Source: Anaerolineae bacterium (lineage in GTDB: Bacteria; Chloroflexota; Anaerolineae; Aggregatilineales; JAFGMM01). Taken from it: a stretch of 64,000 bases of DNA. Shown here piece by piece: positions 1 through 64,000 of the stretch. The notes under the pieces are model-generated. The model was not told where the DNA came from. It saw only the letters and a list, made by a program, of their open reading frames with translations, and did no database searches. The stretch covers positions 496,001 through 560,000 of the forward strand of contig JAOSJO010000012.1 of assembly GCA_027494055.1 (NCBI GenBank), in the 5' to 3' direction. The position numbers were made by a program, and so were the translations under genes. Each line of letters begins with the position of its first letter. Position 1 is the first letter of the stretch.

Positions 1-834
1 GGGTTGAGGAGGGACGGCGGCGCGCCAGACACCCCCTGAAGCGTGCCTTTGCCCTCCAGTGAAGGCAGGCTGTTCATCAGGAGTTGGGTATACGGGTGTT
101 GCGGCGCGGCGAATGTCTCCTGTACCGGCCCCACTTCGAGCAGCCGGCCGGCATACATGACCCCACCCGATCCACAAACTGGGCCATCAGCCCCATGTCG
201 TGCCCGATCAGGATCACGGCAGCGCCCAGGTCCTCCTGCACGCTGCGCAGCGTTTCCATCACGCGCCGCTGGACCACCACATCCAGCGCGCTCGTGGGTT
301 CGTCCGCGATGATGACCTTCGGGCGAAGGCTGATCGCAATGGCAATGCACACCCGCTGCTTCATGCCTCCGCTCAACTGGTGCGGGAACAGGTCGGCGAC
401 CTGCGGTTCCAGGCCAACGCGCTTCAGTAGCCCTGAGAGGCGCTCGTCCTGCTCGCTTTCCGTCAACTGGATGCCGTGGTCAATGAAACCGTCAAGGATT
501 TGCTTTCTGACGCGCGTCACGGGGTTGAGCGAGTTCATCGCCCCCTGGCTCACCAGGGCGATCTCCGCCAGGCGCGCCCGGCGCATGTCTTCGTCCGGCA
601 GGCTCATCAGGTCAACCCCGTCGAGCACCACCTGCCCCCCTCGATGTACCCTGGGGGCCGGATCAGCCGCAAGAGCGAGAGCGCAATGGTGGACTTCCCA
701 CACCCCGACTCGCCAATCAGGCCAAACCGCTGGCCGGCCTGCAAATCAAAACTGACGCCATCGACGGCTTTTACCGGACCGCGTGGTGTGTGATAATATG
801 TCCTGAGGTCTCTCACCTGGAGCAGTGGCGTCAT
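1..834 (-). CDS. dppD: Oligopeptide/dipeptide ABC transporter ATP-binding protein (partial, frameshifted)
   Basis: This is the cytoplasmic ATPase of a peptide-type ABC importer, cut off by the left window edge. The Walker A motif GESGCGKST is near residue 42, the signature LSGGMKQR follows in the middle, and the Walker B region [11 protein letters not shown] comes just after. The order and wording match the DppD/OppD subfamily, including the C-terminal HPYT segment that usually precedes the oligopeptide-binding extension. The ATG at 834 is preceded by AGGG. Reading continues across two single-base frameshifts, one in a run of six C at about 632-637 and one near 160, so the gene is probably intact in the organism. 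The permeases and partner ATPase should lie to the left of the window. The family call is firm; the transported substrate cannot be told. Confidence 0.85.
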
Positions 835-932
835 TGTACCCTACCGTTGTCCCCCCGTCGCCACGTAGGGCTATTATAAGCCCTAATTCGAACCTTAGCA
901 ATCCTCTATGTAACAGAAGCGTGGATTTCCCA

Positions 933-2339
933 ATGCGAGAACGTCTTGAGATTAACCTGCAGGACAGGGTTACAGCCGACCAGCTCTATGCGCATCACCA
1001 CCTGCCCTTCGACGTGCCGGAAGGGACGGGCCGCATTGACGTGCGTTACGAATACAGCGCGGCCATCAGCGCAGAGCGTCACGTGACGGGCGGCAACACA
1101 ATCGACATTGGCCTGTTCGACGCGCGCGGCGTTGGGTTCATGGCGGAGGGCTTTCGCGGGTGGAGCGGCAGCGAGCGGCGTGAGTTCTTCGTCGCACAGG
1201 ACGACGCGACCCCGGCTACATGCCGGGGCCGATCTTCCCCGGTACGTGGCACGTCTATCTCGGGTTCTACAAGATCGCGGACGCTGGCTGTGAATACAGC
1301 GTGACCATCCGCCTCACGCCAGCGGAGGCCGACCACGCGGAGGCGCGCTTCCCCGCGCTGCTTCGGCTGGGCGACCAGGCGGTCAGCCGGCCGCCGAACC
1401 CGGACGGCTGGTACAAGGGGGAACTGCACTGCCACAGCATCTACAGCGACGGGGGACTCCGATCCTCGTGAGGTCATCCAGGCAGCGGAGGCGCTTGGGT
1501 TGGATTTCATCGCGCTCACGGACCACAATGTGATGTGCCACCACGCGGCGCTGAAGGCCATCGACACCGACCTGGTCTTGATCCCCGGCTACGAGGTGAC
1601 GACCTACAGGGGCCACTGGAATGTATGGGGCGGTCAGGGCTGGGTTGACTTCCGCATCGAGACGGAGGCGCAAATGGCAGAAGCCCTTGAGGAGGCCAGG
1701 CGGCGCGGCTATCTCGTCTCGTGTAACCACCCGCGCCCGTCTGGCCCGCCCTGGGCATTCACCGACCTGGAGGCTTTCGACTGCATCGAAATCTGGAACG
1801 GCCCCTGGCGGCTCCTGAACGATGTCTCGCTCGCCTTCTGGGAGGCGCGCCTGCGGGCCGGGAAGCGCTTTGTCGCCGTTGGCGGCAGCGACGCGCACTT
1901 CCTGAAGCGCGCGCACAACCACCGCCTGGGGTACCCGACGACCTACGTGCGCTGTGACGGGCCGCCGACTGCCAGGGGTCTGCTTAACGGGATACGCGCC
2001 GGGCACGTCTTTGTGACCGAGTCGCCGGATGGCCCGCAGCTCTACATCGGTTCAGGGGACCGGATGATGGGTGATGCCGTGGCGCCCCCTCAGGACGGCG
2101 CGCTGCCCGTCTGGGTTGAGGTGATCGACGGCGCGGGCATGACGCTGGAATTGCATGGCGCGCAGGGCTGCCTGTACCAGCGCGCCATCGACGCCGCATC
2201 GCAGCGCCTGGCTGTCACCCTGCCGGCCGGGCAAACCCCCTACATCCGCGCGCAGCTTGTCACACAAGAACAGGATGGCCGCATCGCACATGCGATCAGC
2301 AACCCTGTCTACCTGTGGAGTCAGGCAGACCTGCGCTGA
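933..2339 (+). CDS. PHP-domain metal-dependent hydrolase, CehA/McbA family (frameshifted)
   Basis: This is a predicted metallophosphoesterase of the PHP superfamily. Metal ligands are visible as GELHCHSIYSDG near residue 165, LTDHN about 35 residues later, a later CNHPRP and a final SDAH. The first 150 residues form a beta-rich domain of the kind that precedes PHP in CehA-like proteins. The ATG at 933 is the first one in frame with that domain. Two frameshifts, at about 1207-1212 and 1452-1456, split the reading frame, but similarity continues across both. No signal peptide is evident. It is divergent from the ABC ATPase gene at 834, which leaves only about 100 bases for both promoters. Substrates in this family include carbamate and phosphate esters; nothing here selects one. 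Confidence 0.8.
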
Positions 2340-2385
2340 CCCGACAACAGCCTCGCGACAGCGGGGTGTGAGGAACGACCGGCTT

Positions 2386-3155
2386 ATGATGCCAAAACTG
2401 ACCTTCACGATCTCGGCAAGACGTGTCGCCCAAATCCTGGCGGTTATATCGGCGTACCTCTGCCTGCAGAGTATCGTCGCCAAACACATCGAAGCTGCGG
2501 CAGGGACAAACTCGACGTACTGGATCTATCACTTCGTGCGCCTTGTGAACGTCAACCAGGAGGCGAACATCCCCACCTGGTACGCATCGACCCTGCTACT
2601 GGCGTGCGCGGCGCTCATCGCGGTCACGGCCTACGCCGTAAAGACGAACAGAGGCCGGTTTGTCGGCCACTGGTTCGCGCTTTCGGCCATCTTCCTCTAC
2701 CTGGCGGTGGACGAAGCCGCCGCGCTCCACGAGAAGCTGACGATCCCGTTGCAGGAAGCCCTCAACCCTACCGGCGTCTTCTACTTTGCTTGGGTGTTCG
2801 TCGGGGCGGCGGCGCTGGCAGTTTTCGTGCTTGCGTACCTGCCGTTCTTCTTCCACCTGCCGGCCGGCACGCGCAAACTGTTTCTGCTTGCGGGCTGCTC
2901 TATGTGGGCGGCGCGCTGGGCGTCGAGGCGATCAGCGCAAACCAATGGTATCTCGACGAGGGCAGCAGCCTGACCTATGCGGCGATAGGGACGGTTGAGG
3001 AGCTTCTCGAAATGTTGGGCGTCGTCGTCCTGATCTACGCGCTGATCAAGTACCTCAGCGCCTGCGTGGACGGCATTCACATCGCCCTCAGTGCGCGCCC
3101 CGCCCCGGCCAACCTCGGCAACGGCGAGACGGCGAACCGCCAACCCGAAGGCTGA
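2386..3155 (+). CDS. Polytopic membrane protein of unknown function (frameshifted)
   Basis: I do not recognise a named family. About six hydrophobic segments are visible, beginning with one at residues 11-30. A conserved-looking acidic/histidine patch, LAVDEAAALHEKL, lies at the end of the third segment. A second acidic stretch, GTVEELLEMLG, lies just before the last segment. Charged residues buried near membrane segments suggest a transport or redox role, but that is only inference. Two adjacent ATG codons (2386 and 2389) are possible starts. A single-base frameshift near 2893 divides the gene. It follows the PHP hydrolase by 46 bases and may be co-transcribed with it. The C-terminal tail is polar and probably disordered. 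Confidence 0.55.
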
Positions 3156-3388
3156 GCGTGGGTGCGACTGGCGCCACGCGGCCGGGGCGGTATCTGTTTG
3201 CCTTTTGGTTCCCGCGACTGAAGTCGCGGGCCAATTCGTACTCTCGCCTGCCGTGTTCTGCGATTAACCGACGACTTTAGTCGTCGAGCCACGAAAAACA
3301 CACAATTGCGGGATACCGAGCGGACAACGTGAATAGATATTGAGGACGCGCCTCAGGAAGGGGACGACGACTCCCGCCAGGGGCGAGC
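3156..3388. repeat. Intergenic palindromic repeat element (two hairpins)
   Basis: A perfect hairpin CCCGCGACTGAAGTCGCGGG lies at 3211-3230. A second one, CGACGACT-TT-AGTCGTCG, lies at 3269-3286. The sequence GATACCGAGCGGACAACG follows near 3313. The same order of parts recurs near 22111-22381, and the first hairpin recurs exactly at 41153-41172, so this is a dispersed element and not a gene-specific terminator. It lies between two convergent genes and could still stop transcription from either side. Confidence 0.75.
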
Positions 3389-4520
3389 CTATTTGCTGTA
3401 GTCTGGCCCAAACACTGCGAGCATCAGCTCGCCAAGCCCGGCCTGATCGGGGATGAGGACCATCTCGCCGCGCGGCGTGGTGTAGTTCATCGTGTAGCGC
3501 GCGTCAACCACGTCGGTTTTGATGTTCTCGCGCGGGATGTCCTTCAGGTACAGCGCCAGTTGCACCGCCGTGAGGAAATCCAGCCCCGTCTTCATCTTGC
3601 TCTCAAGTTCCTGCCAGATCGCCGGCGCCTGCGCGAGGAGCTGCGGCCAGATGCCCGCGTTGAGCACCTTGTCGCGGAGGGCGTAGATCACCTGCTGTTG
3701 GCGGCGGGCGCGGTCGAAGTCATTGAGAGGCGTAGCGGGTGCGCGCATACCTGAGCGCGGTCGCGCCGTCCATGTGCTGCAACCCCGCATCGATGTAGAA
3801 TGGGTCGTAGCCATAGCCCTCGTCGGGATAGTAGGGATCGTTGATCGCCGCGTCCACGTTCACGTCAATGCCGCCGACCGCGTCGATCAGGGTTGTGAAA
3901 GCGTCGAACTCCACCGTGATGTATTCATGCACGCGGATGCCGAAGTTAAGCTGTACCGTCTGCATCGCAAGTTGCGGGCCATAATCCACATGCTGCAACT
4001 CGCCCAGCGGCAGGGCCTCGTTGACGCGGTGGCGGTCCGAATAGCCGGGGATGACGACGTACAGGTCGCGCGGGATGGAAAGGATGCCAAGCGATTGCGT
4101 GGCCGGGTCAATGCTGACCAGGAGCATCGTGTCGGTGCGGAAGGCGCTGCCGGGTTCGCCGCGCCGCCGGTCGATGCCCATCACGAGCACGGTATAGCGC
4201 TCGCTCCCGTTCCAGGGGTCAACGACCGGCATACTGAACGCCGCCTGCTGGTTCCCGCCGCCTACCGGCGTCGCCCAAACGATGCTGCCCGCCGAGGGCG
4301 CCACCGCGACGCCGCCCTCGGCGTCGGGCTGTTCGGCGGCGAGAGCGAGAGTCAGCGCCACGATCAGCAGCGTGCCGAAAATCGCCGCCCCGATCACGAT
4401 GGCGACCCACGTGTCCAGTCGAAGGTACCAGGGAGTTGGTTGCATACGTTGCGGCCGGCTCCGCCGGCGCGACGCCTGATTCATGTCCCGGCTCCAATTC
4501 GCCGAATTTCCTCGATTCAT
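3389..4520 (-). CDS. LytR-CpsA-Psr (LCP) family cell-wall polymer ligase-like protein (frameshifted)
   Basis: LCP proteins transfer polymers from a lipid carrier to peptidoglycan at the outer face of the membrane. The protein has a basic cytoplasmic N-terminus, one membrane segment at about residues 34-56, and then the LCP domain. Visible family features are the DTMLLVSIDP strand, SIPRDLYVVIPGY, RVNEA, the VGGIDV segment and ALRYARTRY. The start at 4520 is chosen because GGAGGG lies six bases upstream. A frameshift near 3720-3727 separates the last 110 residues. It is divergent from the lipoyl-pathway transferase gene, with 52 bases between starts. An exopolysaccharide cluster lies further along the window, but I see no direct link to this gene. 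Confidence 0.85.
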
Positions 4521-4572
4521 TGTACCCTCCGGGTAAAATACGCACAAACCTCTTTCCGACCGGGAGTAACTC

Positions 4573-5394
4573 GTGAACCAACAATCTTGGCGCGTGATCT
4601 TCAGCCCTCCATGCGATGGCGCCGCCAACATGGCGGTGGACGAAGCCATACTACAGGAAGTCGCCGGGGGCCGCGCGCCGGCAACCCTACGCTTCTACGC
4701 CTGGACGCCGCCGTGTCTCTCACTCGGCATGGCCCAGCGCCACGCGGAGGTTGACCGCGCCCGCCTGGAAGCGCGCGGCTGGGACCTGGTGCGCCGCCCC
4801 ACAGGGGGCCGCGCCATCCTTCACACCGACGAACTGACCTATAGCGTCATCGCCCCCCAGGACGAGCCGCGCGTCGCCGGCTCCGTGGTCGAAAGCTACC
4901 GCCGGCTCAGCGGGGGCCTGGCTAGAGGATTGCAACTTCTGGGCCTGCAAATCGCCGAGGCAAACCCCGCCGACGCCGGGCGCAAGGGCAGCGGGCCGAT
5001 CTGCTTCGAAGTGCCCTCGCACTACGAGATCACCGCCGGCGGCAAGAAGCTGGTCGGCAGCGCGCAGGCGCGCCGGCTTGGCGTGGTGCTCCAGCACGGG
5101 ACGCTGCCGCTCGTCGGCGACCTGAGCCGCATCGGTGAGGCGCTTGCGTTCGAGGAGGGCGCCGACGCCCGCGAGGTTGCCAGGGCGCGCACGCTGGCGC
5201 GCGCTACCACGCTGGAACAGGCCCTGGGGCGCGCGGTCACGTGGGAGGAGGCAGCGCGGGCCATGGCGCAGGGTTTCGCAGAGGCGCTTGACCTGCCGCT
5301 GGAGCCGGGCGACCTGACCGGGGCGGAGCGCGAAGCCGCCGCCCGGCTCAGGGTGGAGAAGTATGCCGCGCCGGCGTGGATGCTGCGGCGCTGA
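4573..5394 (+). CDS. lipM: Lipoate/octanoate protein transferase, LipM-like
   Basis: This 273-residue cytoplasmic enzyme of the biotin/lipoyl transferase family attaches octanoyl or lipoyl groups to the lipoyl domains of 2-oxoacid dehydrogenases or GcvH. The family motif RRPTGGRAILH is at about residues 75-85. Further on, GPICFEVPSHYEI is followed by GGKKLVGSAQARR. The cysteine in the PxCFExPS-type motif matches the acyl-enzyme cysteine of B. subtilis-type LipM, and the length (about 278 in that protein) also fits. A lipoate-ATP ligase (LplA) is the alternative, but the cysteine favours LipM. The start is GTG at 4573, with GGGAG about seven bases upstream. Confidence 0.82.
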   Translation: MNQQSWRVIFSPPCDGAANMAVDEAILQEVAGGRAPATLRFYAWTPPCLSLGMAQRHAEVDRARLEARGWDLVRRPTGGRAILHTDELTYSVIAPQDEPRVAGSVVESYRRLSGGLARGLQLLGLQIAEANPADAGRKGSGPICFEVPSHYEITAGGKKLVGSAQARRLGVVLQHGTLPLVGDLSRIGEALAFEEGADAREVARARTLARATTLEQALGRAVTWEEAARAMAQGFAEALDLPLEPGDLTGAEREAAARLRVEKYAAPAWMLRR

Positions 5395-5893
5395 CGGCGG
5401 CGGGGGTGGCGCGCTCAGGCGCGAGAACCCTTAAAGAAACGCCAACCGTTCTATTGCGCGGTGGAATCAGCCGGTGGGACACCGCTTATGCACTCTTGCA
5501 GGAAACACAAACCAGGTGGGGCAGCGCCGCCTGGAAAGGCCAAAAACCCGCGCCGGATGGGTTGCCCGGTTCCCGAAATATCGCGGCCCTACCTTAAAAT
5601 TTCTTGACATTGGGGACTTAAGGAATCACCCCAAGATGTGGGTGTGACTCGGTTCTTAGGCCGCCAAGCCTGTGGTGCGCTTTTGACACACGCAGAAACC
5701 TCAACAGTTCCCCGCGCTTCTTAACCATCGCCGCCGGCCTCTTCGAAAACCGGTTGACAATCGCTTGACGGTCTCCCGATTATTCGCTAGTGTTGTTCGT
5801 GTGTCAGTGCCAATCGCGCCATTGCGTCACGCTACTCAAAAAAGCATTTGATCCAGACCGCGTCACCCGATTTCAGCGAGGAGGTATTGCCGT
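5395..5893 (+). promoter_or_regulatory. Gene-free stretch with candidate promoters for the response regulator
   Basis: About 500 bases hold no convincing gene. Several sigma-70-like boxes face right. TTGACA at 5754-5759 is followed by GATTAT at 5778-5783 (18-base spacer). TTGACG at 5765-5770 is followed by TAGTGT at 5788-5793 (17-base spacer). An isolated TTGACA lies at 5604-5609. A strong GAGGAGGT ribosome site is at the right end, before 5894. I see no palindromic operator. Confidence 0.45.
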
Positions 5894-6574
5894 ATGGCAG
5901 CCAGGGTGCTGTTAATCGAGAGCGCGCGGGCCAATGTTACGACGTTCGCGCCGGCCCTTGAAAAGAAAGGGTACTCCGTTCACGTCACCCATTCAGGCAA
6001 AGCGGCGATTCAGGTTGCCTCACGCAAGGGAGCAGATGTGATCATCCTGGACGCCGCCTCGATGCGTACCTCAGGCAACCGCATCTGTGCGCAGCTCCGC
6101 CGGCACTTCGAAGATATGCCCATCATTCATGTAAAGGCCGCCTCTGAGAACGGCGCGCCCAGCCCGGCGAACATTGTCCTCTATATGGACTTCACGCCCC
6201 GCAAGCTCATCAACCGGATCGAGCGCTTCCTGAACGCCAACAAGGGTGAAGTCCTCATCCAGGGGGAGTTCAAGCTCAACATTCAGCAGCGACTCCTGAC
6301 CGCACGCGACAAAGAGACGCGCCTGACCCCGAAGCTTGCCAAACTGATGGAAGAATTCATGCGCAAGCCAGGGGAAACGCTCGACCGCAAGTACCTGATG
6401 AAAACCGTGTGGGACACCGAGTACATGGGCGACACGCGCACGCTCGACGTTCACATCCGCTGGATCCGCGACGCCGTCGAGCTTGGCGATGGCAAGCCCC
6501 AATTCATCCTGACCGAGCGCGGCAAGGGGTACCGGTTCGAACCCAACGGGCACAGCCCGGACCGCAACGCATAG
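5894..6574 (+). CDS. OmpR-type response regulator, orphan, with divergent receiver domain
   Basis: This is a 226-residue DNA-binding regulator. The receiver-like domain (residues 1-115) keeps an aspartate at about 53 in VIILDAASM, but the usual N-terminal acidic pair is reduced to one Glu (LLIES). The Thr-Ala and Lys positions of the active-site end are not clear. The C-terminal winged-helix domain (about 125-220) is typical, with LDVHIRWIRDAVE and the final FILTERGKGYRFEP. No histidine kinase lies nearby. Loss of the acidic pair suggests it may work without canonical Mg-dependent phosphorylation, which is inference. The ATG at 5894 has GAGGAGGT upstream. A bidirectional-looking terminator follows. 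Confidence 0.85.
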   Translation: MAARVLLIESARANVTTFAPALEKKGYSVHVTHSGKAAIQVASRKGADVIILDAASMRTSGNRICAQLRRHFEDMPIIHVKAASENGAPSPANIVLYMDFTPRKLINRIERFLNANKGEVLIQGEFKLNIQQRLLTARDKETRLTPKLAKLMEEFMRKPGETLDRKYLMKTVWDTEYMGDTRTLDVHIRWIRDAVELGDGKPQFILTERGKGYRFEPNGHSPDRNA

Positions 6575-6607
6575 CGCGCCAGCCAGCCCTCATCAAGCAG
6601 CTAACAC

Positions 6608-6645
6608 AAAAAGCCGCCGACATCCGTTGGCGGCGTTTTGTTTCG
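6608..6645. terminator. Bidirectional intrinsic terminator between response regulator and rpsT
   Basis: A GCCGCC...GGCGGC stem with a short loop is flanked by an A-run on the left and GTTTTGTTT on the right. It sits between two convergent genes, so it can end both transcripts. Confidence 0.8.
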
Positions 6646-6679
6646 CGATTCTTTTGGAAACGACGTGAGGGTCAGGCGA

Positions 6680-6952
6680 TCAGCTCGCGGCTTCGAGCGC
6701 AGCCAGGCGCTTCATCAGGCGGCTCTTGCGTCGCGCGGCGTTGTTGCGGTGGATGACGCCCTTGTTCGCCGCTTTGTCCAGCGTCTTGATCGCCATGAGG
6801 ACCTCAGCGCGCGCCTCAGCGACGTCGCCGCCCTCAATCAACGTCCGCGCCTGTTTGATGTGCGTGCGCGCGCGGGCGCGGAACTGCCGGTTGTGGACCC
6901 GTTTCCGCTCGGCGCTGCGGATCCGTTTCTTTGCTGACTTATGATGCGCCAA
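6680..6952 (-). CDS. rpsT: 30S ribosomal protein S20
   Basis: S20 binds 16S rRNA in the small ribosomal subunit. The protein begins AHHKSAKKRIRSAERKR, the standard S20 opening, is rich in Lys/Arg and Ala, and has the usual length of about 90 residues. The likely start is a TTG at 6952, because GGAGGA lies at 6959-6964 and family members begin right at this point. An earlier in-frame TTG at 6967 would add five residues and place the ribosome site inside the gene. It stands alone, and its transcript probably ends at the hairpin near 6608. Confidence 0.95.
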   Translation of the reverse strand: MAHHKSAKKRIRSAERKRVHNRQFRARARTHIKQARTLIEGGDVAEARAEVLMAIKTLDKAANKGVIHRNNAARRKSRLMKRLAALEAAS

Positions 6953-7214
6953 CGTGCATTCCTCCAAGTTTCCGACTCAGCGCGGGGCATTGTACCCAAC
7001 AGGCCGTGATTTGTCTAGTCGTTCTTCCTGCCCTCGGCGCATGAGAGAAATTAACACCGCTCTAAAGAAACGGCGTTATACTCAAGTGGAAACGAAATCG
7101 CCTTCCCCCTGAAAAGTGGGGATGACGGCGCAACCTGTATGCAGTAAAGTGCGTATAGGTTCTTTGGGACGCTGCACACTGGGCGCGTCCCCGGATTACC
7201 AGAGGCAAGTACAC

Positions 7215-7829
7215 GTGTCTGAAATCTCGTCATCAGAACTGGAGCGGATCGCATCGCGTGACCGTGAAATCGTAACGCGCGTCCTGGATGGCGACGTTGA
7301 CGCTTTCGCCGGCCTGATCGAAGCCTACCAGCAGCCGGTCTTCAACCTGGCATACCGGATGCTGGGCGAGGCCAACGAGGCCGAAGACGCCGCGCAGGAG
7401 GCTTTCTTGAGAGCCTACCGCAACCTGCACCGCTACGACATGAGCCGGTCTTTCAAAACGTGGCTGCTGTCGATCACCAGCAACTACGCCATCGACCGGC
7501 TGCGCCGCCGCCGCCTGTCGTGGCTCTCCATCGACGAACCCCTGCCGCCCCATCCGGCGCTCACCAGCGACGCGCCTGACCCAGAGGGGGCGGTCATCGA
7601 CGGCGAGCGCGCGGACCTGGTGCAAGACCTGCTGGCAAAGCTCCCGGACGACTATCGGATGGTGGTCACGCTGCGCTACTGGTACGACTACTCATACGCG
7701 GAGATTGCCGAGATGACCGATTCGACAGAGAGCGCCGTGAAGAGTCGCCTGTTTCGCGCGCGGCGTGCGCTGGCCGAGATGCTTGGTCCGAGCGCGGCGG
7801 CCAATCTGGTGCCGGTGATGGAAGCGTAA
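7215..7829 (+). CDS. ECF-type RNA polymerase sigma factor
   Basis: This is a sigma-70 family factor with regions 2 and 4 only. Region 2 shows FNLAYRMLGEANEAEDAAQEAFLRAYRN and a tryptophan-containing FKTWLLSITSNYAIDRLR. Region 4 shows LPDDYRMVVTLRYW, then the helix-turn-helix SYAEIAEMTDSTESAVKSRLFRAR. I chose the GTG at 7215, with GAGG about nine bases upstream, because family members start close to this point; an in-frame ATG at 7116 would add 33 unusual residues. The next gene starts 13 bases downstream and encodes a one-pass or two-pass membrane protein, the usual arrangement of an ECF factor with its anti-sigma partner. What signal it answers is not visible. Confidence 0.92.
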   Translation: MSEISSSELERIASRDREIVTRVLDGDVDAFAGLIEAYQQPVFNLAYRMLGEANEAEDAAQEAFLRAYRNLHRYDMSRSFKTWLLSITSNYAIDRLRRRRLSWLSIDEPLPPHPALTSDAPDPEGAVIDGERADLVQDLLAKLPDDYRMVVTLRYWYDYSYAEIAEMTDSTESAVKSRLFRARRALAEMLGPSAAANLVPVMEA

Positions 7830-7842
7830 GGAGAAGCGACGC

Positions 7843-8412
7843 ATGAACCGTGATTTATGGGATGTCATGAACCGCGCGCTGGACGACGATATCGAACCCG
7901 AAACCTGGCAGGCTGCCCTCGCCCACCTGGATAGCGCCCCCGGCGATGCAGCCATGTGGAACCGGATGCAAGACGTTGACCGGCTCCTGCGGCGGGAGCC
8001 GATGGCCGCGCCGCCCCCGCAGTTCACCGCGCGGGTGATGACCCGGATATACGCCGAAGCGATGAGCGCGCAGCGCACCGACGGGTTCCTGCTCGCCATC
8101 CGCCTGACGATTGTGGCGCTGCTCGGCCTGGCGATCACCCTGGGGGTGTACTTCGTGTGCACGCGGCTGTTCGGGCCGATCAACCTGGAGCAGATCGTGG
8201 ACCAGGCGCGCGCGCTCCTCATCGAGTTGGGCAACCTGGCGAACCTGCTGGTGGAATGGGCTGAGGAATACCCGATGCTCCCGGCGCTGGGCCTGGCCTC
8301 GATGCCGCTGGCTTTTGCCGCGCTCTGGCTGGCCGTCTATTACACGCCCAGGGACCGGCTGCGCGACCTGGTCCAGCGGGGGCTGTCGCTGCGCGAGCCG
8401 CTGCGCGGTTAG
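7843..8412 (+). CDS. Membrane protein, probable anti-sigma partner of the upstream ECF factor
   Basis: This protein of 189 residues has a cytoplasmic N-terminal part of about 85 residues, a membrane segment at about 87-110 and a second near 150-167. It lacks the HxxxCxxC zinc motif of classical anti-sigma domains. The N-terminal sequence (LWDVMNRALDDDIEP) resembles the short helical pieces that hold sigma factors in zinc-free versions. The assignment rests mainly on its position 13 bases after the sigma gene. The ribosome site is AAGGAGAAG. If it is an anti-sigma factor, the outer loop between its membrane segments would be the sensing part. Confidence 0.6.
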   Translation: MNRDLWDVMNRALDDDIEPETWQAALAHLDSAPGDAAMWNRMQDVDRLLRREPMAAPPPQFTARVMTRIYAEAMSAQRTDGFLLAIRLTIVALLGLAITLGVYFVCTRLFGPINLEQIVDQARALLIELGNLANLLVEWAEEYPMLPALGLASMPLAFAALWLAVYYTPRDRLRDLVQRGLSLREPLRG

Positions 8413-8868
8413 TCAAGCCGAGGTCGACGCCACCCCCGCGCCGGCCTGATTGTCTCCGCCCGCCTCGTCCTCCAGAGGCGTCGCCGCCCTGGGCGCGCCG
8501 TGCAACCGCCCCGCTTCCCGACCTGGCATGAAACGTGCAACATCCCTGCACAGGAGCCATCACGGGGCTTGAGGCAGCCCCAGACAACCCGCTCGATGCG
8601 CTCCCAAAAAGAAGGCCCCCGGTTTACCTGGTCAGGTGTCGGGGGCCATGCGCCTTTATGGCCGACCGAAGTCGGCAGCGCCTCTGCAATCATCATATGA
8701 TGACTTTTTTGCGCCGTCAAGGGTCATGATGTACGAAAGCGTTAACGAAAGCCGGCACAAGCGGTTGGCGACCGGTTTGGCCCGGTTTGCCCACTTGTCG
8801 GCGGCATTCAAACACTGTATAGTAACGATCAGACGTTCTATTCTTATGGGTTTCGTCTGGCTGCGGAA
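8413..8868 (+). promoter_or_regulatory. Gene-free stretch with hairpin and ftsK promoter
   Basis: A strong hairpin with stem GGCCCCC at 8614-8620 and GGGGGCC at 8641-8647 lies in the middle. Its T-rich side faces left, so it terminates best on the minus strand, where no gene is evident. Its loop holds the smaller palindrome ACCTGGTCAGGT. A good promoter, TTGTCG at 8795-8800 with TATAGT at 8818-8823 (17-base spacer), lies 45 bases before ftsK. Confidence 0.55.
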
Positions 8869-11314
8869 ATGGCAAAGAAACGCGCAGCAAGCGCGAAGCA
8901 GCGCAGCACGTCCAAGAACAAGAAGCGGCGCACCACGACCGCGCGGAAGGCCCGGCCCAGGTTGACTCTGCCACAGATCAGGCCGGCGCTCGATCCGCGT
9001 GCCTGGCCGCAGTACATTCGACGCAGCATGCCGCCCTGGCTCCGGGAGGTGACGGCGGTACTGCTGATTGTGGTTGGCCTGGTCTCCCTGCTCGTCATCC
9101 TCGACCTCATGCCCACGTGGGGCACGCCCATCGCAGAGAGCTGGCGCGACAGCATGAGGCAGGCGTTCGGGATGCCCGGCGCGTGGATAGTCGCGCTCGC
9201 GGTGGTGCTGCTGGGCCTGCTGCTCCTCGCGCCCGCCGTCGGGCTGAGCCTTTCCGTGCGCTGGCAGCGCATCCTCATGCTGGAGGTGACGTTCGCCGCC
9301 TTCCTGGCGCTCGCGCACCTCGTCACGCCGGGCGCGCGCACCCCCCGCCTTCTCGCCGAGGAAGGCCTCGGCGGCGGCTACGTCGGCTACGCGCTCTCGG
9401 AGGCCGTCAGCATGGCGCTCGGCCCGGTGAGTTCGTTCCTTGTCTGGTCGGCGGTCTTCGTGGCAGGCCTGGGCCTGACCTTCGGCCTGCGCATGAGGGA
9501 CGTGCGCGCCGGCCTGCGCTGGCTCAACGCGACGGCGCGGCGCGCGGCAGAGCGAATCGACCCGGACAGCCGCCCGCCTGAGGCCGAGCCGGAGAAGCCC
9601 GCGCCCGAACCCAAGCTGGAGGAGCCGCACGTCCGGCTCAGGTCGCCCGGCCCCCCCGGCGAGCGCGAGTCGATTGTGCCGCGCGGCCTGAGCGCGCTCA
9701 CAAGACGAGCGCGCCGGCGGCGGCAGCGGTTCGACCTGGAGAGCCACAGCGACACGCGCAAGGTGCGCAGACGCGGCGACCGGCTGCCGCCGCTCGACCT
9801 GCTTGAGGGCGAGGAGCTCTACCGCCCCAGCGACAAGGAAATCAAAGAGAACGCCAAGATCATCCACGAGACCCTCGCCGATTTCGACATCGAGGTGGAG
9901 GTGATCGGCGTCAAGGTCGGCCCGACGGTCACCCAGTACGCGGTGCAGCCGTTCATCGAGCGCGAGGACGCAACCGGCCACCCGTACCTGGACCGGGTGC
10001 GCGTGAGCAAGATCGCGTCGCTCTCCGGCGACCTGGCGCTCGCGCTCTCCGCCCGGCGGCTGCGCATCCAGGCGCCGGTGCCGGGCACCAACTACGTGGG
10101 CGTGGAAGTCCCGAACCGCAAGCCCAGCGCCGTGCGCCTGCGCCCCATCCTCGAAACCGAGACGTTCTACAACGTCAACGCGCCGCTGGCGCTGCCGCTG
10201 GGCCGCGACGTATCCGGCGCGCCGGTCGTGACCAACCTCGCCGCCATGCCGCACCTGCTCATCGCCGGGACGACCGGCTCCGGCAAGAGCGTCGCCATCT
10301 CCTCGATGATCACGGCGCTGGTGATGAACAACACGCCCGACGACCTGAACCTGATCCTGCTTGACCCAAAGATGGTCGAGCTGGCGCGCTTCAACGGGCT
10401 GCCGCACCTGCTCGGCCCGGTGGAGACCGACCCGGAGCGCGTGATCGGCGTGCTGCGCTGGGCCACGCACGAGATGGACCGGCGCTACCGCGTGCTCGAA
10501 GAGGAACGCGCACGCAACCTGGAAACCTTCAACAAGAAGCTGGGCGCGGACCGCGCCGACGAGCGCCTGCCCTACATCGTGCTCTTCATCGACGAGATCG
10601 GCGACCTGATGCTCTCCATGCCGGAGGAGACCGAAGAGACGCTCTGCCGGCTGGCGCAGATGGCGCGCGCCGTCGGCATCCACGTGGTGATGGCGACGCA
10701 GCGCCCCAGCACCGACATCATCACCGGCGTGATCAAGGCCAACTTCCCGGCGCGCATCTCGTTCGCCGTGGCGTCAAGCATCGACTCGCGCGTCATCCTC
10801 GACTACAACGGTGCGGAAAGCCTGCTCGGCAACGGCGACATGCTCTTCCTCCCGCCTGACGCCGCCGGCCCCCGGCGCGTGCAGGGCTGCATCGTGAGCG
10901 ATCCCGAGGTCGAGCGCGTCGTCGCGGCGTGGGCGGAGCAATACCAGGCGCTCATCGACGCCGGCGAGGCCGAGCCGCCCGGCATGGCCCCCCTGGGAGC
11001 GCGGCCTCACGCGGCGCCAAATCCTGGCCGAGACTGACCCCATGCTCGAAGAGGCCATCGAGGTCGTGGTCGGCGAGGGGCGGGCGTCAGCCTCCCTCAT
11101 CCAGCGGCGGCTGGGCGTGGGCTACCCACGCGCGGCGCGCATCATGGACTACCTCGAAGAACTGGGCATCGTCGGCAGCGCCGAGCGCGGCGGCGCGACG
11201 CGCCGGGTGCTCATCAAGCCCGGCGATGACACCTTCTACCAGTGTCGCCAGGGGGGCAGCCAGTTGATCGACCAGCGCGCCAAGGCGAAACAGGGAAGCC
11301 GCAGGGCTTCATAG
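8869..11314 (+). CDS. ftsK: DNA translocase FtsK/SpoIIIE (frameshifted near the C-terminus)
   Basis: This is an ATP-driven DNA pump that moves chromosome ends through the division septum. Order: a basic N-terminal tail, about four membrane segments (residues 58-220), a Pro/Glu-rich linker, the alpha domain, then the motor with Walker A GTTGSGKS and Walker B YIVLFIDEIGDLM. The C-terminal gamma winged helix, which reads KOPS-like sites, is at 11042-11314 (LIQRRLGVGYPRAARIMDYLEE). It is separated from the motor by a one-base slip in a six-C run at about 10988-10993. Correcting that gives a smooth join through LTRRQILAETDP. The total of about 815 residues is normal for the family. The only promoter seen is at 8795-8823. 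Confidence 0.93.
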
Positions 11315-11614
11315 CCCGGTCCGAAGCGCCAGAGGCCGCCCATTCAAACGCTCCCCATCCGCTTTGCCGGCCCACTCCGCTTGCGGTTACCATCCTGCCC
11401 GTGGCTGCCTGACGTTGGGGCGTCGCGCGCAGCCAGAGCGAAACGGCTTGACAAGACGACCCAGGTAATCGTATAATGAAGGCGAGTGGAACCGGTTCCA
11501 ACCCAGACGCCTGGATTTGTGCACACCTGGGCGCAATTTTGTCACAGATACATAAAGCCTTGACAAGAGAAGCATCTTCACATACGATGGTAACACGAGT
11601 TACTAACGCGAGTT
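11315..11614 (+). promoter_or_regulatory. LacI-locus control region: two promoters, palindromic operator, tandem half-repeats
   Basis: Promoter 1 is TTGACA at 11448-11453 with TATAAT at 11472-11477 (18-base spacer), both full consensus. The perfect palindrome TGGAACCGGTTCCA at 11487-11500 covers its likely start point. Promoter 2 is TTGACA at 11560-11565 with TACGAT at 11583-11588 (17-base spacer). Two copies of TAACnCGnGTTA follow at 11591-11602 and 11604-11615, the second touching the lacI start codon. A LacI-family dimer would be expected to bind the first palindrome, giving autoregulation; the role of the tandem copies is unknown. Confidence 0.7.
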
Positions 11615-12650
11615 ATGAGGACTGTGGTCAAGAAACGCGCAACGATGCGCGAAGTTGCCAAACTGGCCGGCGTCTCGCGTACAACCGTCTCGTTCGTGCT
11701 CAACAACACGCCCAATACCAACATTCCACCGGAAACCCGGCGTCGTGTGTTCGAGGCGGCGCGCCAGCTCAACTACGTTCCCGACGCCAAGGCCCTTACG
11801 CTCGTTACCGGGCGCACGCAGATGCTCGGCCTCGTCATGCGGCAGACGCCGTGGCAGATCTACGCCGACGCTTTTCTGAGCAACGTCCTGTTTGGGCTGA
11901 GCAGCGCGATTGAGTACGCGGGGTATCACGTGTTGGTGCACCCTGTGACCGACGACATAAGTTACACCCAGCTCGCGCGTTCGCAGAAGGTGGACGGCCT
12001 GATCCTCTCTGGCCCGATGGTTGAGGAGCCGGAACTCACGGCGCTCCACGCAGAGGGGGACGCCCATCGTGGTCCAGGGGACCACCATGCCGCGCGCCGT
12101 ACCCAGCGTGGATGTGGACAACGAGGCCGCAGCGCGCGCCGCCGTCACGCACCTGCTGGCGCTGGGCCACAGGCGCATCGGCCACATCACGAACGCACCC
12201 ACCGTCTACGCGGCGGCCCACGACCGGCTGGCCGGCTACTGCCAGGCCCTGGAGACGCACGGCGTCCCCTATGACCCGCGCCTGGTCTACGAGGGCGACT
12301 TCACGGACGACAGCGGCGCTGCCGCCATGCGCACACTCCTGGACCTGGACGAACCGCCGACCGCGGTTTTTGTCGCCAGCGATGTGGTCGCGCTCGGCGC
12401 GTTGCAGGTCATCCGCGAGCGCGGGCGGCAGGTACCAGAGGACATCTCGCTTGTCGGTTTCGACGACATCCCGCTCGTGAGCCATCTGGACCCAGGCCTG
12501 ACGACGATTCACCTGCCGGCGTTCGAACTGGGCCAGCGCGCCGGCGAGATGCTGCTGAGCCTGGTCTGGGGCAACACTCTGGAGCAAACGCGCGTCCTGC
12601 TCGATACCGAGCTGGTCGTCCGCGGCTCGGCGGGTCCGCCGCCGGGCTGA
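11615..12650 (+). CDS. LacI-family transcriptional regulator (frameshifted)
   Basis: This is a sugar-responsive DNA-binding repressor. The N-terminal helix-turn-helix reads MREVAKLAGVSRTTVSFVLN and is followed by the hinge and a periplasmic-binding-protein-like ligand domain that ends with VPEDISLVGFDDIP. A one-base slip in a G-run at about 12053-12059 splits the ligand domain; the halves join smoothly. The ATG at 11615 keeps the usual short lead before the helix-turn-helix. It is the first gene of a locus with a sugar binding protein, two permeases and a trehalose synthase, so trehalose or maltose is the likely effector (inference). It is probably autoregulated through the palindrome at 11487-11500. 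Confidence 0.9.
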
Positions 12651-12792
12651 GTCGCTCCCTGGTCAGAAGATTTGGCGATGATACAGGACAGGAAAGGAGG
12701 CGAGAATCCCCAGGTAAGACGATGCTACCGCAGACACTTTCACACTTTCGTCCGCTTTGCTGAGACGCTTCTTTAGCTGAGGAGAAAAAGAA

Positions 12793-14095
12793 ATGCGCAA
12801 GTTACTCGCTTTGCTCGTGGTGTTCGCCCTGTCCGTCGCGGTCTTGCCCACCGGCGCACAGGAAATGGACTTCGATTGCGGTACCGATCAAGAAGTGGTC
12901 CTCCAGTTCATCTCCGGGACCGTTGGCGGTGAGCATGAGGCTACCGTAGCGGTTGTGGAGAACTACGCAGACGTCTGCCCGAACGTGGTCGTGAACGTGC
13001 TCACGCGCCCGACCAGCACGACTGAAACGCTGGCTCCAGTACCAGCAGTTCTTCGAGGCGCAGAGCGGCGCGGTGGACGTCTATATGCTCGACGTGTTCT
13101 TCCCGGCCATCGTAGCCGAGCACCTGGTTGACCTGACGCCGTTTATCGATCAGGCGTTCCTTGACCAGTACTACCCGGCGCTAATCGAGGCCAACACCGT
13201 CGGTGGTCAGTTGCTGGCGCTCCCCTGGTTCGCGGGCGCGGGCATGCTGTACTACCGCACCGACCTGCTGGAGAAGTACGGCTATGATGCACCGCCGGCG
13301 ACCTGGGCCGAACTCACCGAGATGGCGCAGGCGATCCAGGACGGCGAGCGCGCCGAGGGCAATCCGGACTTCTGGGGCTTCGTGTGGCAGGGCAACGCCT
13401 ACGAGGGTCTGACCTGCGACGCGCTGGAGTGGCAGAAGTCCTTTGGCGGGGGCGTCATCATCAACCCTGACGGTGTGATCGAGGTGAACAACCCGGAAAC
13501 CATCGAGGCGTTTGACCTGGCGGCAAGCTGGGTGGGGACCATCACGCCCGAAGCCGTGTTGAGCTATCAGGAAGAAGACGCGCGCGCGGTGTGGCACGCC
13601 GGTAACGCCGCCTTCATGCGCAACTGGGGCTACGCCTACACCCTGAGCCAGGCTGATGACAGCGCGGTCGCGGGCAACTTCAGCGTCGTGCCGCTGCCGG
13701 GCAGCGAACCTGGCATGGGCGCGGCCACCCTCGGCGGCTGGCAACTGGGCGTCACCAAGTACTCGAGCAACATCGATGCGGCAGTCGCCTTCGTCAAGTG
13801 GATGGTGAGCGACGACCAGTTGAAGCAGTACCACTTCCTGCGCGGCGAGCAGCCTGTCATGCCGGCGCTCTATCAGGACGCCGAACTGGTTGAAGCGCTG
13901 CCATACCTGGCGGACATGGGCAACATCCTCAACTTCGCCACGGCCCGCCCCGCCGTCGCTGGCGCTCAGTACAACGACGTGTCGCAACTGTACTACACCG
14001 CTGTCCACTCGATCCTTGAGGGACAGGCCGACGCGGCCACAGCCATGGCCGACCTGGAACTGACCCTGGCCGACCTGGGCTTCGAACTACCGTAA
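12793..14095 (+). CDS. Sugar ABC transporter substrate-binding protein, family 1 (frameshifted)
   Basis: This is an exported solute-binding protein for a carbohydrate importer. The signal peptide is residues 1-21 (cleavage near PTGAQ). There is no lipobox cysteine at the expected place, so anchoring is unclear. The mature part shows family traits: VVNVLTRPTST, PWFAGAGMLYYRTDLLEKYG, PPATWAELTEMA and GGWQLGV. A frameshift at about 13027-13040 lies between residues 78 and 85. Trehalose/maltose binding proteins (ThuE/LpqY type) are the closest group I can name. The ribosome site is GAGGAG. It lies about 140 bases after the LacI gene. Confidence 0.88.
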
Positions 14096-14113
14096 AACCG
14101 TCCGTTTAACGGA

Positions 14114-14159
14114 TAGGGGCGCAGCGCTTCCTCGACGGGGGCAAGCCGCTGCGCCCCTA
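14114..14159. repeat. 13-bp perfect hairpin between binding-protein and permease genes
   Basis: TAGGGGCGCAGCG at 14114-14126 pairs perfectly with 14147-14159 around a 20-base loop. Outer flanks (CGTCCG and CGGACG) also pair roughly. There is no T-run, so it may act as a message-stabilising stem that raises binding protein over permease. A hairpin of the same general type, beginning GTAGGGACAC, occurs at 42274-42302. Confidence 0.7.
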
Positions 14160-14238
14160 CTGATACCGTAAGCGGACGTTCTCGCTGACCCCAATCGGGG
14201 GACTCGCCCGCCTTTCCTGGCAAACGGAGGCACCGGAT

Positions 14239-16149
14239 ATGACACTCGTTCCTCCTGGCACCACGCGACGACGCCCGACCGAGCAAGAAGCCATCGCGCT
14301 GGAACTGGTGAGCGCCCTGCTGATGTTCATCGGCCTTGTCGCGTTCGGATATCTCTTCTACGCCGTGACGACCAACGACGACATTCGCACGGCCACACAA
14401 GGCCCCACAATACCAGGCATTGGTGTGGAGGTCGTCAAAATCGAGCCGACCTCTGACGCGGAACAGCCCTACTTCGAATTGCGGCCTGTTCCCAATGGGC
14501 CAGCCGCCGCCTCTGGCGTCTTGCGGGGCGACCGACTCACCCTTATTGACGACACCGAGATCACGCCCGACATGAGCATCGAGCAGGTGCGTGCGCTCAT
14601 TGCTGAGGAGGTCACACCGCCTGGGGGCGACGATTTCGTCATCAACATCGGATTCGCGCGCCCTCAGGCCGACGGCAGCCTTCAGCCCGCCACCAGATCC
14701 GTTCCCAAGAACGTCGCGCCGGTGTTCATAATCGCGTTCCTGCAAAACTTCGGCATTGTGATTCCGCTCTTGCTCATCGTCCTCGGCGCGGTGATCTTTC
14801 GCCTCGGCACGCGGTTGCGCCGCTATGACATTGTCGCCGCCCGCTGGTCGCTGGTCGTGCTCCTCTGGTTGATGGTGGGCCTGGTCGTGGTGGCAATCCG
14901 CAACTTTTGGGTGGACGGCAAGGGCGGGTTCATCACCGATCAGCCGTTCAATGTCGGCAACGGACTTGGCAGCGCCCTTCCTCCCCTGCTGGCGATTATC
15001 CCGCTGGCAATCGCGTCCCGCTGGCTATCGGGCGCAGTCAACGACCTCTTCGTCGGGGATGAAACCCTCACCTCCCGAAACACCCGCTTCGCCTGGAGCT
15101 TGCTGGTCCCGACGCTCGCGGTGTTGATCCTGGTCGCGGGCCAGCCGTTGGAGCAGACGTTCATCACCAGCCTGACCGATGACGAATTCAGCGTCAGCCG
15201 ACCTGTGCAGTTCGTGGCGTTTGAAAACTACTCCAACCTGTTGAGCGTTCAACTGGTCCTCGTCAATTGCCAGAGAGACGATGAGGGCGCGTGCGCGCGC
15301 ACACCAAACGGCTCAATCATCTGGGAGCGTTCCAGCATCGAGACTGAAGAAGCGCAGAGACTGCGTGAGCTTTCCAGCGCCGAACGCCGGGGATTTGTCC
15401 GGTTCCAGGAAGTGAGCACGACACCGCTTGCATCAGGGACGGGCCTGCGCATCTTGGGCAGGGACCCCACCTTCCTCAACGCCCTCGGCAATACCATCTA
15501 CTTCACGGTTGTTGCCGTCACCTTGGAATTGCTCCTGGGCTTAATCATCGCGCTGGTCGTCAATTCCAATTTCAGGGGACGGGGCCTGATGCGGGCAGCG
15601 ATGCTTGTACCCTGGTCGATTCCGACAGTGGTCTCTGCCGTGCTGTGGCAAACCATGATGCGGCCCGACCAGACTGGCATCTTCAACCGGCTCCTGATGG
15701 ACCTTGGCCTGATTTCGCAGCCGCAGCAGTGGTTTGCGAACACTGGACCGTGGATGGCTTCGATCATCGCCGTTGACGTGTGGAAAACCGCGCCGTTCAT
15801 GGCGCTGCTGTTGCTGGCAGGACTCCAGGTGATCCCTGGCGAGGTCTACGAAGCGGCCTCTGTCGACGGCGCAGGTAAGCTGCGGCAATTCTTCTCGGTG
15901 ACATTGCCGTTACTGCGTCCCACCATCGCTGTCGCGCTGATCTTCCGCACACTCGACTCGCTGCGGGTGTTCGACGTGTTCCAGGTGCTTCTGGACACGA
16001 GGCGCCCATCCATGGCGACCTACAACTACGACCGGCTGGTCGCCGGGCGGCTTGCCGGCTACGCCTCCGCCGTTGGTGTGCTGATCTTCATCCTCATCCT
16101 TGTCTTCACTGTTATGTACGTCAGGATCGTGAGGATAGAGCAAGAATGA
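14239..16149 (+). CDS. MalF-type sugar ABC permease with N-terminal PDZ-like domain
   Basis: The last 230 residues are a standard inner-membrane permease of the MalF group. They include the ABC-ATPase contact loop EAASVDGAGKLRQFFSVTLP at 539-558. The total is 636 residues, about twice the usual 300. The extra part begins with a membrane segment (22-43). A PDZ-like domain follows at about 60-140, with the characteristic NGPAAASGVLRGDRLTLID stretch. Then come about three membrane segments (160-187, 201-222, 247-268), the first MalF helix near 286-303 and an outer loop with two Cys (344, 352). By topology the PDZ-like domain should be outside the membrane, where it could meet the binding protein or a protease; that is inference. 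There is no frameshift. The stop overlaps the next start (ATGA). Confidence 0.88.
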   Translation: MTLVPPGTTRRRPTEQEAIALELVSALLMFIGLVAFGYLFYAVTTNDDIRTATQGPTIPGIGVEVVKIEPTSDAEQPYFELRPVPNGPAAASGVLRGDRLTLIDDTEITPDMSIEQVRALIAEEVTPPGGDDFVINIGFARPQADGSLQPATRSVPKNVAPVFIIAFLQNFGIVIPLLLIVLGAVIFRLGTRLRRYDIVAARWSLVVLLWLMVGLVVVAIRNFWVDGKGGFITDQPFNVGNGLGSALPPLLAIIPLAIASRWLSGAVNDLFVGDETLTSRNTRFAWSLLVPTLAVLILVAGQPLEQTFITSLTDDEFSVSRPVQFVAFENYSNLLSVQLVLVNCQRDDEGACARTPNGSIIWERSSIETEEAQRLRELSSAERRGFVRFQEVSTTPLASGTGLRILGRDPTFLNALGNTIYFTVVAVTLELLLGLIIALVVNSNFRGRGLMRAAMLVPWSIPTVVSAVLWQTMMRPDQTGIFNRLLMDLGLISQPQQWFANTGPWMASIIAVDVWKTAPFMALLLLAGLQVIPGEVYEAASVDGAGKLRQFFSVTLPLLRPTIAVALIFRTLDSLRVFDVFQVLLDTRRPSMATYNYDRLVAGRLAGYASAVGVLIFILILVFTVMYVRIVRIEQE

Positions 16150-17001
16150 ACGCGCAACCGCCTACAAACTTGCGACACATTCTCTCTCGAGGGCTGTTCT
16201 GGCTACTGGTGCTGCTCATCGCTGCCTACACCATGCTCCCGTTCTTTTACGCCATCAGCATCTCGTTCCGAACCAACGCACAGGTGCTGGTTCAGGCGCG
16301 GTATCTACCCGAAGCACCCACGCTGGTGAACTACCAGAACCTGTTCAGCGACCGCGCCTTCATGAACACCATGCTCAATTCGGCGGTCGTCGCCACCGTG
16401 ACCGTTTTGCTGTCGCTGGTGGTCGGGTCGTTTGCAGCGTACGCGCTGGGGCGCGTGGAATTCCGGGGGCGGATGGGCGTGCTCTACCTGGTGCTGGCGA
16501 TGACAATGTTTCCCCAAATCTCCGTCCTATCCGGCCTGTTCAGAATCGTCAACGATCTGGGCATCTACGGCTCAACTCTGTCGCTGATGTTCACCTACCC
16601 CCATCTTCACGATGCCGTTCACGGTCTGGGTCCTCACCAGCTTCTTCCGAGGCCTGCCGGGAGAGATTGAACAGGCGGCGCTGGTCGATGGCGCGACCCC
16701 GTTCCAGACGTTCTGGCGCATCCTTGTGCCGCTGACCGCGCCGGCGCTGGTGACGACCGGGCTACTGGCGTTCATCGCGGCCTGGAACGAATACCTGTTC
16801 GCGTTGACCTTCACCCTGGTCAGCCCGGATGCGCGGACGGTACCCGTGGCGATCGCGAACTTCGCGGGTGTGGGCTATGAGATCCCGGTAGCCGCACGCA
16901 TTGCGGCAACCGTCATCGTGACAGTCCCGGTGCTTGTGCTTGTGCTCATCTTCCAGCGCCGCATCATCGAAGGCCTGACTGCCGGCGCGGTGAAGGGCTG
17001 A
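16146..17001 (+). CDS. MalG-type sugar ABC permease (frameshifted)
   Basis: This is the partner permease of the upstream MalF-type protein, with about six membrane segments. The N-terminal helix is followed by [15 protein letters not shown] and [24 protein letters not shown]. The ATPase contact loop [21 protein letters not shown] lies in the second half. A slip in a five-C run at about 16598-16602 splits the gene. The start ATG overlaps the malF-like stop, so translation is coupled. No ATPase gene is in the cluster; a shared MsmX/UgpC-type ATPase elsewhere is the usual solution. Confidence 0.9.
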
Positions 17002-17022
17002 TCGCCTCACACGCGGCTCCAG

Positions 17023-17055
17023 ACCCGGCAGGCGCGCTCGTGCCTGCCGGGTTTT
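17023..17055 (+). terminator. Intrinsic terminator after the sugar permease genes
   Basis: An 11-bp stem (ACCCGGCAGGC at 17023-17033 with 17042-17052), an eight-base loop and TTTT. It ends the transporter operon, so treS probably has its own promoter; a lone TATACT lies at 17105-17110. Confidence 0.88.
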
Positions 17056-17190
17056 CTGTAACTTCTGCGTAAGGAGTCACCTGTGGGGACGTATCCCCTT
17101 ATGTTATACTGCCTGCCTGGTTCTTCTTCCTGCGCCTGCTGCACAAACCGACGCGAGTCGCGTCACACCTGAAGAGGAAAGCAAACCTTC

Positions 17191-18829
<1,639 letters not shown>

Positions 18830-18855
18830 GCAGCATCCCGGCCCACGCGGCGGCG

Positions 18856-19816
18856 CTACCCGGCAGCGTGCTCGCGCGCGAACTGGCGCAGCGCCTCCGC
18901 GCTGTTGAGCGCGACGCCCGTCGCCGCGCCGTCGATGCGGCGCAGCAGCTTGGTGAGCACGTCCTTCGGCCCAATCTCGATGAAAGTCTCGACGCCGGCC
19001 CCGCGCATTGCCTGCACCGATTCGGTCCAGCGCACGCGCGAGGTCAACTGCGCCGCGAGTTCGGCGCGGATCGCCCCGGCGTCGGTCAGGGGCGCGGTGC
19101 TGGTGTTCGCCACCACGGGGACGGCCGGCGGGCTGAAGTCGATGGCGTCCAGCACGTCGCGCAGTTGCGCGGCGGCGTCGGCGAGCAGCGGGGAGTGCCC
19201 GGCGACGCTGACCGCGAGCGGGATGATGCGCTTCACGCCACCCTCTTTGAGCAGCGCCACGGCCCGGTCGAGCGCAGCGTGCGTGCCCGCAATCACGAGC
19301 TGGCCGGGGCAGTTGTCGTTCGCAAGGACCGCCGGCGCGCCCGTTTCCTCCGCCGCCTGCGCGCACGCGGCTTCGACGGTTGCCACCTCCGCGCCGAGGA
19401 CCGCCGCCATGCTGCCGGGGTTGGTCTCACCCGCCTCGTGCATCAGGCGGCCACGCTCGGCGACCAGGCGCAGGCCGTCAGCAAAGTGCAACGACCCGGC
19501 GGCCACCAGCGCCGTGATCTCGCCGAGGCTGTGGCCGGCCAGGAACGCCGGGCGCGGCGCGCCGAGCGCGGCGTCGAACGCGCGCAGGAACGCCACACAG
19601 GTCGTGAAGAGCGCGGGCTGCGTGTACTGGGTCAGATCGAGCTGTTCCGCCGGACCGCGCCAGCACAGCTCCGAGACGGCATAACCCTAGCGCCGCATCG
19701 GCTTCCTCGAAGACGGCGGCGGCCTCCGGGTAGGCCTGGGCCAGGTCCGCGCCCATCCCCACCTCCTGCGAATTCTGCCCAGGGAAAACGAGGGCGGTCT
19801 TGTTCCAGTCAATCAT
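18856..19816 (-). CDS. fabD: Malonyl-CoA:ACP transacylase FabD (frameshifted)
   Basis: This enzyme loads malonyl groups onto acyl carrier protein for fatty-acid synthesis. It opens with TALVFPGQNSQEVGMGADL; FLAGHSLGEITALVAAG carries the catalytic Ser, and VAGHSPLLADAA carries the His. The ATG at 19816 gives the normal N-terminus. A frameshift at about 19684-19690 breaks the frame between residue 44 and the GHSLGE region. The length of about 318 residues is typical. It follows rpmF on the same strand, a remnant of the usual rpmF-plsX-fabH-fabD order; plsX and fabH are not here. It is convergent with treS. Confidence 0.92.
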
Positions 19817-19841
19817 GTTTTTCGCTCCGGAAGGGTGAACA

Positions 19842-19884
19842 CAAAAGGGCTGTGCGCGCGACCCTACGGCGCAAGGCACAGCCC
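19842..19884 (-). terminator. Intrinsic terminator of rpmF
   Basis: GGGCTGTGC at 19847-19855 pairs with GCACAGCCC at 19876-19884. On the minus strand the hairpin is followed by TTTTGT. It lies between rpmF and fabD, so fabD depends on readthrough or its own promoter. Confidence 0.8.
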
Positions 19885-19909
19885 CAATCAGTGCAGCAAC
19901 GAGGCGGGG

Positions 19910-20101
19910 TTAGTCCTCTTTCTCTTCGACCTCAATGACCTTGCGCCCGTTGTAGGTGCCGCAAGACGGGCATACCTGGTGCGACACTTTGTACTCGCCG
20001 CAGTTTGGGCAGGGCACCAGATGCTTGAGGCTGAGGACGTCATGCGTGCGCCGCCGGTCGCGGCGCGCCTTGGAAGTACGTCTCTTTGGGAGCGGACCCA
20101 C
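19910..20101 (-). CDS. rpmF: 50S ribosomal protein L32
   Basis: This is a small zinc-ribbon protein of the large ribosomal subunit. It begins GPLPKRRTSKARRDRRR and carries two cysteine pairs, CPNC and CPSC, that bind zinc. I place the start at the GTG at 20101, which has AGGAG about nine bases upstream and gives 63 residues, normal for L32. An earlier in-frame start would add 16 unrelated residues. Confidence 0.95.
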   Translation of the reverse strand: MGPLPKRRTSKARRDRRRTHDVLSLKHLVPCPNCGEYKVSHQVCPSCGTYNGRKVIEVEEKED

Positions 20102-20453
20102 GATAACACTCCTGCGAACTCGTCCAGATAACACACTCTCGCCCGGCATAAGGCCGGGCGAAAGGAATTATAGCAGGTCGAGGCCGGCTGTCAAGCCATG
20201 CGCGCAGCGCGCACGCCGGCATTTCCCTCTTGACAGGTCGTATTTGCGTGATATACTTATAAACGAATTGCGGAATTGTGCAATAATGGAACAAAGGATC
20301 GGAGGGCACACGTAGACCGATCACACGCATGAAGTTATCTGGGGGCTTGCGCCCATCCTTCCCTACGGCGTGGGAGCGGGAGCGAGAACGCGGGACTCTC
20401 CTCCCGCCCCATGACCTTCAATGCACGGTGCGGAGACTTGCGAGGGTATGCAG
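20102..20453 (+). promoter_or_regulatory. Gene-free stretch with a rightward promoter
   Basis: TTGACA at 20230-20235 and TATACT at 20252-20257 (16-base spacer) form a near-consensus promoter pointing toward the small gene at 20454. The leader of nearly 200 bases before that gene shows no clear structure. Confidence 0.55.
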
Positions 20454-20702
20454 ATGTTGAGCGACAAGGACCTGTTGGTACGCAGAGAGCAGCGGAAGGG
20501 CTTCATGGAAGCAGCGGCGCGAGAGCGAGCCGCGCGGGAAGCGTTGCGCGCGCAGCAAAACCGGCCACAGGCGCGCGCCCGCCACACAGCGACGGCCCTG
20601 CCGCGCCGCGCGCTGGCCGCGCTGGGGGGCCTGATGGTCGCGTGCGGCCATCACCTGGTCAACCGCTTCGACGCCCCATCGGCCTCGCCGAGCACGAGTT
20701 GA
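20454..20702 (+). CDS. Small membrane-associated protein of unknown function
   Basis: This predicted protein has 82 residues. It has a charged helical N-terminus (LSDKDLLVRREQRKGFMEA), an Arg/Ala-rich middle and a short hydrophobic stretch, ALAALGGLMVACGHHLVNRF, near the end. I recall small proteins of this general build near ArsR genes in Chloroflexota but cannot name a family. ATG at 20454 is preferred over 20448 because GAGG lies eight bases upstream. A good promoter lies 200 bases before it and a terminator hairpin just after. Composition matches the neighbours. Function unknown. Confidence 0.5.
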   Translation: MLSDKDLLVRREQRKGFMEAAARERAAREALRAQQNRPQARARHTATALPRRALAALGGLMVACGHHLVNRFDAPSASPSTS

Positions 20703-20730
20703 CGGGCGAGGGAGGCGCAATTATGGTCTG

Positions 20731-20765
20731 GGGCAACGAGGTCAGGGGCGCCCTCGTTGCCCTTT
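20731..20765 (+). terminator. Hairpin terminator after the small gene
   Basis: GGGCAACGAGG at 20731-20741 pairs with CCTCGTTGCCC at 20752-20762, followed by a short T-run (TTT). The strong 11-bp stem makes a terminator likely despite the weak tail. Confidence 0.65.
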
Positions 20766-20814
20766 CGCGCTTTGTAGAAAGAGGACTGCGCGAGTCGCTT
20801 TTTTGGGCAAGTAT

Positions 20815-20842
20815 TTGACAGAACTCCTGAAATAGATATATT
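20815..20842 (+). promoter_or_regulatory. Promoter of the ArsR-type regulator gene
   Basis: TTGACA at 20815-20820 and TATATT at 20837-20842 with a 16-base spacer, about 60 bases before the start codon, in a locally A+T-rich stretch. Confidence 0.65.
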
Positions 20843-20899
20843 CATTAATCAAGCAAAAGGCGAATGTTGAAAAAGGTTAACAATAAATAGGGGGGAGCG

Positions 20900-21955
20900 A
20901 TGCCACTACAAGTTTTCGAAGAGACTGACGCGATCACGCACCTGATCAGTTTCCGCACGTCCGCCGTCTTCGAGACCATCGTGAGCCTCCAGAACCTTAT
21001 CAGCACCCGCCGCCACCGGGACTGGGCGGAAGCGACGCGCGCCGCCCTGCCCGACGACCTGCTGGAAGAACTCGACGCCATCTACCCACCTCTCGGCGAT
21101 GGCACGATGCTGTTCGAGTTGGCGCTGGACTATGCGGACCACGACGACGTGCCGGGGTTCATCCAGCACGTGCGCGCGATGGACCCGGCGACCTTCGTCT
21201 ACTACGTGATGGGCCGGATCGTCTCTCAAGCGCAGATCGCGCAGATCGGCCTGGACGCGCCCAGCCTGCGGGAGGCGCTGAATGCGGCGACGCCGGATGA
21301 GCACCACCCCGCATACGAGTGCCTGCCGATTGAGCAGTTCATCGAGCCGGGGTTTCAGGCGCGGGTGGCGGATCTCTGGCAGCGCTACTGGGACTCGTTC
21401 TTCAGCGCCCAGATCGACGACATGCGCCGGCACTGGGAGCACGGCATCGCCGCCAGGGAGCCGATCCTCGTGCGCGAGGGCGGCCAGGCTCTGATCGAGC
21501 ACGTCACCGGCAAGTCGGGGGCGCTGCCCGAACTGCCCGAAGGGCACCCGGTGGCTGAGGTCGTCTTCATCCCGCTGTACCTGATCCGCAACCGCGTGTT
21601 GATGTACTACGGCTACGGCAACGTGACCGTGCTGTTCGACAGCCAGCGCACCGAATCACACGCCGCCGAGATCGAAAAGGCCAAAGAGGAGGCGCTCGGC
21701 ACGCTGCGGGCGCTCGGCGACGGGACGCGGCTCAAAATTCTGCGCCTCATCGCCCACAAAGAGGGCAAGATACACGGCAAGATGATCGCCGCCCACCTTG
21801 AGCTTTCCGCCTCGGCGGTATCCCGCCATCTGGCCCTGCTCAAAGAGGGTGGCCTGATCGTCGAGGAGCCGGAGGACAACCGCATCACCTACCGGCTGCA
21901 GAAAGAAGCCATCACCACCCTGCCTGACAAAGTGCTGGACTTTCTCTATAGCTAG
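20900..21955 (+). CDS. ArsR-family winged-helix regulator with long N-terminal domain
   Basis: This transcription regulator has 351 residues. The last 100 residues form an ArsR-type winged helix: LGTLRALGDGTRLKILRLI, then the recognition helix LELSASAVSRHLALLKEGGLI. No metal-binding cysteines are seen, so it is not a metal sensor of the classic kind. The first 245 residues form a separate, mostly helical domain of unknown ligand; this arrangement is common in Gram-positive and Chloroflexota regulators. ATG at 20900 is preceded by a G-rich ribosome site. It is monocistronic and its target is unknown. Confidence 0.8.
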   Translation: MPLQVFEETDAITHLISFRTSAVFETIVSLQNLISTRRHRDWAEATRAALPDDLLEELDAIYPPLGDGTMLFELALDYADHDDVPGFIQHVRAMDPATFVYYVMGRIVSQAQIAQIGLDAPSLREALNAATPDEHHPAYECLPIEQFIEPGFQARVADLWQRYWDSFFSAQIDDMRRHWEHGIAAREPILVREGGQALIEHVTGKSGALPELPEGHPVAEVVFIPLYLIRNRVLMYYGYGNVTVLFDSQRTESHAAEIEKAKEEALGTLRALGDGTRLKILRLIAHKEGKIHGKMIAAHLELSASAVSRHLALLKEGGLIVEEPEDNRITYRLQKEAITTLPDKVLDFLYS

Positions 21956-22648
21956 CCCCGACGCAGGGGCGGCGCCGGTTCCGCCGCCATTGCGCCATCG
22001 CGCCGCGAAGGCAACGCCGGGAGGCCGGTTCACGCCAGGGCGGCGGCGCTTGCGCCTTCCTCTTCCACACGTCACACCATCACATGACAAAATCCGGGTA
22101 TCTGTTCACCTTTGGTTCCCGCGACTGAAGTCGTCTTCTGTGGGAGTGGTGATTGACTGATGGCGCGATTGTGGTACTCACCTTCTCCCCCACCTGCCGT
22201 CTTGCTCCCCACAGTGGGGGGATTAGCCGACGACTTCAGTCGTCCCCCTCCCCCCCCCCCCGCCCCCCCGCCCGGCGGGGGGGGGGGGGGGCGGGCCGGG
22301 GGGGGTCGGCGGGGGTGAGGGAGTACAGAAAACACACCATAGCTGAAACAAGGCGTGATGCCGAGTGGACAACGGAATGGATACAAATCCGGGGAGCCGG
22401 CGCAGATTGGAAGCACGAAGCCACGAAAGGCGCGTAAACGCGGCCAACCCTTCCGTGGCTTCGCATGTTACGTGCTTTCGTGTTACGCATCGGGCTGCGT
22501 GCATCTCCGTTCCCGAACTCTGTTGGCTATCCCCACACCCACAAAGACTTGACGCCTGACCCCGGTCGGTATAGGCTTACCCTGCTCGCAGAAGGGGACG
22601 CAGAGCCGCGCCGCCGGCAGGGCGTCCCCCGTGCACAGGCAGGGTACG
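21956..22648. repeat. Gene-free stretch built of palindromic repeats and a C/G homopolymer tract
   Basis: Parts in order: CCCGCGACTGAAGTCG at 22118-22133, the palindrome GACGACTTCAGTCGTC at 22229-22244, then runs of C followed by runs of G at 22244-22315 that can fold on themselves. A copy of the GATGCCGAGTGGACAACG tail is near 22352-22369. An imperfect inverted repeat at 22411-22481 (GAAGCCACGAAAGG against CCTTCCGTGGCTTC) follows. The first parts match the element at 3211-3330. No gene is convincing here. Confidence 0.7.
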
Positions 22649-23440
22649 ATGATCGTAGACGACATCCTGGCAACCATCCGGGCCGACTGCCCCGTGCGCG
22701 CGGTGTGGATCGGGCAGCATTGGACGGCAGTGGCGCTCGCCGATGGGCGCGGCGGCATGGCCTCCAGCCTGAGCGCGCCCGGCGAGGAGCACGGCCACCC
22801 TCAGGTGCGCGAGGCCGGCCGGCTGCACACCCTCAGCGCCCTGGCGCTCGCCAGCTATGTAAAAGATGGGCAAGGTCCTGAGGTCAGCGTGGGCTGGGCG
22901 GTGCTGAACGCCCTGGTCAGCGACACGATCGATGTCGCGGCCCATGCCCAGGCCGACGCGCTGGATTACCTGTTGACGCACGGCGCTGGCAGGCGCGTGG
23001 CATTGGTGGGCCATTTCCCCTTCACGCCCCGCCTGCGCGCCGGCGTGGGCCACCTCGACGTGTTCGAGCTTGCGCCGGGGGCGGGCGACCTGCCCGCAAG
23101 CGAAGCGCCCGCCCGCCTGCCGGCGGCGGACCTGGTCGCCATTACGAGCATGACGCTGGTCAACGGGACGTGCGACGCTCTGATCGCCCACTGCCGGCCC
23201 GGCGTTCCGATCCTGCTGCTGGGGCCTTCGACCCCGCTCTCGCCCGTCCTCTTCGCCCACGGCGTTGACGCGCTCGCGGGCGTGATAGTGTGCGACATGG
23301 ACGCGCTCGCGCGCACCATCACCCAGGGCGCGACCTTCCAGCAGGTCGAGGGCGTCCAGAAAGTGACTTTGACCCGCGCCGCATGGTCGTCGGGTGTTTC
23401 ACCGAGCGAGGTTCGAGGAGAAAGCCATGCCAATCTATGA
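22649..23440 (+). CDS. DUF364-type protein (putative heavy-metal chelation domain)
   Basis: This cytoplasmic protein of about 263 residues resembles the DUF4213/DUF364 family. The first part has an alpha/beta domain containing LASYVKDGQ. The second is Rossmann-like, with VALVGHFPFTPRLR, DLVAITSMTLVNGT and ILLLGPSTPLSPVLF, which match the family pattern. Family members are linked to metal or anaerobic cofactor metabolism, but the reaction is unknown. ATG at 22649 is chosen with AGGCAGGG upstream; an in-frame GTG at 22631 is also possible. The 3' end overlaps the next gene by 14 bases, so the two may be coupled. Confidence 0.72.
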   Translation: MIVDDILATIRADCPVRAVWIGQHWTAVALADGRGGMASSLSAPGEEHGHPQVREAGRLHTLSALALASYVKDGQGPEVSVGWAVLNALVSDTIDVAAHAQADALDYLLTHGAGRRVALVGHFPFTPRLRAGVGHLDVFELAPGAGDLPASEAPARLPAADLVAITSMTLVNGTCDALIAHCRPGVPILLLGPSTPLSPVLFAHGVDALAGVIVCDMDALARTITQGATFQQVEGVQKVTLTRAAWSSGVSPSEVRGESHANL

Positions 23441-23930
23441 GTACTACTGCCCCGCGTGCCACGGGCGCTTCAGCGCGCTGCAGAAGATCGGCGACCCGCC
23501 CCCGCCGTGCCCGCGCTGCCAGAACGCCGGGGTCGAGAAGCTCATCTCGGCGGCGGGCCTGGTGCGGACCGAGGCGCAGCACAAGGCGGCCTTCGAGGCG
23601 CAGCGGAGCCAGGTTGACCCCGAAGACAAACAGGAGATCGCGCGCTTCTTCCGCGACACGAGCAAGGAACTGGCCGGCCGGTACGAGGGCGAGGTGGCCG
23701 CCTCCGACGCCTTCGAAGAGCTGCTCGACCGCGCCGAACGCGGCGCGACCGAGGCTGACCTCACCGACCTGGAGGATCCGCTGGTCGAAGCGGTGGACTC
23801 GCCATACAAAATGCTGGGGCCAGACTCCGACCCCGAAACCGAGGCGGCAAAGGAACTCGCCCGGCAGCACGAGTACTGGCCCTCCCGGAAGCGCAACCCC
23901 AGGAGCGCCGACAACCTGGGCTGGGCCTGA
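23427..23930 (+). CDS. FmdB-family zinc-ribbon protein
   Basis: This protein has 167 residues. It starts MPIYEYYCPACHGRF and has the second cysteine pair CPRC, giving the zinc ribbon of the FmdB family. The rest is a long acidic helical tail (RSQVDPEDKQEIARFFRD and after) not present in the short FmdB proteins. The function of the family is unclear; a regulatory role was proposed for the formamidase-linked founder. The ribosome site is GAGGAGAAAG. It overlaps the DUF364 gene by 14 bases. Confidence 0.82.
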   Translation: MPIYEYYCPACHGRFSALQKIGDPPPPCPRCQNAGVEKLISAAGLVRTEAQHKAAFEAQRSQVDPEDKQEIARFFRDTSKELAGRYEGEVAASDAFEELLDRAERGATEADLTDLEDPLVEAVDSPYKMLGPDSDPETEAAKELARQHEYWPSRKRNPRSADNLGWA

Positions 23931-23977
23931 ACGGCGAGCGCGGGCCGCGCCCATGCTATAATCCGCCGCGCCATTCG

Positions 23978-24067
23978 GGAGGGGTGCCAGAGTGGACGAT
24001 TGGGGCGGTCTCGAAAACCGTTGTGGCCGTCAGGTCACCGTGGGTTCGAATCCCACCCCCTCCGCCA
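23978..24067 (+). tRNA. tRNA-Ser (anticodon CGA)
   Basis: The acceptor stem GGAGGGG pairs with CCCCTCC, followed by G and an encoded CCA. The anticodon loop CTCGAAA gives CGA (codon UCG). The long variable arm and the TTCGAAT of the T loop are present, as expected for serine. TATAAT at 23957-23962 is a possible -10 box. The 90-base length is normal. Confidence 0.96.
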
Positions 24068-24075
24068 GATAGACC

Positions 24076-24100
24076 GGGCACAGCGCGCTGTGCCCTTTTT
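24076..24100 (+). terminator. Intrinsic terminator of tRNA-Ser
   Basis: GGGCACAGC at 24076-24084 pairs with GCTGTGCCC at 24087-24095, followed by TTTTT. A textbook rho-independent terminator. Confidence 0.93.
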
Positions 24101-24108
24101 CGTTCCGC

Positions 24109-24859
24109 CTACGCCTCCGCGTCAGCCGCGCCGAGCAGGAAGCTCAACGCACGCAGCGACAGCCCATACGCATCAGCCACCGCCGCCGGCTCCTGCGCCA
24201 GCCGCCGGCGCATTTCCGGCTCCAGGTACAGCCGCCCGGCCAGCGCCCGGCTCTGCGGCGTGTGGAACGCCCCGTGCCGGTAGAGGTAGAACGTGGCGTG
24301 GTTGAGGTTGTAGTCCGTCCGCACCGTGAGGGTATGGCGTCAGCCCGGCGCAGAACGCGGTCAGCGCCCCCAGCGGCTCGCTGTACTGGTCGGGCGCGGT
24401 CGGTTCGAGGAAGATATTCCACGCCAGGCCGCAGCGCGCCAGCGCAAAGAGGCGGCGCAACACCGCACGCAGCACCGCCGGGCTGTTGGGCGTGCGCGCG
24501 TCGAAGAGGGCGCTCGCAATCACGTAATCGGCTGGCTCCAGATCGCTCGCCAGGATATCCACCACCGCAAATGACGCGCCCGGATGGCGCGCCTGCGCCG
24601 CCGCCACCAGGTCGGGCGCGAGGTCCACGCCCCGGTATGCGCCCACCCCGCCGCGCACCGCCAGGAATGCGTAAAGGTCGCCCAGCCCGCAGCCAACGTC
24701 GAGCACCTCCGCGTCGCGCAGGTCGGCGATGCCCACAAGCATCTCGAACGCAAGCCACTGCACCCAGCGCGCCGGCCAGCCCACGCGGCGCGCGTCATCC
24801 GGCTGGTTGGCGAGGCGGCGATACACGTCGATGAGCGCCGCGCGGTCGGCTTCGAACAT
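24109..24859 (-). CDS. Class I SAM-dependent methyltransferase (frameshifted)
   Basis: The SAM-binding glycine motif VLDVGCGLGDLY is at about residues 51-62, followed by the acidic GVDLAP at the end of the second strand and the motif IV-like VIASALFD. The C-terminal part has TDYNLNHATFYLYR and a helical end. A frameshift near 24330 splits the gene. ATG at 24859 has GGAGGTG upstream. The acceptor is unknown. An NHLP-clan peptide gene lies 80 bases upstream on the same strand, with a hairpin between, so the enzyme could modify it, but similar methyltransferases also occur alone. Confidence 0.78.
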
Positions 24860-24893
24860 CGGTCACCTCCGTCAGGAGACTCCCACAGAAACG

Positions 24894-24940
24894 AAAAGGG
24901 ACGGCTCCGCGCCATCCCTTCACCGAAAAGGCTCGTCCCT
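24894..24940 (-). terminator. Attenuator-like hairpin between peptide gene and methyltransferase gene
   Basis: AGGGACG (24940-24934, minus strand) pairs with CGTCCCT (24903-24897), followed by TTTCGTTT. It would end most transcripts after the peptide gene and allow limited readthrough to the methyltransferase. Confidence 0.6.
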
Positions 24941-25156
24941 ACTTGAGGAAGAACTTGCCCTTCGTGATCCGCTCACTGAGCTGGTTGCCGAAGGCGCTCA
25001 CCGCCTCCTCCTCCAGCTCGGCCAACGCCGCCCGCTCCTCCTCGGTGAGGTCGTACTGGCTCAGCGCTTCTCCTCAGGGTCTGCGAACAGGAGCTTGCGA
25101 AACGCCGCGTCGGTAACCGCCCTGCCGATGACCTGGTGTACCGCTTCGGTAGACAC
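24939..25156 (-). CDS. NHLP-clan (Os1348/Franean1_4349-like) small protein, frameshifted
   Basis: This protein of about 72 residues reads STEAVHQVIGRAVTDAAFRK, LLFADPE, then after a one-base gap EALSQYDLTEEERAALAELE, ending SERITKGKFFLK. This is the pattern of small proteins related to nitrile-hydratase-like leader peptides (NHLP clan), some of which are precursors of modified peptides. The GTG at 25156 has AAGGAGGGG just upstream. The break at about 25068-25075 is not in a homopolymer, so either sequencing error or a real mutation is possible. The C-terminus has no Cys/Ser/Thr-rich core, which argues against a lanthipeptide-type product. Confidence 0.65.
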
Positions 25157-25337
25157 CGCGCCCCCTCCTTTATGTGTTGGTAACTTGTGCTGGTGACTTC
25201 CCTGTGCCCCAATGCCCCCGCATTATAGCACAGGCGCGCCAGCGGCGTGCGCTGGCAACGCGCTTACGCCACAGACCAGGCGTCCCGGCTGCCCCTTCGC
25301 CGTCCCGATCTGCAACTGCGCAACCATCTCGGTCCCC

Positions 25338-26552
25338 CTATTCATCGGGCATCCGCACGTACAGCGCCACGACTTCGCACATCTCCTGGCTGGGGTCGCC
25401 GCAGCGCACCCAGCCCGCCACACGCACCGCAACCGCGCTGTCACGCGCCGCGCTGATGGCCGCCGCTGCCTCGTCGGTCTCCGCCACAAGCGCATACGTC
25501 TGCTGGATGAACCCGTCATCAACGACCAGCACCGCGTCGCCCGCGTCTGTGGCCTGGATCACGCCCTCAAACCACGCGAACGGCGGCATCGGCGTGCCCG
25601 CCTCGTAGGGTTGCAGGTGCAGCGCCATGATGCGGCAGTTGCCGGCGTCGTCCACGCCGCAGGTCAGCGAGCCAACCACGCGCACGGTGACATCCGTGTC
25701 GCGGTGCGCGGCGATCTGCGCCTGCACGTCAGGGTCATCGGAGTCGATCCCGTACTGGTAGAACAGGTCGGCGATCACGTTCATGAAATCGTCGTAAGGC
25801 GCGCCGGGTTCCGCGCTCTGGATCGTGCCGACATAGGCCTCCAGGAGCGGCGCCGGCGTGGGGAACCGCTCGACCTCCAGCGCCACCACCTCGATCTGGC
25901 AATCGCCATAGTCCGCAACCGGGCAGGTCAGCCCGCCGAGCATCTTGAGCACGGTCCCCGTGTCGCGGTAGCGCGCGATCTCCTCAGCAACCGCCGGGTC
26001 GATAGAGTCGATGCCGTAAGCGGCGTCCGGGTTGTCTGCAAGCTGGACGTAATCGTCGAAGCCGGCGGCCTCCGCGCTGTGGATGACGCCGCGCCAGGTT
26101 TCCAGCCTCGGCGGGATCACGCCCTCTTCCAGGTTGTACACCCGGAGCGCGTCGATCTGGCAGCCGCCGTAATCCTGCACCCCACATTGCAGCACACCGA
26201 CGACCTGCACGACGATGTCCGTGTCGCGCAGCATCTCAACCAGCGCCTGCGCCTCCGGGAGCCGCGCCTCCAGCCCGTATTCGACCGTGGTCGGCTCGTT
26301 GATGAGGCGGATGTAGTCGTCATACAGGCCGCCGTCCGCGCTGTAGATCATGCCGCCCCACAGGCTGACCTCCGGGTGCGGCGTGAGCGTGGGCCAGGGG
26401 GTCGCCGCGCGCGTGGGCGTGATCGTCGGCGACGGCGTGATCTCAGGCGTGGGGGTGGCCGTCGCGGTCGGGGTCGGCGTGGGTTGCGCGGTGCAGGCGC
26501 TCAAAGCCAGCGCGACGGTCAGGCAGAGCAGCGGCCAGCGCATTCTCGTCAT
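25338..26552 (-). CDS. Lipoprotein with four tandem cysteine-paired repeats
   Basis: This protein of about 404 residues has a lipobox (LALSAC, Cys near 18-20), so it is anchored at the outer face of the membrane. A Thr/Pro linker of about 40 residues follows. Then come four repeats of about 85-90 residues. Each opens with a strand like GVIHSAE, carries YGIDS-type and YRDT-type segments, and ends VVGxLxCxxxDxxxCxI, so every repeat has one likely disulfide. The fourth repeat is the most diverged. No known domain is recognised; an OB-like or small beta fold is possible. Start at 26552 with AAAGGGA upstream. It is divergent from the WD40 lipoprotein gene. Confidence 0.7.
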   Translation of the reverse strand: MTRMRWPLLCLTVALALSACTAQPTPTPTATATPTPEITPSPTITPTRAATPWPTLTPHPEVSLWGGMIYSADGGLYDDYIRLINEPTTVEYGLEARLPEAQALVEMLRDTDIVVQVVGVLQCGVQDYGGCQIDALRVYNLEEGVIPPRLETWRGVIHSAEAAGFDDYVQLADNPDAAYGIDSIDPAVAEEIARYRDTGTVLKMLGGLTCPVADYGDCQIEVVALEVERFPTPAPLLEAYVGTIQSAEPGAPYDDFMNVIADLFYQYGIDSDDPDVQAQIAAHRDTDVTVRVVGSLTCGVDDAGNCRIMALHLQPYEAGTPMPPFAWFEGVIQATDAGDAVLVVDDGFIQQTYALVAETDEAAAAISAARDSAVAVRVAGWVRCGDPSQEMCEVVALYVRMPDE

Positions 26553-26682
26553 AGACCGGGTCCCTTTGCTTCGCGGTGCGGTACAGGACCAAGTATGCCT
26601 TAAACCCCCGGCTTTGCGAGACGCGCGCCCCGCATGTAGACTAACGCTGACAACGCGGCACCATTCGCCGGAGGAGTGGCGC

Positions 26683-27917
26683 ATGAAACGCCTCTTGTGG
26701 CCTCTGTTGATCGCAGCGCTGGCGGCGTGCAGCCCTGCCGGCCCGACGCCGACGCCAACCGTCGCCCGCCCGCCCAACCTGCCTGCCGGCGCGCCCATCA
26801 GCGCGGAGAACGCGGGCGGTCTGCGCCATATCGCCGAACTGAAAGGCCACCGGCTTTCCGTCTTTGCGCTGGCCTTCTCGCCGCCGTGCCCTGAAGTGGA
26901 ACCGGAGGATGCATCCGGGGAGGACGCCATCATCTGCACGCCCTTCCTGGCGTCGGTCAGCAACGACAGCGCGCGGCTCTGGGACCTCGACACGCGCAGC
27001 CAGCGCGCCCTCCTGACCGAAGGCGGGAGCGTGTCGAACGTCTTCTATTCCGCCGCGCCGCCGCCCGGCAGCGCCGGCGGGCCGGTCCGCGCCGGGCAGG
27101 TCGTCACGCTGCACGGCGAGCACGCCGTCGAGGTCTGGAGCGCGCCCGGCGGCGCGCTGCTCCGCTCGTTTGCGGGGCACACCGCGCTCGTGGGGACCGC
27201 TGCCCTCGCACCCGATGGCGTCATGCTCGCGCTCGGCGGGGAGGATGGCCGCATCACCTTATGGGACATCACCACCGGCGTGCAGCGCGCCTCGCTCACC
27301 GGCCACGACGAACCCGTGATCGCCCTCAGTTTCGCGCCAGACGGGGGCTGCTGGCGAGCGCCAGCGCGGACCGCACTATCCGCCTGTGGGACCCGGAGGA
27401 AGGCGCGCAGGTCGCGCTGCTGAGCGACCTGGCGGCCCCGGCGTCCACCCTGGCGTTCGCCCCAGACGGGACCCGGCTCGCCGCCGGCACGGCGCAGCAG
27501 GTGCGCGTCTGGGACCTCAACCGGGACGACGACGCACTTGATGCTGTGTTCCACCTGGCGCTCACGACCGAGTGGGGCGCGGCAAGTTCGGCGCTGGCCT
27601 TCGCGCCCGATGGCGCGCTTCTGGCGCTGGGCGGGAGCCTGCCCGACGTCACTATGTGGAAGATCGAGGAAAACCTTCAGGCGAAGCTGGCCGGCCACGA
27701 AGCCGGCGTCCTGGCCCTGGCCTTCTCGCCCGACGCCAGCCTGATCGTCACCGTCGGCCTCGACGCCCCGCCGCGCGTGTGGCGTCTCAGCGATGGCCGG
27801 GAGATGGCGACGCTCGGCGACGGCGCGACGCCGTCGGCCATTGCGCGTTTTGCGCCCGATGGGCGGGTGATCGCCGTCGATGTCGGCGGCGCGATCCAGC
27901 TCTGGGGCGTGCCGTAA
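26683..27917 (+). CDS. WD40-repeat lipoprotein (frameshifted)
   Basis: This is an exported beta-propeller. The lipobox LIAALAAC is near residue 16, followed by a short Pro/Thr linker. At least six WD40-type blades are seen, with repeated phrases such as LAFAPDGTRLAAG, VRVWDL, ITLWDITTG, TIRLWDPEEG and VTMWKIEE. A frameshift near 27345, in a G-run, splits blade four. It probably acts as a surface scaffold, with partner unknown. GGAGGAG lies before the ATG. The oppositely oriented lipoprotein gene starts 130 bases away, so the two share a control region. Confidence 0.85.
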
Positions 27918-27938
27918 GCGCGCCGTCCTGCGCGCCGG

Positions 27939-28784
27939 CTACGTCCCTTTGGAGGGCAGCGGCGCGGCGTCCCCCAGGCGGAACACAGCCAGCGCCTCTT
28001 CGTGGATCAGGGCGTTGGTCGCCAGGACGCGCGCGCCAAGCTGCGCCAGCGGCGGCCACTGGCCGTCGAAGTCGGTGACGCGCCCGCCGGCTTCCTGTAC
28101 AATCAGCGCGCCCGCCATCACGTCCCACGGGCTGAGGCGCTTCTCCCAAAACAGGTCGAGCCACCCTATCGCCACCCAGCACAGGTCCAGCGACGCCGAG
28201 CCGAGCCGCCGGACGCCCTGAGTCCGCTTCATGAAGCGCCGCCACTCCGCGATGTTGTCGTCCTCGTTGGTCCAGCGGTCGTAAGGGAACCCGCTCGCGA
28301 CCAGCGCCGCCGCGAGCTTGGGCGTGCGCGAGACGTGGATGGGGTTGCCGTTCCGGTGCGCGCCCATGCCGCGCGCGGCAGTAAAGCAGTCGTCGCGCAC
28401 CGGGTCGTAGACCACGCCGAGCAGGATTTCTTCGGCGGCGGCGAGCGCCACGGAGACGGTGTACTGGGGCAGCCCGTGCGCGTAGTTGGTCGTGCCGTCC
28501 AGCGGGTCGATGTGCCAGGCGTAGGGCGTTTCTTCGGGCGGCGCGCCGCTGCCGCCGCCCTCCTCGCCGTGGATGTGGTGGCCGGGGAAGGCGCGCGCGA
28601 GCGCCGTGACGATGTACGCCTCCGCCTCGCGGTCGGCGTCGGTGACGAGATCGACGACGCCCTTATAGCCGATCTTCCCCGCGACATGGCCGGCGTACCG
28701 CCGCACAATGGCGCCCGCTTCGCGCGCGATGTCAGCCGCTTGTTGGAGTGCATGTTCCAGGTTGAGGTCAGGCGTTGTGGTAAT
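27939..28784 (-). CDS. Inositol monophosphatase-family phosphatase with possible ATT start
   Basis: This is a Mg-dependent sugar/inositol phosphatase (IMPase/SuhB family). The metal sites are HGEEGG and WHIDPLDGTTNYAHG, with the later SPWDVMAGALIVQEAGG. The first obvious start, GTG at 28706, would remove the N-terminal helix. The coding pattern (LEHALQQAADIAREAG) continues upstream to an ATT at 28782-28784, with AAGGAG eight bases before it (28793-28798). Either ATT is the real start or an ATG was misread. The 281-residue length then fits the family. Substrate could be inositol phosphate, fructose bisphosphate or histidinol phosphate. Confidence 0.85.
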   Translation of the reverse strand: MTTTPDLNLEHALQQAADIAREAGAIVRRYAGHVAGKIGYKGVVDLVTDADREAEAYIVTALARAFPGHHIHGEEGGGSGAPPEETPYAWHIDPLDGTTNYAHGLPQYTVSVALAAAEEILLGVVYDPVRDDCFTAARGMGAHRNGNPIHVSRTPKLAAALVASGFPYDRWTNEDDNIAEWRRFMKRTQGVRRLGSASLDLCWVAIGWLDLFWEKRLSPWDVMAGALIVQEAGGRVTDFDGQWPPLAQLGARVLATNALIHEEALAVFRLGDAAPLPSKGT

Positions 28785-28813
28785 GGTCGTCTCTCCTTGC
28801 CGGTACTAGAGTG

Positions 28814-30106
28814 CTAACGAAGAAGCGCCGACGCCGCCTCCACCAGCCGCTCCGCCACATCGGGCGTGAAGAAGGGGCGGTCATAGACGGCGGCAGCCAG
28901 CCGCGCCGCGTATCCATCCGCCTCGAACTGGCGGCGCGGCGGCAGGTAGCCATACAGCCCGTTGGCGTAGCAAATCGGCAGCGTGTGCGCATAGGACGAC
29001 GCGGCGCGGATCATCCGGCCCTCGGCGGTAAACGCCTCCGCCGGGATCGCCAGCCACGCCAGCGCGTCGCCAATCACGAAGGCCTGAAGCGCGGCGTCCT
29101 CGTGGTCCGGCAGCCGGCCCTGCTGGAGCCGCCGCGCCAGCGCGCGGTAGTAGCGCAGCCACAGGCGCGGGAGGCTGGCCTCGCGGGCCGGGTCTCCGAA
29201 GCTCTCGGGCCGGTCGCCCATCGCGCGGACCTCAGCACGGTAGCGGGCAATCGCCGCGCGGAGGGCTTCGGGCGATGGGGTGTCGTAGCGCAGGCGCAGC
29301 GTCCCGTGGCGCACATGGAGGCGCACATCCTCGACCGGGGTTGCGGCGGTCGCCGCGTCCCAGGCGTCGTCGGCCAGCTCCGCGCCGGCGCACGCAATAT
29401 CGCTGAAGCTGGCGCTGCCCCAGGCGTCGCGGTTGGTCACCGGGTCGATGTCCCCGCACGCGCCGTTTGCGAACAGGATGACACCCGGATACCGCGCGTG
29501 CAGGCAGCGCCGCAGCGCGCCGGGAAAGTCCGCCGTGATCCTGGTGATCTTCCCCGGCATGACCGGGTGGCAGGCGTAATGCACGACAAGCGCCAGCGGC
29601 TCGCCGTCGGCAGTGTCGATGCGCGCCACCTCCACCGACGGATCGATCTCGTTCCAGCCGAGCCGGTTCCACGCAAGGTAGGTGTGCTCCCCCCGCCCGA
29701 CGCTCAGCCGCGCCGGCGTCAGCCTGTTGGCGGCGGCCACCACCGCGCCGGCGAGGTACCGCGCGACCAGGCGCACGTACCCGGCATCCGGCGCGCCGCA
29801 CGCGCGGAACCGGACGGTGGTCGGCGCGGTGTGGGTGTGCGCGCACGTGACCATCACGTTTCCCGGCGGGATGCCGGCCTGCGCCTGTACGATCGCGCGC
29901 ACGGTCTGGGTGAGCGGCACGGAAATGCTGCACAGGTCCGACGTCACGAGCGCGACGCGCGTCGCGCCATCGTCCAGGACGAGCGCCTGCGCCATCAGGT
30001 GGTCGTGGATGTCGGTTGCGTAACGCGGCGTGGCGGTGTAGTAGCCCGCCAGCTCGACGCCGATGGGCGGCGTGATGCACACCTCTATCGCGCCGGCTCT
30101 GAACAT
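28814..30106 (-). CDS. Neutral/alkaline ceramidase N-terminal-domain protein, copy 1
   Basis: This 430-residue protein is related to the N-terminal zinc hydrolase domain of neutral ceramidases (PF04734 type). It opens AGAIEVCITPPIGVELAGY and has CAHTHTAPT with likely zinc-binding His residues, VVHYACHPVM and ANGACGDIDPVTNRD. There is no signal peptide and no C-terminal ceramidase domain, so it is a short cytoplasmic version. The adjacent gene (30116) has the same length and matching blocks, so this is a tandem duplication. The gap is nine bases. The substrate is probably a small amide or ester, not necessarily ceramide. Confidence 0.78.
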   Translation of the reverse strand: MFRAGAIEVCITPPIGVELAGYYTATPRYATDIHDHLMAQALVLDDGATRVALVTSDLCSISVPLTQTVRAIVQAQAGIPPGNVMVTCAHTHTAPTTVRFRACGAPDAGYVRLVARYLAGAVVAAANRLTPARLSVGRGEHTYLAWNRLGWNEIDPSVEVARIDTADGEPLALVVHYACHPVMPGKITRITADFPGALRRCLHARYPGVILFANGACGDIDPVTNRDAWGSASFSDIACAGAELADDAWDAATAATPVEDVRLHVRHGTLRLRYDTPSPEALRAAIARYRAEVRAMGDRPESFGDPAREASLPRLWLRYYRALARRLQQGRLPDHEDAALQAFVIGDALAWLAIPAEAFTAEGRMIRAASSYAHTLPICYANGLYGYLPPRRQFEADGYAARLAAAVYDRPFFTPDVAERLVEAASALLR

Positions 30107-30115
30107 GGCGATCCC

Positions 30116-31408
30116 TCATTCCCCCACGAGCTGCGCCACCACCTCGACGAGCCGCGCGGTCACGTCTGCCTTGAACGGGGGCCGGTCATAGACCGCAGCC
30201 GTCACCTGCGCCGCGTCGGCCATGGAATCATACGGCGTGCGCGGCGGCAGGAACCCGTTCAGGCCGTTGGCGTAGCATACCGGCAGCGTGTGCGCGTGGG
30301 GCGACGCCGCCCGGATCGACAGGCCCTCGCCGGTGAAAAGCTCCACGGGCAGCGCAACCAGCGCCAGCGCCCCGTCGATCACGAACGCCTGCAACTCCAC
30401 GTCGATGTGGTCAGGCTGCCGGCCGGTCGCAATGCGCCGCGCGAGCGCCCGGTAGTAGCGCAGCCAGAAGGCGGGCGTCCGCATCCCGGTGACTTCCTGT
30501 AACCGCTCTGGCTCGCCGCCCAGCGCGCGCACCTCCGCGCGGTGGCGCGCCGCCTGCTCGTGGAGCGCCTCAAGGGGCGGCATTTCGAAGTCCAACCGGA
30601 GTTGCGTCTGCCGCACCAAGAGCCTCACGTCGTCCATGAAGTCGGCGTGCCGCGCCGCCGCCCATGCGTCCTCGCCGAGCCGCGCCCCCACCGTTTCCAC
30701 GTCGTCGAACGTCGCTTGCCCCCAGGCGTCGCGGTTGGTCACCGGGTCGATGTCCCCGCACGCACCGTTGGCGAACATGATCACGCCGGCGTACTTCGTC
30801 CTCAGGAACCGGCGCAGCGCGCCGGGATAGTCCGCCGAGATGACCGGCCTCGGCCCCAACATCACCGGGTGACAGGCGTAGTGCGCCAGCAGCGCCACGG
30901 GCTTGCCCGATGTCGAGTTGATGCGCACCACCTCGACCGAAGGATCAACCACGCCGAGGTCGGTCCGGTTCCACGCCAGGTGCGTGTGTTCGCCGCGCCC
31001 CACGCTGAGCCGCGCCGGTTTGAGCCTGCGCGCCGAGGCCGCCACCGCCCCGGCCAGGTGCCGCGCAACCAGGCGCACGTAGTCCGGGTCAGGCGCGCCC
31101 CAATCGCGGAACCGGCGCGTCGTCGGCGCGGTGTGAACGTGCGCGCACGACACCATCACGCACTCTGGAGGAATGCCGACCTCCCGCTGCACCTGCTGGC
31201 GTACCTGCCGCGCGAAAGTTCGCGAGATGCTGTTGAGGTCCGACGTGATGAGCGCCACCGTGCGCGCGCCGTCGTCGAGCACGAGCGCCTGCGCGGTGAG
31301 GTGGTCGTGTACGTCAGTCGCGCAGCGATTGAGGCGCGGGCCGTACCCGGCCAGTTCCACGCCGATGGGCGGCGTGATGCACACCTCCGTCGCGCCGGCT
31401 TTCAGCAA
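30116..31408 (-). CDS. Neutral/alkaline ceramidase N-terminal-domain protein, copy 2
   Basis: This paralog of the next gene is also 430 residues and aligns without obvious gaps. It shares the opening block GATEVCITPPIGVELAGY, CAHVHTAPTTRRFRDW, HYACHPVMLG and FANGACGDIDPVTNRDAWG. Differences are scattered; for example, copy 1 has HTHTAPT where this copy has HVHTAPT, so both keep the two histidines of that block. It is upstream of copy 1 on the minus strand, and both are likely made from one message. It is divergent from the LysM-MFS transporter gene, so a joint role with uptake of that transporter's substrate is possible. Confidence 0.78.
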   Translation of the reverse strand: MLKAGATEVCITPPIGVELAGYGPRLNRCATDVHDHLTAQALVLDDGARTVALITSDLNSISRTFARQVRQQVQREVGIPPECVMVSCAHVHTAPTTRRFRDWGAPDPDYVRLVARHLAGAVAASARRLKPARLSVGRGEHTHLAWNRTDLGVVDPSVEVVRINSTSGKPVALLAHYACHPVMLGPRPVISADYPGALRRFLRTKYAGVIMFANGACGDIDPVTNRDAWGQATFDDVETVGARLGEDAWAAARHADFMDDVRLLVRQTQLRLDFEMPPLEALHEQAARHRAEVRALGGEPERLQEVTGMRTPAFWLRYYRALARRIATGRQPDHIDVELQAFVIDGALALVALPVELFTGEGLSIRAASPHAHTLPVCYANGLNGFLPPRTPYDSMADAAQVTAAVYDRPPFKADVTARLVEVVAQLVGE

Positions 31409-31555
31409 TGAAGCCCCCCTGTTGTGCGGGATACCTCATTATATCCCGATCTCCATACAAGCAAGGCTTTCCGAGTTTTGCCCCGACCGCCGGCCGGCGA
31501 TTCTGTGGTATCATTCCGGCGGCGCGGGCGTGCAACACTTCCAGGAGCATACGCC

Positions 31556-33037
31556 GTGAAACTCAACTGGCGCAAGACGTTCTTGATCGGTCTCGGCTTT
31601 CTTGGCATCAGCGTCATGTGGCAGATTTACAACGCCTTTGTGCCGATCTTCCTGCAGGGCGGCAACGCCGAATACGACCGGCAGGCGGGCGCACAGGTGC
31701 ACGTGGTCGAGGCGGGCGACACGCTGGCGTCAATCGCGGCCCAGTACGGCATCAGCATCGACGAGCTGGCGACAACCAACAACCTGGCAGACGATGCCGA
31801 CCTCGCCGCGCGGGCTGGCGAGACGGTGACGGTTGCACCTTACGTGGGCTTCGGCCTCAACGCCACCCTCACCGGCTTCATCATGACGCTGGACAACATC
31901 GCCGCGCTGTTCATCCTGCCGCTGATCGGGGTGTGGAGCGACCGCACGCGCACGCGGATCGGGCGGCGCTACCCGTACATCCTCACCGCCGCGCCGGTCG
32001 CGGCGGTCGCCTTTGCGCTGATACCGGTCGCCGCCGGGATGATCGACCCGGCCACGAGCGGCGACATCGCCGAAAACGGGGGCGCGCTTGCGCTCTTCCT
32101 CGTCGCGTCGGGGCTGATGCTCGTCGCGATGGCGGTCTTCCGCACGCCGGTGATCTCGCTCATGCCCGACCTCACGCCGTCGGTGCTCCGGAGCAAGGCG
32201 AACGGCGTCATCAACCTCATGGGCGGGGTCGGCGGCATCATCGCGGCGCTGGGACTGGCGCGCCTCTTCGACATCAACCCCGTGCTGCCGTTCGTCATCT
32301 CGTCGGTCGTGCTCATTGTGGCGGTGGTGCTGCTGTTCCTCACGGTCAGGGAGCCGGACGTCTCCGCCCTGCCGCACGAGCAGAGCGAGGAAGAGGAAGC
32401 GCGGCAGGGCCTGAAGGGCGTCCGGCTGGTCCCGCCCGCCTACCGCCGGAGCCTGATCTTCCTGCTGCTGGCGATCTTTAGCTGGTTTGTGGGCTACAAC
32501 GCCATCGAGACGTTCTTCTCGTCCTACGCCACCACGACTCTGGGTGTCTCGGCCGGCGCTGCGCCGCAGTTGTTCTCGGTGGCGCTGGTGACGTTCATCC
32601 TCTTCGCCGTGCCGGCCGGCTACGTAGGCACGCGACTTGGCCGCAAGCGCACAATTGGCCTGGGGCTGGCCCTGTTCGCCGCGCTGCTGGTCGTCGCCTT
32701 CTTCATCGCGAATGTGACGGTGGTAGTCATCATCCTCGCGGTAGGCGGCGTGGCGTGGGCGCTGGTCAACATCAACTCGCTGCCGATGGTAATCGACACC
32801 ACCGACGACGCGCGCCTGCTCGGCACCTACACCGGGCTTTACTACTTCGCCTCGCAATCGGCGGCGATCTTTGGCCCGGTGCTCAACGGCGCGATCATCG
32901 ACCTGTCGGGCAGCAACTACAGCATGATCTTCCTGGTGACGCCCGCGTTCTTCGTGCTCGCCCTGGTCTGCATGCGCTATGTCACGCGCGGGGAGGCGCA
33001 CCGCGCCACGCAACCCGCGCCCGCCGAGACAGCCTGA
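31556..33037 (+). CDS. MFS sugar-type transporter with LysM domain in the first outer loop
   Basis: This is an inner-membrane transporter of 493 residues, SLC45/GPH-like, with about 12 membrane helices. The family loop GVWSDRTRTRIGRRYPYI is at about 125-142 after helix 2, and VGTRLGRKRTIGLGLALF is after helix 8. Helix 1 is about 9-33 and helix 2 about 100-124. Between them, at about 47-94, lies a complete LysM-like domain: HVVEAGDTLASIAAQYGI, then SIDELATTNNL and GETVTVAP. It is in frame with no break. The loop between helices 1 and 2 faces outward, so the LysM could bind peptidoglycan or chitin-like glycans. GTG at 31556 has AGGAG upstream. Confidence 0.88.
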   Translation: MKLNWRKTFLIGLGFLGISVMWQIYNAFVPIFLQGGNAEYDRQAGAQVHVVEAGDTLASIAAQYGISIDELATTNNLADDADLAARAGETVTVAPYVGFGLNATLTGFIMTLDNIAALFILPLIGVWSDRTRTRIGRRYPYILTAAPVAAVAFALIPVAAGMIDPATSGDIAENGGALALFLVASGLMLVAMAVFRTPVISLMPDLTPSVLRSKANGVINLMGGVGGIIAALGLARLFDINPVLPFVISSVVLIVAVVLLFLTVREPDVSALPHEQSEEEEARQGLKGVRLVPPAYRRSLIFLLLAIFSWFVGYNAIETFFSSYATTTLGVSAGAAPQLFSVALVTFILFAVPAGYVGTRLGRKRTIGLGLALFAALLVVAFFIANVTVVVIILAVGGVAWALVNINSLPMVIDTTDDARLLGTYTGLYYFASQSAAIFGPVLNGAIIDLSGSNYSMIFLVTPAFFVLALVCMRYVTRGEAHRATQPAPAETA

Positions 33038-33049
33038 GCGCCCGCGCCG

Positions 33050-33883
33050 CTACGCCGGCAGCCGCGTCACCAGCGAGATGTCGAGCGCCTGGAAGCCCTC
33101 GTGCCCGCGCGACTCGGCCAGCGTGAATTCAAAGATGTGGTCGTAGCTGGGCAGGCGGTCGGGGTTAAGCTCGCGCGGCAGGTTCGCGTCGTGGAAGTAC
33201 GCCGTCGCATAGGGCGACGCGGCGTGCCGCGTGTCGGTGAGCCACAGGCCGGGCGCGATCTCCGTCAGGAAGCGCATGAAGCCGTAATCCTGCGGGTGAT
33301 AGTAGCAGAGACCGCGCACGCACGAGCCGACTTCGCCCCAGGCGTGTGGGTTGGCGTTCGTCGTCGGCACCAGGTTCGGGATCAGGTAGCCGGACATGAA
33401 CATGTCGGCCTCGAGGCGCAGGTCGCGCGATACGTTGTCGAGCGCCACGATCTCGACGCGGCACCCCTTGTTCTGCACCGCGCGCACCACCTGGTCGAAG
33501 TCGCCGTCGCCGGTCACGAGCAGGACGCGGTCCAGGTTCTCCGACTGCAATAGCATATCGACCGCGAGGTCGAGGTCGGCGTCGGCCTTGCCGTAACGCT
33601 TGCCGGCCTCGTCTTTGTACCACTTCACCTCTTTGATGATAACCTTGTACCCCAGGTCGCGGAGCATCGAATAGAACCGGTTGACGTTGGTGTGATACTC
33701 TTCGTCGGTGCGGGCGCGCTCGGCGTCATAGCTCACGTAGGCGTTGAGACGGACCAGCTCGGCCCCGTCACGGCAGGCAAACTCGCGCAGCACGTCATAC
33801 CGCATCTTGCGCCCGCCGTTCCGGTACATGTTCGAAACGTCCACGTAGACGCCAACTTTCGAACTCGAAACGTGATTGGACAT
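33050..33883 (-). CDS. NYN-domain (LabA/DUF88-like) protein
   Basis: This protein has 277 residues. The PIN-like NYN domain at the N-terminus has the acidic residues of a metal-dependent ribonuclease: VYVDVSNMY, KADADLDLAVDML and VTGDGDFDQVV. The second half (about 170-277) is a separate domain with LCYYHPQDYGFMRFLTE, of unknown function. ATG at 33883 with GAGG upstream is preferred over GTG at 33889. RNA processing is the likely role by family. Confidence 0.82.
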   Translation of the reverse strand: MSNHVSSSKVGVYVDVSNMYRNGGRKMRYDVLREFACRDGAELVRLNAYVSYDAERARTDEEYHTNVNRFYSMLRDLGYKVIIKEVKWYKDEAGKRYGKADADLDLAVDMLLQSENLDRVLLVTGDGDFDQVVRAVQNKGCRVEIVALDNVSRDLRLEADMFMSGYLIPNLVPTTNANPHAWGEVGSCVRGLCYYHPQDYGFMRFLTEIAPGLWLTDTRHAASPYATAYFHDANLPRELNPDRLPSYDHIFEFTLAESRGHEGFQALDISLVTRLPA

Positions 33884-34077
33884 TACCACCTCTTCTTGCT
33901 GTTGTTAAATAGTATATTACAAGAGCCGAATCGCGGCGGCGGACCGCCCTCCCGCTAGAGTTTAGCAGGCTCCGGGCGGGAAAACCACCCCTGCTCTGTC
34001 CGCTTTGGCGCGCCTCCCACGCCAAGCACAGAGCGCCCATGAAGGGCGCTCGTGCAACCAGCCGGGGCCGCGGCGGC

Positions 34078-35193
34078 CTATAGCCGGGCCGCCACCGCCT
34101 CCGCCATTTGCAGCGTCGTCGCGTCCCCGCCCATGTCGTAAGTGCGCACCTTGCCCTCGGCGATCACCGCCGCGACCGCCGCCTCCAGCCGGTCGCTCAT
34201 CTCGCGCTCGCCGAGCCAGCGCAGCATCAACTGCGCCGCGAGCAGGGTCGCAATCGGGTTGACCTTGTACTGCCCGGCGTACTTGGGCGCGCTGCCGTGC
34301 GTCGGCTCGAAGACGGCGAACGTGTCGCCGATGTTTCCGCTGGAGGCGAACCCCAGCCCGCCCACAAGCTGCGCGCACAGGTCCGAGATGATGTCGCCGA
34401 ACAGGTTACTGGTCACAAGCACGCCGTAGTCCTGCGGGTTCTTGATGAGCCACATGCACATCGCGTCGATGTTGGTCTCCCACAGCGCGATGTCGGGGTA
34501 CTCGGCGGCGACCTTGCGCGCCTCGCGGACCATCAGGCCGCTGGTCTCGCGCACCACGTTCGGCTTCTCCACCACGGTCACGGTCGGATAGCCGTACTGC
34601 TTCGCGTACTCGAACGCCTGCCGCACGATGCGCCGGCAGCCTTGCCGCGTGAGGATGCGGCACGAGATCGCCATGTTCTCGCCCGGCACGCCGTCGAACT
34701 TGCTCATCGCGGGGCTGGCCTTGAGCGCGGTGCGCACGGCCGCCGGCACGGGGTGGAACTCCACGCCGGCGTACAGGTCCTCGGTGTTCTCGCGGAAGAC
34801 CACCAGGTCGATGCTGTCGCGGTAGTTGAGCGGGTTGCCGGGGTACGCCCTGCACGGGCGCAGGTTGGTGTACAGGTCGAACAGTTGGCGCAGGCGCACG
34901 ATGGGGCTGCGATAGACGTAGCCCTTCCCCTGGAGTTCGGGGACAAGCTCAGCCTCGGCCTCCTCTTTGGGCTTGGAGGTGATCGCGCCGAACAGGGCGC
35001 AGTGGCAGGTCTTGAGGAGGTCGATGGTGCGCTGCGGCAGCGCCTCGCCCTCGGCGCGCCAGAACTCCCAGCCGATGTCGGCGGGGAGGTACTCGGCGTC
35101 GAGCGCGAGCCGGTCGAGCACCAGGCGCGCGGCGTCCATCACGTCCACGCCGACGCCGTCGCCGGGCATCCAGGCTATGCGGTATTTGGGCAT
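34078..35193 (-). CDS. Isocitrate/homoisocitrate/3-isopropylmalate dehydrogenase family
   Basis: This NAD(P)-dependent beta-decarboxylating dehydrogenase has 371 residues. Visible: the N-terminal WMPGDGVGVDVMDAARLVL, substrate residues in LFDLYTNLRPCR, VVFRENTEDLYAGVE, the metal/active-site block VTSNLFGDIISDL and FEPTHGSAPKYAGQ. The FRENTEDLYAG wording is of the isocitrate/homoisocitrate type; true LeuB proteins usually read RELTGG. It lies downstream of leuC and leuD homologs on the same strand, which may form a chain-elongation set, so leucine or homocitrate-type chemistry are both possible. The start ATG is at 35193. Confidence 0.85.
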   Translation of the reverse strand: MPKYRIAWMPGDGVGVDVMDAARLVLDRLALDAEYLPADIGWEFWRAEGEALPQRTIDLLKTCHCALFGAITSKPKEEAEAELVPELQGKGYVYRSPIVRLRQLFDLYTNLRPCRAYPGNPLNYRDSIDLVVFRENTEDLYAGVEFHPVPAAVRTALKASPAMSKFDGVPGENMAISCRILTRQGCRRIVRQAFEYAKQYGYPTVTVVEKPNVVRETSGLMVREARKVAAEYPDIALWETNIDAMCMWLIKNPQDYGVLVTSNLFGDIISDLCAQLVGGLGFASSGNIGDTFAVFEPTHGSAPKYAGQYKVNPIATLLAAQLMLRWLGEREMSDRLEAAVAAVIAEGKVRTYDMGGDATTLQMAEAVAARL

Positions 35194-35227
35194 ACTCAGC
35201 TTCTCTCCTTAGTGAAGACAGGATTTG

Positions 35228-35294
35228 AACCACAGAGGCACGGAGATCACGGAGAAGCTGCAAAACGACTCCGTGTCCTCTGTGTCTCTGTGGT
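35228..35294. repeat. CACAGAG-type inverted repeat
   Basis: AACCACAGAGGCACGGAG on the left is mirrored by CTCTGTGTCTCTGTGGTT on the right. A second copy lies at 45199-45254. It is a dispersed intergenic repeat with no coding potential. Confidence 0.75.
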
Positions 35295-35401
35295 TGGTTC
35301 TTGCGCTCCTACGCCAGGCCATCGCCGGGCATCCACGCAATGCGGTACTGGGCATATTGGGTGTGCTCCTGTGTTGGGTCCCATGTCACGGACTCAGATA
35401 G

Positions 35402-36308
35402 TCAATCTGGCCGGCCAGGCAAACCTAACTCGGAACGATCAACAATAAAGAGTTCATTTCGACCGGGCACACCGAGTGTTGTATAGGCGATCTTCAAACC
35501 ATTTGGTGACCATGATACATAGGAAAAAGCACCCGACCTGATAAGCCGTCGTGTACCTGTGCCATCACTCGGTATGAGGTATAAACCCGGTTCGTCATAA
35601 CGCCCCAGAAAAGAATCCATTCACCGTCGGGGGACCAGGTAAAGCTGTGAACCCCGCCCTTGGTGGGAACTTCCAGAATCCTCACATCACCGTTCTTGTC
35701 CATGACGCCAATGTTGTCCATGCCTCGAAAAAGGAAGGCCAATTGCTCGCCATCAGGCGACCAGAGTGGAGCTGTTTCCAACAAAGCTGGCGGATCCGTT
35801 AGTTGAACTACAGCTTGAGATTCCAAATCAAGAGCATACAGCTCACTTGTATGCGTTCGGCCTGAGCCTTTCTCCTCTGCGAAAACGATCTCGGCTCGAT
35901 GAGGATGTATCGTAAAACCCTCCCATGAGGAAGCTGATCGAATGATGCGCTCGGTTTCTCCAGTGCTAACATCGAGGCGGTAGATCGAGTTACTCATGAA
36001 CCCATTATCTCCCATGAACCAGAGTGCATGGAGACCCTCCCAGCTAGCTCCTCCAAAGAATCTCACGTTAAAAATCAGTATGTATTTGTCTCCAGTTTGC
36101 CCGTCTCAGTTTTCATCAACCACACTTCATCATAACCACCCTCGTAAAATGTGAACGCGAGCACGCCGCCATCCGGGGACCAAATAGGCGAACTATAGAC
36201 ACCATCGCCCAGCGGCCAAGTGCCCTGGGACAGGTGCGACAACACAATCCCGCCACCAAGACACAATAATGCCAAAAACACAAATGCCCTTAGCTTGCCA
36301 AAGCGCAT
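35402..36308 (-). CDS. TolB-like beta-propeller protein (two frameshifts), lower G+C
   Basis: This exported propeller of about 302 residues has an N-terminal membrane anchor or signal (LRAFVFLALLCLGGGIVLS). Repeated blade signatures are visible: IWSPDGGVLAFTF, LWSPDGEQLAFLF, TWSPDGEWILF, SWSPNGLKIAYTT. Breaks at about 36065-36085 and 35600-35610 divide it into three pieces, and the last one ends at 35402. The base composition is clearly lower in G+C than in neighbouring genes, which hints at transfer. It lies 26 bases after leuD on the same strand but has no obvious link to leucine synthesis. Confidence 0.72.
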
Positions 36309-36334
36309 GTCATTCTATACAGACATTCCAAAAT

Positions 36335-36835
36335 TCATTCGATACCAAGCCGCTTGCGCGTATACGGAATCAGCCCGCCGGCCTCCAGGATGCCGAGCAC
36401 AGCCTCCGGCAGCGGCGGGAAGGCGAACGTCCCGGCGGCGCAGCGGATCGCGCCGGCCTGGAAGTCCACTGTGATCGTCTCGCCGTCCTGGATGGCGTCC
36501 ACCGCCTCCGGGCAGGTGATCGCCGGCAGGCCGATGTTGATGAGGTTGCGGAAGTGGATGCGCGCGAAGCTCTTGGCGACCACCGCACCCACGCCCGCCA
36601 TCTTGAGGCAGGTCGCGGCCTGCTCGCGGCTGCTGCCCGCGCCCCAGTTCTTGCCGGCCACGATCACGTCGCCCGGCCTGACCGCCTTCGCAAATCGCGG
36701 GTCCAGGTCTTCGAGCGCGTACTGCGCCATCTCGTTGGGTCGCTGACGGTGTACGTGTACTTGCCGGGGAAGATCACGTCGGTGTTGACGTTGTCGCCGT
36801 ACTTCCACCACGCGGCCTGTGGTGCTGTTGGGCAT
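36335..36835 (-). CDS. leuD: 3-isopropylmalate dehydratase small subunit (frameshifted)
   Basis: This is the swivel subunit of the LeuCD isomerase. The pieces read [19 protein letters not shown], then [33 protein letters not shown] and [17 protein letters not shown], all LeuD traits (the GSSREQ loop touches the substrate). Two one-base slips at about 36815 and 36742 break the first third. The length of about 166 residues fits the small archaeal-type subunit. The start at 36835 lies only six bases after the end of hepT. Confidence 0.9.
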
Positions 36836-36841
36836 GGTGGG

Positions 36842-37276
36842 TTACTCCAATAGCTGATTCTGGCGGTTAACGTATGCGAGAATATACTCAATAAAGCGAT
36901 CAAAGTCGCCGAGGTAATTCTTGATAACGCCGTAGACTTGCTGATCGCGTATGCGCAGATAACCATGCACAAGCCTGTTGCGCATCCCTACCATATCCGA
37001 GAGTGTGTCTACAAAATCATCAGGGATAACGCCCAGCCGGTTAAGCGCGCTGACCGCATCCTGAGCGCTCTTCACCGCAATACCCTCTGATGCGACGATA
37101 TGCTCTGCGATATCAATACTTGCCTGGAGACACATATGCAACCGAAACCGTCCCAAATCGATAGAGTCTCGGTCAGCCATGTACCGATCCAGTGATTGAT
37201 CTCCAACGGAACGCAGCGTGTTCTGGTAGTCGCGGAGGAACGCAACCAGCTCAGCGATCTTGGCGGCGTCAACCAC
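36842..37276 (-). CDS. hepT: HepT-like toxin (HEPN RNase) of MntA/HepT module
   Basis: This all-helical HEPN protein of 144 residues is a predicted RNase toxin. The catalytic motif RX4HXY is exactly present as RNRLVHGY near residue 110. In the characterised HepT/MntA pair, the Tyr of this motif is modified with AMP by MntA to silence the toxin. The GTG start at 37276 overlaps the mntA stop by eight bases. It ends six bases before leuD. The order antitoxin-toxin is as in known pairs. Confidence 0.92.
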
Positions 37277-37718
37277 TCAGTTCCTCCAGAAGGTTACGCA
37301 TGTAGGCGCGATAATAGGCTTCCAGGCGTGGGCGTTCTACAGCGTAGGCTTCGCGGATCGCTTTTTCATATGCCAGCCGGTCGGCCTGTTCGCGCGCGTA
37401 GATCAATATGCCATCCCTGACAACCTCGCCCAGTACGAGAACCGGCATTGTATTCATCGCGCCAGCTTCAACTTGCAGAGGTAAGTCAACGGCATTCTGC
37501 AAACGCCTCTCAAGGCGGAGAGACAGAATTAGCTGATCGTAATCCGTGACGCTCTTGTCGAACAGGACTCCTATATCCACATCACTCTGGGGCGTCGCCG
37601 TGCCGCGCGCCACCGACCCGTAGACATACGCCAGCCGCACCGGGTACTCCGCCAGGATCGCGGGCGCGCCGGCCTTCAGGTGTTCGATAATGCGCGTGGT
37701 ATCGATTGGTTCCCCCAT
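37269..37718 (-). CDS. mntA: MntA-like nucleotidyltransferase antitoxin
   Basis: This minimal nucleotidyltransferase of 149 residues has the signature GSX10DXD exactly as YGSVARGTATPQSDVDIGV, near residues 34-52. In the studied systems it adds AMP units to HepT. The ATG at 37718 shares one base with the leuC stop (TGATG), so translation is coupled to leuC; a leftward extension in the same frame exists but is not favoured. The C-terminal half is helical. It forms a complete pair with the next gene. Confidence 0.92.
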   Translation of the reverse strand: MGEPIDTTRIIEHLKAGAPAILAEYPVRLAYVYGSVARGTATPQSDVDIGVLFDKSVTDYDQLILSLRLERRLQNAVDLPLQVEAGAMNTMPVLVLGEVVRDGILIYAREQADRLAYEKAIREAYAVERPRLEAYYRAYMRNLLEELSG

Positions 37719-38970
37719 CACACATCCTTCGGGTGGGCAATCACCCCCGCGACCGCGCTCGCGGCGACGACCGCCGGGCTTGCCAGGTAGATTTCCGACT
37801 CTTTGGTGCCCATCCGGCCCCGGAAGTTGCGGTTCGCGCTGCTGATCGTCACCTCGCCCACCGCCGGCACGCCCATGTGATTGCCCATGCACGGGCCGCA
37901 GCCGGGGCTTTCGACCACCGCGCCGGCCTCAACGAACGTGGCGATGTAGCCTGCCGCAAGCGCCTGCTTGTACACCTCCGCGCTCGCTGGGATCACGACC
38001 ATGCGCGTGCCCGGCGCGACCCTGCGACCCTGCATCACCTCGGCGGCGGCGGCCAGGTCTTCGAGGCGGGCGTTGGTGCACGTGCCCAGGAACGCCTGGT
38101 CCACGGCACGCCGGCCACCTGCGAGAGCGGCGCGACGTTATCGACCGTGTGCGGGCGCGCGACCATCGGCTCGATCTGGGCGGCGTCGTAGGCGACATCG
38201 ACAGTGTAGGCTGCGTCGGCGTCCGGATAGACCGGCTCGTAGGCGCGGCGGGCGCGGCCTTCCAGGTACGCGAACACCTTCTCATCCGGCGGGACGTAGC
38301 TGTTCTTCGCACCCATCTCGGCCATCATGTTGGGCAGCACCGCGCGGCTGGCGAGCGACATCGCCCCGATAGCCTCACCATGCCACTCCACCGACATGTA
38401 GAGCGCCGCGTCCGCGCCCAGGTCGCCGATGACCTTGAGCGCCAGGTCCTTCGCGGTCACGCCCGTGTTGAGCCGCCCATGCACCGTGATGCGCATACTC
38501 TCCGGGACGCGCAGCCACAGCCGGCCCGTCGCCCAGAGCACTGCGACCTCGCTGCGCCCGATGCCCGCGCCGAACGCGCCCATCACCCCGGCGTGCGGCG
38601 TGTGGCTGTCCGCGCCGAGCACGGTCTCGCCTGGCAGCGAGAGGCCCTCTTCGACCAGCACCTGGTGGCAGATGCCGCGCCCCACGTCGAAGAAATGCGC
38701 CACGCCCTGCGCCCTCACGAACTCGCGCACCACGCGGTGGTTCTCCGCGTGCTTGGTCGTGGGCGCGGGCGCGGCGTGGTCCAGCGTGATCGCCAGCCGT
38801 TCGGGATACAGCACCTTCTCGACGCCAAGCTCTTTGAAGATGCCGTAGATCGCGGCGGTGTTGTCGTGGCTGAGCACCACATCCGGCTCGATCTCCACGA
38901 TCTGGCCCGCCTGTGTCGATGGCAGGCCCGCCTTCCTGGCAAGAATCTTCTCAGCGAATGTCTGCCCCAT
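37718..38970 (-). CDS. leuC: 3-isopropylmalate dehydratase large subunit (frameshifted)
   Basis: This is the [4Fe-4S] aconitase-family subunit that isomerises isopropylmalate with LeuD. It opens [14 protein letters not shown]; later come [17 protein letters not shown], then the cluster ligands in [12 protein letters not shown] and [12 protein letters not shown]. The length of about 417 residues is that of the short archaeal-type LeuC/HacA group, so homoaconitase activity is possible. One frameshift lies near 38100-38108. The ATG at 38970 is preferred. The stop overlaps mntA. Confidence 0.92.
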
Positions 38971-39085
38971 GTTGCTTCTCCGACTCCTCCCGTGGCTTCT
39001 TCGGGGTCATGCCCATTTTACAACGAGTTTCGGCGAATGTGACAAACGATAGCGAGTCCTGCCCCGCGCGGTCAGCGGCATACAC

Positions 39086-39115
39086 AAAAGCCCGAAGAGG
39101 CTGCCTTCTCCGGGC
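39086..39115 (-). terminator. Intrinsic terminator after the sugar nucleotidyltransferase gene
   Basis: On the minus strand GCCCGGAGAAGG pairs with CCTCTTCGGGC, followed by TTTTGTG. It separates the exopolysaccharide genes from leuC. Confidence 0.82.
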
Positions 39116-39143
39116 CTTTGATCCACACCGCCGGCAAAACCGC

Positions 39144-40211
39144 CTACAACAGACCGATCCGGCTGTAATCGCCAAGCGTCAGCTTGAAGGCAGTGGGCTT
39201 CACGGGCGAGCGCCCCAGCTCGACGTTGCGCCCGATCAGACTGTCCTGGACGCGCGCGGGCACGTCCCGGATGACGCTGTTCTCCAGCACGATGCTGCGC
39301 TCGATCTCGCTGTTCTGGATGAGCACGTCGTGATAGATGCTCGTGAACGGCCCGACGTAGCTGTTGATGATGCGCGCGTTCTCGCCGATGACCGTCGGCC
39401 CGCGGATCACGCTGTTGACAATCTCCGCGCCCGACTCGACCGTCACCCGCGAATCGACCTGCGAGTCCCGGTCCACAAAGCCCTCGATCTTCGGCTCCAG
39501 CTCCTCCAGGACGAGGCTGTTGGCGTCGAGCATGTCGCCGGGCCGCCCGGTATCGATCCACCAGCCGCGATGGATGTACGGATAGACCACGTAGCCGTTG
39601 TCCATCAACCACTGGATCGCGTCGGTGATCTCCAGCTCGCCGCGCGCGGAGGGCTTGATCGCGTCGGTCGCTTCGAAGATGTGGTGGTCGAACATGTAGA
39701 TGCCCACAAGCGCCAGGTCGCTCTTCGGCTCGCGGGGCTTCTCGATAAGCCGGATGACGCGGTCGTCCTCCAGTTCGGCGACGCCGTACTGCTCCGGGTG
39801 CTTGACCCGCGTGAGCACGATCTGGCTGTTCCACTCGCCGTGGTGCGCGAAGTCGGCGATCAGCGGGCTGATGCCGCCCTGGATGACGTTGTCGCCGAGG
39901 AACATCACAAACCGGTCGTCGCCCAGGAAGTCGCGCGAGATTTTCACAGCGTGCGCCAGACCCAGCGGCTCTGGCTGCTCGATGTAGGTGATGTTGATGT
40001 CCCAGCGCCCGCCCCGGCCCACCGTCTGGCGAATCTCGTCGCCGGTGTCGCCGACGACGATGCCGATATCGCGGATGCCGGCGTCGCGGATCGCCTCGAT
40101 TACCCGGAAGAGGATCGGCTTATTGGCGACCGGGATAAGCTGCTTGGCGCGGGTGTAGGTCAGCGGGTAGAGGCGCGTCCCCTTGCCGCCGCTCAGGATC
40201 AGGCCTTTCAT
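39144..40211 (-). CDS. rmlA: Glucose-1-phosphate thymidylyltransferase, long form
   Basis: This nucleotidyltransferase of 355 residues makes dTDP-glucose or a related NDP-sugar. The N-terminal GLILSGGKGTRLYPLTYTRA is the nucleotide loop; FLGDNVIQGG and VGIYMFDHHIF belong to the catalytic domain. The last 110 residues are left-handed beta-helix-like repeats (VIRGPTVIGENARI), as in the long thymidylyltransferases. It is the last gene of the exopolysaccharide group and is followed by a terminator. Confidence 0.9.
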   Translation of the reverse strand: MKGLILSGGKGTRLYPLTYTRAKQLIPVANKPILFRVIEAIRDAGIRDIGIVVGDTGDEIRQTVGRGGRWDINITYIEQPEPLGLAHAVKISRDFLGDDRFVMFLGDNVIQGGISPLIADFAHHGEWNSQIVLTRVKHPEQYGVAELEDDRVIRLIEKPREPKSDLALVGIYMFDHHIFEATDAIKPSARGELEITDAIQWLMDNGYVVYPYIHRGWWIDTGRPGDMLDANSLVLEELEPKIEGFVDRDSQVDSRVTVESGAEIVNSVIRGPTVIGENARIINSYVGPFTSIYHDVLIQNSEIERSIVLENSVIRDVPARVQDSLIGRNVELGRSPVKPTAFKLTLGDYSRIGLL

Positions 40212-40286
40212 AACGGGTTCCTCTCACTGTGGAGTCAGCGTACCGGATACACAAGGACAAAGTGTACCGCGTCCGGGCGGCCAATC

Positions 40287-40947
40287 CTAGTATCCGGCCA
40301 TCGACGCCCTGGGGACGTTGACCAACACCGCGCCCACCAGGTTCACGCCCACGCGCGCCAGCGCCTCTTTAGCGCGGGCGGCGGCGTCGCGGCGGGTGGC
40401 GCCGGCGCGCACGACCAGCAGGACGCCGTCCGTCTTCGCGCCGAGCAGCGCCGCGTCGGTCACGCCGAGCACCGGCGGCGCGTCGAAGACCACGATGTCG
40501 GCCTCCGCCTTCAGCGCCGCGAGCACGTCGTCCATTTTCGCGCTGACCAGCAGGTCTGCCGGGTTGGGCGGCAGCGGCCCGCCTCGGCAGCAGCGCCAGG
40601 TTCTTCACCGGCGTCTCGACCAGCGGCGGCGCGCTTGCCGCCTCAGCCTCGACCGCCATCGTGGTCAGCCCGCGCGCGTTCGAGACGCCCCACAGCGTGT
40701 GCTGCGCCGGTCGGCGCAGGTCGCAATCGACCAGCAGCGTGCGCCGCCCGCTCTGCGCCAGCGTGACCGCGAGGTTCGCGGCGGCGGCGCTCTTGCCCTC
40801 GTCCGCCCCTGGCGAGGTGACCACCAGCGTGCGCAGCGGGTCGTCCAGGTGGGCAAAGACCAGGTTGGTGCGCAGCGTCCGGTACGCCTCGGAGGCCGGC
40901 GCAGCGGGGTCGGTCAGCGTGATAAGGTTCGGTTGGTTGTTGGACAT
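40287..40947 (-). CDS. CpsD/CapB-type tyrosine-kinase-like ATPase (frameshifted)
   Basis: This cytoplasmic BY-kinase-like protein partners Wzz proteins in exopolysaccharide assembly. Motifs: Walker A variant SPGADEGKSAAAANLA, Walker A' TLLVDCDLRRP, Walker B IVVFDAPPVLGVTDAALL. There is no C-terminal tyrosine cluster, so self-phosphorylation may be lost. A frameshift at about 40580-40585 divides it. The start ATG at 40947 has AAGGGG upstream. Confidence 0.87.
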
Positions 40948-41254
40948 ATGTTCCCCTTGTCTGTGCATCATTATGCTGTTGGCGAATTCGTGCTCGCATT
41001 CCTCACCCCGCCGACCTTCGGTCGGCGCCCCTCTCCCACAGTGGGGCGAGGAGGATTGAGCGGTGAAGTCCCCTCTCCCCTTGTGGGAGAGGGGATTTAG
41101 GGGTGAGGGGCAGTTCGCCAACAGCACCATCATGTAATGGTTCTTCTCTGATCCCGCGACTGAAGTCGCGGGCTAATTCCGAAGCCATCATCGCGCTCGG
41201 CGACGATTAGGCCGCCGTGAAAGTCCAACAGTCGGCGGAACTAAGCAGCGGCGC
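40948..41254. repeat. Gene-free stretch with two repeat families
   Basis: At 41001-41110 a run starting CCTCACCCCGCCGACC contains a GCCGACC-TTC-GGTCGGC-type hairpin and CCCCTCTCCC/GGGAGAGGGG arms. At 41153-41172 is an exact copy of CCCGCGACTGAAGTCGCGGG as at 3211. No gene is evident. Confidence 0.75.
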
Positions 41255-41948
41255 TCACGCCGCGTCATCGGCGGGGATCTGCGCCAGCACCGGCGCATCG
41301 AGCGCGCGCGCCACGTCCTCGGCGCGGTGGATCACCCCCGCCTGCACGTACTCCAGCGCAAACACGATCACCCCCGCCGGCAAGCGCGCCCAGGATCGCG
41401 CCCGCAATGACGTTGATGGCCGTCTTGGGGCTTTCCTTGCCGACCTGCGGGATGTCGGTCGGGATGGCGTTGATCTGATCCTCACGGCGCACCTTCTGGT
41501 TCTCGGCGTTGCGCCACTCGACGAGCAGGTTGCCCCACGTGCTGGCGATGTTGTTGAGCTGCGCCAGGCACGCCTGGAGTTCGTCCGGGTTGCCCTCGTG
41601 GCACGGCTGGTCCACCTGTAGCTCGATGATCAGCCGCGAGGTGTCGGTGTTGAAGTGCGCGTTGCCGCGCAGTTCGGCCGGCATCATGTCAAGTTGCAGC
41701 GCGTCGATCACGTCAGCGGCGCGCAGGTCGGAGTTGAGCCAGCTTTCGTAGCCACGAATCAGGCGCGTGGTGGCCTCGGTCAGGCCGAGGTCGTTGCGCG
41801 CCGGCTGGATGAAGAGCCGGTACGTCGAGCGGTAGACCGGCGTCTGCGCCTGGCTGAGGATGAAGGCCGCCGCCGCCGCCAGGACCGCCGTCAGGATGAC
41901 AATCCAGCCGCGCCGGAGGGCGATACGGATGTAGTCCATCAGGTTCAT
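41255..41948 (-). CDS. Wzz/chain-length-determinant-type membrane protein 1 (frameshifted)
   Basis: This is a membrane protein of the polysaccharide co-polymerase group. It has an N-terminal cytoplasmic stretch (MDYIRIALRRGW), membrane helix 1 (residues 15-34), an outer domain with PVYRSTYRLFIQPAR, and helix 2 followed by EYVQAGVIHRAEDVARALDAPVLAQIP. A frameshift near 41383-41393 lies before helix 2. The tail joins a CpsD-type ATPase gene just downstream. ATG at 41948 with GGAG upstream. Confidence 0.83.
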
Positions 41949-42383
41949 GTAAAAACTCCGATCTAGACGCCTGACACAAACTGCCAACAATTGGTAGCTA
42001 TATTAAGCGAGCAAATCATTGTACCGCACAGCCCTTATGGCTAATTGCATATCTATCTCTGTGGATAGGGCGATTGCATGAAACGCAGATGAAACTGCGA
42101 ATAACGCCAATAACGCGAATTTCTGGCCTGCATAGCCGAAGTCTCTCAAGGAAATGCGCCTACTTCAAAGATTAATATCCGCGTTATTGGCGATTATATC
42201 CCTGGGTCTCCGGGAATTCGCGTGCTGAACCAAGGTTCGACGCCCGATTTGGGGGCGGCATCGGATTTGCACCGTAGGGACACGGCACTGCCGTGTCCCT
42301 ACACCTCACACCCACGCGAATTCCCAAAGAACCCATTTCTTATCTCGATGTATCAAATCGACCGGGTTTTTCATGCAATCGCC
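41949..42383. mobile_element. Nested inverted-repeat island, MITE-like
   Basis: Perfect 19-bp inverted repeats ATAGGGCGATTGCATGAAA at 42065-42083 and 42369-42387 bound a 323-bp unit. An identical 8-bp direct repeat, CTCTGTGG, lies immediately outside both ends (a target duplication). Inside are two further inverted repeats: 42100-42120 with 42176-42197, and 42203-42224 with 42313-42335 (imperfect). A 14-bp hairpin at 42274-42302 lies inside the last. No transposase gene is present. The right end supplies the stop codon of the next gene. Confidence 0.65.
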
Positions 42384-42656
42384 CTATCTCTGTGGACGCC
42401 TGAAGAGAAAGTCTGTAGGATAGGAATTACCCCAATATGCAACTAACTCCCAACCTTCATCTCCAAAAACGGAGAGGCAGTGCACTAGAGCATGACCACC
42501 ATCTGGTGCTGATGCAACTGCTAATTCAAGTTTCTGGTTCAATTCCTGCTCGGTATCAGGATCATCTGATTTTGCATAACCTGCTCCTCCCGATCCCAAG
42601 TTGAAATAATGAATAAAATCCCATTTAACTATTTCTGATTGTGTGCTGAGACCCAC
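42384..42656 (-). CDS. Small DUF4177-like protein, end altered by repeat element
   Basis: This protein of about 90 residues contains KWDFIHYF and FGDEGWELVAYWGN, the wording of small DUF4177-like proteins. The stop codon TAG at 42384-42386 lies within the right terminal repeat of the island, and the last residues come from the target duplication, so the C-terminus was probably changed by the insertion. The start is a weak GTG at 42656 that overlaps the upstream gene by 28 bases. Function unknown; a second member lies at 43721. Confidence 0.55.
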   Translation of the reverse strand: MGLSTQSEIVKWDFIHYFNLGSGGAGYAKSDDPDTEQELNQKLELAVASAPDGGHALVHCLSVFGDEGWELVAYWGNSYPTDFLFRRPQR

Positions 42657-42964
42657 CCTAATTTCCCGTTGATTAAGTTCACAATCTCCTCATCAGCGAG
42701 CGTGGGGACCGGCTTGAGAAATGCTCCATAGACAGCAACAGCAAACGTCAGTACAAGCATGACGAATACTGCCGCCAGCATGAGGTGGCTACCTTCAATG
42801 CTTGTCCGACGACTAGTTTGTGATGCTGTCCCTTCCAGCTTTTGCAGCCACTTCTGCGCAGTGAGGCTGTCGGGCATTGTGCGCAAGAGAGCACGCGCGT
42901 CGTCGTAGCGTTTCTCATTGATTAACCGACGCGCAACCTGTAGCTTTTCCTCCTGCTCGGACAT
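42629..42964 (-). CDS. Small one-pass membrane protein with helical N-terminal repeat
   Basis: This protein has 111 residues. The N-terminus is a charged helical unit (ARRLINEKRYDDARALLRTM), like a single TPR-type hairpin. A membrane helix follows at about 63-84 (LMLAAVFVMLVLTFAVAVYG) and a short outer tail. AGGAGGG lies before ATG 42964. Base composition is lower in G+C than in the exopolysaccharide genes around it. Function unknown. Confidence 0.6.
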   Translation of the reverse strand: MSEQEEKLQVARRLINEKRYDDARALLRTMPDSLTAQKWLQKLEGTASQTSRRTSIEGSHLMLAAVFVMLVLTFAVAVYGAFLKPVPTLADEEIVNLINGKLGWVSAHNQK

Positions 42965-42992
42965 TTGTCCCTCCTAGTGCGTGAACAAGAGA

Positions 42993-43697
42993 CTACTCGT
43001 GCGGCACTTCCGCGATCACCGCGAAGCCCAGCGCCTCCAGATCGGCGCGCGTGCGCACGGTCGGGTCAAGGTACTCGACCAGGAACGCGAGCGCCACCCC
43101 CGCCGCCAGCCCCAGCGCCACCGGGATGAGCGGCCTGATCCGCGACGTGGCCGGCGGCGCGAGCGCGCTCACGCTGATGCGGTCGAGCGGCACCACCTCG
43201 ACCGGGCCGGCTGCCGTCTGCGGGAAGTACTGGCTGCTGCCGTGCACCATCACGTCAACCGCGACCTCGGCGATGTACAACAGCGTGTCGGGGTCGCCCC
43301 AGGTGATGTAAAGCGCCATGACGCTGCGCTGGTTGTCGGCGGCGAACGCGCCCGCCAGCTCCCCCGCGCTGATCTCGATGCCCTGCGCCGTGAGGCTCTC
43401 GCTGACTTCTAGCAGGAACGAGTTCGTCTGCACCCACGCCGTCAGCGCGTTGACCAGATACTCCGACGCGAGCCAGGGCACGTAGCTGGAGTCCTCGTAG
43501 GGCGCAGCGGCGCGCGGCGCGTCGCCTGTCTCCAAGCCCTCGGTGGGGACCTGCGCGGCGGTGAAGCGGATCGCGGTCGTGTAGGCCGTCGGCGGCGCGG
43601 TGTAGGTCAACACGGCGTAGCCAAGCGCGACGGCGGTCGGGATAGCGATCAGCCACCAGCGCCGGAGGAGGATGCGGAAAAGTGAGTGGAGTTCCAT
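42993..43697 (-). CDS. Wzz/chain-length-determinant-type membrane protein 2
   Basis: This protein of 234 residues has a cytoplasmic start (LHSLFRILLRRWW), membrane helix 1, a long outer domain and helix 2 (IPVALGLAAGVALAFLVEYL). It ends with a cytoplasmic RADLEALGFAVIAEVP, the usual site that meets the tyrosine-kinase partner. It is intact. Two Wzz-like proteins in one cluster are often seen in Chloroflexota-type exopolysaccharide loci. Confidence 0.82.
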   Translation of the reverse strand: MELHSLFRILLRRWWLIAIPTAVALGYAVLTYTAPPTAYTTAIRFTAAQVPTEGLETGDAPRAAAPYEDSSYVPWLASEYLVNALTAWVQTNSFLLEVSESLTAQGIEISAGELAGAFAADNQRSVMALYITWGDPDTLLYIAEVAVDVMVHGSSQYFPQTAAGPVEVVPLDRISVSALAPPATSRIRPLIPVALGLAAGVALAFLVEYLDPTVRTRADLEALGFAVIAEVPHE

Positions 43698-43720
43698 AGA
43701 ATTTCAGAACTGTATCGTCA

Positions 43721-44032
43721 TTATTCTTCTTTTAGGCGCTTAAAGTAAAGAAAATGCGCAACATCGCTCTCCATATATGTTACAGGACCAATACCCACAA
43801 GTTCCCACCCGTTCTCGCCCAATTGAGCTATGAGTTGGTCTAGCTCATCGGAGCTTTCAATAAGCGTCCACTCGCCACCGTATCTGATCATGGTGGAATA
43901 GCGTTGCCACCCCGCTGCCTCATTGCGTTCCGTAATGGGTCCGGGGAGGTACGCAGAGTTCGCCCGGTCATCCTTCCACCTAAATGCTTTGTTGATAATA
44001 GGACCGACGGCGCAATATTCCCATTTTTGCAT
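43721..44032 (-). CDS. DUF4177-like small protein
   Basis: This protein of about 103 residues starts MQKWEYCAVGP and contains LGENGWELVGIGPVTYM, the core of DUF4177-type proteins. I chose ATG at 44032 with GAGGGAAG upstream because relatives start at MQKWEY; a GTG at 44050 would overlap the glycosyltransferase stop (GTGA). Lower G+C than neighbours. Function unknown. Confidence 0.6.
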   Translation of the reverse strand: MQKWEYCAVGPIINKAFRWKDDRANSAYLPGPITERNEAAGWQRYSTMIRYGGEWTLIESSDELDQLIAQLGENGWELVGIGPVTYMESDVAHFLYFKRLKEE

Positions 44033-44046
44033 CTCTTCCCTCTTAC

Positions 44047-45165
44047 TCACAAGCTGGCGAAGGCGGCCCCTTCGGGATTGTTTTTCGCCATACCCACCTC
44101 CTCCACGTACTCCCGCATCTCCCGCCGGAACACCGCGACATCGAACCGGCCTGCATTCTCCACCGCGCGCGCCGGGTGGAACGCCCCCGCGTCAAAGCGC
44201 TCCAGCGCCGCCATCAGGCTCTCGACCGTCGGCGCGTCGAAGAACGCACCCGTCTCGCCCTCGATCACCGTGTCGAGCGCGCCGCCGCCGTGCAGCGCGA
44301 TCACCGGGCGGCCGGCGGCCTGCGCCTGCACCGGCGTGATGGCGAAGTCCTCCAGGCCCGGCAGGATGAAGGCCTTCGCGCGCGCGAACAGGTCTGGCAG
44401 GTCGGCGTCGGGCACGCGCCCCAGGAATTGTACCGTAGGCCCGGCCATCGCCTCCAATCGCGCCCGGTCGCGCCCGGAGCCGGCCACGCGCAGCGGCAGC
44501 CCCAAGCGCGTGCACGCCTGCACCGCGAGATCGACGCGCTTGTACGGCACGAGCCGCCCCAGGCTGAGGTAATAGTCCCCCACTTCCGGCGCGGGCGCAA
44601 ACATCCGCGTGCGCACCGGCGGATAAATGATAACCGACTCGCGCCCGTAGTGCCGGGCGATGCGCCGCTGCACCTCCGACGAGATGGCGATGAAGTGGTC
44701 CACGCGGTCGGCGGCGGCGCGGTCCCAGCGCTTGAGCCGGTCGGCCTGTGGCCTTATGACTACGCGAAGTAACGCGGGGATGCGCTCGCCCTGCACATAC
44801 GTGTCGTAGTCCCACACGTAGCGCGTCGGCGTCAGGCAGTAACACACGTGGGGCGCGTCGCCAGTGCGCACGCCGTGACAGAACCCGCTCTTGTTGCTGA
44901 TGACCAGATCGTAGCCGGAGAGGTCCACCCTGCCCCACGCCAGCGGGTAGAGCGGCAGGAATGGCTGGTGCCGCCGGTGGATGAGCGGCAGCCGGTCGAG
45001 CCAGGTGGTGCGGATATCCCACGCGCGGTAGGCGTCGGGCATGGCGTCGCGCCAGTACATCGACGTGTACACCGGCGCGCCGGGGAAGAGGCCGACCAGT
45101 TCCTCAAGCACGTCCTCCGCGCCGCCGCGCTGGTTGAGCCAGTCATGGACGAGGGCGATCTTCAC
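44047..45165 (-). CDS. Glycosyltransferase family 4 (GT-B fold)
   Basis: This 372-residue enzyme transfers a sugar during exopolysaccharide assembly. It starts KIALVHDWLNQRGGAEDVLEE. The C-terminal half shows the nucleotide-binding part: YYLSLGRLVPYKRVDLAV, RVAGSGRDRARLE, and the E-rich site GLEDFAITPVQAQAAGRPVIA. GTG at 45165 with AGGAAGG upstream is favoured. It is the first gene of the minus-strand exopolysaccharide cluster. Confidence 0.9.
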   Translation of the reverse strand: MKIALVHDWLNQRGGAEDVLEELVGLFPGAPVYTSMYWRDAMPDAYRAWDIRTTWLDRLPLIHRRHQPFLPLYPLAWGRVDLSGYDLVISNKSGFCHGVRTGDAPHVCYCLTPTRYVWDYDTYVQGERIPALLRVVIRPQADRLKRWDRAAADRVDHFIAISSEVQRRIARHYGRESVIIYPPVRTRMFAPAPEVGDYYLSLGRLVPYKRVDLAVQACTRLGLPLRVAGSGRDRARLEAMAGPTVQFLGRVPDADLPDLFARAKAFILPGLEDFAITPVQAQAAGRPVIALHGGGALDTVIEGETGAFFDAPTVESLMAALERFDAGAFHPARAVENAGRFDVAVFRREMREYVEEVGMAKNNPEGAAFASL

Positions 45166-45198
45166 CTGGGGCCTTCCTAAAACCGGGAACAAAAGATC

Positions 45199-45254
45199 AA
45201 CCACAGAGGCACAGAGGTCACAGAGGTTTCATCGCCTCTCCGTGTCTCTGTGGT
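45199..45254. repeat. CACAGAG-type inverted repeat, second copy
   Basis: CAACCACAGAGGCACAGAGG mirrors CCTCTCCGTGTCTCTGTGG. It matches the repeat at 35228-35294 and lies between the glycosyltransferase and DNA methylase genes. Confidence 0.75.
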
Positions 45255-45269
45255 CTATCCGCGCCGCGG

Positions 45270-46584
45270 CTAACATGGCCGGCACAGCCCAATCACGTGC
45301 TCCTGGTGCATCCGCCGCTCGATGCCAGCGCCGCGCCCGTCCGCACGGGCGGGCATCATGCGCCGGTTCCGGTCGAGCGCGCGCGCCGCCACGTCGACAA
45401 GCTCGAAGCCGGCGGACGCCTGGGCGATCTCGGCCAGACAGCGCGGCGTCTCCACGTCCATGCCGCGCATCGTCGAGGTCCCGACCACCAGCACCGCCAC
45501 GCCGCCGGGCCGCAGCGCGCGGTACATCTCGCACAGCACCGCGCCCATCTCGCTGTAATACTTATGGAGGACGCGCGCCTTTCGGGCATCCACCGCGCGC
45601 AGCCGCGCCACCACATCCTGCACGGCGGGCGGCAGCGGCCCACGCTGCGCAGGCGTCAGCGCCGCCTCGCGCAACCGCTCGCCGCCGACGTACTGCCCGC
45701 GCAGGGCGGCAAGCTCCCCGACCGGCTGCCCCAGCCACGCCAGCGAGAACTTGTGCGCGCGCATGTAGTCGATCGCGTTGGCGGCATAGGGCGGCGAGGT
45801 CACGATCAGGTCAACGAAGCCGTCAGCCAGCGGCAGCGCGCGGGCGTCGCCCCGGAGCACGTCCACCGGCGCGGGGCGGCGCGGCCGGCGCGCGTCCAGC
45901 TCGCCAAGGCTCAGGAGGTTCTGCGTCACCCGCCGGCGGAAGTGATTGACGGCGTCGCGAGGCCGCTTGTCCATCACGCGGTGCGGGCGCGTGTGCGCCA
46001 GGTCGCGCGCCATCGAGACGCCGCCGGACTTGGTGATGATGATGGCGGAAAACGCCAGGGTGAAGAAATCGCGCTGGTCGGGCGCGGCGTGCGCCTCGAT
46101 AGCGCGAAGCAGGGCCATGAGTTCGCACTGCGCGCGGGGCGCGAACCAGTAGTCAAAAAAAGGCGCGGCTTTGCTCGTCATAGCGGGCGCGGATCGCCTC
46201 AGCGAGCGCCGCCGGGGTGCGCAGCGCGCGCCGCGCTGCCTGGACGATCCGTTCCCCGGTCGCCCGCAGGCTCTCAAGGTCGCGCGGCTGCGTCTTGACC
46301 CGGCACAGGAGCAGCGCCAGCGGGTCGATGTCCACGCCGACGGCGGGGCAGCCGGCGAGGTACGCCTCGACCAGCGTCGTCCCGGAGCCGGCCATCGGGT
46401 CGAGCACCCGGTCGCCGGGCCGGGTCAGCGCGTCGATGAAGGCGCGCGGCAGTTGCGGCGGGAACTTCGCCGGGAAGGCGTGGAAATTGTGCGTGGCGTA
46501 CCCGCTATCCGCATCGTGGAAGCACAGGTCGCCGTCAATGATCGCGCGCAGCCGGGGACGGAGGTCTGCCTGCATGGCTGCCAT
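45270..46584 (-). CDS. DNA methyltransferase (N4/N6 type), orphan (frameshifted)
   Basis: This protein of about 435 residues has a SAM motif, DPMAGSGTTLVEAYLAG, at about 60-76 and the catalytic motif VTSPPYAANAIDYMRAHK in the second half. Motif IV follows motif I at a distance, with a long helical region between. FHAFPAKFPPQLPRAFI precedes motif I. A frameshift in an A-run at about 46156-46162 breaks it. No restriction endonuclease is near, so it may be an orphan regulatory or protective methylase. Confidence 0.82.
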
Positions 46585-46643
46585 GATATAACGGATTCCG
46601 CCCCATGCCTAATGCGGATGCAATCACGCCTCGCAGCCGGCGC

Positions 46644-47356
46644 TCAGAACGTTACCGGGTATATTCCTTCAAGAAGTACACGATGAACGGTTAAGCCGAT
46701 ATGCGTCGAGCAGCACTTAAGTCTCTCTGCAACGTCGCAACAGATCTTCTTGAGGGGGTCCGAATTGGTCCCATTCGAACGGAGTAAGTCGGCATACGTA
46801 CAGGTGCGGGCAGCAAAGAACGCGGCATCGGTGACAAACGCATGGAGTTGACAGAGCGGATCGTGCACATTGAGGATATCAGTTGCAGGTTTCTCGTTCG
46901 TGCTCTGCGCAACCTGGTAGAGAACCTCAAAACGCAACATGATATGCACCGCATCGCGCGTCATCGCCAGAACCTCGACAGGAAACGCGCGCTTACGGAG
47001 ATCAACCTCGGCAACAACAAGCTGCCGTCGGCGGGGATTGACCCGGCGCAAGAGCACTTTCAACCAATGTACTCCAAAGAACGCCGGGTGAGGTCCAGGC
47101 TCCAACTGCACTGGCTTACAATCAGGATCCCTGCCCTTCTTTGCGGGACAATATACGTATGTCTTTTGCCTGGCTTAACATCCAGATCAACGCCCTGCCA
47201 GGGTACGGATATCGTTCTGACATCGACTAACGCCTCATCGCCCTCATGCTCGGCGGGATACTGAAGTGGCGTTGGGCGTGCGGCCAGCACCATAATGCGA
47301 TCGGTCCATGTTTCGTGGATCTCTTCCCCTTTCCTCGTCGTCGTTATCCGGTGGCA
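46644..47356 (-). pseudogene. SPFH/band-7-like remnant, frameshifted twice
   Basis: The reading RKRAFPVEVLAMTRDAVHIMLRFEVLYQV and the following helical part resemble the SPFH domain of stomatin-like proteins. The first part (DVKPGKRHTYIVP) is in another frame. A possible start is ATG 47356 with GAGGG upstream. Breaks lie at about 47300 and 47092. No membrane anchor is seen, and composition is lower in G+C. It may be a degraded gene or sequencing error. Confidence 0.42.
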
Positions 47357-47517
47357 TCTTTCCCTCGCTTGCCCGCCAGCCGTGCTGTCACCCGATTACT
47401 TTATAGCATAGATTGCGGAGAAACTGAAGATAGTTCGCATAACAAACTTAATACAATTTTCGTGTTCGTTTTGTTAGATGGACGCAACACCGCCGCCACC
47501 AGACGCACCCGCGCGCG

Positions 47518-47546
47518 TTGCCTATCATAGAGGCGCGTGTTATACT
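47518..47546 (+). promoter_or_regulatory. Promoter of the nuo cluster
   Basis: TTGCCT at 47518-47523 and TATACT at 47541-47546, with a 17-base spacer, lie about 60 bases before the nuoA start. Confidence 0.65.
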
Positions 47547-47604
47547 TCCCCGCAGTTTGTCCCAAATAGCACAACCATCGAAGGGCGCACCACCGGAGGC
47601 AATC

Positions 47605-47962
47605 GTGCTTGACCAATGGGCTTTCATCGCCATCCTCGGCGTTCTTGCGCTCGGCATCCCGGCAGCGGCTATCGTGATTGGCCGCGTCCTGGGACCCCGC
47701 CGGCCCAACAAGGTCCAACGATCAACATACGAATGTGGCATCGAGACCGTAGGCGAAGGGCAGGAGCAGCTCAAGGTCCAGTACTATCTTGTTCGCCCTC
47801 GTCTTCCTGGTCTTCGATGTTGAAGTTGTGCTCTTGCTGCCGTGGGCGCTGGCGTACCAACAGCTTCCTTTGTTTGCACTGGTCGCGGGCGTCACGTTCA
47901 TTTTCCTGGTAGCCGATGGGCTGGTCTACGCCTGGAGAAAGGGCGCCCTGGAGTGGAGGTAG
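47605..47962 (+). CDS. nuoA: NADH-quinone oxidoreductase subunit A (frameshifted)
   Basis: This small membrane subunit of complex I joins the peripheral and membrane arms. It has three helices, and the conserved STYECGIETVGEGQEQLKVQYY loop is followed by ALVFLVFDVEVVLLLPWA. A frameshift near 47790 lies between helices. GTG 47605 has GGAGG at 47595-47599. It is not followed by nuoB, as it would be in normal clusters. Confidence 0.92.
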
Positions 47963-48010
47963 CCCCAGGCCAGACCTTTCCAATCGCGTTATTGCTCCGG
48001 AGAAGCGTGT

Positions 48011-49229
48011 ATGCCGCCATCATCTCTTCTGCCCGCTGAGGTCGGGCGCGGGCCTAACGACCCCCTGGGCGTCATCATCGCCGCCGTGGCGGTTGTCGGG
48101 GTCGCGCTCGGTTTGCTGATTTTCAACATCTGGTTCGAGCGCAAGCAGGTCGCGCGCACGCAGGACCGGCTCGGCCCGAACCGCGTCGGCCCCTGGGGCG
48201 TCTTCCAGACCATCGCCGATGTGCTCAAGCTGCTGACCAAAGAGGTCATCTTCCCGGCCAACGCGGACCCCCGCCGTCTACTGGATGGCGCCCATCCTCG
48301 CGGCCGGCTCCGTCATCATGATCTGGGCCGTCATGCCGTTTAGCCCGGTCAAGATCGGGACCGACCTCAGCGTCGGCGTGCTGTACGTCGTCGCGATTGG
48401 GTCGCTCGGCACCATCGGCGTGCTGACAGCCGGCTGGGGGTCCAACAACAAATACGCTCTGCTCGGCGGCCTGCGCATGGTCGCCCAGGTCGTCAGTTAC
48501 GAGGTGCCCCTTGTGCTCTCCCTGCTCGTGCCCGTCATGCTGGCGGGCACCATGTCGATGCAGGGGCTTGTCGTCGAGCAGGGTGGGATGTGGTTCCTCT
48601 TGATGTCGCCGGTCGCCGCCCTCATCTTCCTGATCTCGAGCCAGGCCGAAGTGGGCCGCGCGCCCTTCGACCTGACCGAAGGCGAGAGTGAGATCGTGGC
48701 CGGCTACCACATCGAGTATTCGGGCACCGCCTTTGCGATGTTCTACCTCGGCGAGTGGATGCACGCCTTCGTCGTGAGCGCGCTTTTCGCCACGCTGTTC
48801 CTCGGCGGGTGGCAAGGCCCCGGCGCGACCGAGGTCCCGGTTCTCGGCCTGATCTACTTCCTCGTCAAGAGCTACTTCGTGTACTTCGTGCTCAACTGGC
48901 TGCGCTTCACCGTTCCGCGCATCCGCATCGACCAGTTGCTCTCGCTCAACTGGAAGTTCCTGGTACCCGTCGCGCTCATCAATCTGGTCATGACCGCCAT
49001 CGTTGACCGGATCGTGACCACCGCCATTGCCGTCGATCCCAACGCCAGCGCCTTTATCCAGACCCTGCCGCGCGCCGGCGTGCTCTTCCTGGCGAACGTC
49101 GCGCTCATGGGCGTGATCCTGATCGTCCTCCGCGAGGTCGCCCGCCGCGAGCGGGCGCGGGTCGAGGCGCTGGTCGATGAAGGTGTGTTCTCCGCGCCTG
49201 CGGTCGAAGCCGCGCCGGCAGAGGGGTAG
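48011..49229 (+). CDS. nuoH: NADH-quinone oxidoreductase subunit H (frameshifted)
   Basis: This is the quinone-site membrane subunit. Family signs: [50 protein letters not shown] and [20 protein letters not shown]. About eight helices. A slip in a C-run at about 48265-48272 breaks it. GGAGAAG precedes ATG 48011. nuoBCDEFG, usually between A and H, are absent. Confidence 0.93.
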
Positions 49230-49234
49230 TCGCG

Positions 49235-49762
49235 ATGATCATCAACGGAGAGACAATCGCGTTTGCCGTTTTTGCCATCATGGCGATCGTCGGGGGCGTC
49301 GGGGTGGCGGCGCTGCGCAACCTGTTCCACGCCGCGCTGAGCCTGCTGGTGGCGCTGTTCGGCGTCGCCGGGCTGTTCGTGCTACTCGCCGCGCCCTTCC
49401 TGGCGATGGTGCAAATCCTGGTCTACATGGGCGCTATCGCCATCCTGATCATCTTCGTCATCATGCTCACGCAGCGCGTCGCAGGGATGCGCGAGCAGTA
49501 CAACCGGCAATGGATTCTGAGCGGGCTGGTGGCGCTGGTGGTGTTCGGCGTGTTGCTGATGGTCATCAGCCAACTGGGCACGCCCGAAAACGCGATGTGG
49601 AACCCGTCCGCAGTCGCCGCAACCCTCCCGGATGACGCCGGGGTGGCGGCGCTCGGCGCGGACCTGGTCGATGCCAATCGCTACGTGCTGCCGTTCGAAG
49701 TCGCTGGCCTGCTGATGACCGTCGCGCTGATCGGCGCGATTGCGGTCGCGCGCGAAGACTGA
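49235..49762 (+). CDS. nuoJ: NADH-quinone oxidoreductase subunit J
   Basis: This 175-residue membrane subunit has five helices and is intact. The conserved LVYMGAIAILIIFVIMLT helix with its central Gly/Ala pair, and LPFEVAGLLMTVALIGAIAVA, are seen. It begins five bases after the nuoH stop. nuoI, the usual gene between H and J, is not here. Confidence 0.93.
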   Translation: MIINGETIAFAVFAIMAIVGGVGVAALRNLFHAALSLLVALFGVAGLFVLLAAPFLAMVQILVYMGAIAILIIFVIMLTQRVAGMREQYNRQWILSGLVALVVFGVLLMVISQLGTPENAMWNPSAVAATLPDDAGVAALGADLVDANRYVLPFEVAGLLMTVALIGAIAVARED

Positions 49763-49767
49763 AGAAA

Positions 49768-49862
49768 CACCCTCATCCCTCCGCCCGCGCCGGGCGCGAG
49801 GGAACCGGAAGGCGTGCGCCTGCTCCCCTTCCCCTCAGCGGGTTGAGGGGCCGGGACGAGGG
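49768..49862. repeat. CCCTCATCC-type intergenic repeat
   Basis: ACCCTCATCCC at the left mirrors GGGACGAGGG at the right, with a GCCCGCGCCGGGCGC hairpin and CCCCTCAGC/GGTTGAGGGG inside. It is a dispersed intergenic repeat type and breaks the otherwise tight nuo cluster between J and K. Confidence 0.7.
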
Positions 49863-49885
49863 AAACAAAATGGGGGGTCTCCCGA

Positions 49886-50217
49886 ATGAGTGTGCCATTG
49901 TGGATGTATTTGTTCGTCGCGGCGGTCCTGTTCTGCCTGGGCGTGTTCACCGTGCTGGCGCGGCGCAACGCCATCGCGATCCTGATGGGCGTTGAGCTGA
50001 TGCTGAACGCGGTCAACGTCAACCTGATCGCCTTCTGGCGCTTCCTCACGCCCGAAAACGTCATCGGCGCGCGGGGCGGCATGAGCGGGCAGGCGTTCGC
50101 GGTGTTCGTGCTCATCGTCGCCGCCGCCGAGGCTGCCGTCGGCCTGGCGTTGATCATCGCCCTCTACCGCACGCGGCAGTCCGTGATCGCTGAAGAAGCC
50201 GACCTGATGAAGGGTAG
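49886..50217 (+). CDS. nuoK: NADH-quinone oxidoreductase subunit K
   Basis: This small membrane subunit of about 110 residues has three helices, with the conserved Glu in LMGVELMLNAVNVNLIAF and a second in VLIVAAAEAAVGLALIIAL. As given, it runs in frame into nuoL. One missing G in the GGG at 50212-50214 would create TAG directly after DLMKG, the normal end of the protein, so the fusion is judged an artefact. Confidence 0.9.
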
Positions 50218-50221
50218 CGCC

Positions 50222-52459
50222 TTGGACAACCAAACGCTCGAAACCATCACCTGGCTCGTTCCCCTGCCGCCCATCCTGGCCTTCTTCCTCATCAGCTTCC
50301 TCGACGCCAACAAGGCCCTGCGCGAGCGCTGGCGGCTCATCAACGCGCTGATCGCCATCACCGCGATCCTAATCTCATGGGGGTTGAGCATCGTCATCGT
50401 GATCGAGGGCATGGGGCGCGGCGGCGAGGCGCTCGCCGAGCACCCAATCGCCATTGCGGCCAACTGGTACCCGATGGGCGCGGGCGACTACTTCAAACTG
50501 GGCGTGATGGTCGATCCACTCACCGTGGTCGGCCTGTTCTTCGTGCCCCTCACCTGCGCGATGATCTTCATCTACAGCCACGGCTACATGGCCCACGACG
50601 AAAGGTACAGCCGCTTCTTCAGCTACATCGCGCTCTTCGTCGGCGCGATGCTCACGCTCGTCGTGGCCGACAACCTCCTGCTGCTCTTCATCGGGTGGGA
50701 GGTGATGGGCCTGTGCTCGTACTTGCTCATCGGCTTCTGGGCGCACAAGGACTACCCCGCCGAGGCAAACAAGACGACCAACCCGCGCGACGCCGCCATC
50801 AAGGCGTTCATCACCACGCGCGTCGGCGACGTGATCATGCTCCTTGGCATCGCCTACCTGTTCGCCGAGATCGGCACGCTCAGCTACCGGACGATACTGC
50901 GCGACGCGAACGTCCTCGCAATGCTCACGCAAGAGAGCATCATCCCCGGCATCTCGATTGCAGGGCTGGCCGGGCTGTTGCTGGTGGCCGGCGCGGTCGG
51001 CAAGAGCGCGCAGTTCCCGCTCCACACGTGGTTGCCCGACGCGATGGAAGGCCCCACGCCCGTCAGCGCGATGATCCATGCGGCGACGATGGTGAGCGCG
51101 GGCGTGTTCATGGCGATCCGCATGTTCCCGGTCATGAGCGCGGGCTTCCACCATCACGGCGACTTCACCGCGCCGATGATCGCGCTGGGGCTGATCGGCG
51201 CGTTTACCGCCCTCTTCGCCGCCACGATGGCGCTGGTGCAGAACGACGTGAAGGGCGTGCTCGCCTACAGCACTATTAGCCAGCTTGGCTACATGATGGC
51301 CGCGCTCGGCATCGGCGCTTACGTCGCGGCGACGTTCCACCTGGTCACGCACGCGATCTTCAAGGCGCTGCTGTTTATGGGGTCCGGTTCGGTGATCCAC
51401 GGCATGGAACACGGCGAGCACCACGTCCATGAGCACGCGCACGGGCGCGCGCACAAGTGGTTCGACGCGCAGGACATGCGCAACATGGGCGGCCTGCGCC
51501 GCAAGATGCCCTACACCTTCTGGACCTTCCTGATCGGCGGGCTGGCACTGTCTGGCTTCCCCATCATCACGTCGGGGTTCTGGAGCAAGGACGAGATCAT
51601 CGCGGACGCGCTGCACCAGGCGGGCGAGGGCTACGCGCTCGGCGTCTGGGTGTTCGTGATGCTGGTCGCGGCGGCGTTCCTGACGGCCTTCTACACCATG
51701 CGACAGATCGGCATGACGTTCTTCGGCGCGCCGCGCACCGAGGCCGCAAAACACGCGGTCGAGAGCCACTGGACGATGTGGACGCCGCTCGTCGTGCTGG
51801 CGGCCTTCACGCTGGTCATCGGGTTCCTGGGCGTGCATCCCGACTTCCCGATCCTGGGACCGCTGCTCTCGCCGGCGGGGCACAGCGCCGTGCACGGGCT
51901 GGTCGGCCCGGCGATGCTCGACGAAGCGCCGCCGCTGGCGTTCAGCCTCACCGCGCCGTTGATCTCGATCATCGTGGCGCTGGGCGGGCTGGCGCTCGGC
52001 TGGTACATCTACGTCGTGCGCGGGGTGAAGGCGGTCGATCAGAAAGACTGGGTCGAGGGCGTCCTGGGCAGGTTCATCTACAACGAGGTGCTCGCGCGCA
52101 AGTACCGCCTCGACGACTCGAACGTGGGCGGCGTCTACAAGCCCGGCCTGTACACAATCGTCTTCGTGCGCCCGACGCAGTGGGTCGCCGAGCAGTTGGT
52201 CTCTAGCATCATGGACCGGCGCATCATCGACGGGTTCCTGGAGCTGGTCGCGCGCGTCGCGGTACAGATCGGCAACTTCTTCCGCGCGTGGAACAGCGCC
52301 GTCATCGACGGCGTGGGCGACGGCGTCCCAATCGGGATTGGCCGGTTCGCGGCGTGGATGCGCCCGCTCCAGAGCGGGAAGATTCAGCAGTACTTGCTGA
52401 TCGCGGCGATCTCCGCCATCGTGATCGGCTTTATCCTGGTGCTCTCGCTCGCGCGTTAG
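50222..52459 (+). CDS. nuoL: NADH-quinone oxidoreductase subunit L with extended lateral region
   Basis: This is the distal proton-pump subunit, 745 residues from the TTG at 50222 (E. coli NuoL is about 613). The pump motifs are FIGWEVMGLCSYLLIGFW, the Lys region NKTTNPRDAAIKAF, and LHTWLPDAMEGPTPVSAMIHAATMV. A histidine-rich loop, HGEHHVHEHAHGRAHK, lies in the middle. The part after helix 15 is about 145 residues against about 100 in E. coli. The extra length fits the lateral helix extension known from complex I forms with two NuoM subunits. Confidence 0.92.
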   Translation: MDNQTLETITWLVPLPPILAFFLISFLDANKALRERWRLINALIAITAILISWGLSIVIVIEGMGRGGEALAEHPIAIAANWYPMGAGDYFKLGVMVDPLTVVGLFFVPLTCAMIFIYSHGYMAHDERYSRFFSYIALFVGAMLTLVVADNLLLLFIGWEVMGLCSYLLIGFWAHKDYPAEANKTTNPRDAAIKAFITTRVGDVIMLLGIAYLFAEIGTLSYRTILRDANVLAMLTQESIIPGISIAGLAGLLLVAGAVGKSAQFPLHTWLPDAMEGPTPVSAMIHAATMVSAGVFMAIRMFPVMSAGFHHHGDFTAPMIALGLIGAFTALFAATMALVQNDVKGVLAYSTISQLGYMMAALGIGAYVAATFHLVTHAIFKALLFMGSGSVIHGMEHGEHHVHEHAHGRAHKWFDAQDMRNMGGLRRKMPYTFWTFLIGGLALSGFPIITSGFWSKDEIIADALHQAGEGYALGVWVFVMLVAAAFLTAFYTMRQIGMTFFGAPRTEAAKHAVESHWTMWTPLVVLAAFTLVIGFLGVHPDFPILGPLLSPAGHSAVHGLVGPAMLDEAPPLAFSLTAPLISIIVALGGLALGWYIYVVRGVKAVDQKDWVEGVLGRFIYNEVLARKYRLDDSNVGGVYKPGLYTIVFVRPTQWVAEQLVSSIMDRRIIDGFLELVARVAVQIGNFFRAWNSAVIDGVGDGVPIGIGRFAAWMRPLQSGKIQQYLLIAAISAIVIGFILVLSLAR

Positions 52460-52480
52460 TCACCCCTGGGAGATTGACGT

Positions 52481-54020
52481 ATGGACTTCTGGCTTCTCAG
52501 CGCGATCACCTTCCTGCCGCTGCTCGGCGCGGTGGTCGTCGCGCTTCTGCCCCGCGACCTCGAACACACGGCGAAGTGGGCGGCCCTGATCTTCGCGCTC
52601 CTGGTGGCGGTCCTCGCCGTGATCGCGTTCTTCCAGTATCAGGAATGCACGCCCAACGAACAGGGGTACTGCTTCGTCGAGGAGGCGAACTGGTTCGACC
52701 TGATCGGCGTCCGGTGGCGGGCGGGCATCGACGGGCTGAGCGCGCCGCTGGTGCTGCTCACGGGGCTGCTCACGCCGCTGGCGATCCTCATCAGCTTCGA
52801 GGTCCACGACCGGGTCCACATCCACATGGCGCTGTTCCTGCTGCTTGAGATGGGCATGATGGGCGTCTTCATCGCGCTGGACCTGGTGATCTTCTTCGTC
52901 TTCTGGGAGTTCGGCCTGATCCCGATGTACTTCCTCATCAACCAGTGGGGCAGCGACGAGGAACGCCGCCGCCATGCCGCGATCAAGTTCCTGCTTTACA
53001 CAATGGCGGGGTCGCTGGGCCTGCTGCTGGCGTTGCAGGTCATAGGCCTGACCATCGGCACGTTCGACATCCCCGCGTTGCAGGCGCAGTGGCCGGGCTA
53101 CACCGGCGACGGTGGCGCGCTCTTCGGCGTCCCCATCGAGACAGTGAAGAGTATCGCGTTTGTCGCCTTCTTCGTCGCGTTCGCCATCAAAATCCCCGTC
53201 TGGCCGTTCCACACCTGGCTGCCCGACGCGCACACCGAAGCGCCCACCGCCGGCTCGATGCTGCTGGCGGGCGTGCTGCTCAAGCTCGGCGCTTACGGGA
53301 TGCTGCGCCTGGTCGCGCCGCTCTTCCCCAGCAGGCGGCAGACGCCGCCATCGTGATTGCGGTGCTGGCGATGCTCAGCGTCGTGCTTGGCGCTTACGCC
53401 TCCTACGGGCAGACCGATTTCAAGCGCCTCGTCGCCTATAGCTCAGTCAACCACATGGGGTTCGTGACGCTCGGCGTCGCGGTGGCGATGTACGCCGCCG
53501 GCGGCGCGGTCGCCCCCTCCACGCCGTGAACGCGACCAACGGCGCGATACTCCAGATGTTCACGCACGGCATCAGCTCGGCGGCGATGTTTCTGCTCGTC
53601 GGCGCGCTGTATCACAAAGCGCACACGCGCAACCTGGAAGACTTCGGCGGCCTGTGGCTGGTCGCGCCGCTCTACGGCGGGGTGCTGCTCTTCTGCTCGA
53701 TGGGCAGCCTGGGCCTGCCGGGCCTGAGCGGCTTCGTCAGCGAGTGGATGGTGGTTTCGGGCGCGTGGCCGGTCTTCTCCCTGCTGACGGCCCTCTGTAT
53801 GCTCGGCCTGCTGGTGACGGGTCTCTATATCCTCAAAGGAATCAAAATGGCGCTGCATGGCCCGCTCAACACACGCTGGCAGGGCGTCAGGCTGGAGATC
53901 GAACTGCGTGAGCTGGTCGCCCTCGCCCCGCTCATGGGCTTGATGCTGCTCATTGGCCTTGCGCCGGGCTGGCTGGTGCAGGTCATCAACCAGTTCTCGA
54001 CAGCGCTGTTTGGTGGGTAG
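52481..54020 (+). CDS. nuoM: NADH-quinone oxidoreductase subunit M, first copy (frameshifted)
   Basis: This antiporter-like pump subunit shows FFVFWEFGLIPMYFLINQWG, with the conserved Glu, and WPFHTWLPDAHTEAPTAGSML. It is broken by two slips, in CCCC at 53326-53329 and near 53515-53521, after which VNATNGAILQMFTHGISSAAM continues. It is about 510 residues. A second NuoM follows directly. Confidence 0.93.
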
Positions 54021-54030
54021 AGGAGCGCTC

Positions 54031-55710
54031 ATGATACCCCAATTCCCTGTCCTCAGTCTCATCGTCCTCATCCCCATCGGGGCAGCCGTGGTAATCTGGC
54101 TGCTCCCCAAAGAAGCGAGGACGGCGGCGCGCGTCACTGCCGCGACGGCGATGGGCATCTGCCTGCTGCTGGCGCTGCTCATGTACATCGGCTACAACGC
54201 CGAGGTCAACACCCCGGAGAGCGACCTGTACGCGCTTGCCAACGGCGGCTATGCGTTCGATAGCGACGGCCTGCCGAACACGTTCCGCTTCGTGGAGCAA
54301 TACACCTGGGTCGAGGCGCTGGGTATCCAGTACAAGCTCGGCGTGGACGGCATCAGCGCGCCGATGGTGCTCCTGACGGCGCTGGCCGGCTTCACCGGCG
54401 TGCTCATCAGTTGGGGCATCGAGGAGAGCACGCGCGAGTTCATGGGCTTCTTCATGCTGCTGGTGAGCGGCGTGTTCGGCGTGTTCGTGGCGTTGGACCT
54501 GTTCCTGCTGTTCTTCTTCTACGAATTCGCCATCTTCCCCATGTACATCCTGATCGCAACCTGGGGCTGGAAGGTGACGCGCGAGTACGCCGCGATGAAG
54601 CTCACGCTCTACATCCTGGTCGGCAGCATCATCGCCCTGGTCGGCGTGCTCGTGATGTACTTCGTCGCCGGCGACTTCTTCGTGCAGAACCCCGACCTGC
54701 TGCCGGAGGGCGCGCGGGCGTACAGCTTCGACTTTGAGCACATCCAGCTTGCCTCGATGCATGGCGCGTTCAACGTGGACGGCTACGCGGGCATCGACGG
54801 GTTCACCCTCGCGAAGTTCTGGTTCCCGGTGATCTTCCTCGGCTTCGGGGTGCTGGCGGGCGTCTTCCCGTTCCACAACTGGAGTCCCGACGGTCACGTC
54901 GCCGCGCCGACGGCGGTCTCCATGATCCACGCCGGCGTGCTGATGAAGCTGGGCGCGTATTCGGCGCTGCGCCTGGGTGTGCAACTGCTGCCGGAGGGCG
55001 CGCGCATCCACCTCCCGTGGATCATCCTGCTGACGCTCGTCAACGTGGTGTACGGCGCGTTCATTGCCTTCAGGCAGCGCGACTTCAAGTACGTCATCGG
55101 CTTCAGCAGCGTGAGCCACATGGGCCTGGTGAGCATGGGCTTCGCCACGATGAACCTCACCGGCATGACTGGCGCAGGGTTGCAGATGTTCAGCCACGGC
55201 GCGATGACGGCGCTCTTCTTCGCGTGCGTCGGGATGGTCTACGACCGCGCGCACACCCGCGACATCCCCAGCCTGGGCGGGATGGCGCGGCGGATGCCTC
55301 TCGTCGCGGTTGCCTTTATCCTCGGCGGTCTCGTGAGCATGGGGATGCCTGGATTCAGCGGGTTCGTTGCGGAGCTGCCCATTTACCTTGGCTTGTGGCA
55401 TGGCACGGGCGTCTCGCTGAGCCTGGGCGGCGCGGCGGCGCTCACAAACTACTACCCGTGGATCGCCATCGTCGGCGCGGTGAGCATCGTAGTGACGGCT
55501 GCCTACGTGATGCGCGTCGTGCACCTTGTCTTTTTCGGCAAGTTCGACGAGAACAAGTACCACCTTGTCGGCGACGTGACGCCCATCGACAAAGCCGCGC
55601 TGATCATCCTGGCGGTGGCATTGCTCATCCTGGGCGTGCAGCCGCTGGTCATGGCCCCCATGGTGCAGTCCAGCATGGCGCCGATTGTCGCAGCGCTGGG
55701 AGGGATGTAA
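54031..55710 (+). CDS. nuoM: NADH-quinone oxidoreductase subunit M, second copy
   Basis: This second antiporter-like subunit has 559 residues and is intact. LFFFYEFAIFPMYILIATWG carries the conserved Glu; VFPFHNWSPDGHVAAPTAV differs clearly from the TWLPDAHTEAP of the first copy. A longer outer loop (NPDLLPEGARAYSFD) is inserted after helix 6. GAGGAG precedes ATG 54031. Two NuoM per cluster is the mark of the enlarged 2M complex I described in several phyla. Confidence 0.93.
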   Translation: MIPQFPVLSLIVLIPIGAAVVIWLLPKEARTAARVTAATAMGICLLLALLMYIGYNAEVNTPESDLYALANGGYAFDSDGLPNTFRFVEQYTWVEALGIQYKLGVDGISAPMVLLTALAGFTGVLISWGIEESTREFMGFFMLLVSGVFGVFVALDLFLLFFFYEFAIFPMYILIATWGWKVTREYAAMKLTLYILVGSIIALVGVLVMYFVAGDFFVQNPDLLPEGARAYSFDFEHIQLASMHGAFNVDGYAGIDGFTLAKFWFPVIFLGFGVLAGVFPFHNWSPDGHVAAPTAVSMIHAGVLMKLGAYSALRLGVQLLPEGARIHLPWIILLTLVNVVYGAFIAFRQRDFKYVIGFSSVSHMGLVSMGFATMNLTGMTGAGLQMFSHGAMTALFFACVGMVYDRAHTRDIPSLGGMARRMPLVAVAFILGGLVSMGMPGFSGFVAELPIYLGLWHGTGVSLSLGGAAALTNYYPWIAIVGAVSIVVTAAYVMRVVHLVFFGKFDENKYHLVGDVTPIDKAALIILAVALLILGVQPLVMAPMVQSSMAPIVAALGGM

Positions 55711-57190
55711 CTGGACTTCGTAACCGTTGACGCGCTCGGCAGCACGCAGGCCGTCCTTGTTGAAATACTGCTCGTGGCGTTGCTGGTCGTCGTGCTGGCG
55801 GTTGACCTGCTCCGGCGCGAGTCGCAGCGGCGCGAGACCGCCTTCGTCGCCGCCGTGGGGATGTTGCTGATCCTGGATCGCAAACCTGGTGTTTGCGCCG
55901 GTTCCCGAAGGCGGCGCGAGCGAACAGCTCTTCCTCGGCGGGATGGTCCGGCACGACACCCTGGCGCAGATCTTCCGCAGCATGATCCTGCTCGCGGCGG
56001 CCATCACGTGCCTCATCTCAGCCGATGTGCCGCGCGTCGGGCGGCGCGGCGATTACTATGCCATCATCATTGCCGCCACGCTCGGCATGTGCCTGATGAG
56101 CGCCGCCTCGGACCTCATCATGGTGCTGATCGCGCTTGAGACGACGAGCATCTCGCTCTACCTGCTGGTCGGCTTCTTGCGCGGCGACGCCAAGAGCGCC
56201 GAGGCCGGGGTCAAGTACTTCCTTTTCGGCGCGTTCTCATCGGCGGTCCTGCTCTACGGGCTGAGCCTGCTCTACGGCTTCGCCGGGCAGACGAACATCT
56301 ACGGCCTGTCCGGCGCGCTGGCCGCCGCCGGCCTCGAACCGGGGCACGTGCTCCTTGTCCTTGTGATGGTGCTGGTCGGGTTCGGCTTCAAAGTCTCGGC
56401 GGTGCCGTTCCACTTCTGGACGCCCGACGTTTACGAGGGCGCGCCCACACCGATCACGGCCTTCATCTCGGTCGGCAGCAAGGCTGCGAGCTTCGCGCTG
56501 CTGCTGCGCTTCTTCCTGGCCGTGTTCCCCACATACGAGGAATACTGGGTGGTGGTTATCGCGGTGCTGGCGACCTTCACCATGACGCTCGGCAACCTGC
56601 TGGCCCTGGTGCAGCGCAACATCAAGCGCATGCTCGCCTACAGCAGCATCGCGCAGGCAGGGTACGCACTGATCGGCGTGGCGGCGGTCGCGGCGGATAA
56701 CAGCCTCGGCAGCGGCGCGGTCGTGTTCTACATGTTTATGTACACGCTCACCAACCTGGCCGCCTTCACCATCGTGATCCTGGTCGAGCGCGTGACGGGC
56801 GGCGATCAAATCGCCGACCTCGCCGGCCTCCACCAGCGCGCGCCCCGGCTGGCGCTGGCGATGTTCCTGGCGCTGCTCAGCCTGGGCGGCATCCCGCCGC
56901 TGGCCGGGTTCGCGGGTAAGCTGTTCCTGTTCTCGGCGGCGGTGGACGCGGGGCTGGTATGGCTCGCGATGGTGGGCGTCATCAACGCGCTCGTGAGCCT
57001 GTACTACTACCTGGTGGTCGCCAAGGTCATGTATGTGGACCAGCCGGCCCACGCGGACAAAGCCATTGCCGTCTCGCGGCCCTACGTGTACTCGCTGGTC
57101 GTGACCGTGGTAGGCATGGTGCTGCTCGGCACCATCTTCATCGGGCCGTGGCTGAACTGGTCAACCAGCGCGGCGAGCGGGTTGTTCTAG
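55711..57190 (+). CDS. nuoN: NADH-quinone oxidoreductase subunit N (frameshifted, CTG start)
   Basis: This is the third antiporter-like pump subunit. IALETTSISLYLLVGFLRGD carries the pump Glu; FKVSAVPFHFWTPDVYEGAPTP is the typical discontinuous helix. About 493 residues. The only start that keeps the first helix is CTG at 55711, right after the nuoM stop and six bases after GGAGGG. A frameshift lies near 55880-55886. It ends the nuo cluster. Confidence 0.9.
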
Positions 57191-57197
57191 CCAATTC

Positions 57198-57227
57198 TTG
57201 CCCTTTTGGTGGGAAATTGGGTATGCT
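57198..57227 (+). promoter_or_regulatory. Possible promoter of the atp genes
   Basis: TTGCCC at 57198-57203 and TATGCT at 57222-57227 with an 18-base spacer, 45 bases before the atpZ start. Moderate match. Confidence 0.4.
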
Positions 57228-57272
57228 TGGGGCAATGGCATTTGTGTAAGAAGGCGCAATCGGGATCCCCAA

Positions 57273-57572
57273 ATGGACTCTAGGCGCTCGTCTCCAAACG
57301 TTGTACGCAGCGCCGCGCTGGGGATCGTCGCGGGGCAGGCGGGATGCGGCGTCGTGGTACTGGTGATCGTGGGTCTGGCCGCCGGCATCTGGCTGGACGC
57401 CCAACTCGGCACCCGCCCAGCGCTGACCATCGCGCTTATGCTTCTGAGCATTCCGGTAAGCCTGCTGTACATGGTCAGTTCCGTGCTGAGCACAGCGCGG
57501 GCGCTCCAGAAAGCGGCGCCACCCGAAGAAGAGGAGGATAACGCTTGGGCAACGCGCAACGCGGATGTTTGA
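57273..57572 (+). CDS. atpZ: AtpZ/AtpI-like small membrane protein of ATP synthase operon
   Basis: This protein of 99 residues has two helices (residues 15-40 and 49-72) and an acidic tail (PPEEEED). In ATP synthase operons such proteins lead the gene set and are linked to c-ring assembly or Mg/Ca handling. It overlaps atpB by 28 bases. AtpI versus AtpZ cannot be settled by eye. Confidence 0.75.
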   Translation: MDSRRSSPNVVRSAALGIVAGQAGCGVVVLVIVGLAAGIWLDAQLGTRPALTIALMLLSIPVSLLYMVSSVLSTARALQKAAPPEEEEDNAWATRNADV

Positions 57573-58675
57573 TCGCTATCGGTACCCTGGTATTCGCCAT
57601 TGTCGTCTGTGGCCTCTCGCTGGTGGTGCTGCCGCAGAATTTCGGGCTGGCGGTTGCGCTGCCGGTGATTCAGATGCCGGGCGAAGTGCTCATCGGCACC
57701 GAAGAGGCCCCCGTGCTCACCAACACGTTGGTCGCCACCCTGCTCGCCGATGCCGTTGTGCTGCTGCTGGCCTTCCTGGTGGTGCGCAACCTGAAAGAGA
57801 TCCCCGGCCGGCTGCAGAGCATCTTCGAAATGCTCGTCGAGGCGTTGAACAGCCTCGCGAAGTCGGTGGCCGGCGAGAAGGCGCGGCTGGTCTTCCCGCT
57901 CATGGCGACGATCTTCATCTTTGTCCTTACCGCCAACTGGCTTGAGCTAATCCCCGGCGTGGACAGCGTCGGCATCATGCACTGCGCCAAGCCAGGGCAG
58001 ACCGGCTATCCGCGCCAGGGCGTGCTGCTGGACGTGCGGGAGCCGCTTGGCGGCTCCGGGCAGGTGGCAACTGAGGCCGACTACCATGCGTGTGAGGGGG
58101 CGCTGCACCCCGATGAGCACGCGGACGAAGCGGCTGCCGGCGAGACCGCTGCCGGAGAGGAAGCAGCCAGTGAGGAAGCCGCCGGCGAGACGCGGGCGCG
58201 CACAGCGCGGTCGCTGAAGCGGGCACGCCCCCTTTACGTGGTGACGCCGTTTGTGCGCGCCGCCGCGACGGACCTGAATTTCACGCTCGCCATCGCCCTC
58301 GTTGCGATGGTGACGGTACAAATCCTGGGCTTCCGGTCGCTGGGCATGTCGTATCTCTACAAGTTCATCAACCTGCCGGCCCTCGGCAACGTGGCGAAGA
58401 AGCCGATGGGGATCATGGACCTCTTCGTCGGCTTTCTGGAGCTGATCTCCGAGGTCGCCAAGGTGATCTCGTTCACGTTCCGTCTTTTTGGCAACATCTT
58501 CGCCGGGCAGATTCTGCTCTTCGTGCTGCCGTTCCTGATCGCCTGGATTCTGCCGAGCGTCGCTTACGGTTTGGAGCTTTTTGTCGGCGCGATCCAGGCG
58601 TTTGTGTTTGCCATGCTGTTCGCCGCGTTTAGTGGGGTTGCGATGGCCGGCCACGGCCACGACGACGAACACTGA
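57545..58675 (+). CDS. atpB: ATP synthase F0 subunit a with Ala/Glu-rich insertion
   Basis: This proton-channel subunit has 376 residues (about 271 in E. coli). FTFRLFGNIFAGQILLF carries the essential Arg. Between early helices a long hydrophilic insertion at about 145-230 contains DEHADEAAAGETAAGEEA and a basic end. The TTG start at 57545 is preceded by GAGGAGG. It is intact. The inserted part lies in an outer or inner loop depending on topology and has no known counterpart in my recall. Confidence 0.92.
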   Translation: MGNAQRGCLIAIGTLVFAIVVCGLSLVVLPQNFGLAVALPVIQMPGEVLIGTEEAPVLTNTLVATLLADAVVLLLAFLVVRNLKEIPGRLQSIFEMLVEALNSLAKSVAGEKARLVFPLMATIFIFVLTANWLELIPGVDSVGIMHCAKPGQTGYPRQGVLLDVREPLGGSGQVATEADYHACEGALHPDEHADEAAAGETAAGEEAASEEAAGETRARTARSLKRARPLYVVTPFVRAAATDLNFTLAIALVAMVTVQILGFRSLGMSYLYKFINLPALGNVAKKPMGIMDLFVGFLELISEVAKVISFTFRLFGNIFAGQILLFVLPFLIAWILPSVAYGLELFVGAIQAFVFAMLFAAFSGVAMAGHGHDDEH

Positions 58676-58732
58676 TCGACTGCGCTGACCGCAGACATCC
58701 TGTACACTCGAATTCTTAAGGAGGCATCTTCT

Positions 58733-58966
58733 ATGACTGACGCGGGTTTGATCGCATTCGGCGCCGGTCTTGCCATGGTGGGCACGCTCGGACCCGGCAT
58801 TGGCATCGGCTTACTGGTGATGGGCGCGATGATGGCAATCGGGCGCAACCCCGACGCAGCAGGGACCATCCAGTTGAACATGATTCTGGGCATCGCCTTC
58901 ACCGAAGCTATCGCCATCTACGCGCTGGTCGTTGCGCTGGTCCTGCTCTTCGTGTTCGGCGCATGA
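58733..58966 (+). CDS. atpE: ATP synthase F0 subunit c
   Basis: This two-helix proteolipid of 77 residues forms the rotor ring. It has the GAGLAMVGTLGPGIGIG glycine helix, the polar loop GRNPDA, and the ion-binding Glu in IAFTEAIAIYALVVAL. No Na-type cluster of polar residues is seen, so it is probably proton driven. AAGGAGG precedes ATG 58733. Confidence 0.95.
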   Translation: MTDAGLIAFGAGLAMVGTLGPGIGIGLLVMGAMMAIGRNPDAAGTIQLNMILGIAFTEAIAIYALVVALVLLFVFGA

Positions 58967-58995
58967 CTGCGCGCCATCCAGAGTGGAGGTAAGCC

Positions 58996-59697
58996 TTGGA
59001 AGCGCTTGGAATCAACGGCGGGTTTTTGATCGCGCAGATCATCAACTTTCTCCTCATTTTCCTCCTGCTGGCGGCGGTGTGGGGGCGCGTCGGGAACATG
59101 CTCGACCAACGCGCGCGCCGGATCGCCGAGGGGCTTGAGAACGCGCGCAAAGCCGAAGAGCAGCGCGCCAACGCCCAGGCCGACTACGAGAAGAGGCTTG
59201 CCGAGGCAGACGAGGAAGCGCGCAAGCGCATCGATGAGGCGGTCGCGCGCGCGGAAGAGAGCGCGGAGGGCATCCGCGACGCGGCGGAGGCCGAAACGCA
59301 GCAGATCCGCCAGCGCGCCATGCAAGACATGGAGGCCGAGCGTAACCGCATCCTCGCCGACATGCGCGGCCAGGTAGCGGCGCTGGCGATGGCTGCAGCC
59401 AACAAGCTCGTGGGCGAGGCAATGGACGAGGCGCGGCAGCGCCGGCTGGTCAATGACTTCTTCGCCAAGGTTCCCGCCGAGGTCAAGGGGTTGGAGTCGA
59501 AGGTCGTCGAGGTCACCAGTGCGATTCCCCTCACCGACGCGGAGAAGAGCCAGGCGAAGGCCGAGATCGGCGCAGAGGAGATCACCTTCAGGGTCGATCC
59601 GCGCATTCTCGGCGGCCTTGTGATCCGCGCCGGCGACCGGGTCGTCGATAGCAGCTACTACGGCCAACTGCGCCGCCTGCAAGAGCAGTTGCAGTAG
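58996..59697 (+). CDS. atpF: ATP synthase subunit b fused to the C-terminal part of delta
   Basis: This protein has 233 residues. The N-terminal membrane helix at about 8-30 is followed by a long coiled coil of Glu/Arg/Ala (about 36-150), typical of b. The end, EVTSAIPLTDAEKSQ through IGGLVIR-like GGLVIRAGDRVVDSSYYGQLRRL, matches the C-terminal domain of delta (OSCP). The N-terminal six-helix part of delta is lacking. TTG 58996 has GGAGGT upstream. It is followed by a terminator, so F1 genes are elsewhere. Confidence 0.88.
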   Translation: MEALGINGGFLIAQIINFLLIFLLLAAVWGRVGNMLDQRARRIAEGLENARKAEEQRANAQADYEKRLAEADEEARKRIDEAVARAEESAEGIRDAAEAETQQIRQRAMQDMEAERNRILADMRGQVAALAMAAANKLVGEAMDEARQRRLVNDFFAKVPAEVKGLESKVVEVTSAIPLTDAEKSQAKAEIGAEEITFRVDPRILGGLVIRAGDRVVDSSYYGQLRRLQEQLQ

Positions 59698-59752
59698 ACG
59701 GCCCGCAGCGCGCAAGAAGGCAGCGCACGCACGCCGCCCGGCTGTGGCACAT

Positions 59753-59779
59753 AACGCCAGGGGCCTCCCTGGCGTTTTC
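59753..59779 (+). terminator. Intrinsic terminator of the atp operon
   Basis: AACGCCAGGG at 59753-59762 pairs with CCCTGGCGTT at 59767-59776 around GCCT, followed by TTC. It ends the F0-only operon. Confidence 0.88.
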
Positions 59780-59889
59780 GCGTGCCGCAACAGCCCAATT
59801 CCCAGGGGGTTTGGGCACAACCCCGCCGGGGACGGGCGCGTATAGTGGTATGCATTGTGCTACGCGGAAGGTGCTGAGGAGGTACTGCC

Positions 59890-60108
59890 ATGTTCGACAA
59901 TGACCGGCCAGGCTGCCTGGGAGGGTTGCTGCGTCTCGCGATGCTCAGCTGGCTCTTCAAGTGGTTGCAGGAAAACGTCGGCTTTGGGCGCGGCCCGCTC
60001 GGCTGCGGCTGCGGCGTCATCCTGCTGGCGCTGTTCATCCTGCTGGCCTGCGGCGTGATCTGCAACACGAACTGGCTGCGGCTGTTCGCACCGGCGGTGG
60101 GGTTCTAG
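59890..60108 (+). CDS. Small cysteine/glycine-rich membrane protein
   Basis: This protein of 72 residues has one main helix near the C-terminus (CGVILLALFILLACGVICN). GCLGGLLRLAMLSWLFKWL near the start may be a second, amphipathic one. GAGGAGG lies before ATG 59890, and TATAGT at 59841-59846 is a possible -10. Its stop overlaps the ribosome site of the next gene (murE), so both are likely co-expressed. Function unknown. Confidence 0.6.
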   Translation: MFDNDRPGCLGGLLRLAMLSWLFKWLQENVGFGRGPLGCGCGVILLALFILLACGVICNTNWLRLFAPAVGF

Positions 60109-60118
60109 GAGGCGCCGC

Positions 60119-61733
60119 GTGCGGCTCAGCGCGCTTCTTGACGCAGCGCCGGGCGTGGTCGCACAACCGGCGCGCGACGTAGAAGTGACCGCCCCGGTTG
60201 TCGAGGACAGCCGGCAGCTCGAACCCGGCGGGGTGTTCGTCGCCCGGTCCGGCGGCAGCGCAGACGGGCACCGCTTCATCGAGGCCGCCGTCGCGGCGGG
60301 CGCGGCGGCGGTCGTCGGGGAGAAGCCGGCGGAGGCGGTCGGGCGGCTCGGCGTGCCCTATGCCCAGGTCAGGGACGGGCTGGCGGCGCTCCCCTGGCTG
60401 AGCGCGGCATACTACGGCTTCCCGGCGCGCCAACTGGTGATGGTCGGCGTGACCGGCACCGACGGCAAGACCACGACCTCACACCTGATCTTCCACATCC
60501 TGCGCGCGGCGGGGCTGCGCGTGGGCCTCATCAGCACGCTGAAGGCCGTCATCGGCGATACAGAGGCCGACACCGGCCTGCACGTGACGACGCCGCCCGC
60601 GCCTGAGGTGCAGGCGTACCTGGCGCGGATGGTCGCCGCCGGGCTGACGCACTGTGTCCTGGGGCGACCAGCCACGGGCTGGCGCAACACCGGGTCGATG
60701 CCTGTGACTTCGACGTGGCGGTGATGACCAACATCACGCACGAACACCTGGACTTCCACGGCACGTGGACGGCGTACCGTGACGCAAAGGCGCGTCTCTT
60801 CGCCATGCTGGGCGAGGCGGCGCGGAAGCCCGGCGTGCAGAAGTGGGCCGTCATCAACCAGGACGATCCCTCATGCGGCGACATCCTCGCCGCTTCCGGG
60901 CATGACGCCGCCCTCACCTATAGCGCCGCCGGCGACGACGCAGACCTCCAGGCGTCGGACATCCGCTCCGCGCCCGATGCGATGCGCTTCACGATTCTAC
61001 GCGCCACCGGCCACCTGACAGCAGCGCCGCTGCCAGGCGACTCAGACAGCGGGCTTAAGCCCGGTGTCCCCTCCGATTGGCGAAGTCTCTCCGTGGAAAC
61101 CCGATTGGCGGGTACATTCAATGTGGCGAATGTCCTCGCGGCGACAGGCGCGGCGCAGGCGCTCGGCGTCCCCGCCGAGACGATCCGGCAGGGCGTCGCC
61201 GAGACGCCCCCGGTGCCGGGCCGGATGGAGCGCATCGACGAGGGTCAGGACTTCCTGGCGCTTGTGGACTTCGCGCACACGCCCAACGCGCTCCGGCGCG
61301 CCCTTGAGGCGGCGCGCGCAATGGCCGGTCCGGGCGGGCGCGTGATCCCGATCTTCGGGAGCGCCGGCCTGCGCGACCGCGCCAAGCGCCGCCTGATGGC
61401 GGTGACCTCGGCGGCGCTGGCCGACCTGACCGTGCTCACCGCCGAGGATCCGCGCACTGAGTCGCTTGCGGCAATCCTGGCAGACATGGCGGACGGGTGT
61501 GTCAGTCAGGGCGGCGTGGAGGAAAGACTTTCTGGCGCGTCCCGGACCGGGGCGAGGCGCTGGCCTTCGCGTGCCGGCTGGCGCGCCCTGGCGATGTGGT
61601 GATCGCCTGCGGCAAGGGGCACGAGCAATCGATGTGCTTCGGGACCACCGAATACCCCTGGGACGACCGCGCAGCGTTGCGCGCGGCGCTGCGCGGCGCG
61701 CCCCTGCGCACGCTCCCGACGGCGCGCGGCTAA
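60119..61733 (+). CDS. murE: UDP-MurNAc tripeptide synthetase-like Mur ligase (frameshifted)
   Basis: This cytoplasmic ligase adds the third residue to the peptidoglycan stem peptide. The ATP loop VGVTGTDGKTTTSHLIF is at about 112; then VMTNITHEHLDFHGTW, VDFAHTPNALRRALEAA and CGKGHEQSM follow. The end lacks the usual DNPR motif for diaminopimelate, and the acceptor amino acid cannot be told. Breaks lie at about 60660-60664 and 61518-61526. GTG 60119 has AGGAGG upstream. The total of about 537 residues is long because of an insertion in the middle domain. Confidence 0.87.
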
Positions 61734-61736
61734 ATC

Positions 61737-62038
61737 TCAGCGTCCCGCCATCAGCGAGACCCGCATCGGATGCAGCTCGGCGGTCATGACGCCGTTCTTG
61801 ACCGCCGGGTCACTTTCCATGTACGCGCGCGCCGCTGCCTCGGATGCGGCCTCGAAGATGACCACGCCGAAGGCGCCGTCGAGGTCGGGCCGGCAAGCGA
61901 AGCTCACCGGACTCCAGGCTCGCTTTCAGACGGACGAAATGCGCCGCGAGGATCGCTTCTTCCGCTGGCGTCGGGCTGTCGAACATCTCAGGTCGCACCA
62001 GCCTGAGGAGATAAGAGAAACTGCATCTTCGCGGCCAT
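61737..62038 (-). CDS. YCII-domain protein (frameshifted twice)
   Basis: This protein of about 100 residues has the ferredoxin-like fold of YciI relatives. Pieces across frames read MAAKMQF, RPEMFDSPTPAEEAILAAHF, then RPDLDGAFGVVIFEA and SDPAVKNGVMTAELHPM. The last parts are typical of YCII proteins. Slips lie near 62018 and 61910. The stop is at 61737-61739, four bases from murE's stop. Reaction unknown. Confidence 0.7.
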
Positions 62039-62114
62039 TGAACCTCCGCGCTCAAGAGCGCGAAGAAGGGGCGCGAAACCGTGACGGACAGCGCCCCTTC
62101 TTCTGACAGTAGCA

Positions 62115-63086
62115 CTAGCGATAGAACCGCGTGCGTGTGTCGTCGGGCTTGCCGTCAGGCGATGCATGGTAGGTGCGCGGCGTCGCCGGGCGCTCGACGT
62201 AGGACTGGATCGCGCCGCTGTATGCGCGCATGGCGTAAGCGTTGCTGTACGACGGGCGCGGCTTGGGCGCGGGCCGCGTGCTTGACGCGCCGGGCCAGTT
62301 GGGCACAGCGGTCGGGCGCTCCTCGTCAACCGGCTCGTAGGTCAGTTCCTCGTCCTGTTCTTCCGCGTCATTCGCGTCATCACGGTCATCCACCGACACC
62401 GAGGGCGCGGCGGACCCCACAGATGACGCATACCGGGCGGCGTTGTTGTACGGCGGCCAGGTGCTCGTCCGGGTCTGCGACACGCGGTTGGGCCGCGAAA
62501 TTGGTCGCGGGGCCGGGCGCGGCGCGGCCAGCGGCGCTTGCGCCTTCGGCTGCGCGCGGCCAAACCACCGCGCGTGCCCCACGCCGAGCGTAAACAGCCG
62601 GTCGCCCGCGACGCCGACGGTGCCGATGATGAGCACGCGCGTGAGCCACACCAGCACGGCGACGAAGATCGGCACCACCGTGACCAGCGTCCCGCGCGCA
62701 ATGACCTCGTTGCCAAGCGGGCGCGCGAGCAGCGCGTTCGTCACCGCCCACCAGGTCATCGCCGCGTTCATTGTTGCGCCAACGAGCCACGCGCCGAGCA
62801 GGTACCAGACCTCTTTCGGTTCGTCGCGCCCCTGCTCCGGCGTGAAGAGCCGCGCCAGGCCGGCGAAGTCGATGGCGCAGAACGCGACCGCCAGAATCGA
62901 CGCCCAGTTGACGCCGACAGCCTGCACGCCGCCGATCAGGGTATAGAGCGCGTACTCGGTCGTGGCGAAGTTGAACAGCTCGAATGCCGCCAGCGCCGCG
63001 ACCAATATGACGCCAAACACAAGGCCGCGCTGGAGCCTCCAGGGCTGCCGGCCGAAGCTGCTTCGATTGGGGTAGATGTACGCCAT
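62115..63086 (-). CDS. Multi-helix membrane protein with disordered tail
   Basis: This protein has 323 residues. Helices are seen at about 20-42, 60-75, 92-113 and 130-156 (VVPIFVAVLVWLTRVLIIG). The last 140 residues are rich in Pro, Arg, Ser and Tyr and low in structure. No family is recognised. The promoter on its strand is TTGACA-17-TACAAT, with a palindrome TAGAACTTACGTTCTA at the start point (63207-63222). Confidence 0.65.
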   Translation of the reverse strand: MAYIYPNRSSFGRQPWRLQRGLVFGVILVAALAAFELFNFATTEYALYTLIGGVQAVGVNWASILAVAFCAIDFAGLARLFTPEQGRDEPKEVWYLLGAWLVGATMNAAMTWWAVTNALLARPLGNEVIARGTLVTVVPIFVAVLVWLTRVLIIGTVGVAGDRLFTLGVGHARWFGRAQPKAQAPLAAPRPAPRPISRPNRVSQTRTSTWPPYNNAARYASSVGSAAPSVSVDDRDDANDAEEQDEELTYEPVDEERPTAVPNWPGASSTRPAPKPRPSYSNAYAMRAYSGAIQSYVERPATPRTYHASPDGKPDDTRTRFYR

Positions 63087-63206
63087 TGCAAGCCTCCTGT
63101 CTTCCCCTCAAAGGCGTCCCGGCGCGAGTCGCCGGCAGGGCGGGGGGAACCCTCACAGGCAGCCAGCCATTAGGGGGAATGGCCGACACTCGCGCCGGAA
63201 TCGGTG

Positions 63207-63257
63207 TAGAACTTACGTTCTAGTGTCGATTGTAGTACATCTGTTCTGGATTGTCAA
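63207..63257 (-). promoter_or_regulatory. Minus-strand promoter with GAAC-N4-GTTC operator
   Basis: On the minus strand TTGACA (63257-63252) and TACAAT (63234-63229) have a 17-base spacer. The perfect palindrome TAGAACTTACGTTCTA (63207-63222) covers the expected start point. It fits the GAAC-N4-GTTC type bound by LexA in Gram-positive bacteria. Confidence 0.7.
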
Positions 63258-63289
63258 GCCCTTTCTGACGAAAATCTGTCATTTCACGG

Positions 63290-63656
63290 TTGACCAAACG
63301 GCGCGCAAAGGCTATAATTGTGATTAACTAAATCGAGATTATTCTTCCGTGAAGGAAGGGTGCCGACGTGCAGGTTTGCATGTGTATAAGGCGGGGGCGC
63401 TGTTACCCTCGCCGGGACCGATGAGCCATACATGATGGCTTCTTAACGGGCTTCCTCAGAGGGTGACGCCGTCTCCGCCGCTGTAGACGCAGTCTGCAGC
63501 CCGGTCGCTGGGGTGACCCTCTTTTGTTTACAGGCGACCGCCGCTGCGTGAGGGGGGTCGCCTTTCTTGTCCCCCGCTTCTCGGAGCCGAAACGATCACA
63601 CCATCGCGTAAGATACGCACCGCGCGTGTGTCAGGTCCTGCGGAGGACGAAGCGAA
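63290..63656 (+). promoter_or_regulatory. Promoter and structured leader before the cysteine synthase gene
   Basis: TTGACC (63290-63295) and TATAAT (63313-63318) with a 17-base spacer. The leader of about 330 bases has several hairpins: GGCGGGGG against CCCTCGCC near 63390, AGCCAT-ATGGCT near 63424-63440, and GCTGTAGAC-GCA-GTCTGCAGC at 63480-63500. Two terminator-like stems follow: AGAGGGT (63458-63464) with ACCCTCT (63516-63522) and T-run, then GGCGACC (63533-63539) with GGTCGCC (63556-63562) and TTTCTTG. No known riboswitch motif is recognised. Confidence 0.55.
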
Positions 63657-64000
63657 ATGAGTATCTCGCCCAACTTGACGATAGAAACGACACGCCCGCC
63701 GGTCGCCAGAACCCCGGTGACCTGGCCGCCTCAGATCGGGCCAGGCGCGGACATCGCGGCGCTGGTGGGCAATACGCCGCTGTTGCGGCTTCCCAAAGTC
63801 ACGGCGCACCTGCCGCAAGACGTGGAAGTCTACGCCAAGGCAGAGTGGTACAACCCCGGCGGCTCGGTAAAGGACCGCCCGGCGCTGAACATCATCCGCG
63901 CGGCGGAGCGCTGCGGCCACCTGCGCCCCGGTGTGACGCTGCTCGACAGCAGTTCCGGCAACATGGGCATCGCCTACGCCATGCTGGGCACGGCGCTGGG
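63657..64000 (+). CDS. Cysteine synthase-like PLP enzyme (partial)
   Basis: This gene runs off the right edge. ADIAALVGNTPLLRLPKV is the usual opening of O-acetylserine sulfhydrylase-type enzymes. YNPGGSVKDRPALNII holds the PLP-binding Lys, and DSSSGNMGIAYAML holds the substrate loop. The first 30 residues are an extra polar extension. CysK, CysM and cystathionine beta-synthase are not separable from this part. ATG 63657 with GGAGGACG upstream. Confidence 0.9.
   Translation, partial: MSISPNLTIETTRPPVARTPVTWPPQIGPGADIAALVGNTPLLRLPKVTAHLPQDVEVYAKAEWYNPGGSVKDRPALNIIRAAERCGHLRPGVTLLDSSSGNMGIAYAMLGTAL

Follow-up and report, generated by a model that had tools for sequence, protein, structure and literature searches.

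A MalF-type sugar importer permease carrying an extracytoplasmic PDZ domain in an order of Chloroflexota

Within the window (the whole 64,000-nucleotide stretch of Chloroflexota DNA analysed here) lies the gene of a sugar importer permease that almost certainly combines the MalF/SugA-like half of a Type I importer with four helices specific to its lineage and an outward-facing PDZ domain. The gene occupies positions 14239 to 16149 of the forward strand, on which all window features with a stated role below are also found, and encodes 636 residues in one frame starting with ATG. An RBS-like GGAGG (14226 to 14230), recognised from the sequence, is located 8 bases 5' of the start. ABC importer permeases have been studied very well, and PDZ domains in them are apparently undescribed: no account of a PDZ-bearing ABC importer permease was found in the open-access literature, which was the scope of our search.

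Pfam places both PF00528 (residues 431 to 630, E 2e-17) and the PDZ family PF17820 (PDZ_6, residues 83 to 122) in this one protein. The score of the latter is 27.5 bits for the whole protein, against a cut-off of 27, and rises to 31.2 bits if the PDZ segment is searched by itself. An AlphaFold2 model based on 43 orthologues (mean pLDDT 80.6) shows a PDZ-type b-b-a-b-a-b-b fold at residues 63 to 156, with pLDDT values mostly between 83 and 91 and a drop to 59 at residues 121 to 130. A single helix (TM1, residues 15 to 44; 14281 to 14370) precedes the PDZ domain (residues 57 to 158; 14407 to 14712), which is inserted into the loop that joins TM1 to TM2, the first extracytoplasmic one, across the membrane from the cytoplasmic EAA loop, and is missing from relatives that have the helical extension only. 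It contains the carboxylate-binding-loop motif G60-I-G-V63 (14416 to 14427), in which G60 and G62 are invariant among 16 single-PDZ sequences. After the domain come TM2 to TM4 of the extension (residues 163 to 193, 198 to 227 and 239 to 270; 14725 to 15048), identified from the model, the tree and the loops of relatives. The model then continues with the first core helix (residues 277 to 311; 15067 to 15171; also covered by PDB sequence matches), an outer P2-like loop (residues 312 to 409; 15172 to 15465) with a conserved cysteine pair (C344/C352), and the rest of the core (residues 410 to 636; 15466 to 16146), assigned by Pfam, PDB sequence matches and Foldseek; in the model the core spans residues 277 to 631. 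The EAA coupling loop (EVYEAASVDGAGK region; 15838 to 15876) is apparent from the sequence and from invariant alignment columns. The earlier note had described a 636-residue permease in one frame, with a PDZ-like domain and extra helices ahead of a normal core, and this description agrees with Pfam, AlphaFold2/Foldseek and conservation alike. The domain search and structure prediction that it proposed as checks returned PF17820 and PF00528 in the same protein, and a PDZ-like fold rather than none.

The PF00528 core and the EAA loop, together with an adjoining SBP_bac_1 protein and MalG partner (both frameshifted in the assembly), place the protein among the CUT1 (MalF/carbohydrate) Type I importer permeases, whereas the PDZ assignment is based on the Pfam score above the gathering cut-off, the fold and the G-hydrophobic-G loop. 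Judged by its sequence the permease is MalF-type and not MalF itself, as the E. coli MalF equivalog NF008232 scores 77.8 bits against a cut-off of 392. Both the PDB sequence search (E 1e-38 for SugA) and Foldseek match the core to SugA and MalF; PDZ-bearing CtpA (rank 37) and DegQ (rank 47) appear lower among the Foldseek PDB matches. SugA of the mycobacterial LpqY-SugABC system (7cad, 8ja7) is the best match of the core in structure and sequence (Foldseek TM-score 0.80-0.84 by target length) and its system shares disaccharide import, but SugA measures about 300 residues and has neither the four-helix extension nor the PDZ domain. Its binding protein LpqY is a lipoprotein, whereas the substrate-binding protein (SBP) here has no lipobox. 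E. coli MalF (MalFGK2) is alike in being MalF-type and in having additional helices at the N-terminus as well as a large domain on the outside in contact with the SBP. However, this P2 domain differs in fold and is placed between TM3 and TM4 rather than between TM1 and TM2, and the P2-like loop that our permease has besides the PDZ domain is shorter. The PDZ domains of CtpB/CtpA (S41) and DegQ share the bacterial fold, the G-hydrophobic-G carboxylate loop and the extracytoplasmic location, but they are joined to a protease, whereas here the partner domain is an ABC permease without any protease domain.

Comparison with intact relatives reveals apparent frameshifts on both sides of the permease. 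The cognate SBP (12793 to 14095), similar to solved trehalose/maltose and related sugar-binding proteins, is frameshifted near 13035-13040, and the partner MalG (16146 to 17001) between 16598 and 16603; the latter had been taken to be of normal length (about 284-311 residues in relatives), which does not hold for this assembly. LacI (11615-12650) and treS (17191-18829) are also split between frames, and together the four cases suggest indel errors in the assembly. Although frameshifted neighbours might cast doubt on the fusion itself, the probability that it is a product of frameshift or misassembly is practically negligible: the single-PDZ architecture recurs in one frame in 15 other genomes, which rules out such an artefact, and the model is confident for all parts of the permease. 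The order (Aggregatilineales-type Chloroflexota) is represented by 154 genomes, of which 19 have PDZ versions and 16, the source genome included, the full single-PDZ form. Because full-length orthologues with 61-74% identity recur across other families of the order, chance or misassembly can be excluded for the fused reading frame. Close pairs yield dN/dS values of 0.05-0.18 for the PDZ segment, which on this sequence comparison is under purifying selection. Residues F79-E80, R141, R153 and K157 are invariant, as are the two loop glycines; mean identity is 0.66 over the segment against 0.87 over the core, the better conserved part.

A tree of 58 permeases built from the core only, with the PDZ columns excluded, shows that the architecture arose in two steps: a plain permease acquired the four-helix extension once (85/91), after which one PDZ domain was inserted into the first outer loop. 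The PDZ clade (100/99) is nested within the extension-only permeases and has the extension-only permease of genome G026 as its sister (98/92). Accordingly, the loop that holds the domain measures 13-22 residues in extension-only permeases and 115-120 with one PDZ, and reaches 237 and 440 residues in arrays, where the PDZ number later rose to two (G052) or two to three (G032). The G052 permease has two Pfam PDZ stretches in one protein. Of the candidates in the 440-residue loop of G032, Pfam accepts the middle PDZ, scores the first weakly (E 0.03) and misses the third, which only a tblastn alignment to the 636-residue permease brings out. In a further genome, G054, a PDZ is located within the P2-like loop, and the N-terminal half of the permease is off the contig. 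The P2-like loop lengthens along the same evolutionary path. Four of the five outgroups have 19 residues there, the exception being G164 with 78; plain permeases of the order have 58-71, most extension-only forms 76-87, and the forms at the end of the path 89-95, with 89-93 in those with a single PDZ. In other Chloroflexota sampled, the best matches span the core only and lie in short frames. The N-terminal half was seen as a separate gene, the second refutation named in the earlier note, in no relative examined; in PDZ-less relatives a single frame covers TM1 and TM2-4, which the short loop connects.

A second PDZ permease, of the MalG type and 518 residues long, is present in the source genome (G000:C23:24197-25750; L194 6198-7754, forward strand). 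It consists of N-terminal helices, a PDZ domain (PDZ_2, 29.6 bits, cut-off 27), further helices and the core. This extension is matched in about 49 of the 154 genomes of the order; of five members put through Pfam, two exceed the cut-off and the PDZ matches of the other three are weaker. Among the other Chloroflexota sampled, the orthologues align with the permease from about residue 229 onward only. In this order the PDZ domain was hence acquired by permeases of two subunit types, unrelated to each other, and apparently independently. Two gains and the graded forms (no extension, extension, one PDZ, two, and two or three) make up a natural series, which bears on how an unanchored SBP is held near the importer mouth in cells without an Omp85-type outer membrane.

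The SBPs of the order differ from those of other Chloroflexota in lacking a lipobox. No credible lipobox was found in 45 cognate SBPs of the order, nor in 30 SBPs of the source genome (L150-L179), the sole regular-expression match in each set coming from an over-extended frame, whereas nine of ten SBPs of other Chloroflexota have one and the tenth has a LEAC box by eye. Most of the 30 have N-termini like those for signal peptidase I or Tat. Loss of the whole lipoprotein pathway is ruled out by the presence of Lgt and LspA. No Omp85 was found in the source genome, which is estimated to be 86% complete. The only constant gene set of PDZ operons is SBP-MalF-MalG, and the neighbourhood comparison showed no dedicated partner gene apart from SBP and MalG; neighbours common to several PDZ loci occur in subsets only or are present beside PDZ-less loci too. 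The adjacency to LacI and treS, which the earlier note proposed to survey, turned out to be uncommon (11 and 7 of 76 loci) and is ruled out as a constant context.

Based on the unlipidated SBPs, the missing Omp85 and the two constant partners, we propose that the PDZ domain may act as a docking arm on the outer face. Its role would resemble that of the P2 loop of E. coli MalF, which touches MalE (PMC3150292 and work cited there), with another fold: it would keep an extracytoplasmic partner, most probably the cognate SBP, at the importer mouth. Without lipid anchor and Omp85 outer membrane, the SBP would otherwise diffuse away from the cell. We lean slightly towards the view that the domain binds a protein or peptide in trans, and tentatively name the cognate SBP as the candidate, at a little under an even chance. 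Outer-face topology, conservation in the clade, low dN/dS, invariant loop glycines, recurrent PDZ gains, the LTD domains in the MalG of G032 and the growth of the P2-like loop on the way to the PDZ forms count in favour of docking. Against it, PDZ-less relatives of the order also have unlipidated SBPs, so that the domain is dispensable for retention; Lgt and LspA would make lipid anchoring possible; and conservation is lower in the PDZ segment than in the core.

A narrower reading, which we consider improbable, is that the PDZ groove specifically grips the C-terminal tail of the SBP ([FY]x[LF]P-COOH) as a substitute for the lost lipid anchor. In the window the candidate ligand would be GFELP (14078 to 14092). 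A tail of [FY]x[LF]P plus 0-2 further residues ends all 17 SBPs encoded in PDZ operons (the one of the window and those of 16 relatives), against 1 of 28 in extension-only, 0 of 3 in plain operons of the order and 0 of 11 in outgroup operons, and G026, sister of the PDZ clade, has neither PDZ nor tail. PDZ domains of the CtpB type bind C-termini, one of them with a penultimate proline, and the CtpB carboxylate loop Gly-Ile-Gly-Ala is equivalent to the GIGV of the permease (PMC3808539). However, the association is a single evolutionary event on the tree, and part of the tail could be ancestral, given the longer F-x-[VI]-G-x-P-P tail of the plain relatives. AlphaFold2 moreover places the tail at pLDDT 93 in a beta-bridge onto the SBP body, and in the second system the SBP tail is conserved and much the same with or without PDZ, which rules out a general rule linking PDZ permeases to a special tail. 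The contact with the binding protein tail suggested earlier is partially supported: the distribution of the tail speaks for it, and the single event, the packed tail and the second system speak against it. If true, it would mean lipid-free SBP retention by a permease PDZ in a cell without outer membrane, evolved stepwise.

Alternatively, the domain might be a structural or spacing module, or bind cell-wall or S-layer material without any peptide ligand. We regard this as unlikely, though still a serious competitor: the lower conservation fits a spacer, and other outer loops of relatives hold unrelated inserts (LTD, or uncharacterised stretches of 100-170 residues), but the invariant glycines, F79-E80, R141, R153 and K157 and the apparently independent gain in two permease families argue against a mere spacer. 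Very improbable is a link to a quality-control protease (HtrA/Ctp), to which the domain would recruit or present the importer, or else a role as regulatory sensor. The permease PDZ does resemble those of Ctp/Deg proteases. As the latter bind substrates, the likeness indicates the origin rather than the partner of the permease PDZ. No protease gene is constant in the neighbourhood, and for the protease contact put forward in the earlier note we found no evidence.

Some further observations concern the relatives. A MalG-type permease of G032 (L086 4744-6906, reverse strand; 720 residues) has two LTD domains (PF00932) between the first helix and the core, and two PDZ-less relatives (L088, L089) have P2-like-loop inserts of about 100-170 residues whose fold is without assignment. 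In G026 (L094) the SBP signal peptide is nearly that of congeners (G014 and others), whereas the mature part and the permease are of the PDZ-less type; by sequence, a mosaic replacement of this operon is possible. Finally, the 'Pleurocapsa minor' record JAHHHY010000007.1 (L036/L102) is apparently a contig of a genome grouped with the Chloroflexota order, and is likely a mislabelled or contaminated MAG.

Follow-up and report, generated by a model that had tools for sequence, protein, structure and literature searches.

A 321-bp transposase-less element with ISAs1-type ends and nested repeat families in an Anaerolineae genome

A short region packed with inverted repeats lies between minus-strand ORFs in the genome of an Anaerolineae bacterium, in a polysaccharide-type setting with Wzz-like matches just under the Pfam cut-off. 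The question is whether this region is a mobile element, and if so, which transposase would have moved it. We analyzed it within a stretch of 64,000 nucleotides (the window) and in the whole genome to which the window belongs (G000), a 5.7-Mb draft of 28 contigs that is 86% complete. The features of the region are as follows.

42066-42386, unstranded: ISAs1-type MITE of 321 bp without transposase (323 bp, 42065-42387, if drawn with ATAGGG ends)
42066-42083, plus strand: left terminal inverted repeat TAGGGCGATTGCATGAAA, 16/18 identical to the right end of the full element L100 and 15/18 to both ends of the full element L103
42369-42386, minus strand: right terminal inverted repeat, exactly complementary to the left one
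42056-42065, unstranded: left target duplication TCTCTGTGGA (8-bp reading CTCTGTGG, 42057-42064)
42387-42396, unstranded: right target duplication TCTCTGTGGA (8-bp reading, 42388-42395)
42096-42192, unstranded: block A, two CGCGAATAACGC-type repeats in inverted orientation, with left arm at 42096-42120 and degenerate right arm at 42177-42192
42204-42334, unstranded: block B, belonging to a second MITE family, with GGYTCTYYRGGAATTCGCGKG at its ends; target duplication not found at this copy
42274-42302, unstranded: block C, 29-bp GTAG-type REP palindrome GTAGGGACACGGCACTGCCGTGTCCCTAC, inside block B
42384-42656, minus strand: 90-aa ORF with its TAG stop from the right end of the element; the joined empty site gives this stop as well; no family match

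The original prediction described exactly mirrored 19-bp termini, an 8-bp duplication and a unit of 323 bp. The termini are as it said: ATAGGGCGATTGCATGAAA at 42065-42083 has an exact inverted copy at 42369-42387, and the match is 20 nt with one extra flanking G/C pair included. The 8-bp sequence is directly repeated on both flanks, and in full the direct repeat spans 13 bp (CTATCTCTGTGGA, at 42053-42065 and 42384-42396), because it overlaps with the terminal bases of the element. We preferred the 321-bp borders, in which the ends read YAGGG as in related ISAs1 elements; this drawing gives perfect 18-bp ends and a 10-bp target duplication. The predicted 8 bp and 323 bp are real as an alternative drawing with ATAGGG ends.

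The window was scanned for perfect inverted repeats of at least 16 bp, at most 2.5 kb apart and with a flanking duplication of at least 7 bp, and the only ones found were registers of this pair. In 200 order-1 Markov simulations there were 43 such inverted repeats, none with a duplication, and a chance origin of the structure was rejected (inverted repeat with duplication in 0/200 simulations). The strand of the element as DNA folds at -90.2 kcal/mol compared with a shuffle mean of -46.0 kcal/mol (z -10.4). No transposase gene is present in the element, as had been predicted, and the longest stop-to-stop frame is 91 codons. It means that the element has the terminal inverted repeats (18-20 bp, perfect), the target duplication, the short length and the lack of transposase of a MITE.

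The search for a transposase with matching ends led to the ISAs1 family. The PF13808 profile had a match in 5/8 genomes examined and in 45/154 genomes of the order. Among 33 ISAs1-gene loci, which include two repeats of others, nine showed inverted ends of this kind together with an exact 9-10 bp duplication. The element L103 is 1213 bp, with perfect CAGGGCGAACGCATGAAA ends, a 10-bp duplication CGGGATCCTC and a 372-aa ORF. L100 is 1211 bp, with ends CAGGGCAATCGCATCAAA and CAGGGCGATTGCATCAAA and a 9-bp duplication; its ORF extends beyond the right end, so this element may be damaged. L105 has TAGGGCAAWCGCATATCA ends and a 9-bp duplication. The ORFs of L103, L100 and L105 scored 410, 396 and 396 bits against NF033564 (ISAs1 family transposase; cut-off 70), and also matched PF13808 and PF01609. 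Clear ends without an exact duplication were found at L085, L086 (= L124), L099, L107, L111 and other loci, some of which are at contig ends.

The best agreement with the ends in the window was 16/18, at one end of L100, and no ISAs1 element with identical ends was found among the loci examined. So the family of the matching transposase can be named from full elements of the same order, by both NCBIfam and Pfam matches, with ends that are near but not identical. The duplication range of the ISAs1 family is 8-10 bp, and the 321-bp element fits the duplication size (9-10 bp at the measured ISAs1 loci) and the CAGGG/TAGGG-type ends. Beyond the 18-bp ends it had no evident similarity by eye to an ISAs1 element. 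Since no transposase lies inside it, the element does not count as an ISAs1 insertion sequence and just has the ends of that family. The only PF13808 match in G000 (L088) is the remnant of a broken gene with other ends (GAGGGCTGATTCG...), and it was rejected as the source of the 321-bp element on this difference of ends.

Short elements of this type are common in relatives. Examination of 73 loci gave 29 short elements (at most 700 bp) that combine such ends with a duplication, in eight genomes, one of them a Bacteroidota (Spirosoma), a count from which end pairs without duplication had been left out beforehand; 16 of the 29 are from CALMZT and are largely near copies, not independent. The duplication was exact in 23/29, being 8 bp in four, 9 bp in ten and 10 bp in nine elements, and had 1-2 mismatches in 6/29. 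One element of G367 (L036 1502-2112, C50) is 611 bp, with both ends 18/18 identical to those in the window and an 8-bp duplication. An element of CALMZT is 164 bp and one of Spirosoma spitsbergense (Bacteroidota) is 163 bp, both with a 9-bp duplication. A pair of such ends was also present on contig C258 of the sister genus (G001).

Two side observations were made on these relatives. The ISAs1-ended unit L036 holds a 146-aa passenger ORF, for which Pfam listed no match to E = 10 and NCBIfam none to E = 0.001. In Spirosoma spitsbergense (G399) the 163-bp elements form an ISAs1-type MITE family (L053, L068, L082) with 9-10 bp duplications, and one end each of L053 and L068 is 18/18 identical to that of the window element.

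How often the ends occur elsewhere depended on the genome. Within G000, the 19-bp end (at most 3 mismatches) was found at this element and as one lone end with 3 mismatches, CAGGGCGATTGCATGAGA (G000:C23:59197; L003/L135), for which a good partner end was not found. In 396 genomes of the class, 14 (G000 included) carried it with at most 2 mismatches, at 20 places, compared with 2 for the reversed pattern. The exact 19-mer was present in five genome_contigs stretches: three from the CALMZT MAG (uncultured Chloroflexi), one from Anaerolinea sp. CH2 and one from Spirosoma spitsbergense. The expectation that the termini recur is therefore answered in two ways, hardly within G000 and clearly in other genomes. 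The relaxed end TAGGGCRATTGCATSAAA (at most 2 mismatches) occurred 7 to 112 times per genome in seven genomes chosen because matches were already present, and the control gave 2 in total. Ends of this type in CALMZT are often no more than about 100 bases away from the end of a contig.

With at most 3 mismatches there were 41 end-like places in G000 compared with 11 in the reversed control, so most of them are taken as chance. Nine of these loci were examined, and two proved to be a pair with duplication: the window element and a second ISAs1-type MITE (L143; C25:345507-345679) of 173 bp, whose ends are CAGGGCAATCGCGTCTWA and whose duplication of 10 bp is GGCGCATCCC. The 321-bp element itself is single copy in G000 and lacks the multi-copy trait of MITEs. 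Because G000 is 86% complete, extra copies or the transposase may be missed.

Plasmids and viruses were searched as well. By blastn against plasmids, the GTAG part alone of the element was matched, in 2 records. The 18-mer TAGGGCGATTGCATGAAA was found in no viral_contigs stretch, and the degenerate end YAGGGCRATYGCATSAAA was found in 24 stretches, of which none had a partner end with duplication. The ends in viral_contigs often read GCGATCGC, the cyanobacterial HIP1 word, and they were therefore taken as unrelated.

Taking together the observed ends, the duplication, the absence of a transposase, the matching full ISAs1 elements in the order and the many similar short elements, we consider it highly probable that the 321-bp unit is a non-autonomous ISAs1-family element (MITE) moved in trans by an ISAs1-type transposase. 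A DDE transposase of the ISAs1 type, provided in trans, would act on both 18-bp ends, and the unit would have been inserted at 42056-42065 by a staggered cut, which would produce the 10-bp (or 8-bp) duplication. We infer that the unit was moved by an ISAs1 transposase, that it already had its 321-bp form when it moved and did not lose an internal transposase later, and that G000 either has since lost the mobilizing transposase or never had it. The element probably has no cell function. It had been proposed as a new MITE, and the lack of transposase, the perfect ends and the target duplication bear out the MITE part; the type is already known, and the copy in the window is a new member, not a new kind.

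Other origins should be weighed against this one. An internal deletion may have removed the transposase from a full ISAs1 insertion sequence at this site, with other repeats later filling the gap, in which case the unit never moved as such. Two observations are in line with such decay: no second copy of the unit was found in 154 genomes of the order (E <= 0.001), where the matches cover single blocks or one end, and the order has many ISAs1 genes that are broken. However, perfect terminal inverted repeats with a duplication argue for a recent insertion, no trace of a transposase was seen in a unit whose longest stop-to-stop frame is 91 codons, and relatives commonly carry short elements that have these ends and lack a transposase, so we regard decay as unlikely.

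Much less probable still is that the nest is kept by the host, with its hairpins (DNA or RNA) serving as terminator or mRNA stabiliser among the minus-strand polysaccharide genes. The strong folding (z -10.4) and the position between minus-strand ORFs with Wzz-like neighbours would suit such a role, but the folding stems from inverted repeats that transposition explains. Between 41950 and 42700 there were 0 terminator-like and 0 promoter-like sites, and Rfam gave just a lone chance miRNA match far under the cut-off, which was rejected as a family for the element. We give practically no credence to chance or an assembly artefact. Although G000 is a draft of 28 contigs, none of the 200 simulations reproduced the structure, and the same architecture is present in independent genomes, including the isolate Spirosoma spitsbergense DSM 19989.

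The interior of this ISAs1-type MITE is itself composed of repeats. Nested inverted repeats had been noticed and attributed, with a perhaps, to hits by other palindromic elements; the nesting is real, blocks A and B are each members of a separate family of dispersed repeats, and block C is a palindrome of the GTAG type. The block A family occurs at 33 places in G000 and at 109 in the sister genus G001 with at most 3 mismatches, compared with 1 each in the control. Its arms in G001 are frequently inverted pairs of about 100-140 bp. One ISAs1-type MITE of G001 (L205, 238 bp, 10-bp duplication AGTAAACCGC) encloses an inverted block A pair, as read by eye; the right arm of this pair is also among the places found for the block A family.

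As a separate observation, the inverted CGCGAATAACGC pair also flanks a gene of 129-130 aa, at 1501-1950 of L219 (G000:C22:450471-450920) and at 1073-1525 of L226 (G001:C143). This gene is GxxExxY-like. It lies between apparent heterodisulfide-reductase-type genes, seemingly at the same place in both genera. The short block A elements could have a coding relative in this gene unit with its CGCGAATAACGC pair.

The second MITE family, of which block B is a copy, has GGYTCTTYGGGAATTCGCG ends, and its copies elsewhere show duplications of 8-10 bp. Copies in G001 (L169, L172, L178, L180) have exact 9-10 bp direct repeats at their ends, and the copy L048 in G182 has a clean 8-bp direct repeat. No direct repeat was found at the ends of the copy in the window, nor at L153, L168 and L184. 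The pair L136 was, by eye, not of this family. It was also seen that the family in G001 and G182 has GGYTCTTYGGGAATTCGCGGGG-type ends, and that G001 copies enclose GTAG-type palindromes.

In G000 the arms of block B matched nowhere else except for a 15-bp match at E = 2.6, and the other matches to block B fall on its GTAG part or middle. The block B end was found in no viral_contigs stretch. The arms of block B have no second copy in G000, yet the sister genus holds the family in abundance, as though block B had been brought inside an ISAs1-type element. The pattern GTAGGGRCN{4,30}GYCCCTAC of block C occurs at 80 places in G000 and at none with the reversed control. Of the 29 short elements with a duplication, 21 also contain GTAGGGRC or its complement, in 5/8 genomes. 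It is conceivable, though doubtful, that ISAs1-type MITEs of this order carry other small repeats (GTAG REPs and the second MITE family) to new sites or genomes via a foreign transposase. The blocks may have been acquired either ahead of the latest move of the element or following it.

The effect of the insertion on the neighbouring gene was also considered. The right end was said to provide the stop codon of a DUF4177-like gene. The TAG of the 90-aa ORF does come from the element, but when the empty site was joined in silico the ORF stopped at the same residue with TAG and the protein was unchanged, because the target already had CTA ahead of the duplicated bases. The DUF4177 assignment was not upheld, with no match to the 90-aa ORF listed to E = 10 in Pfam or to E = 0.001 in NCBIfam. 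Against plasmids, tblastn with this ORF gave no match. Another minus-strand ORF at 43721-44050 (109 aa) had a weak DUF4177 match (E = 0.0066, below cut-off), and by eye the motif GWELV is common to it and the 90-aa ORF.

These results give the name of a transposase family to the widespread TAGGGCRATTGCATSAAA ends of Chloroflexota and one Bacteroidota. The name helps the annotation of repeat-rich draft genomes, where such ends are often near contig ends. REP-type palindromes are recurrent inside ISAs1-type miniature elements (5/8 genomes), which would be a testable route for REP spread between genomes. This recurrent nesting is the aspect that could grow, and it may merit a closer look.

For block B, a comparison with ISL3 can be made from sequence. 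The ends of ISL3 elements typically start GGCTCTT. The block B family is possibly ISL3-type, as a lead only, and it has the 8-bp duplication (L048) and the GGCTCTTTGGG end in common with such elements. One ISL3 member with an 8-bp duplication is tabulated in the available part of PMC4133298. Block C is comparable to the GTAG-type REPs in the available part of PMC3733652, in which Chloroflexi are among the hosts of the GTAG repeat superfamily: both start with GTAG and are short, dispersed palindromes. Unlike a plain GTAG-type REP, block C sits within a second MITE within an ISAs1-type MITE.

No ISAs1-derived MITE is described in the available parts of PMC3542288, PMC3733652, PMC5756416, PMC4133298, PMC3281130 and PMC9208149, and the open-licence literature gave no title on MITEs of Chloroflexi or Anaerolineae. 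The element shares with ISAs1 insertion sequences (NF033564, PF13808 and PF01609) the YAGGGCRATYGCATSAAA-type repeats, the 9-10 bp duplication and the bacterial order. Those are about 1.2 kb with the commoner CAGGG ends, whereas the element in the window is 321 bp with TAGGG and no transposase. The Tn3-derived TIMEs are likewise short and non-autonomous, have the ends of a known family and are usually single copy per genome, according to the available part of PMC4133298. Because single-copy TIMEs are recorded there, we take the multi-copy trait of MITEs as usual and not strict. TIMEs have Tn3 ends of 38 bp and 5-6 bp duplications in that same text, in contrast to the ISAs1 ends and the 8-10 bp duplication of the element in the window.

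Follow-up and report, generated by a model that had tools for sequence, protein, structure and literature searches.

In classical trp, his, leu and thr attenuators, a leader peptide carries the regulatory codons, helices 2:3 and 3:4 form as alternatives, and a terminator stands before the operon. The amino-acid attenuators in Rfam cover His, Leu, Thr and Trp; they may have originated in the gammaproteobacteria, and the motifs were thought to occur mostly there (PMC3766115). A cysteine case, uORFC-8-2, has been proposed as a ribosome-mediated transcription attenuator in Rhodobacterales, where it occupies the cysS leader (PMC8632094). In Actinobacteria (Mycobacterium, Propionibacterium and Bifidobacterium; PMC1262725), Cys leader peptides have been described that lack terminators, and translational control of the cysteine uORF genes of M. 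smegmatis is mentioned, with reference to Canestrari 2020, in PMC13236596.

We describe here a leader located in a 64,000-nucleotide stretch of an Anaerolineae genome (the window), which is very probably a ribosome-mediated, trp-type transcription attenuator in which charged tRNA-Cys reports the cysteine supply. In the open-licence literature, we found no report of such an element in Chloroflexota. Leader-peptide attenuation and Cys leader peptides are already known; this widespread family of Cys attenuators, its host group (Anaerolineae) and its regulon appear to be new.

A structured leader upstream of cysM

The leader and the gene that follows it comprise these features:

63290-63318, + strand: sigma-70-type promoter, TTGACC-17-TATAAT, with 11 of 12 consensus bases matched; transcription start predicted near 63325.
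63351-63359, + strand: Shine-Dalgarno-like GAAGGAAGG, of which part is paired in an upstream hairpin; 8 nt separate it from the uORF start.
63368-63424, + strand: leader-peptide uORF (GTG...TGA), MQVCMCIRRGRCYPRRDR; its peptide core C-x-C-[LMIP]-x-R-G-R is common to relatives.
63377-63385, + strand: regulatory Cys codons UGC (63377) and UGU (63383), at uORF positions 4 and 6 (the CxC pair); a third Cys codon, UGU, is at 63401.
63390-63410, + strand: region 2, antiterminator 5' arm, GGCGGGGGCG-C-UGUUACCCUC, from folding and arm comparison.
63459-63479, + strand: region 3, antiterminator 3' arm, GAGGGUGACG-C-CGUCUCCGCC; its 5' half doubles as an arm of terminator 1.
63458-63529, + strand: terminator 1, AGAGGGU (63458-63464) with ACCCUCU (63516-63522, region 4) and U-run UUUUGUUU to 63529, from switch folding and from own arms outdoing swapped arms across relatives.
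63533-63569, + strand: terminator 2, GGCGACC (63533-63539) with GGUCGCC (63556-63562), then UUUCUUG, from folding; many relatives also have a second terminator.
63657-64000, + strand: cysM, first gene of the operon, a CysM-type cysteine synthase (PALP fold) of 334 aa that extends past the window end.

From the end of the -10 element to the cysteine-synthase ATG (63657) there are 338 nt, in agreement with the first-pass annotation, which had seen a consensus-like promoter some 330 bases before the gene; in the promoter scan, the 1 kb yielded 3 promoter-like sites, versus 0.3 expected in shuffles. That the leader is long and structured is likewise borne out: the RNA from 63320 to 63660 folds at -150.2 kcal/mol (z = -3.2) and that from 63320 to 63580 has z = -4.1, with no dinucleotide shuffle as low in either case. 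No Rfam 15 covariance model, riboswitches and T-box included, matched this leader or 20 relatives at gathering score; the first-pass annotation had likewise seen no SAM-I, SAM-II, SAH, cobalamin or T-box consensus, and the Rfam hit that would have refuted it did not appear.

A simple terminator scan picked a single local site within the leader (63503-63518); with 2 sites over the 1 kb and 1.1 expected, this does not exceed chance, and the case for the terminators is thus drawn from the comparison with relatives. Two terminators do stand in series, as annotated, but the first is a long-range stem (63458-63464 with 63516-63522) and not the local hairpin picked by the scan.

As the predicted transcription start lies about 43 nt 5' of the uORF and a Shine-Dalgarno sequence is present, the uORF is not leaderless. 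Its GTG start sits in a weak hairpin. The Shine-Dalgarno sequence sits in a predicted hairpin, UUCUUCC/GGAAGGG (63340-63362), which could limit uORF translation as a second layer of control. Elsewhere in the window, a divergent minus-strand promoter (TTGACA-17-TACAAT, 11/12; 63229-63257) precedes a 323-aa membrane-protein-like ORF at 62115-63086, and a MurE-like protein, named by eye, is split between overlapping ORFs of 201 aa and 295 aa that lie in different frames (60119-61602), a reading of the sequence that suggests a frameshift in the gene or in the assembly.

A family of leaders in the Anaerolineae and their predicted regulon

A plain DNA similarity search of 61 genomes, done before any uORF was considered and hence an unbiased lead, gave two short collinear matches in one genome (G028) and one in another (G049), both distant relatives in the same order. 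Both leaders have a Cys-codon short ORF, two complementary arms and a U-run, as at the window locus; the former stands 5' of a cysM-Mov34-ThiS/DUF4395-thioredoxin-MoeB operon and the latter 5' of a rhodanese. A match of this first search in G016 (L010/L035) lies inside a gene and is due to chance; the genuine G016 element is elsewhere in that genome, 5' of cysE.

An exact pattern (CxC[LMI]xRG plus the RGR bases) identified 22 elements in 21 of the 154 genomes of the order, versus 4 for the reversed pattern. All 22 have a start codon, and the gene downstream encodes a cysteine synthase, DUF4395 or a rhodanese (the DUF4395 call for L066, a member of family f4, was made by eye from sequence). Allowing 2 mismatches in a loose 20-base pattern proved useless, since the reversed control was matched as often. 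Over 84,980 species, a stricter pattern returned 46 stretches: those in Chloroflexota, Anaerolineales included, have a uORF and a sulfur gene, and the others (Mycobacterium, Acidovorax, Streptomyces and further genera) have no short ORF or are intragenic, with no sulfur gene downstream. A sequence titled Bacteroidetes (L114, JAPUDW010000340.1) has a leader and a cysteine synthase identical to those of G080, a genome of the Chloroflexota order, and is on this likeness probably a mislabelled bin. A covariance model built from 31 sequences had matches in 68 of 154 genomes at the level of the order and in 85 of 396 at that of the class. When 400 genomes of the phylum were scanned, no credible match came from beyond the class; the two that did arise there (G632 and G754) lack Cys codons and are put down to chance.

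A sulfur or cysteine gene lies downstream of 117 of the 118 unique matches with both Cys codons; this count, like that of the codons themselves (Cys at both places in 118 of 118), is not fully independent, because the codons are part of the search pattern and the model, the matches kept were chosen for TGY at both places, and the gene references were taken from the hits. The remaining match is weak, lies on the opposite strand in the window and has no such gene downstream. The downstream genes comprise about 81 cysteine synthases, 13 DUF4395 genes, 10 rhodaneses, 8 of nitrite/sulfite reductase type and 2 serine acetyltransferases, together with one O-acetylhomoserine sulfhydrylase, one Sulf_transp and one Cons_hypoth698, these last three assigned on Pfam alone because the gene references came from the hits.

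DUF4395 genes (L135, L235 and others) are repeatedly first in, or after, regulated operons, a position that would give this family, whose function is unknown, a link with cysteine/sulfur metabolism. In family f30, two tandem Cys attenuators precede a sulfite/nitrite-reductase-type gene, in L222 (2218-2315 and 1998-2097, both on the minus strand) and in L172 (1218-1319 and 1501-1599); in L222, a GCCTGGGA-TCCCAGGC-TTTTTT terminator lies between the two uORFs. The window operon encodes a CysM-type synthase and Mov34/JAMM-like, ThiS-like (ending in GG), DUF4395, thioredoxin-like, glyoxalase-like, peroxiredoxin-like and ThiF-rhodanese proteins, names without Pfam support having been given by eye from sequence. 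By its predicted products it has a mycobacterial-like cysM-mec-cysO-moeB arrangement and resembles the mycobacterial CysO-CysM-Mec-MoeZ route.

Across the family, only the coding core and the pairing arms are conserved in sequence, and the loop between them varies both in length and in sequence. This bears on the idea of a metabolite-binding riboswitch, or of a small RNA with its own terminator, in which the uORF would be fortuitous: a long stable structure with two terminators would suit such an element, but the confined conservation, the lack of an Rfam match here or in the 20 relatives and the constant position 5' of sulfur genes make it scarcely tenable. The riboswitch-like sensor implied by the first-pass annotation is replaced by ribosome-mediated attenuation, the leader peptide having been overlooked at that stage, and its other suggestion, a free-standing small RNA with its own terminator, found no support.

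Mutually exclusive helices

In most members, the antiterminator 5' arm starts inside the RGR codons and extends beyond the stop; the window uORF has seven codons beyond the core, which span this arm. The 3' arm lies 60-100 nt further downstream, and its 5' half is the 5' arm of terminator 1, whose partner arm abuts the U-run. Several families have a second U-run-ended stem after terminator 1, as at the window locus. Some members have no clear U-run at terminator 1; a U-run terminator before the first gene is clear in most.

We compared the energy of each helix formed with its own partner to that formed with partners exchanged between genomes (5000 permutations). Own arms gave -13.8 versus -9.9 kcal/mol for swapped arms in the distal part of the antiterminator, and -16.8 versus -11.8 kcal/mol in the terminator, with 0 of 5000 permutations in each case, counts that are not strict probabilities since the sequences are related; the outcome was unchanged with 21 representatives. 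In a fixed-register alignment, 84% of cells are paired, versus 46-53% when it is slid. At the wobble position of the Gly codon, the pair formed with region 3 is GU, UG, AU, GC or UA, a covariation which, as read from the aligned sequences, is beyond what the peptide can explain. As to conservation in related genomes, on which the first-pass annotation had made its reading depend, both sequence and structure are kept and the arms covary.

The same helices bear on translational attenuation or reinitiation as in the mycobacterial cysteine uORFs, whereby a stalled ribosome would free the cysM start site. The precedents are the Mycobacterium cys genes with cysteine-rich leader peptides and no terminators (PMC1262725) and the translation attenuation in M. 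smegmatis cited in PMC13236596; but here intrinsic terminators with U-runs and co-evolving arms lie between uORF and gene, and the uORF stop (63424) is 232 nt from cysM, and we regard this mechanism as very improbable.

Switch folding, in which only the RNA outside a modelled ribosome was folded (leading edge 12 nt after the start of the A-site codon), gave for 27 members 8.9 terminator pairs with the ribosome at the stop versus 2.9 with it stalled at the first Cys codon. The mean difference is 6.0 pairs, versus 0.45 in shuffled leaders, and the switch amounts to at least 3 pairs in 18 of the 27; the six members of g20 keep the terminator as the winning fold in all modelled states. A pairing score that took in whatever partner the bases just 5' of the U-run had was dropped as too blunt. 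At the window locus, terminator 1 pairing goes from 0 in the stalled state, with about 20 antiterminator pairs, to 10.9 at the stop, where terminators 1 and 2 are each fully formed. In the stalled states, region 4 is released and binds the far (3') arm of terminator 2, a link through which the two terminators switch together; CGGUCGC (63502-63508), considered as an anti-terminator-2 arm, had no support, region 4 filling that role. With no ribosome, the antiterminator is the favoured fold at this locus and no strong 1:2 hairpin forms; termination there would thus need efficient uORF translation. The 1:2 hairpin arms, GUCUGAAG/CUUCAGAC in families f4, f5 and g20 and GUCUGAG/CUCAGAC in Anaerolineales, are not evident at the window locus.

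The leader peptide and the proposed mechanism

The peptide core CxC[LMIP]xRGR is conserved, with the stop codon usually directly after it: R is found in 97 and G in 114 of the 118 kept matches, the residues around CxC vary freely, and some clades have CCC or CACCC runs. The second codon of the CxC pair (63383-63385 in the window) is UGU in every member, including 33 from UGC-permitting patterns, the first being UGC or UGU; a 1:2 hairpin accounts for this in some clades only.

One might speculate that the peptide itself is the sensor, its CxC-xx-RG(R/S) tail causing regulated nascent-chain arrest or its CxC binding metal or persulfide, and that the RNA switch follows from this and not from uncharged tRNA-Cys. 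The conservation of R and G beyond the Cys codons, the constant UGU and the stop next to the core would fit. However, the RG codons form the antiterminator 5' arm, with a Gly wobble that covaries with region 3, so that much of the RG conservation is explained by RNA pairing; moreover, the CCC/CACCC runs look like codon counting, and the residues around CxC vary freely. We consider this quite unlikely. A fuller version, in which the CxC-[LMIP]-x-R-G-(R/S) nascent chain with its invariant UGU second codon would sense free cysteine, sulfide/persulfide or metal and be coupled to the linked tandem terminators, the freed region 4 disarming the second, also seems unlikely to us.

In trp-type attenuation, the reading that we favour, translation of the cysteine-containing leader peptide probably decides whether the terminator forms. 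A ribosome would translate the uORF as RNA polymerase proceeds along the leader. Given ample cysteine, the ribosome would reach the stop and cover the codons of the antiterminator 5' arm, leaving region 3 free for region 4, and terminator 1, then terminator 2, would end transcription before cysM. With cysteine short, it would stall at the CxC codons, its leading edge just before the antiterminator 5' arm, which begins 13-14 nt past the first Cys codon; the antiterminator would form, and since region 3 would be occupied and the freed region 4 could take the 3' arm of terminator 2, both terminators would fail and the cysteine operon would be transcribed. This reading is based on the uORF and its conservation, on alternative helices that co-vary, on the U-runs and the predicted switch, and on the genes with which the element is associated; from these we infer translation of the uORF, termination, and cysteine as the signal. 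The cysteine/serine-sensing attenuator first suggested for this leader is thus strongly supported for cysteine by the conserved Cys-codon uORF, the mutually exclusive helices and the sulfur/cysteine regulon; serine has no support.

Comparison with known systems

The element provides a cysteine regulon predicted from DNA for a widespread, little-studied class, covering cysteine synthases, sulfite reductase, serine acetyltransferase, sulfur transport, rhodanese and DUF4395. In Chloroflexota, remote from the gammaproteobacteria, it would add cysteine biosynthesis to the processes under leader-peptide transcription attenuation; it would be a new Rfam family, and is open to direct test in a surrogate host.

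The locus has a leader ORF with Cys codons, predicted to be translated, exclusive helices that share one arm, and a U-run terminator. With the trp, his, leu and thr attenuators, the element shares the regulatory codons, the alternative helices with a common arm and the terminator before the operon, and it differs from them in amino acid, phylum, sequence and structure. Conserved Cys codons, a terminal U-run and proposed transcription attenuation are common to uORFC-8-2 (PMC8632094), but the latter lies 5' of a cysteinyl-tRNA synthetase gene in alphaproteobacteria, with tandem Cys codons at 14-15 and another structure, whereas the Anaerolineae element precedes genes of biosynthesis, sulfite reduction and sulfur transfer, has its Cys codons at 4 and 6 in the window, and ends in CxC-xx-RGR. 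The actinobacterial leaders also place a Cys-codon uORF 5' of cysteine operons, and the mycobacterial cysO-cysM-mec resembles the window operon, as does the CysO-CysM-Mec-MoeZ route (PMC3227635). Those leaders, however, have leaderless uORFs with cysteine runs near the stop, a translational mechanism and no terminators found, whereas the uORF of the window locus is led by a Shine-Dalgarno sequence and followed by an antiterminator and two intrinsic terminators, which sets it apart from the leaderless, terminator-free polycysteine uORFs of mycobacteria.
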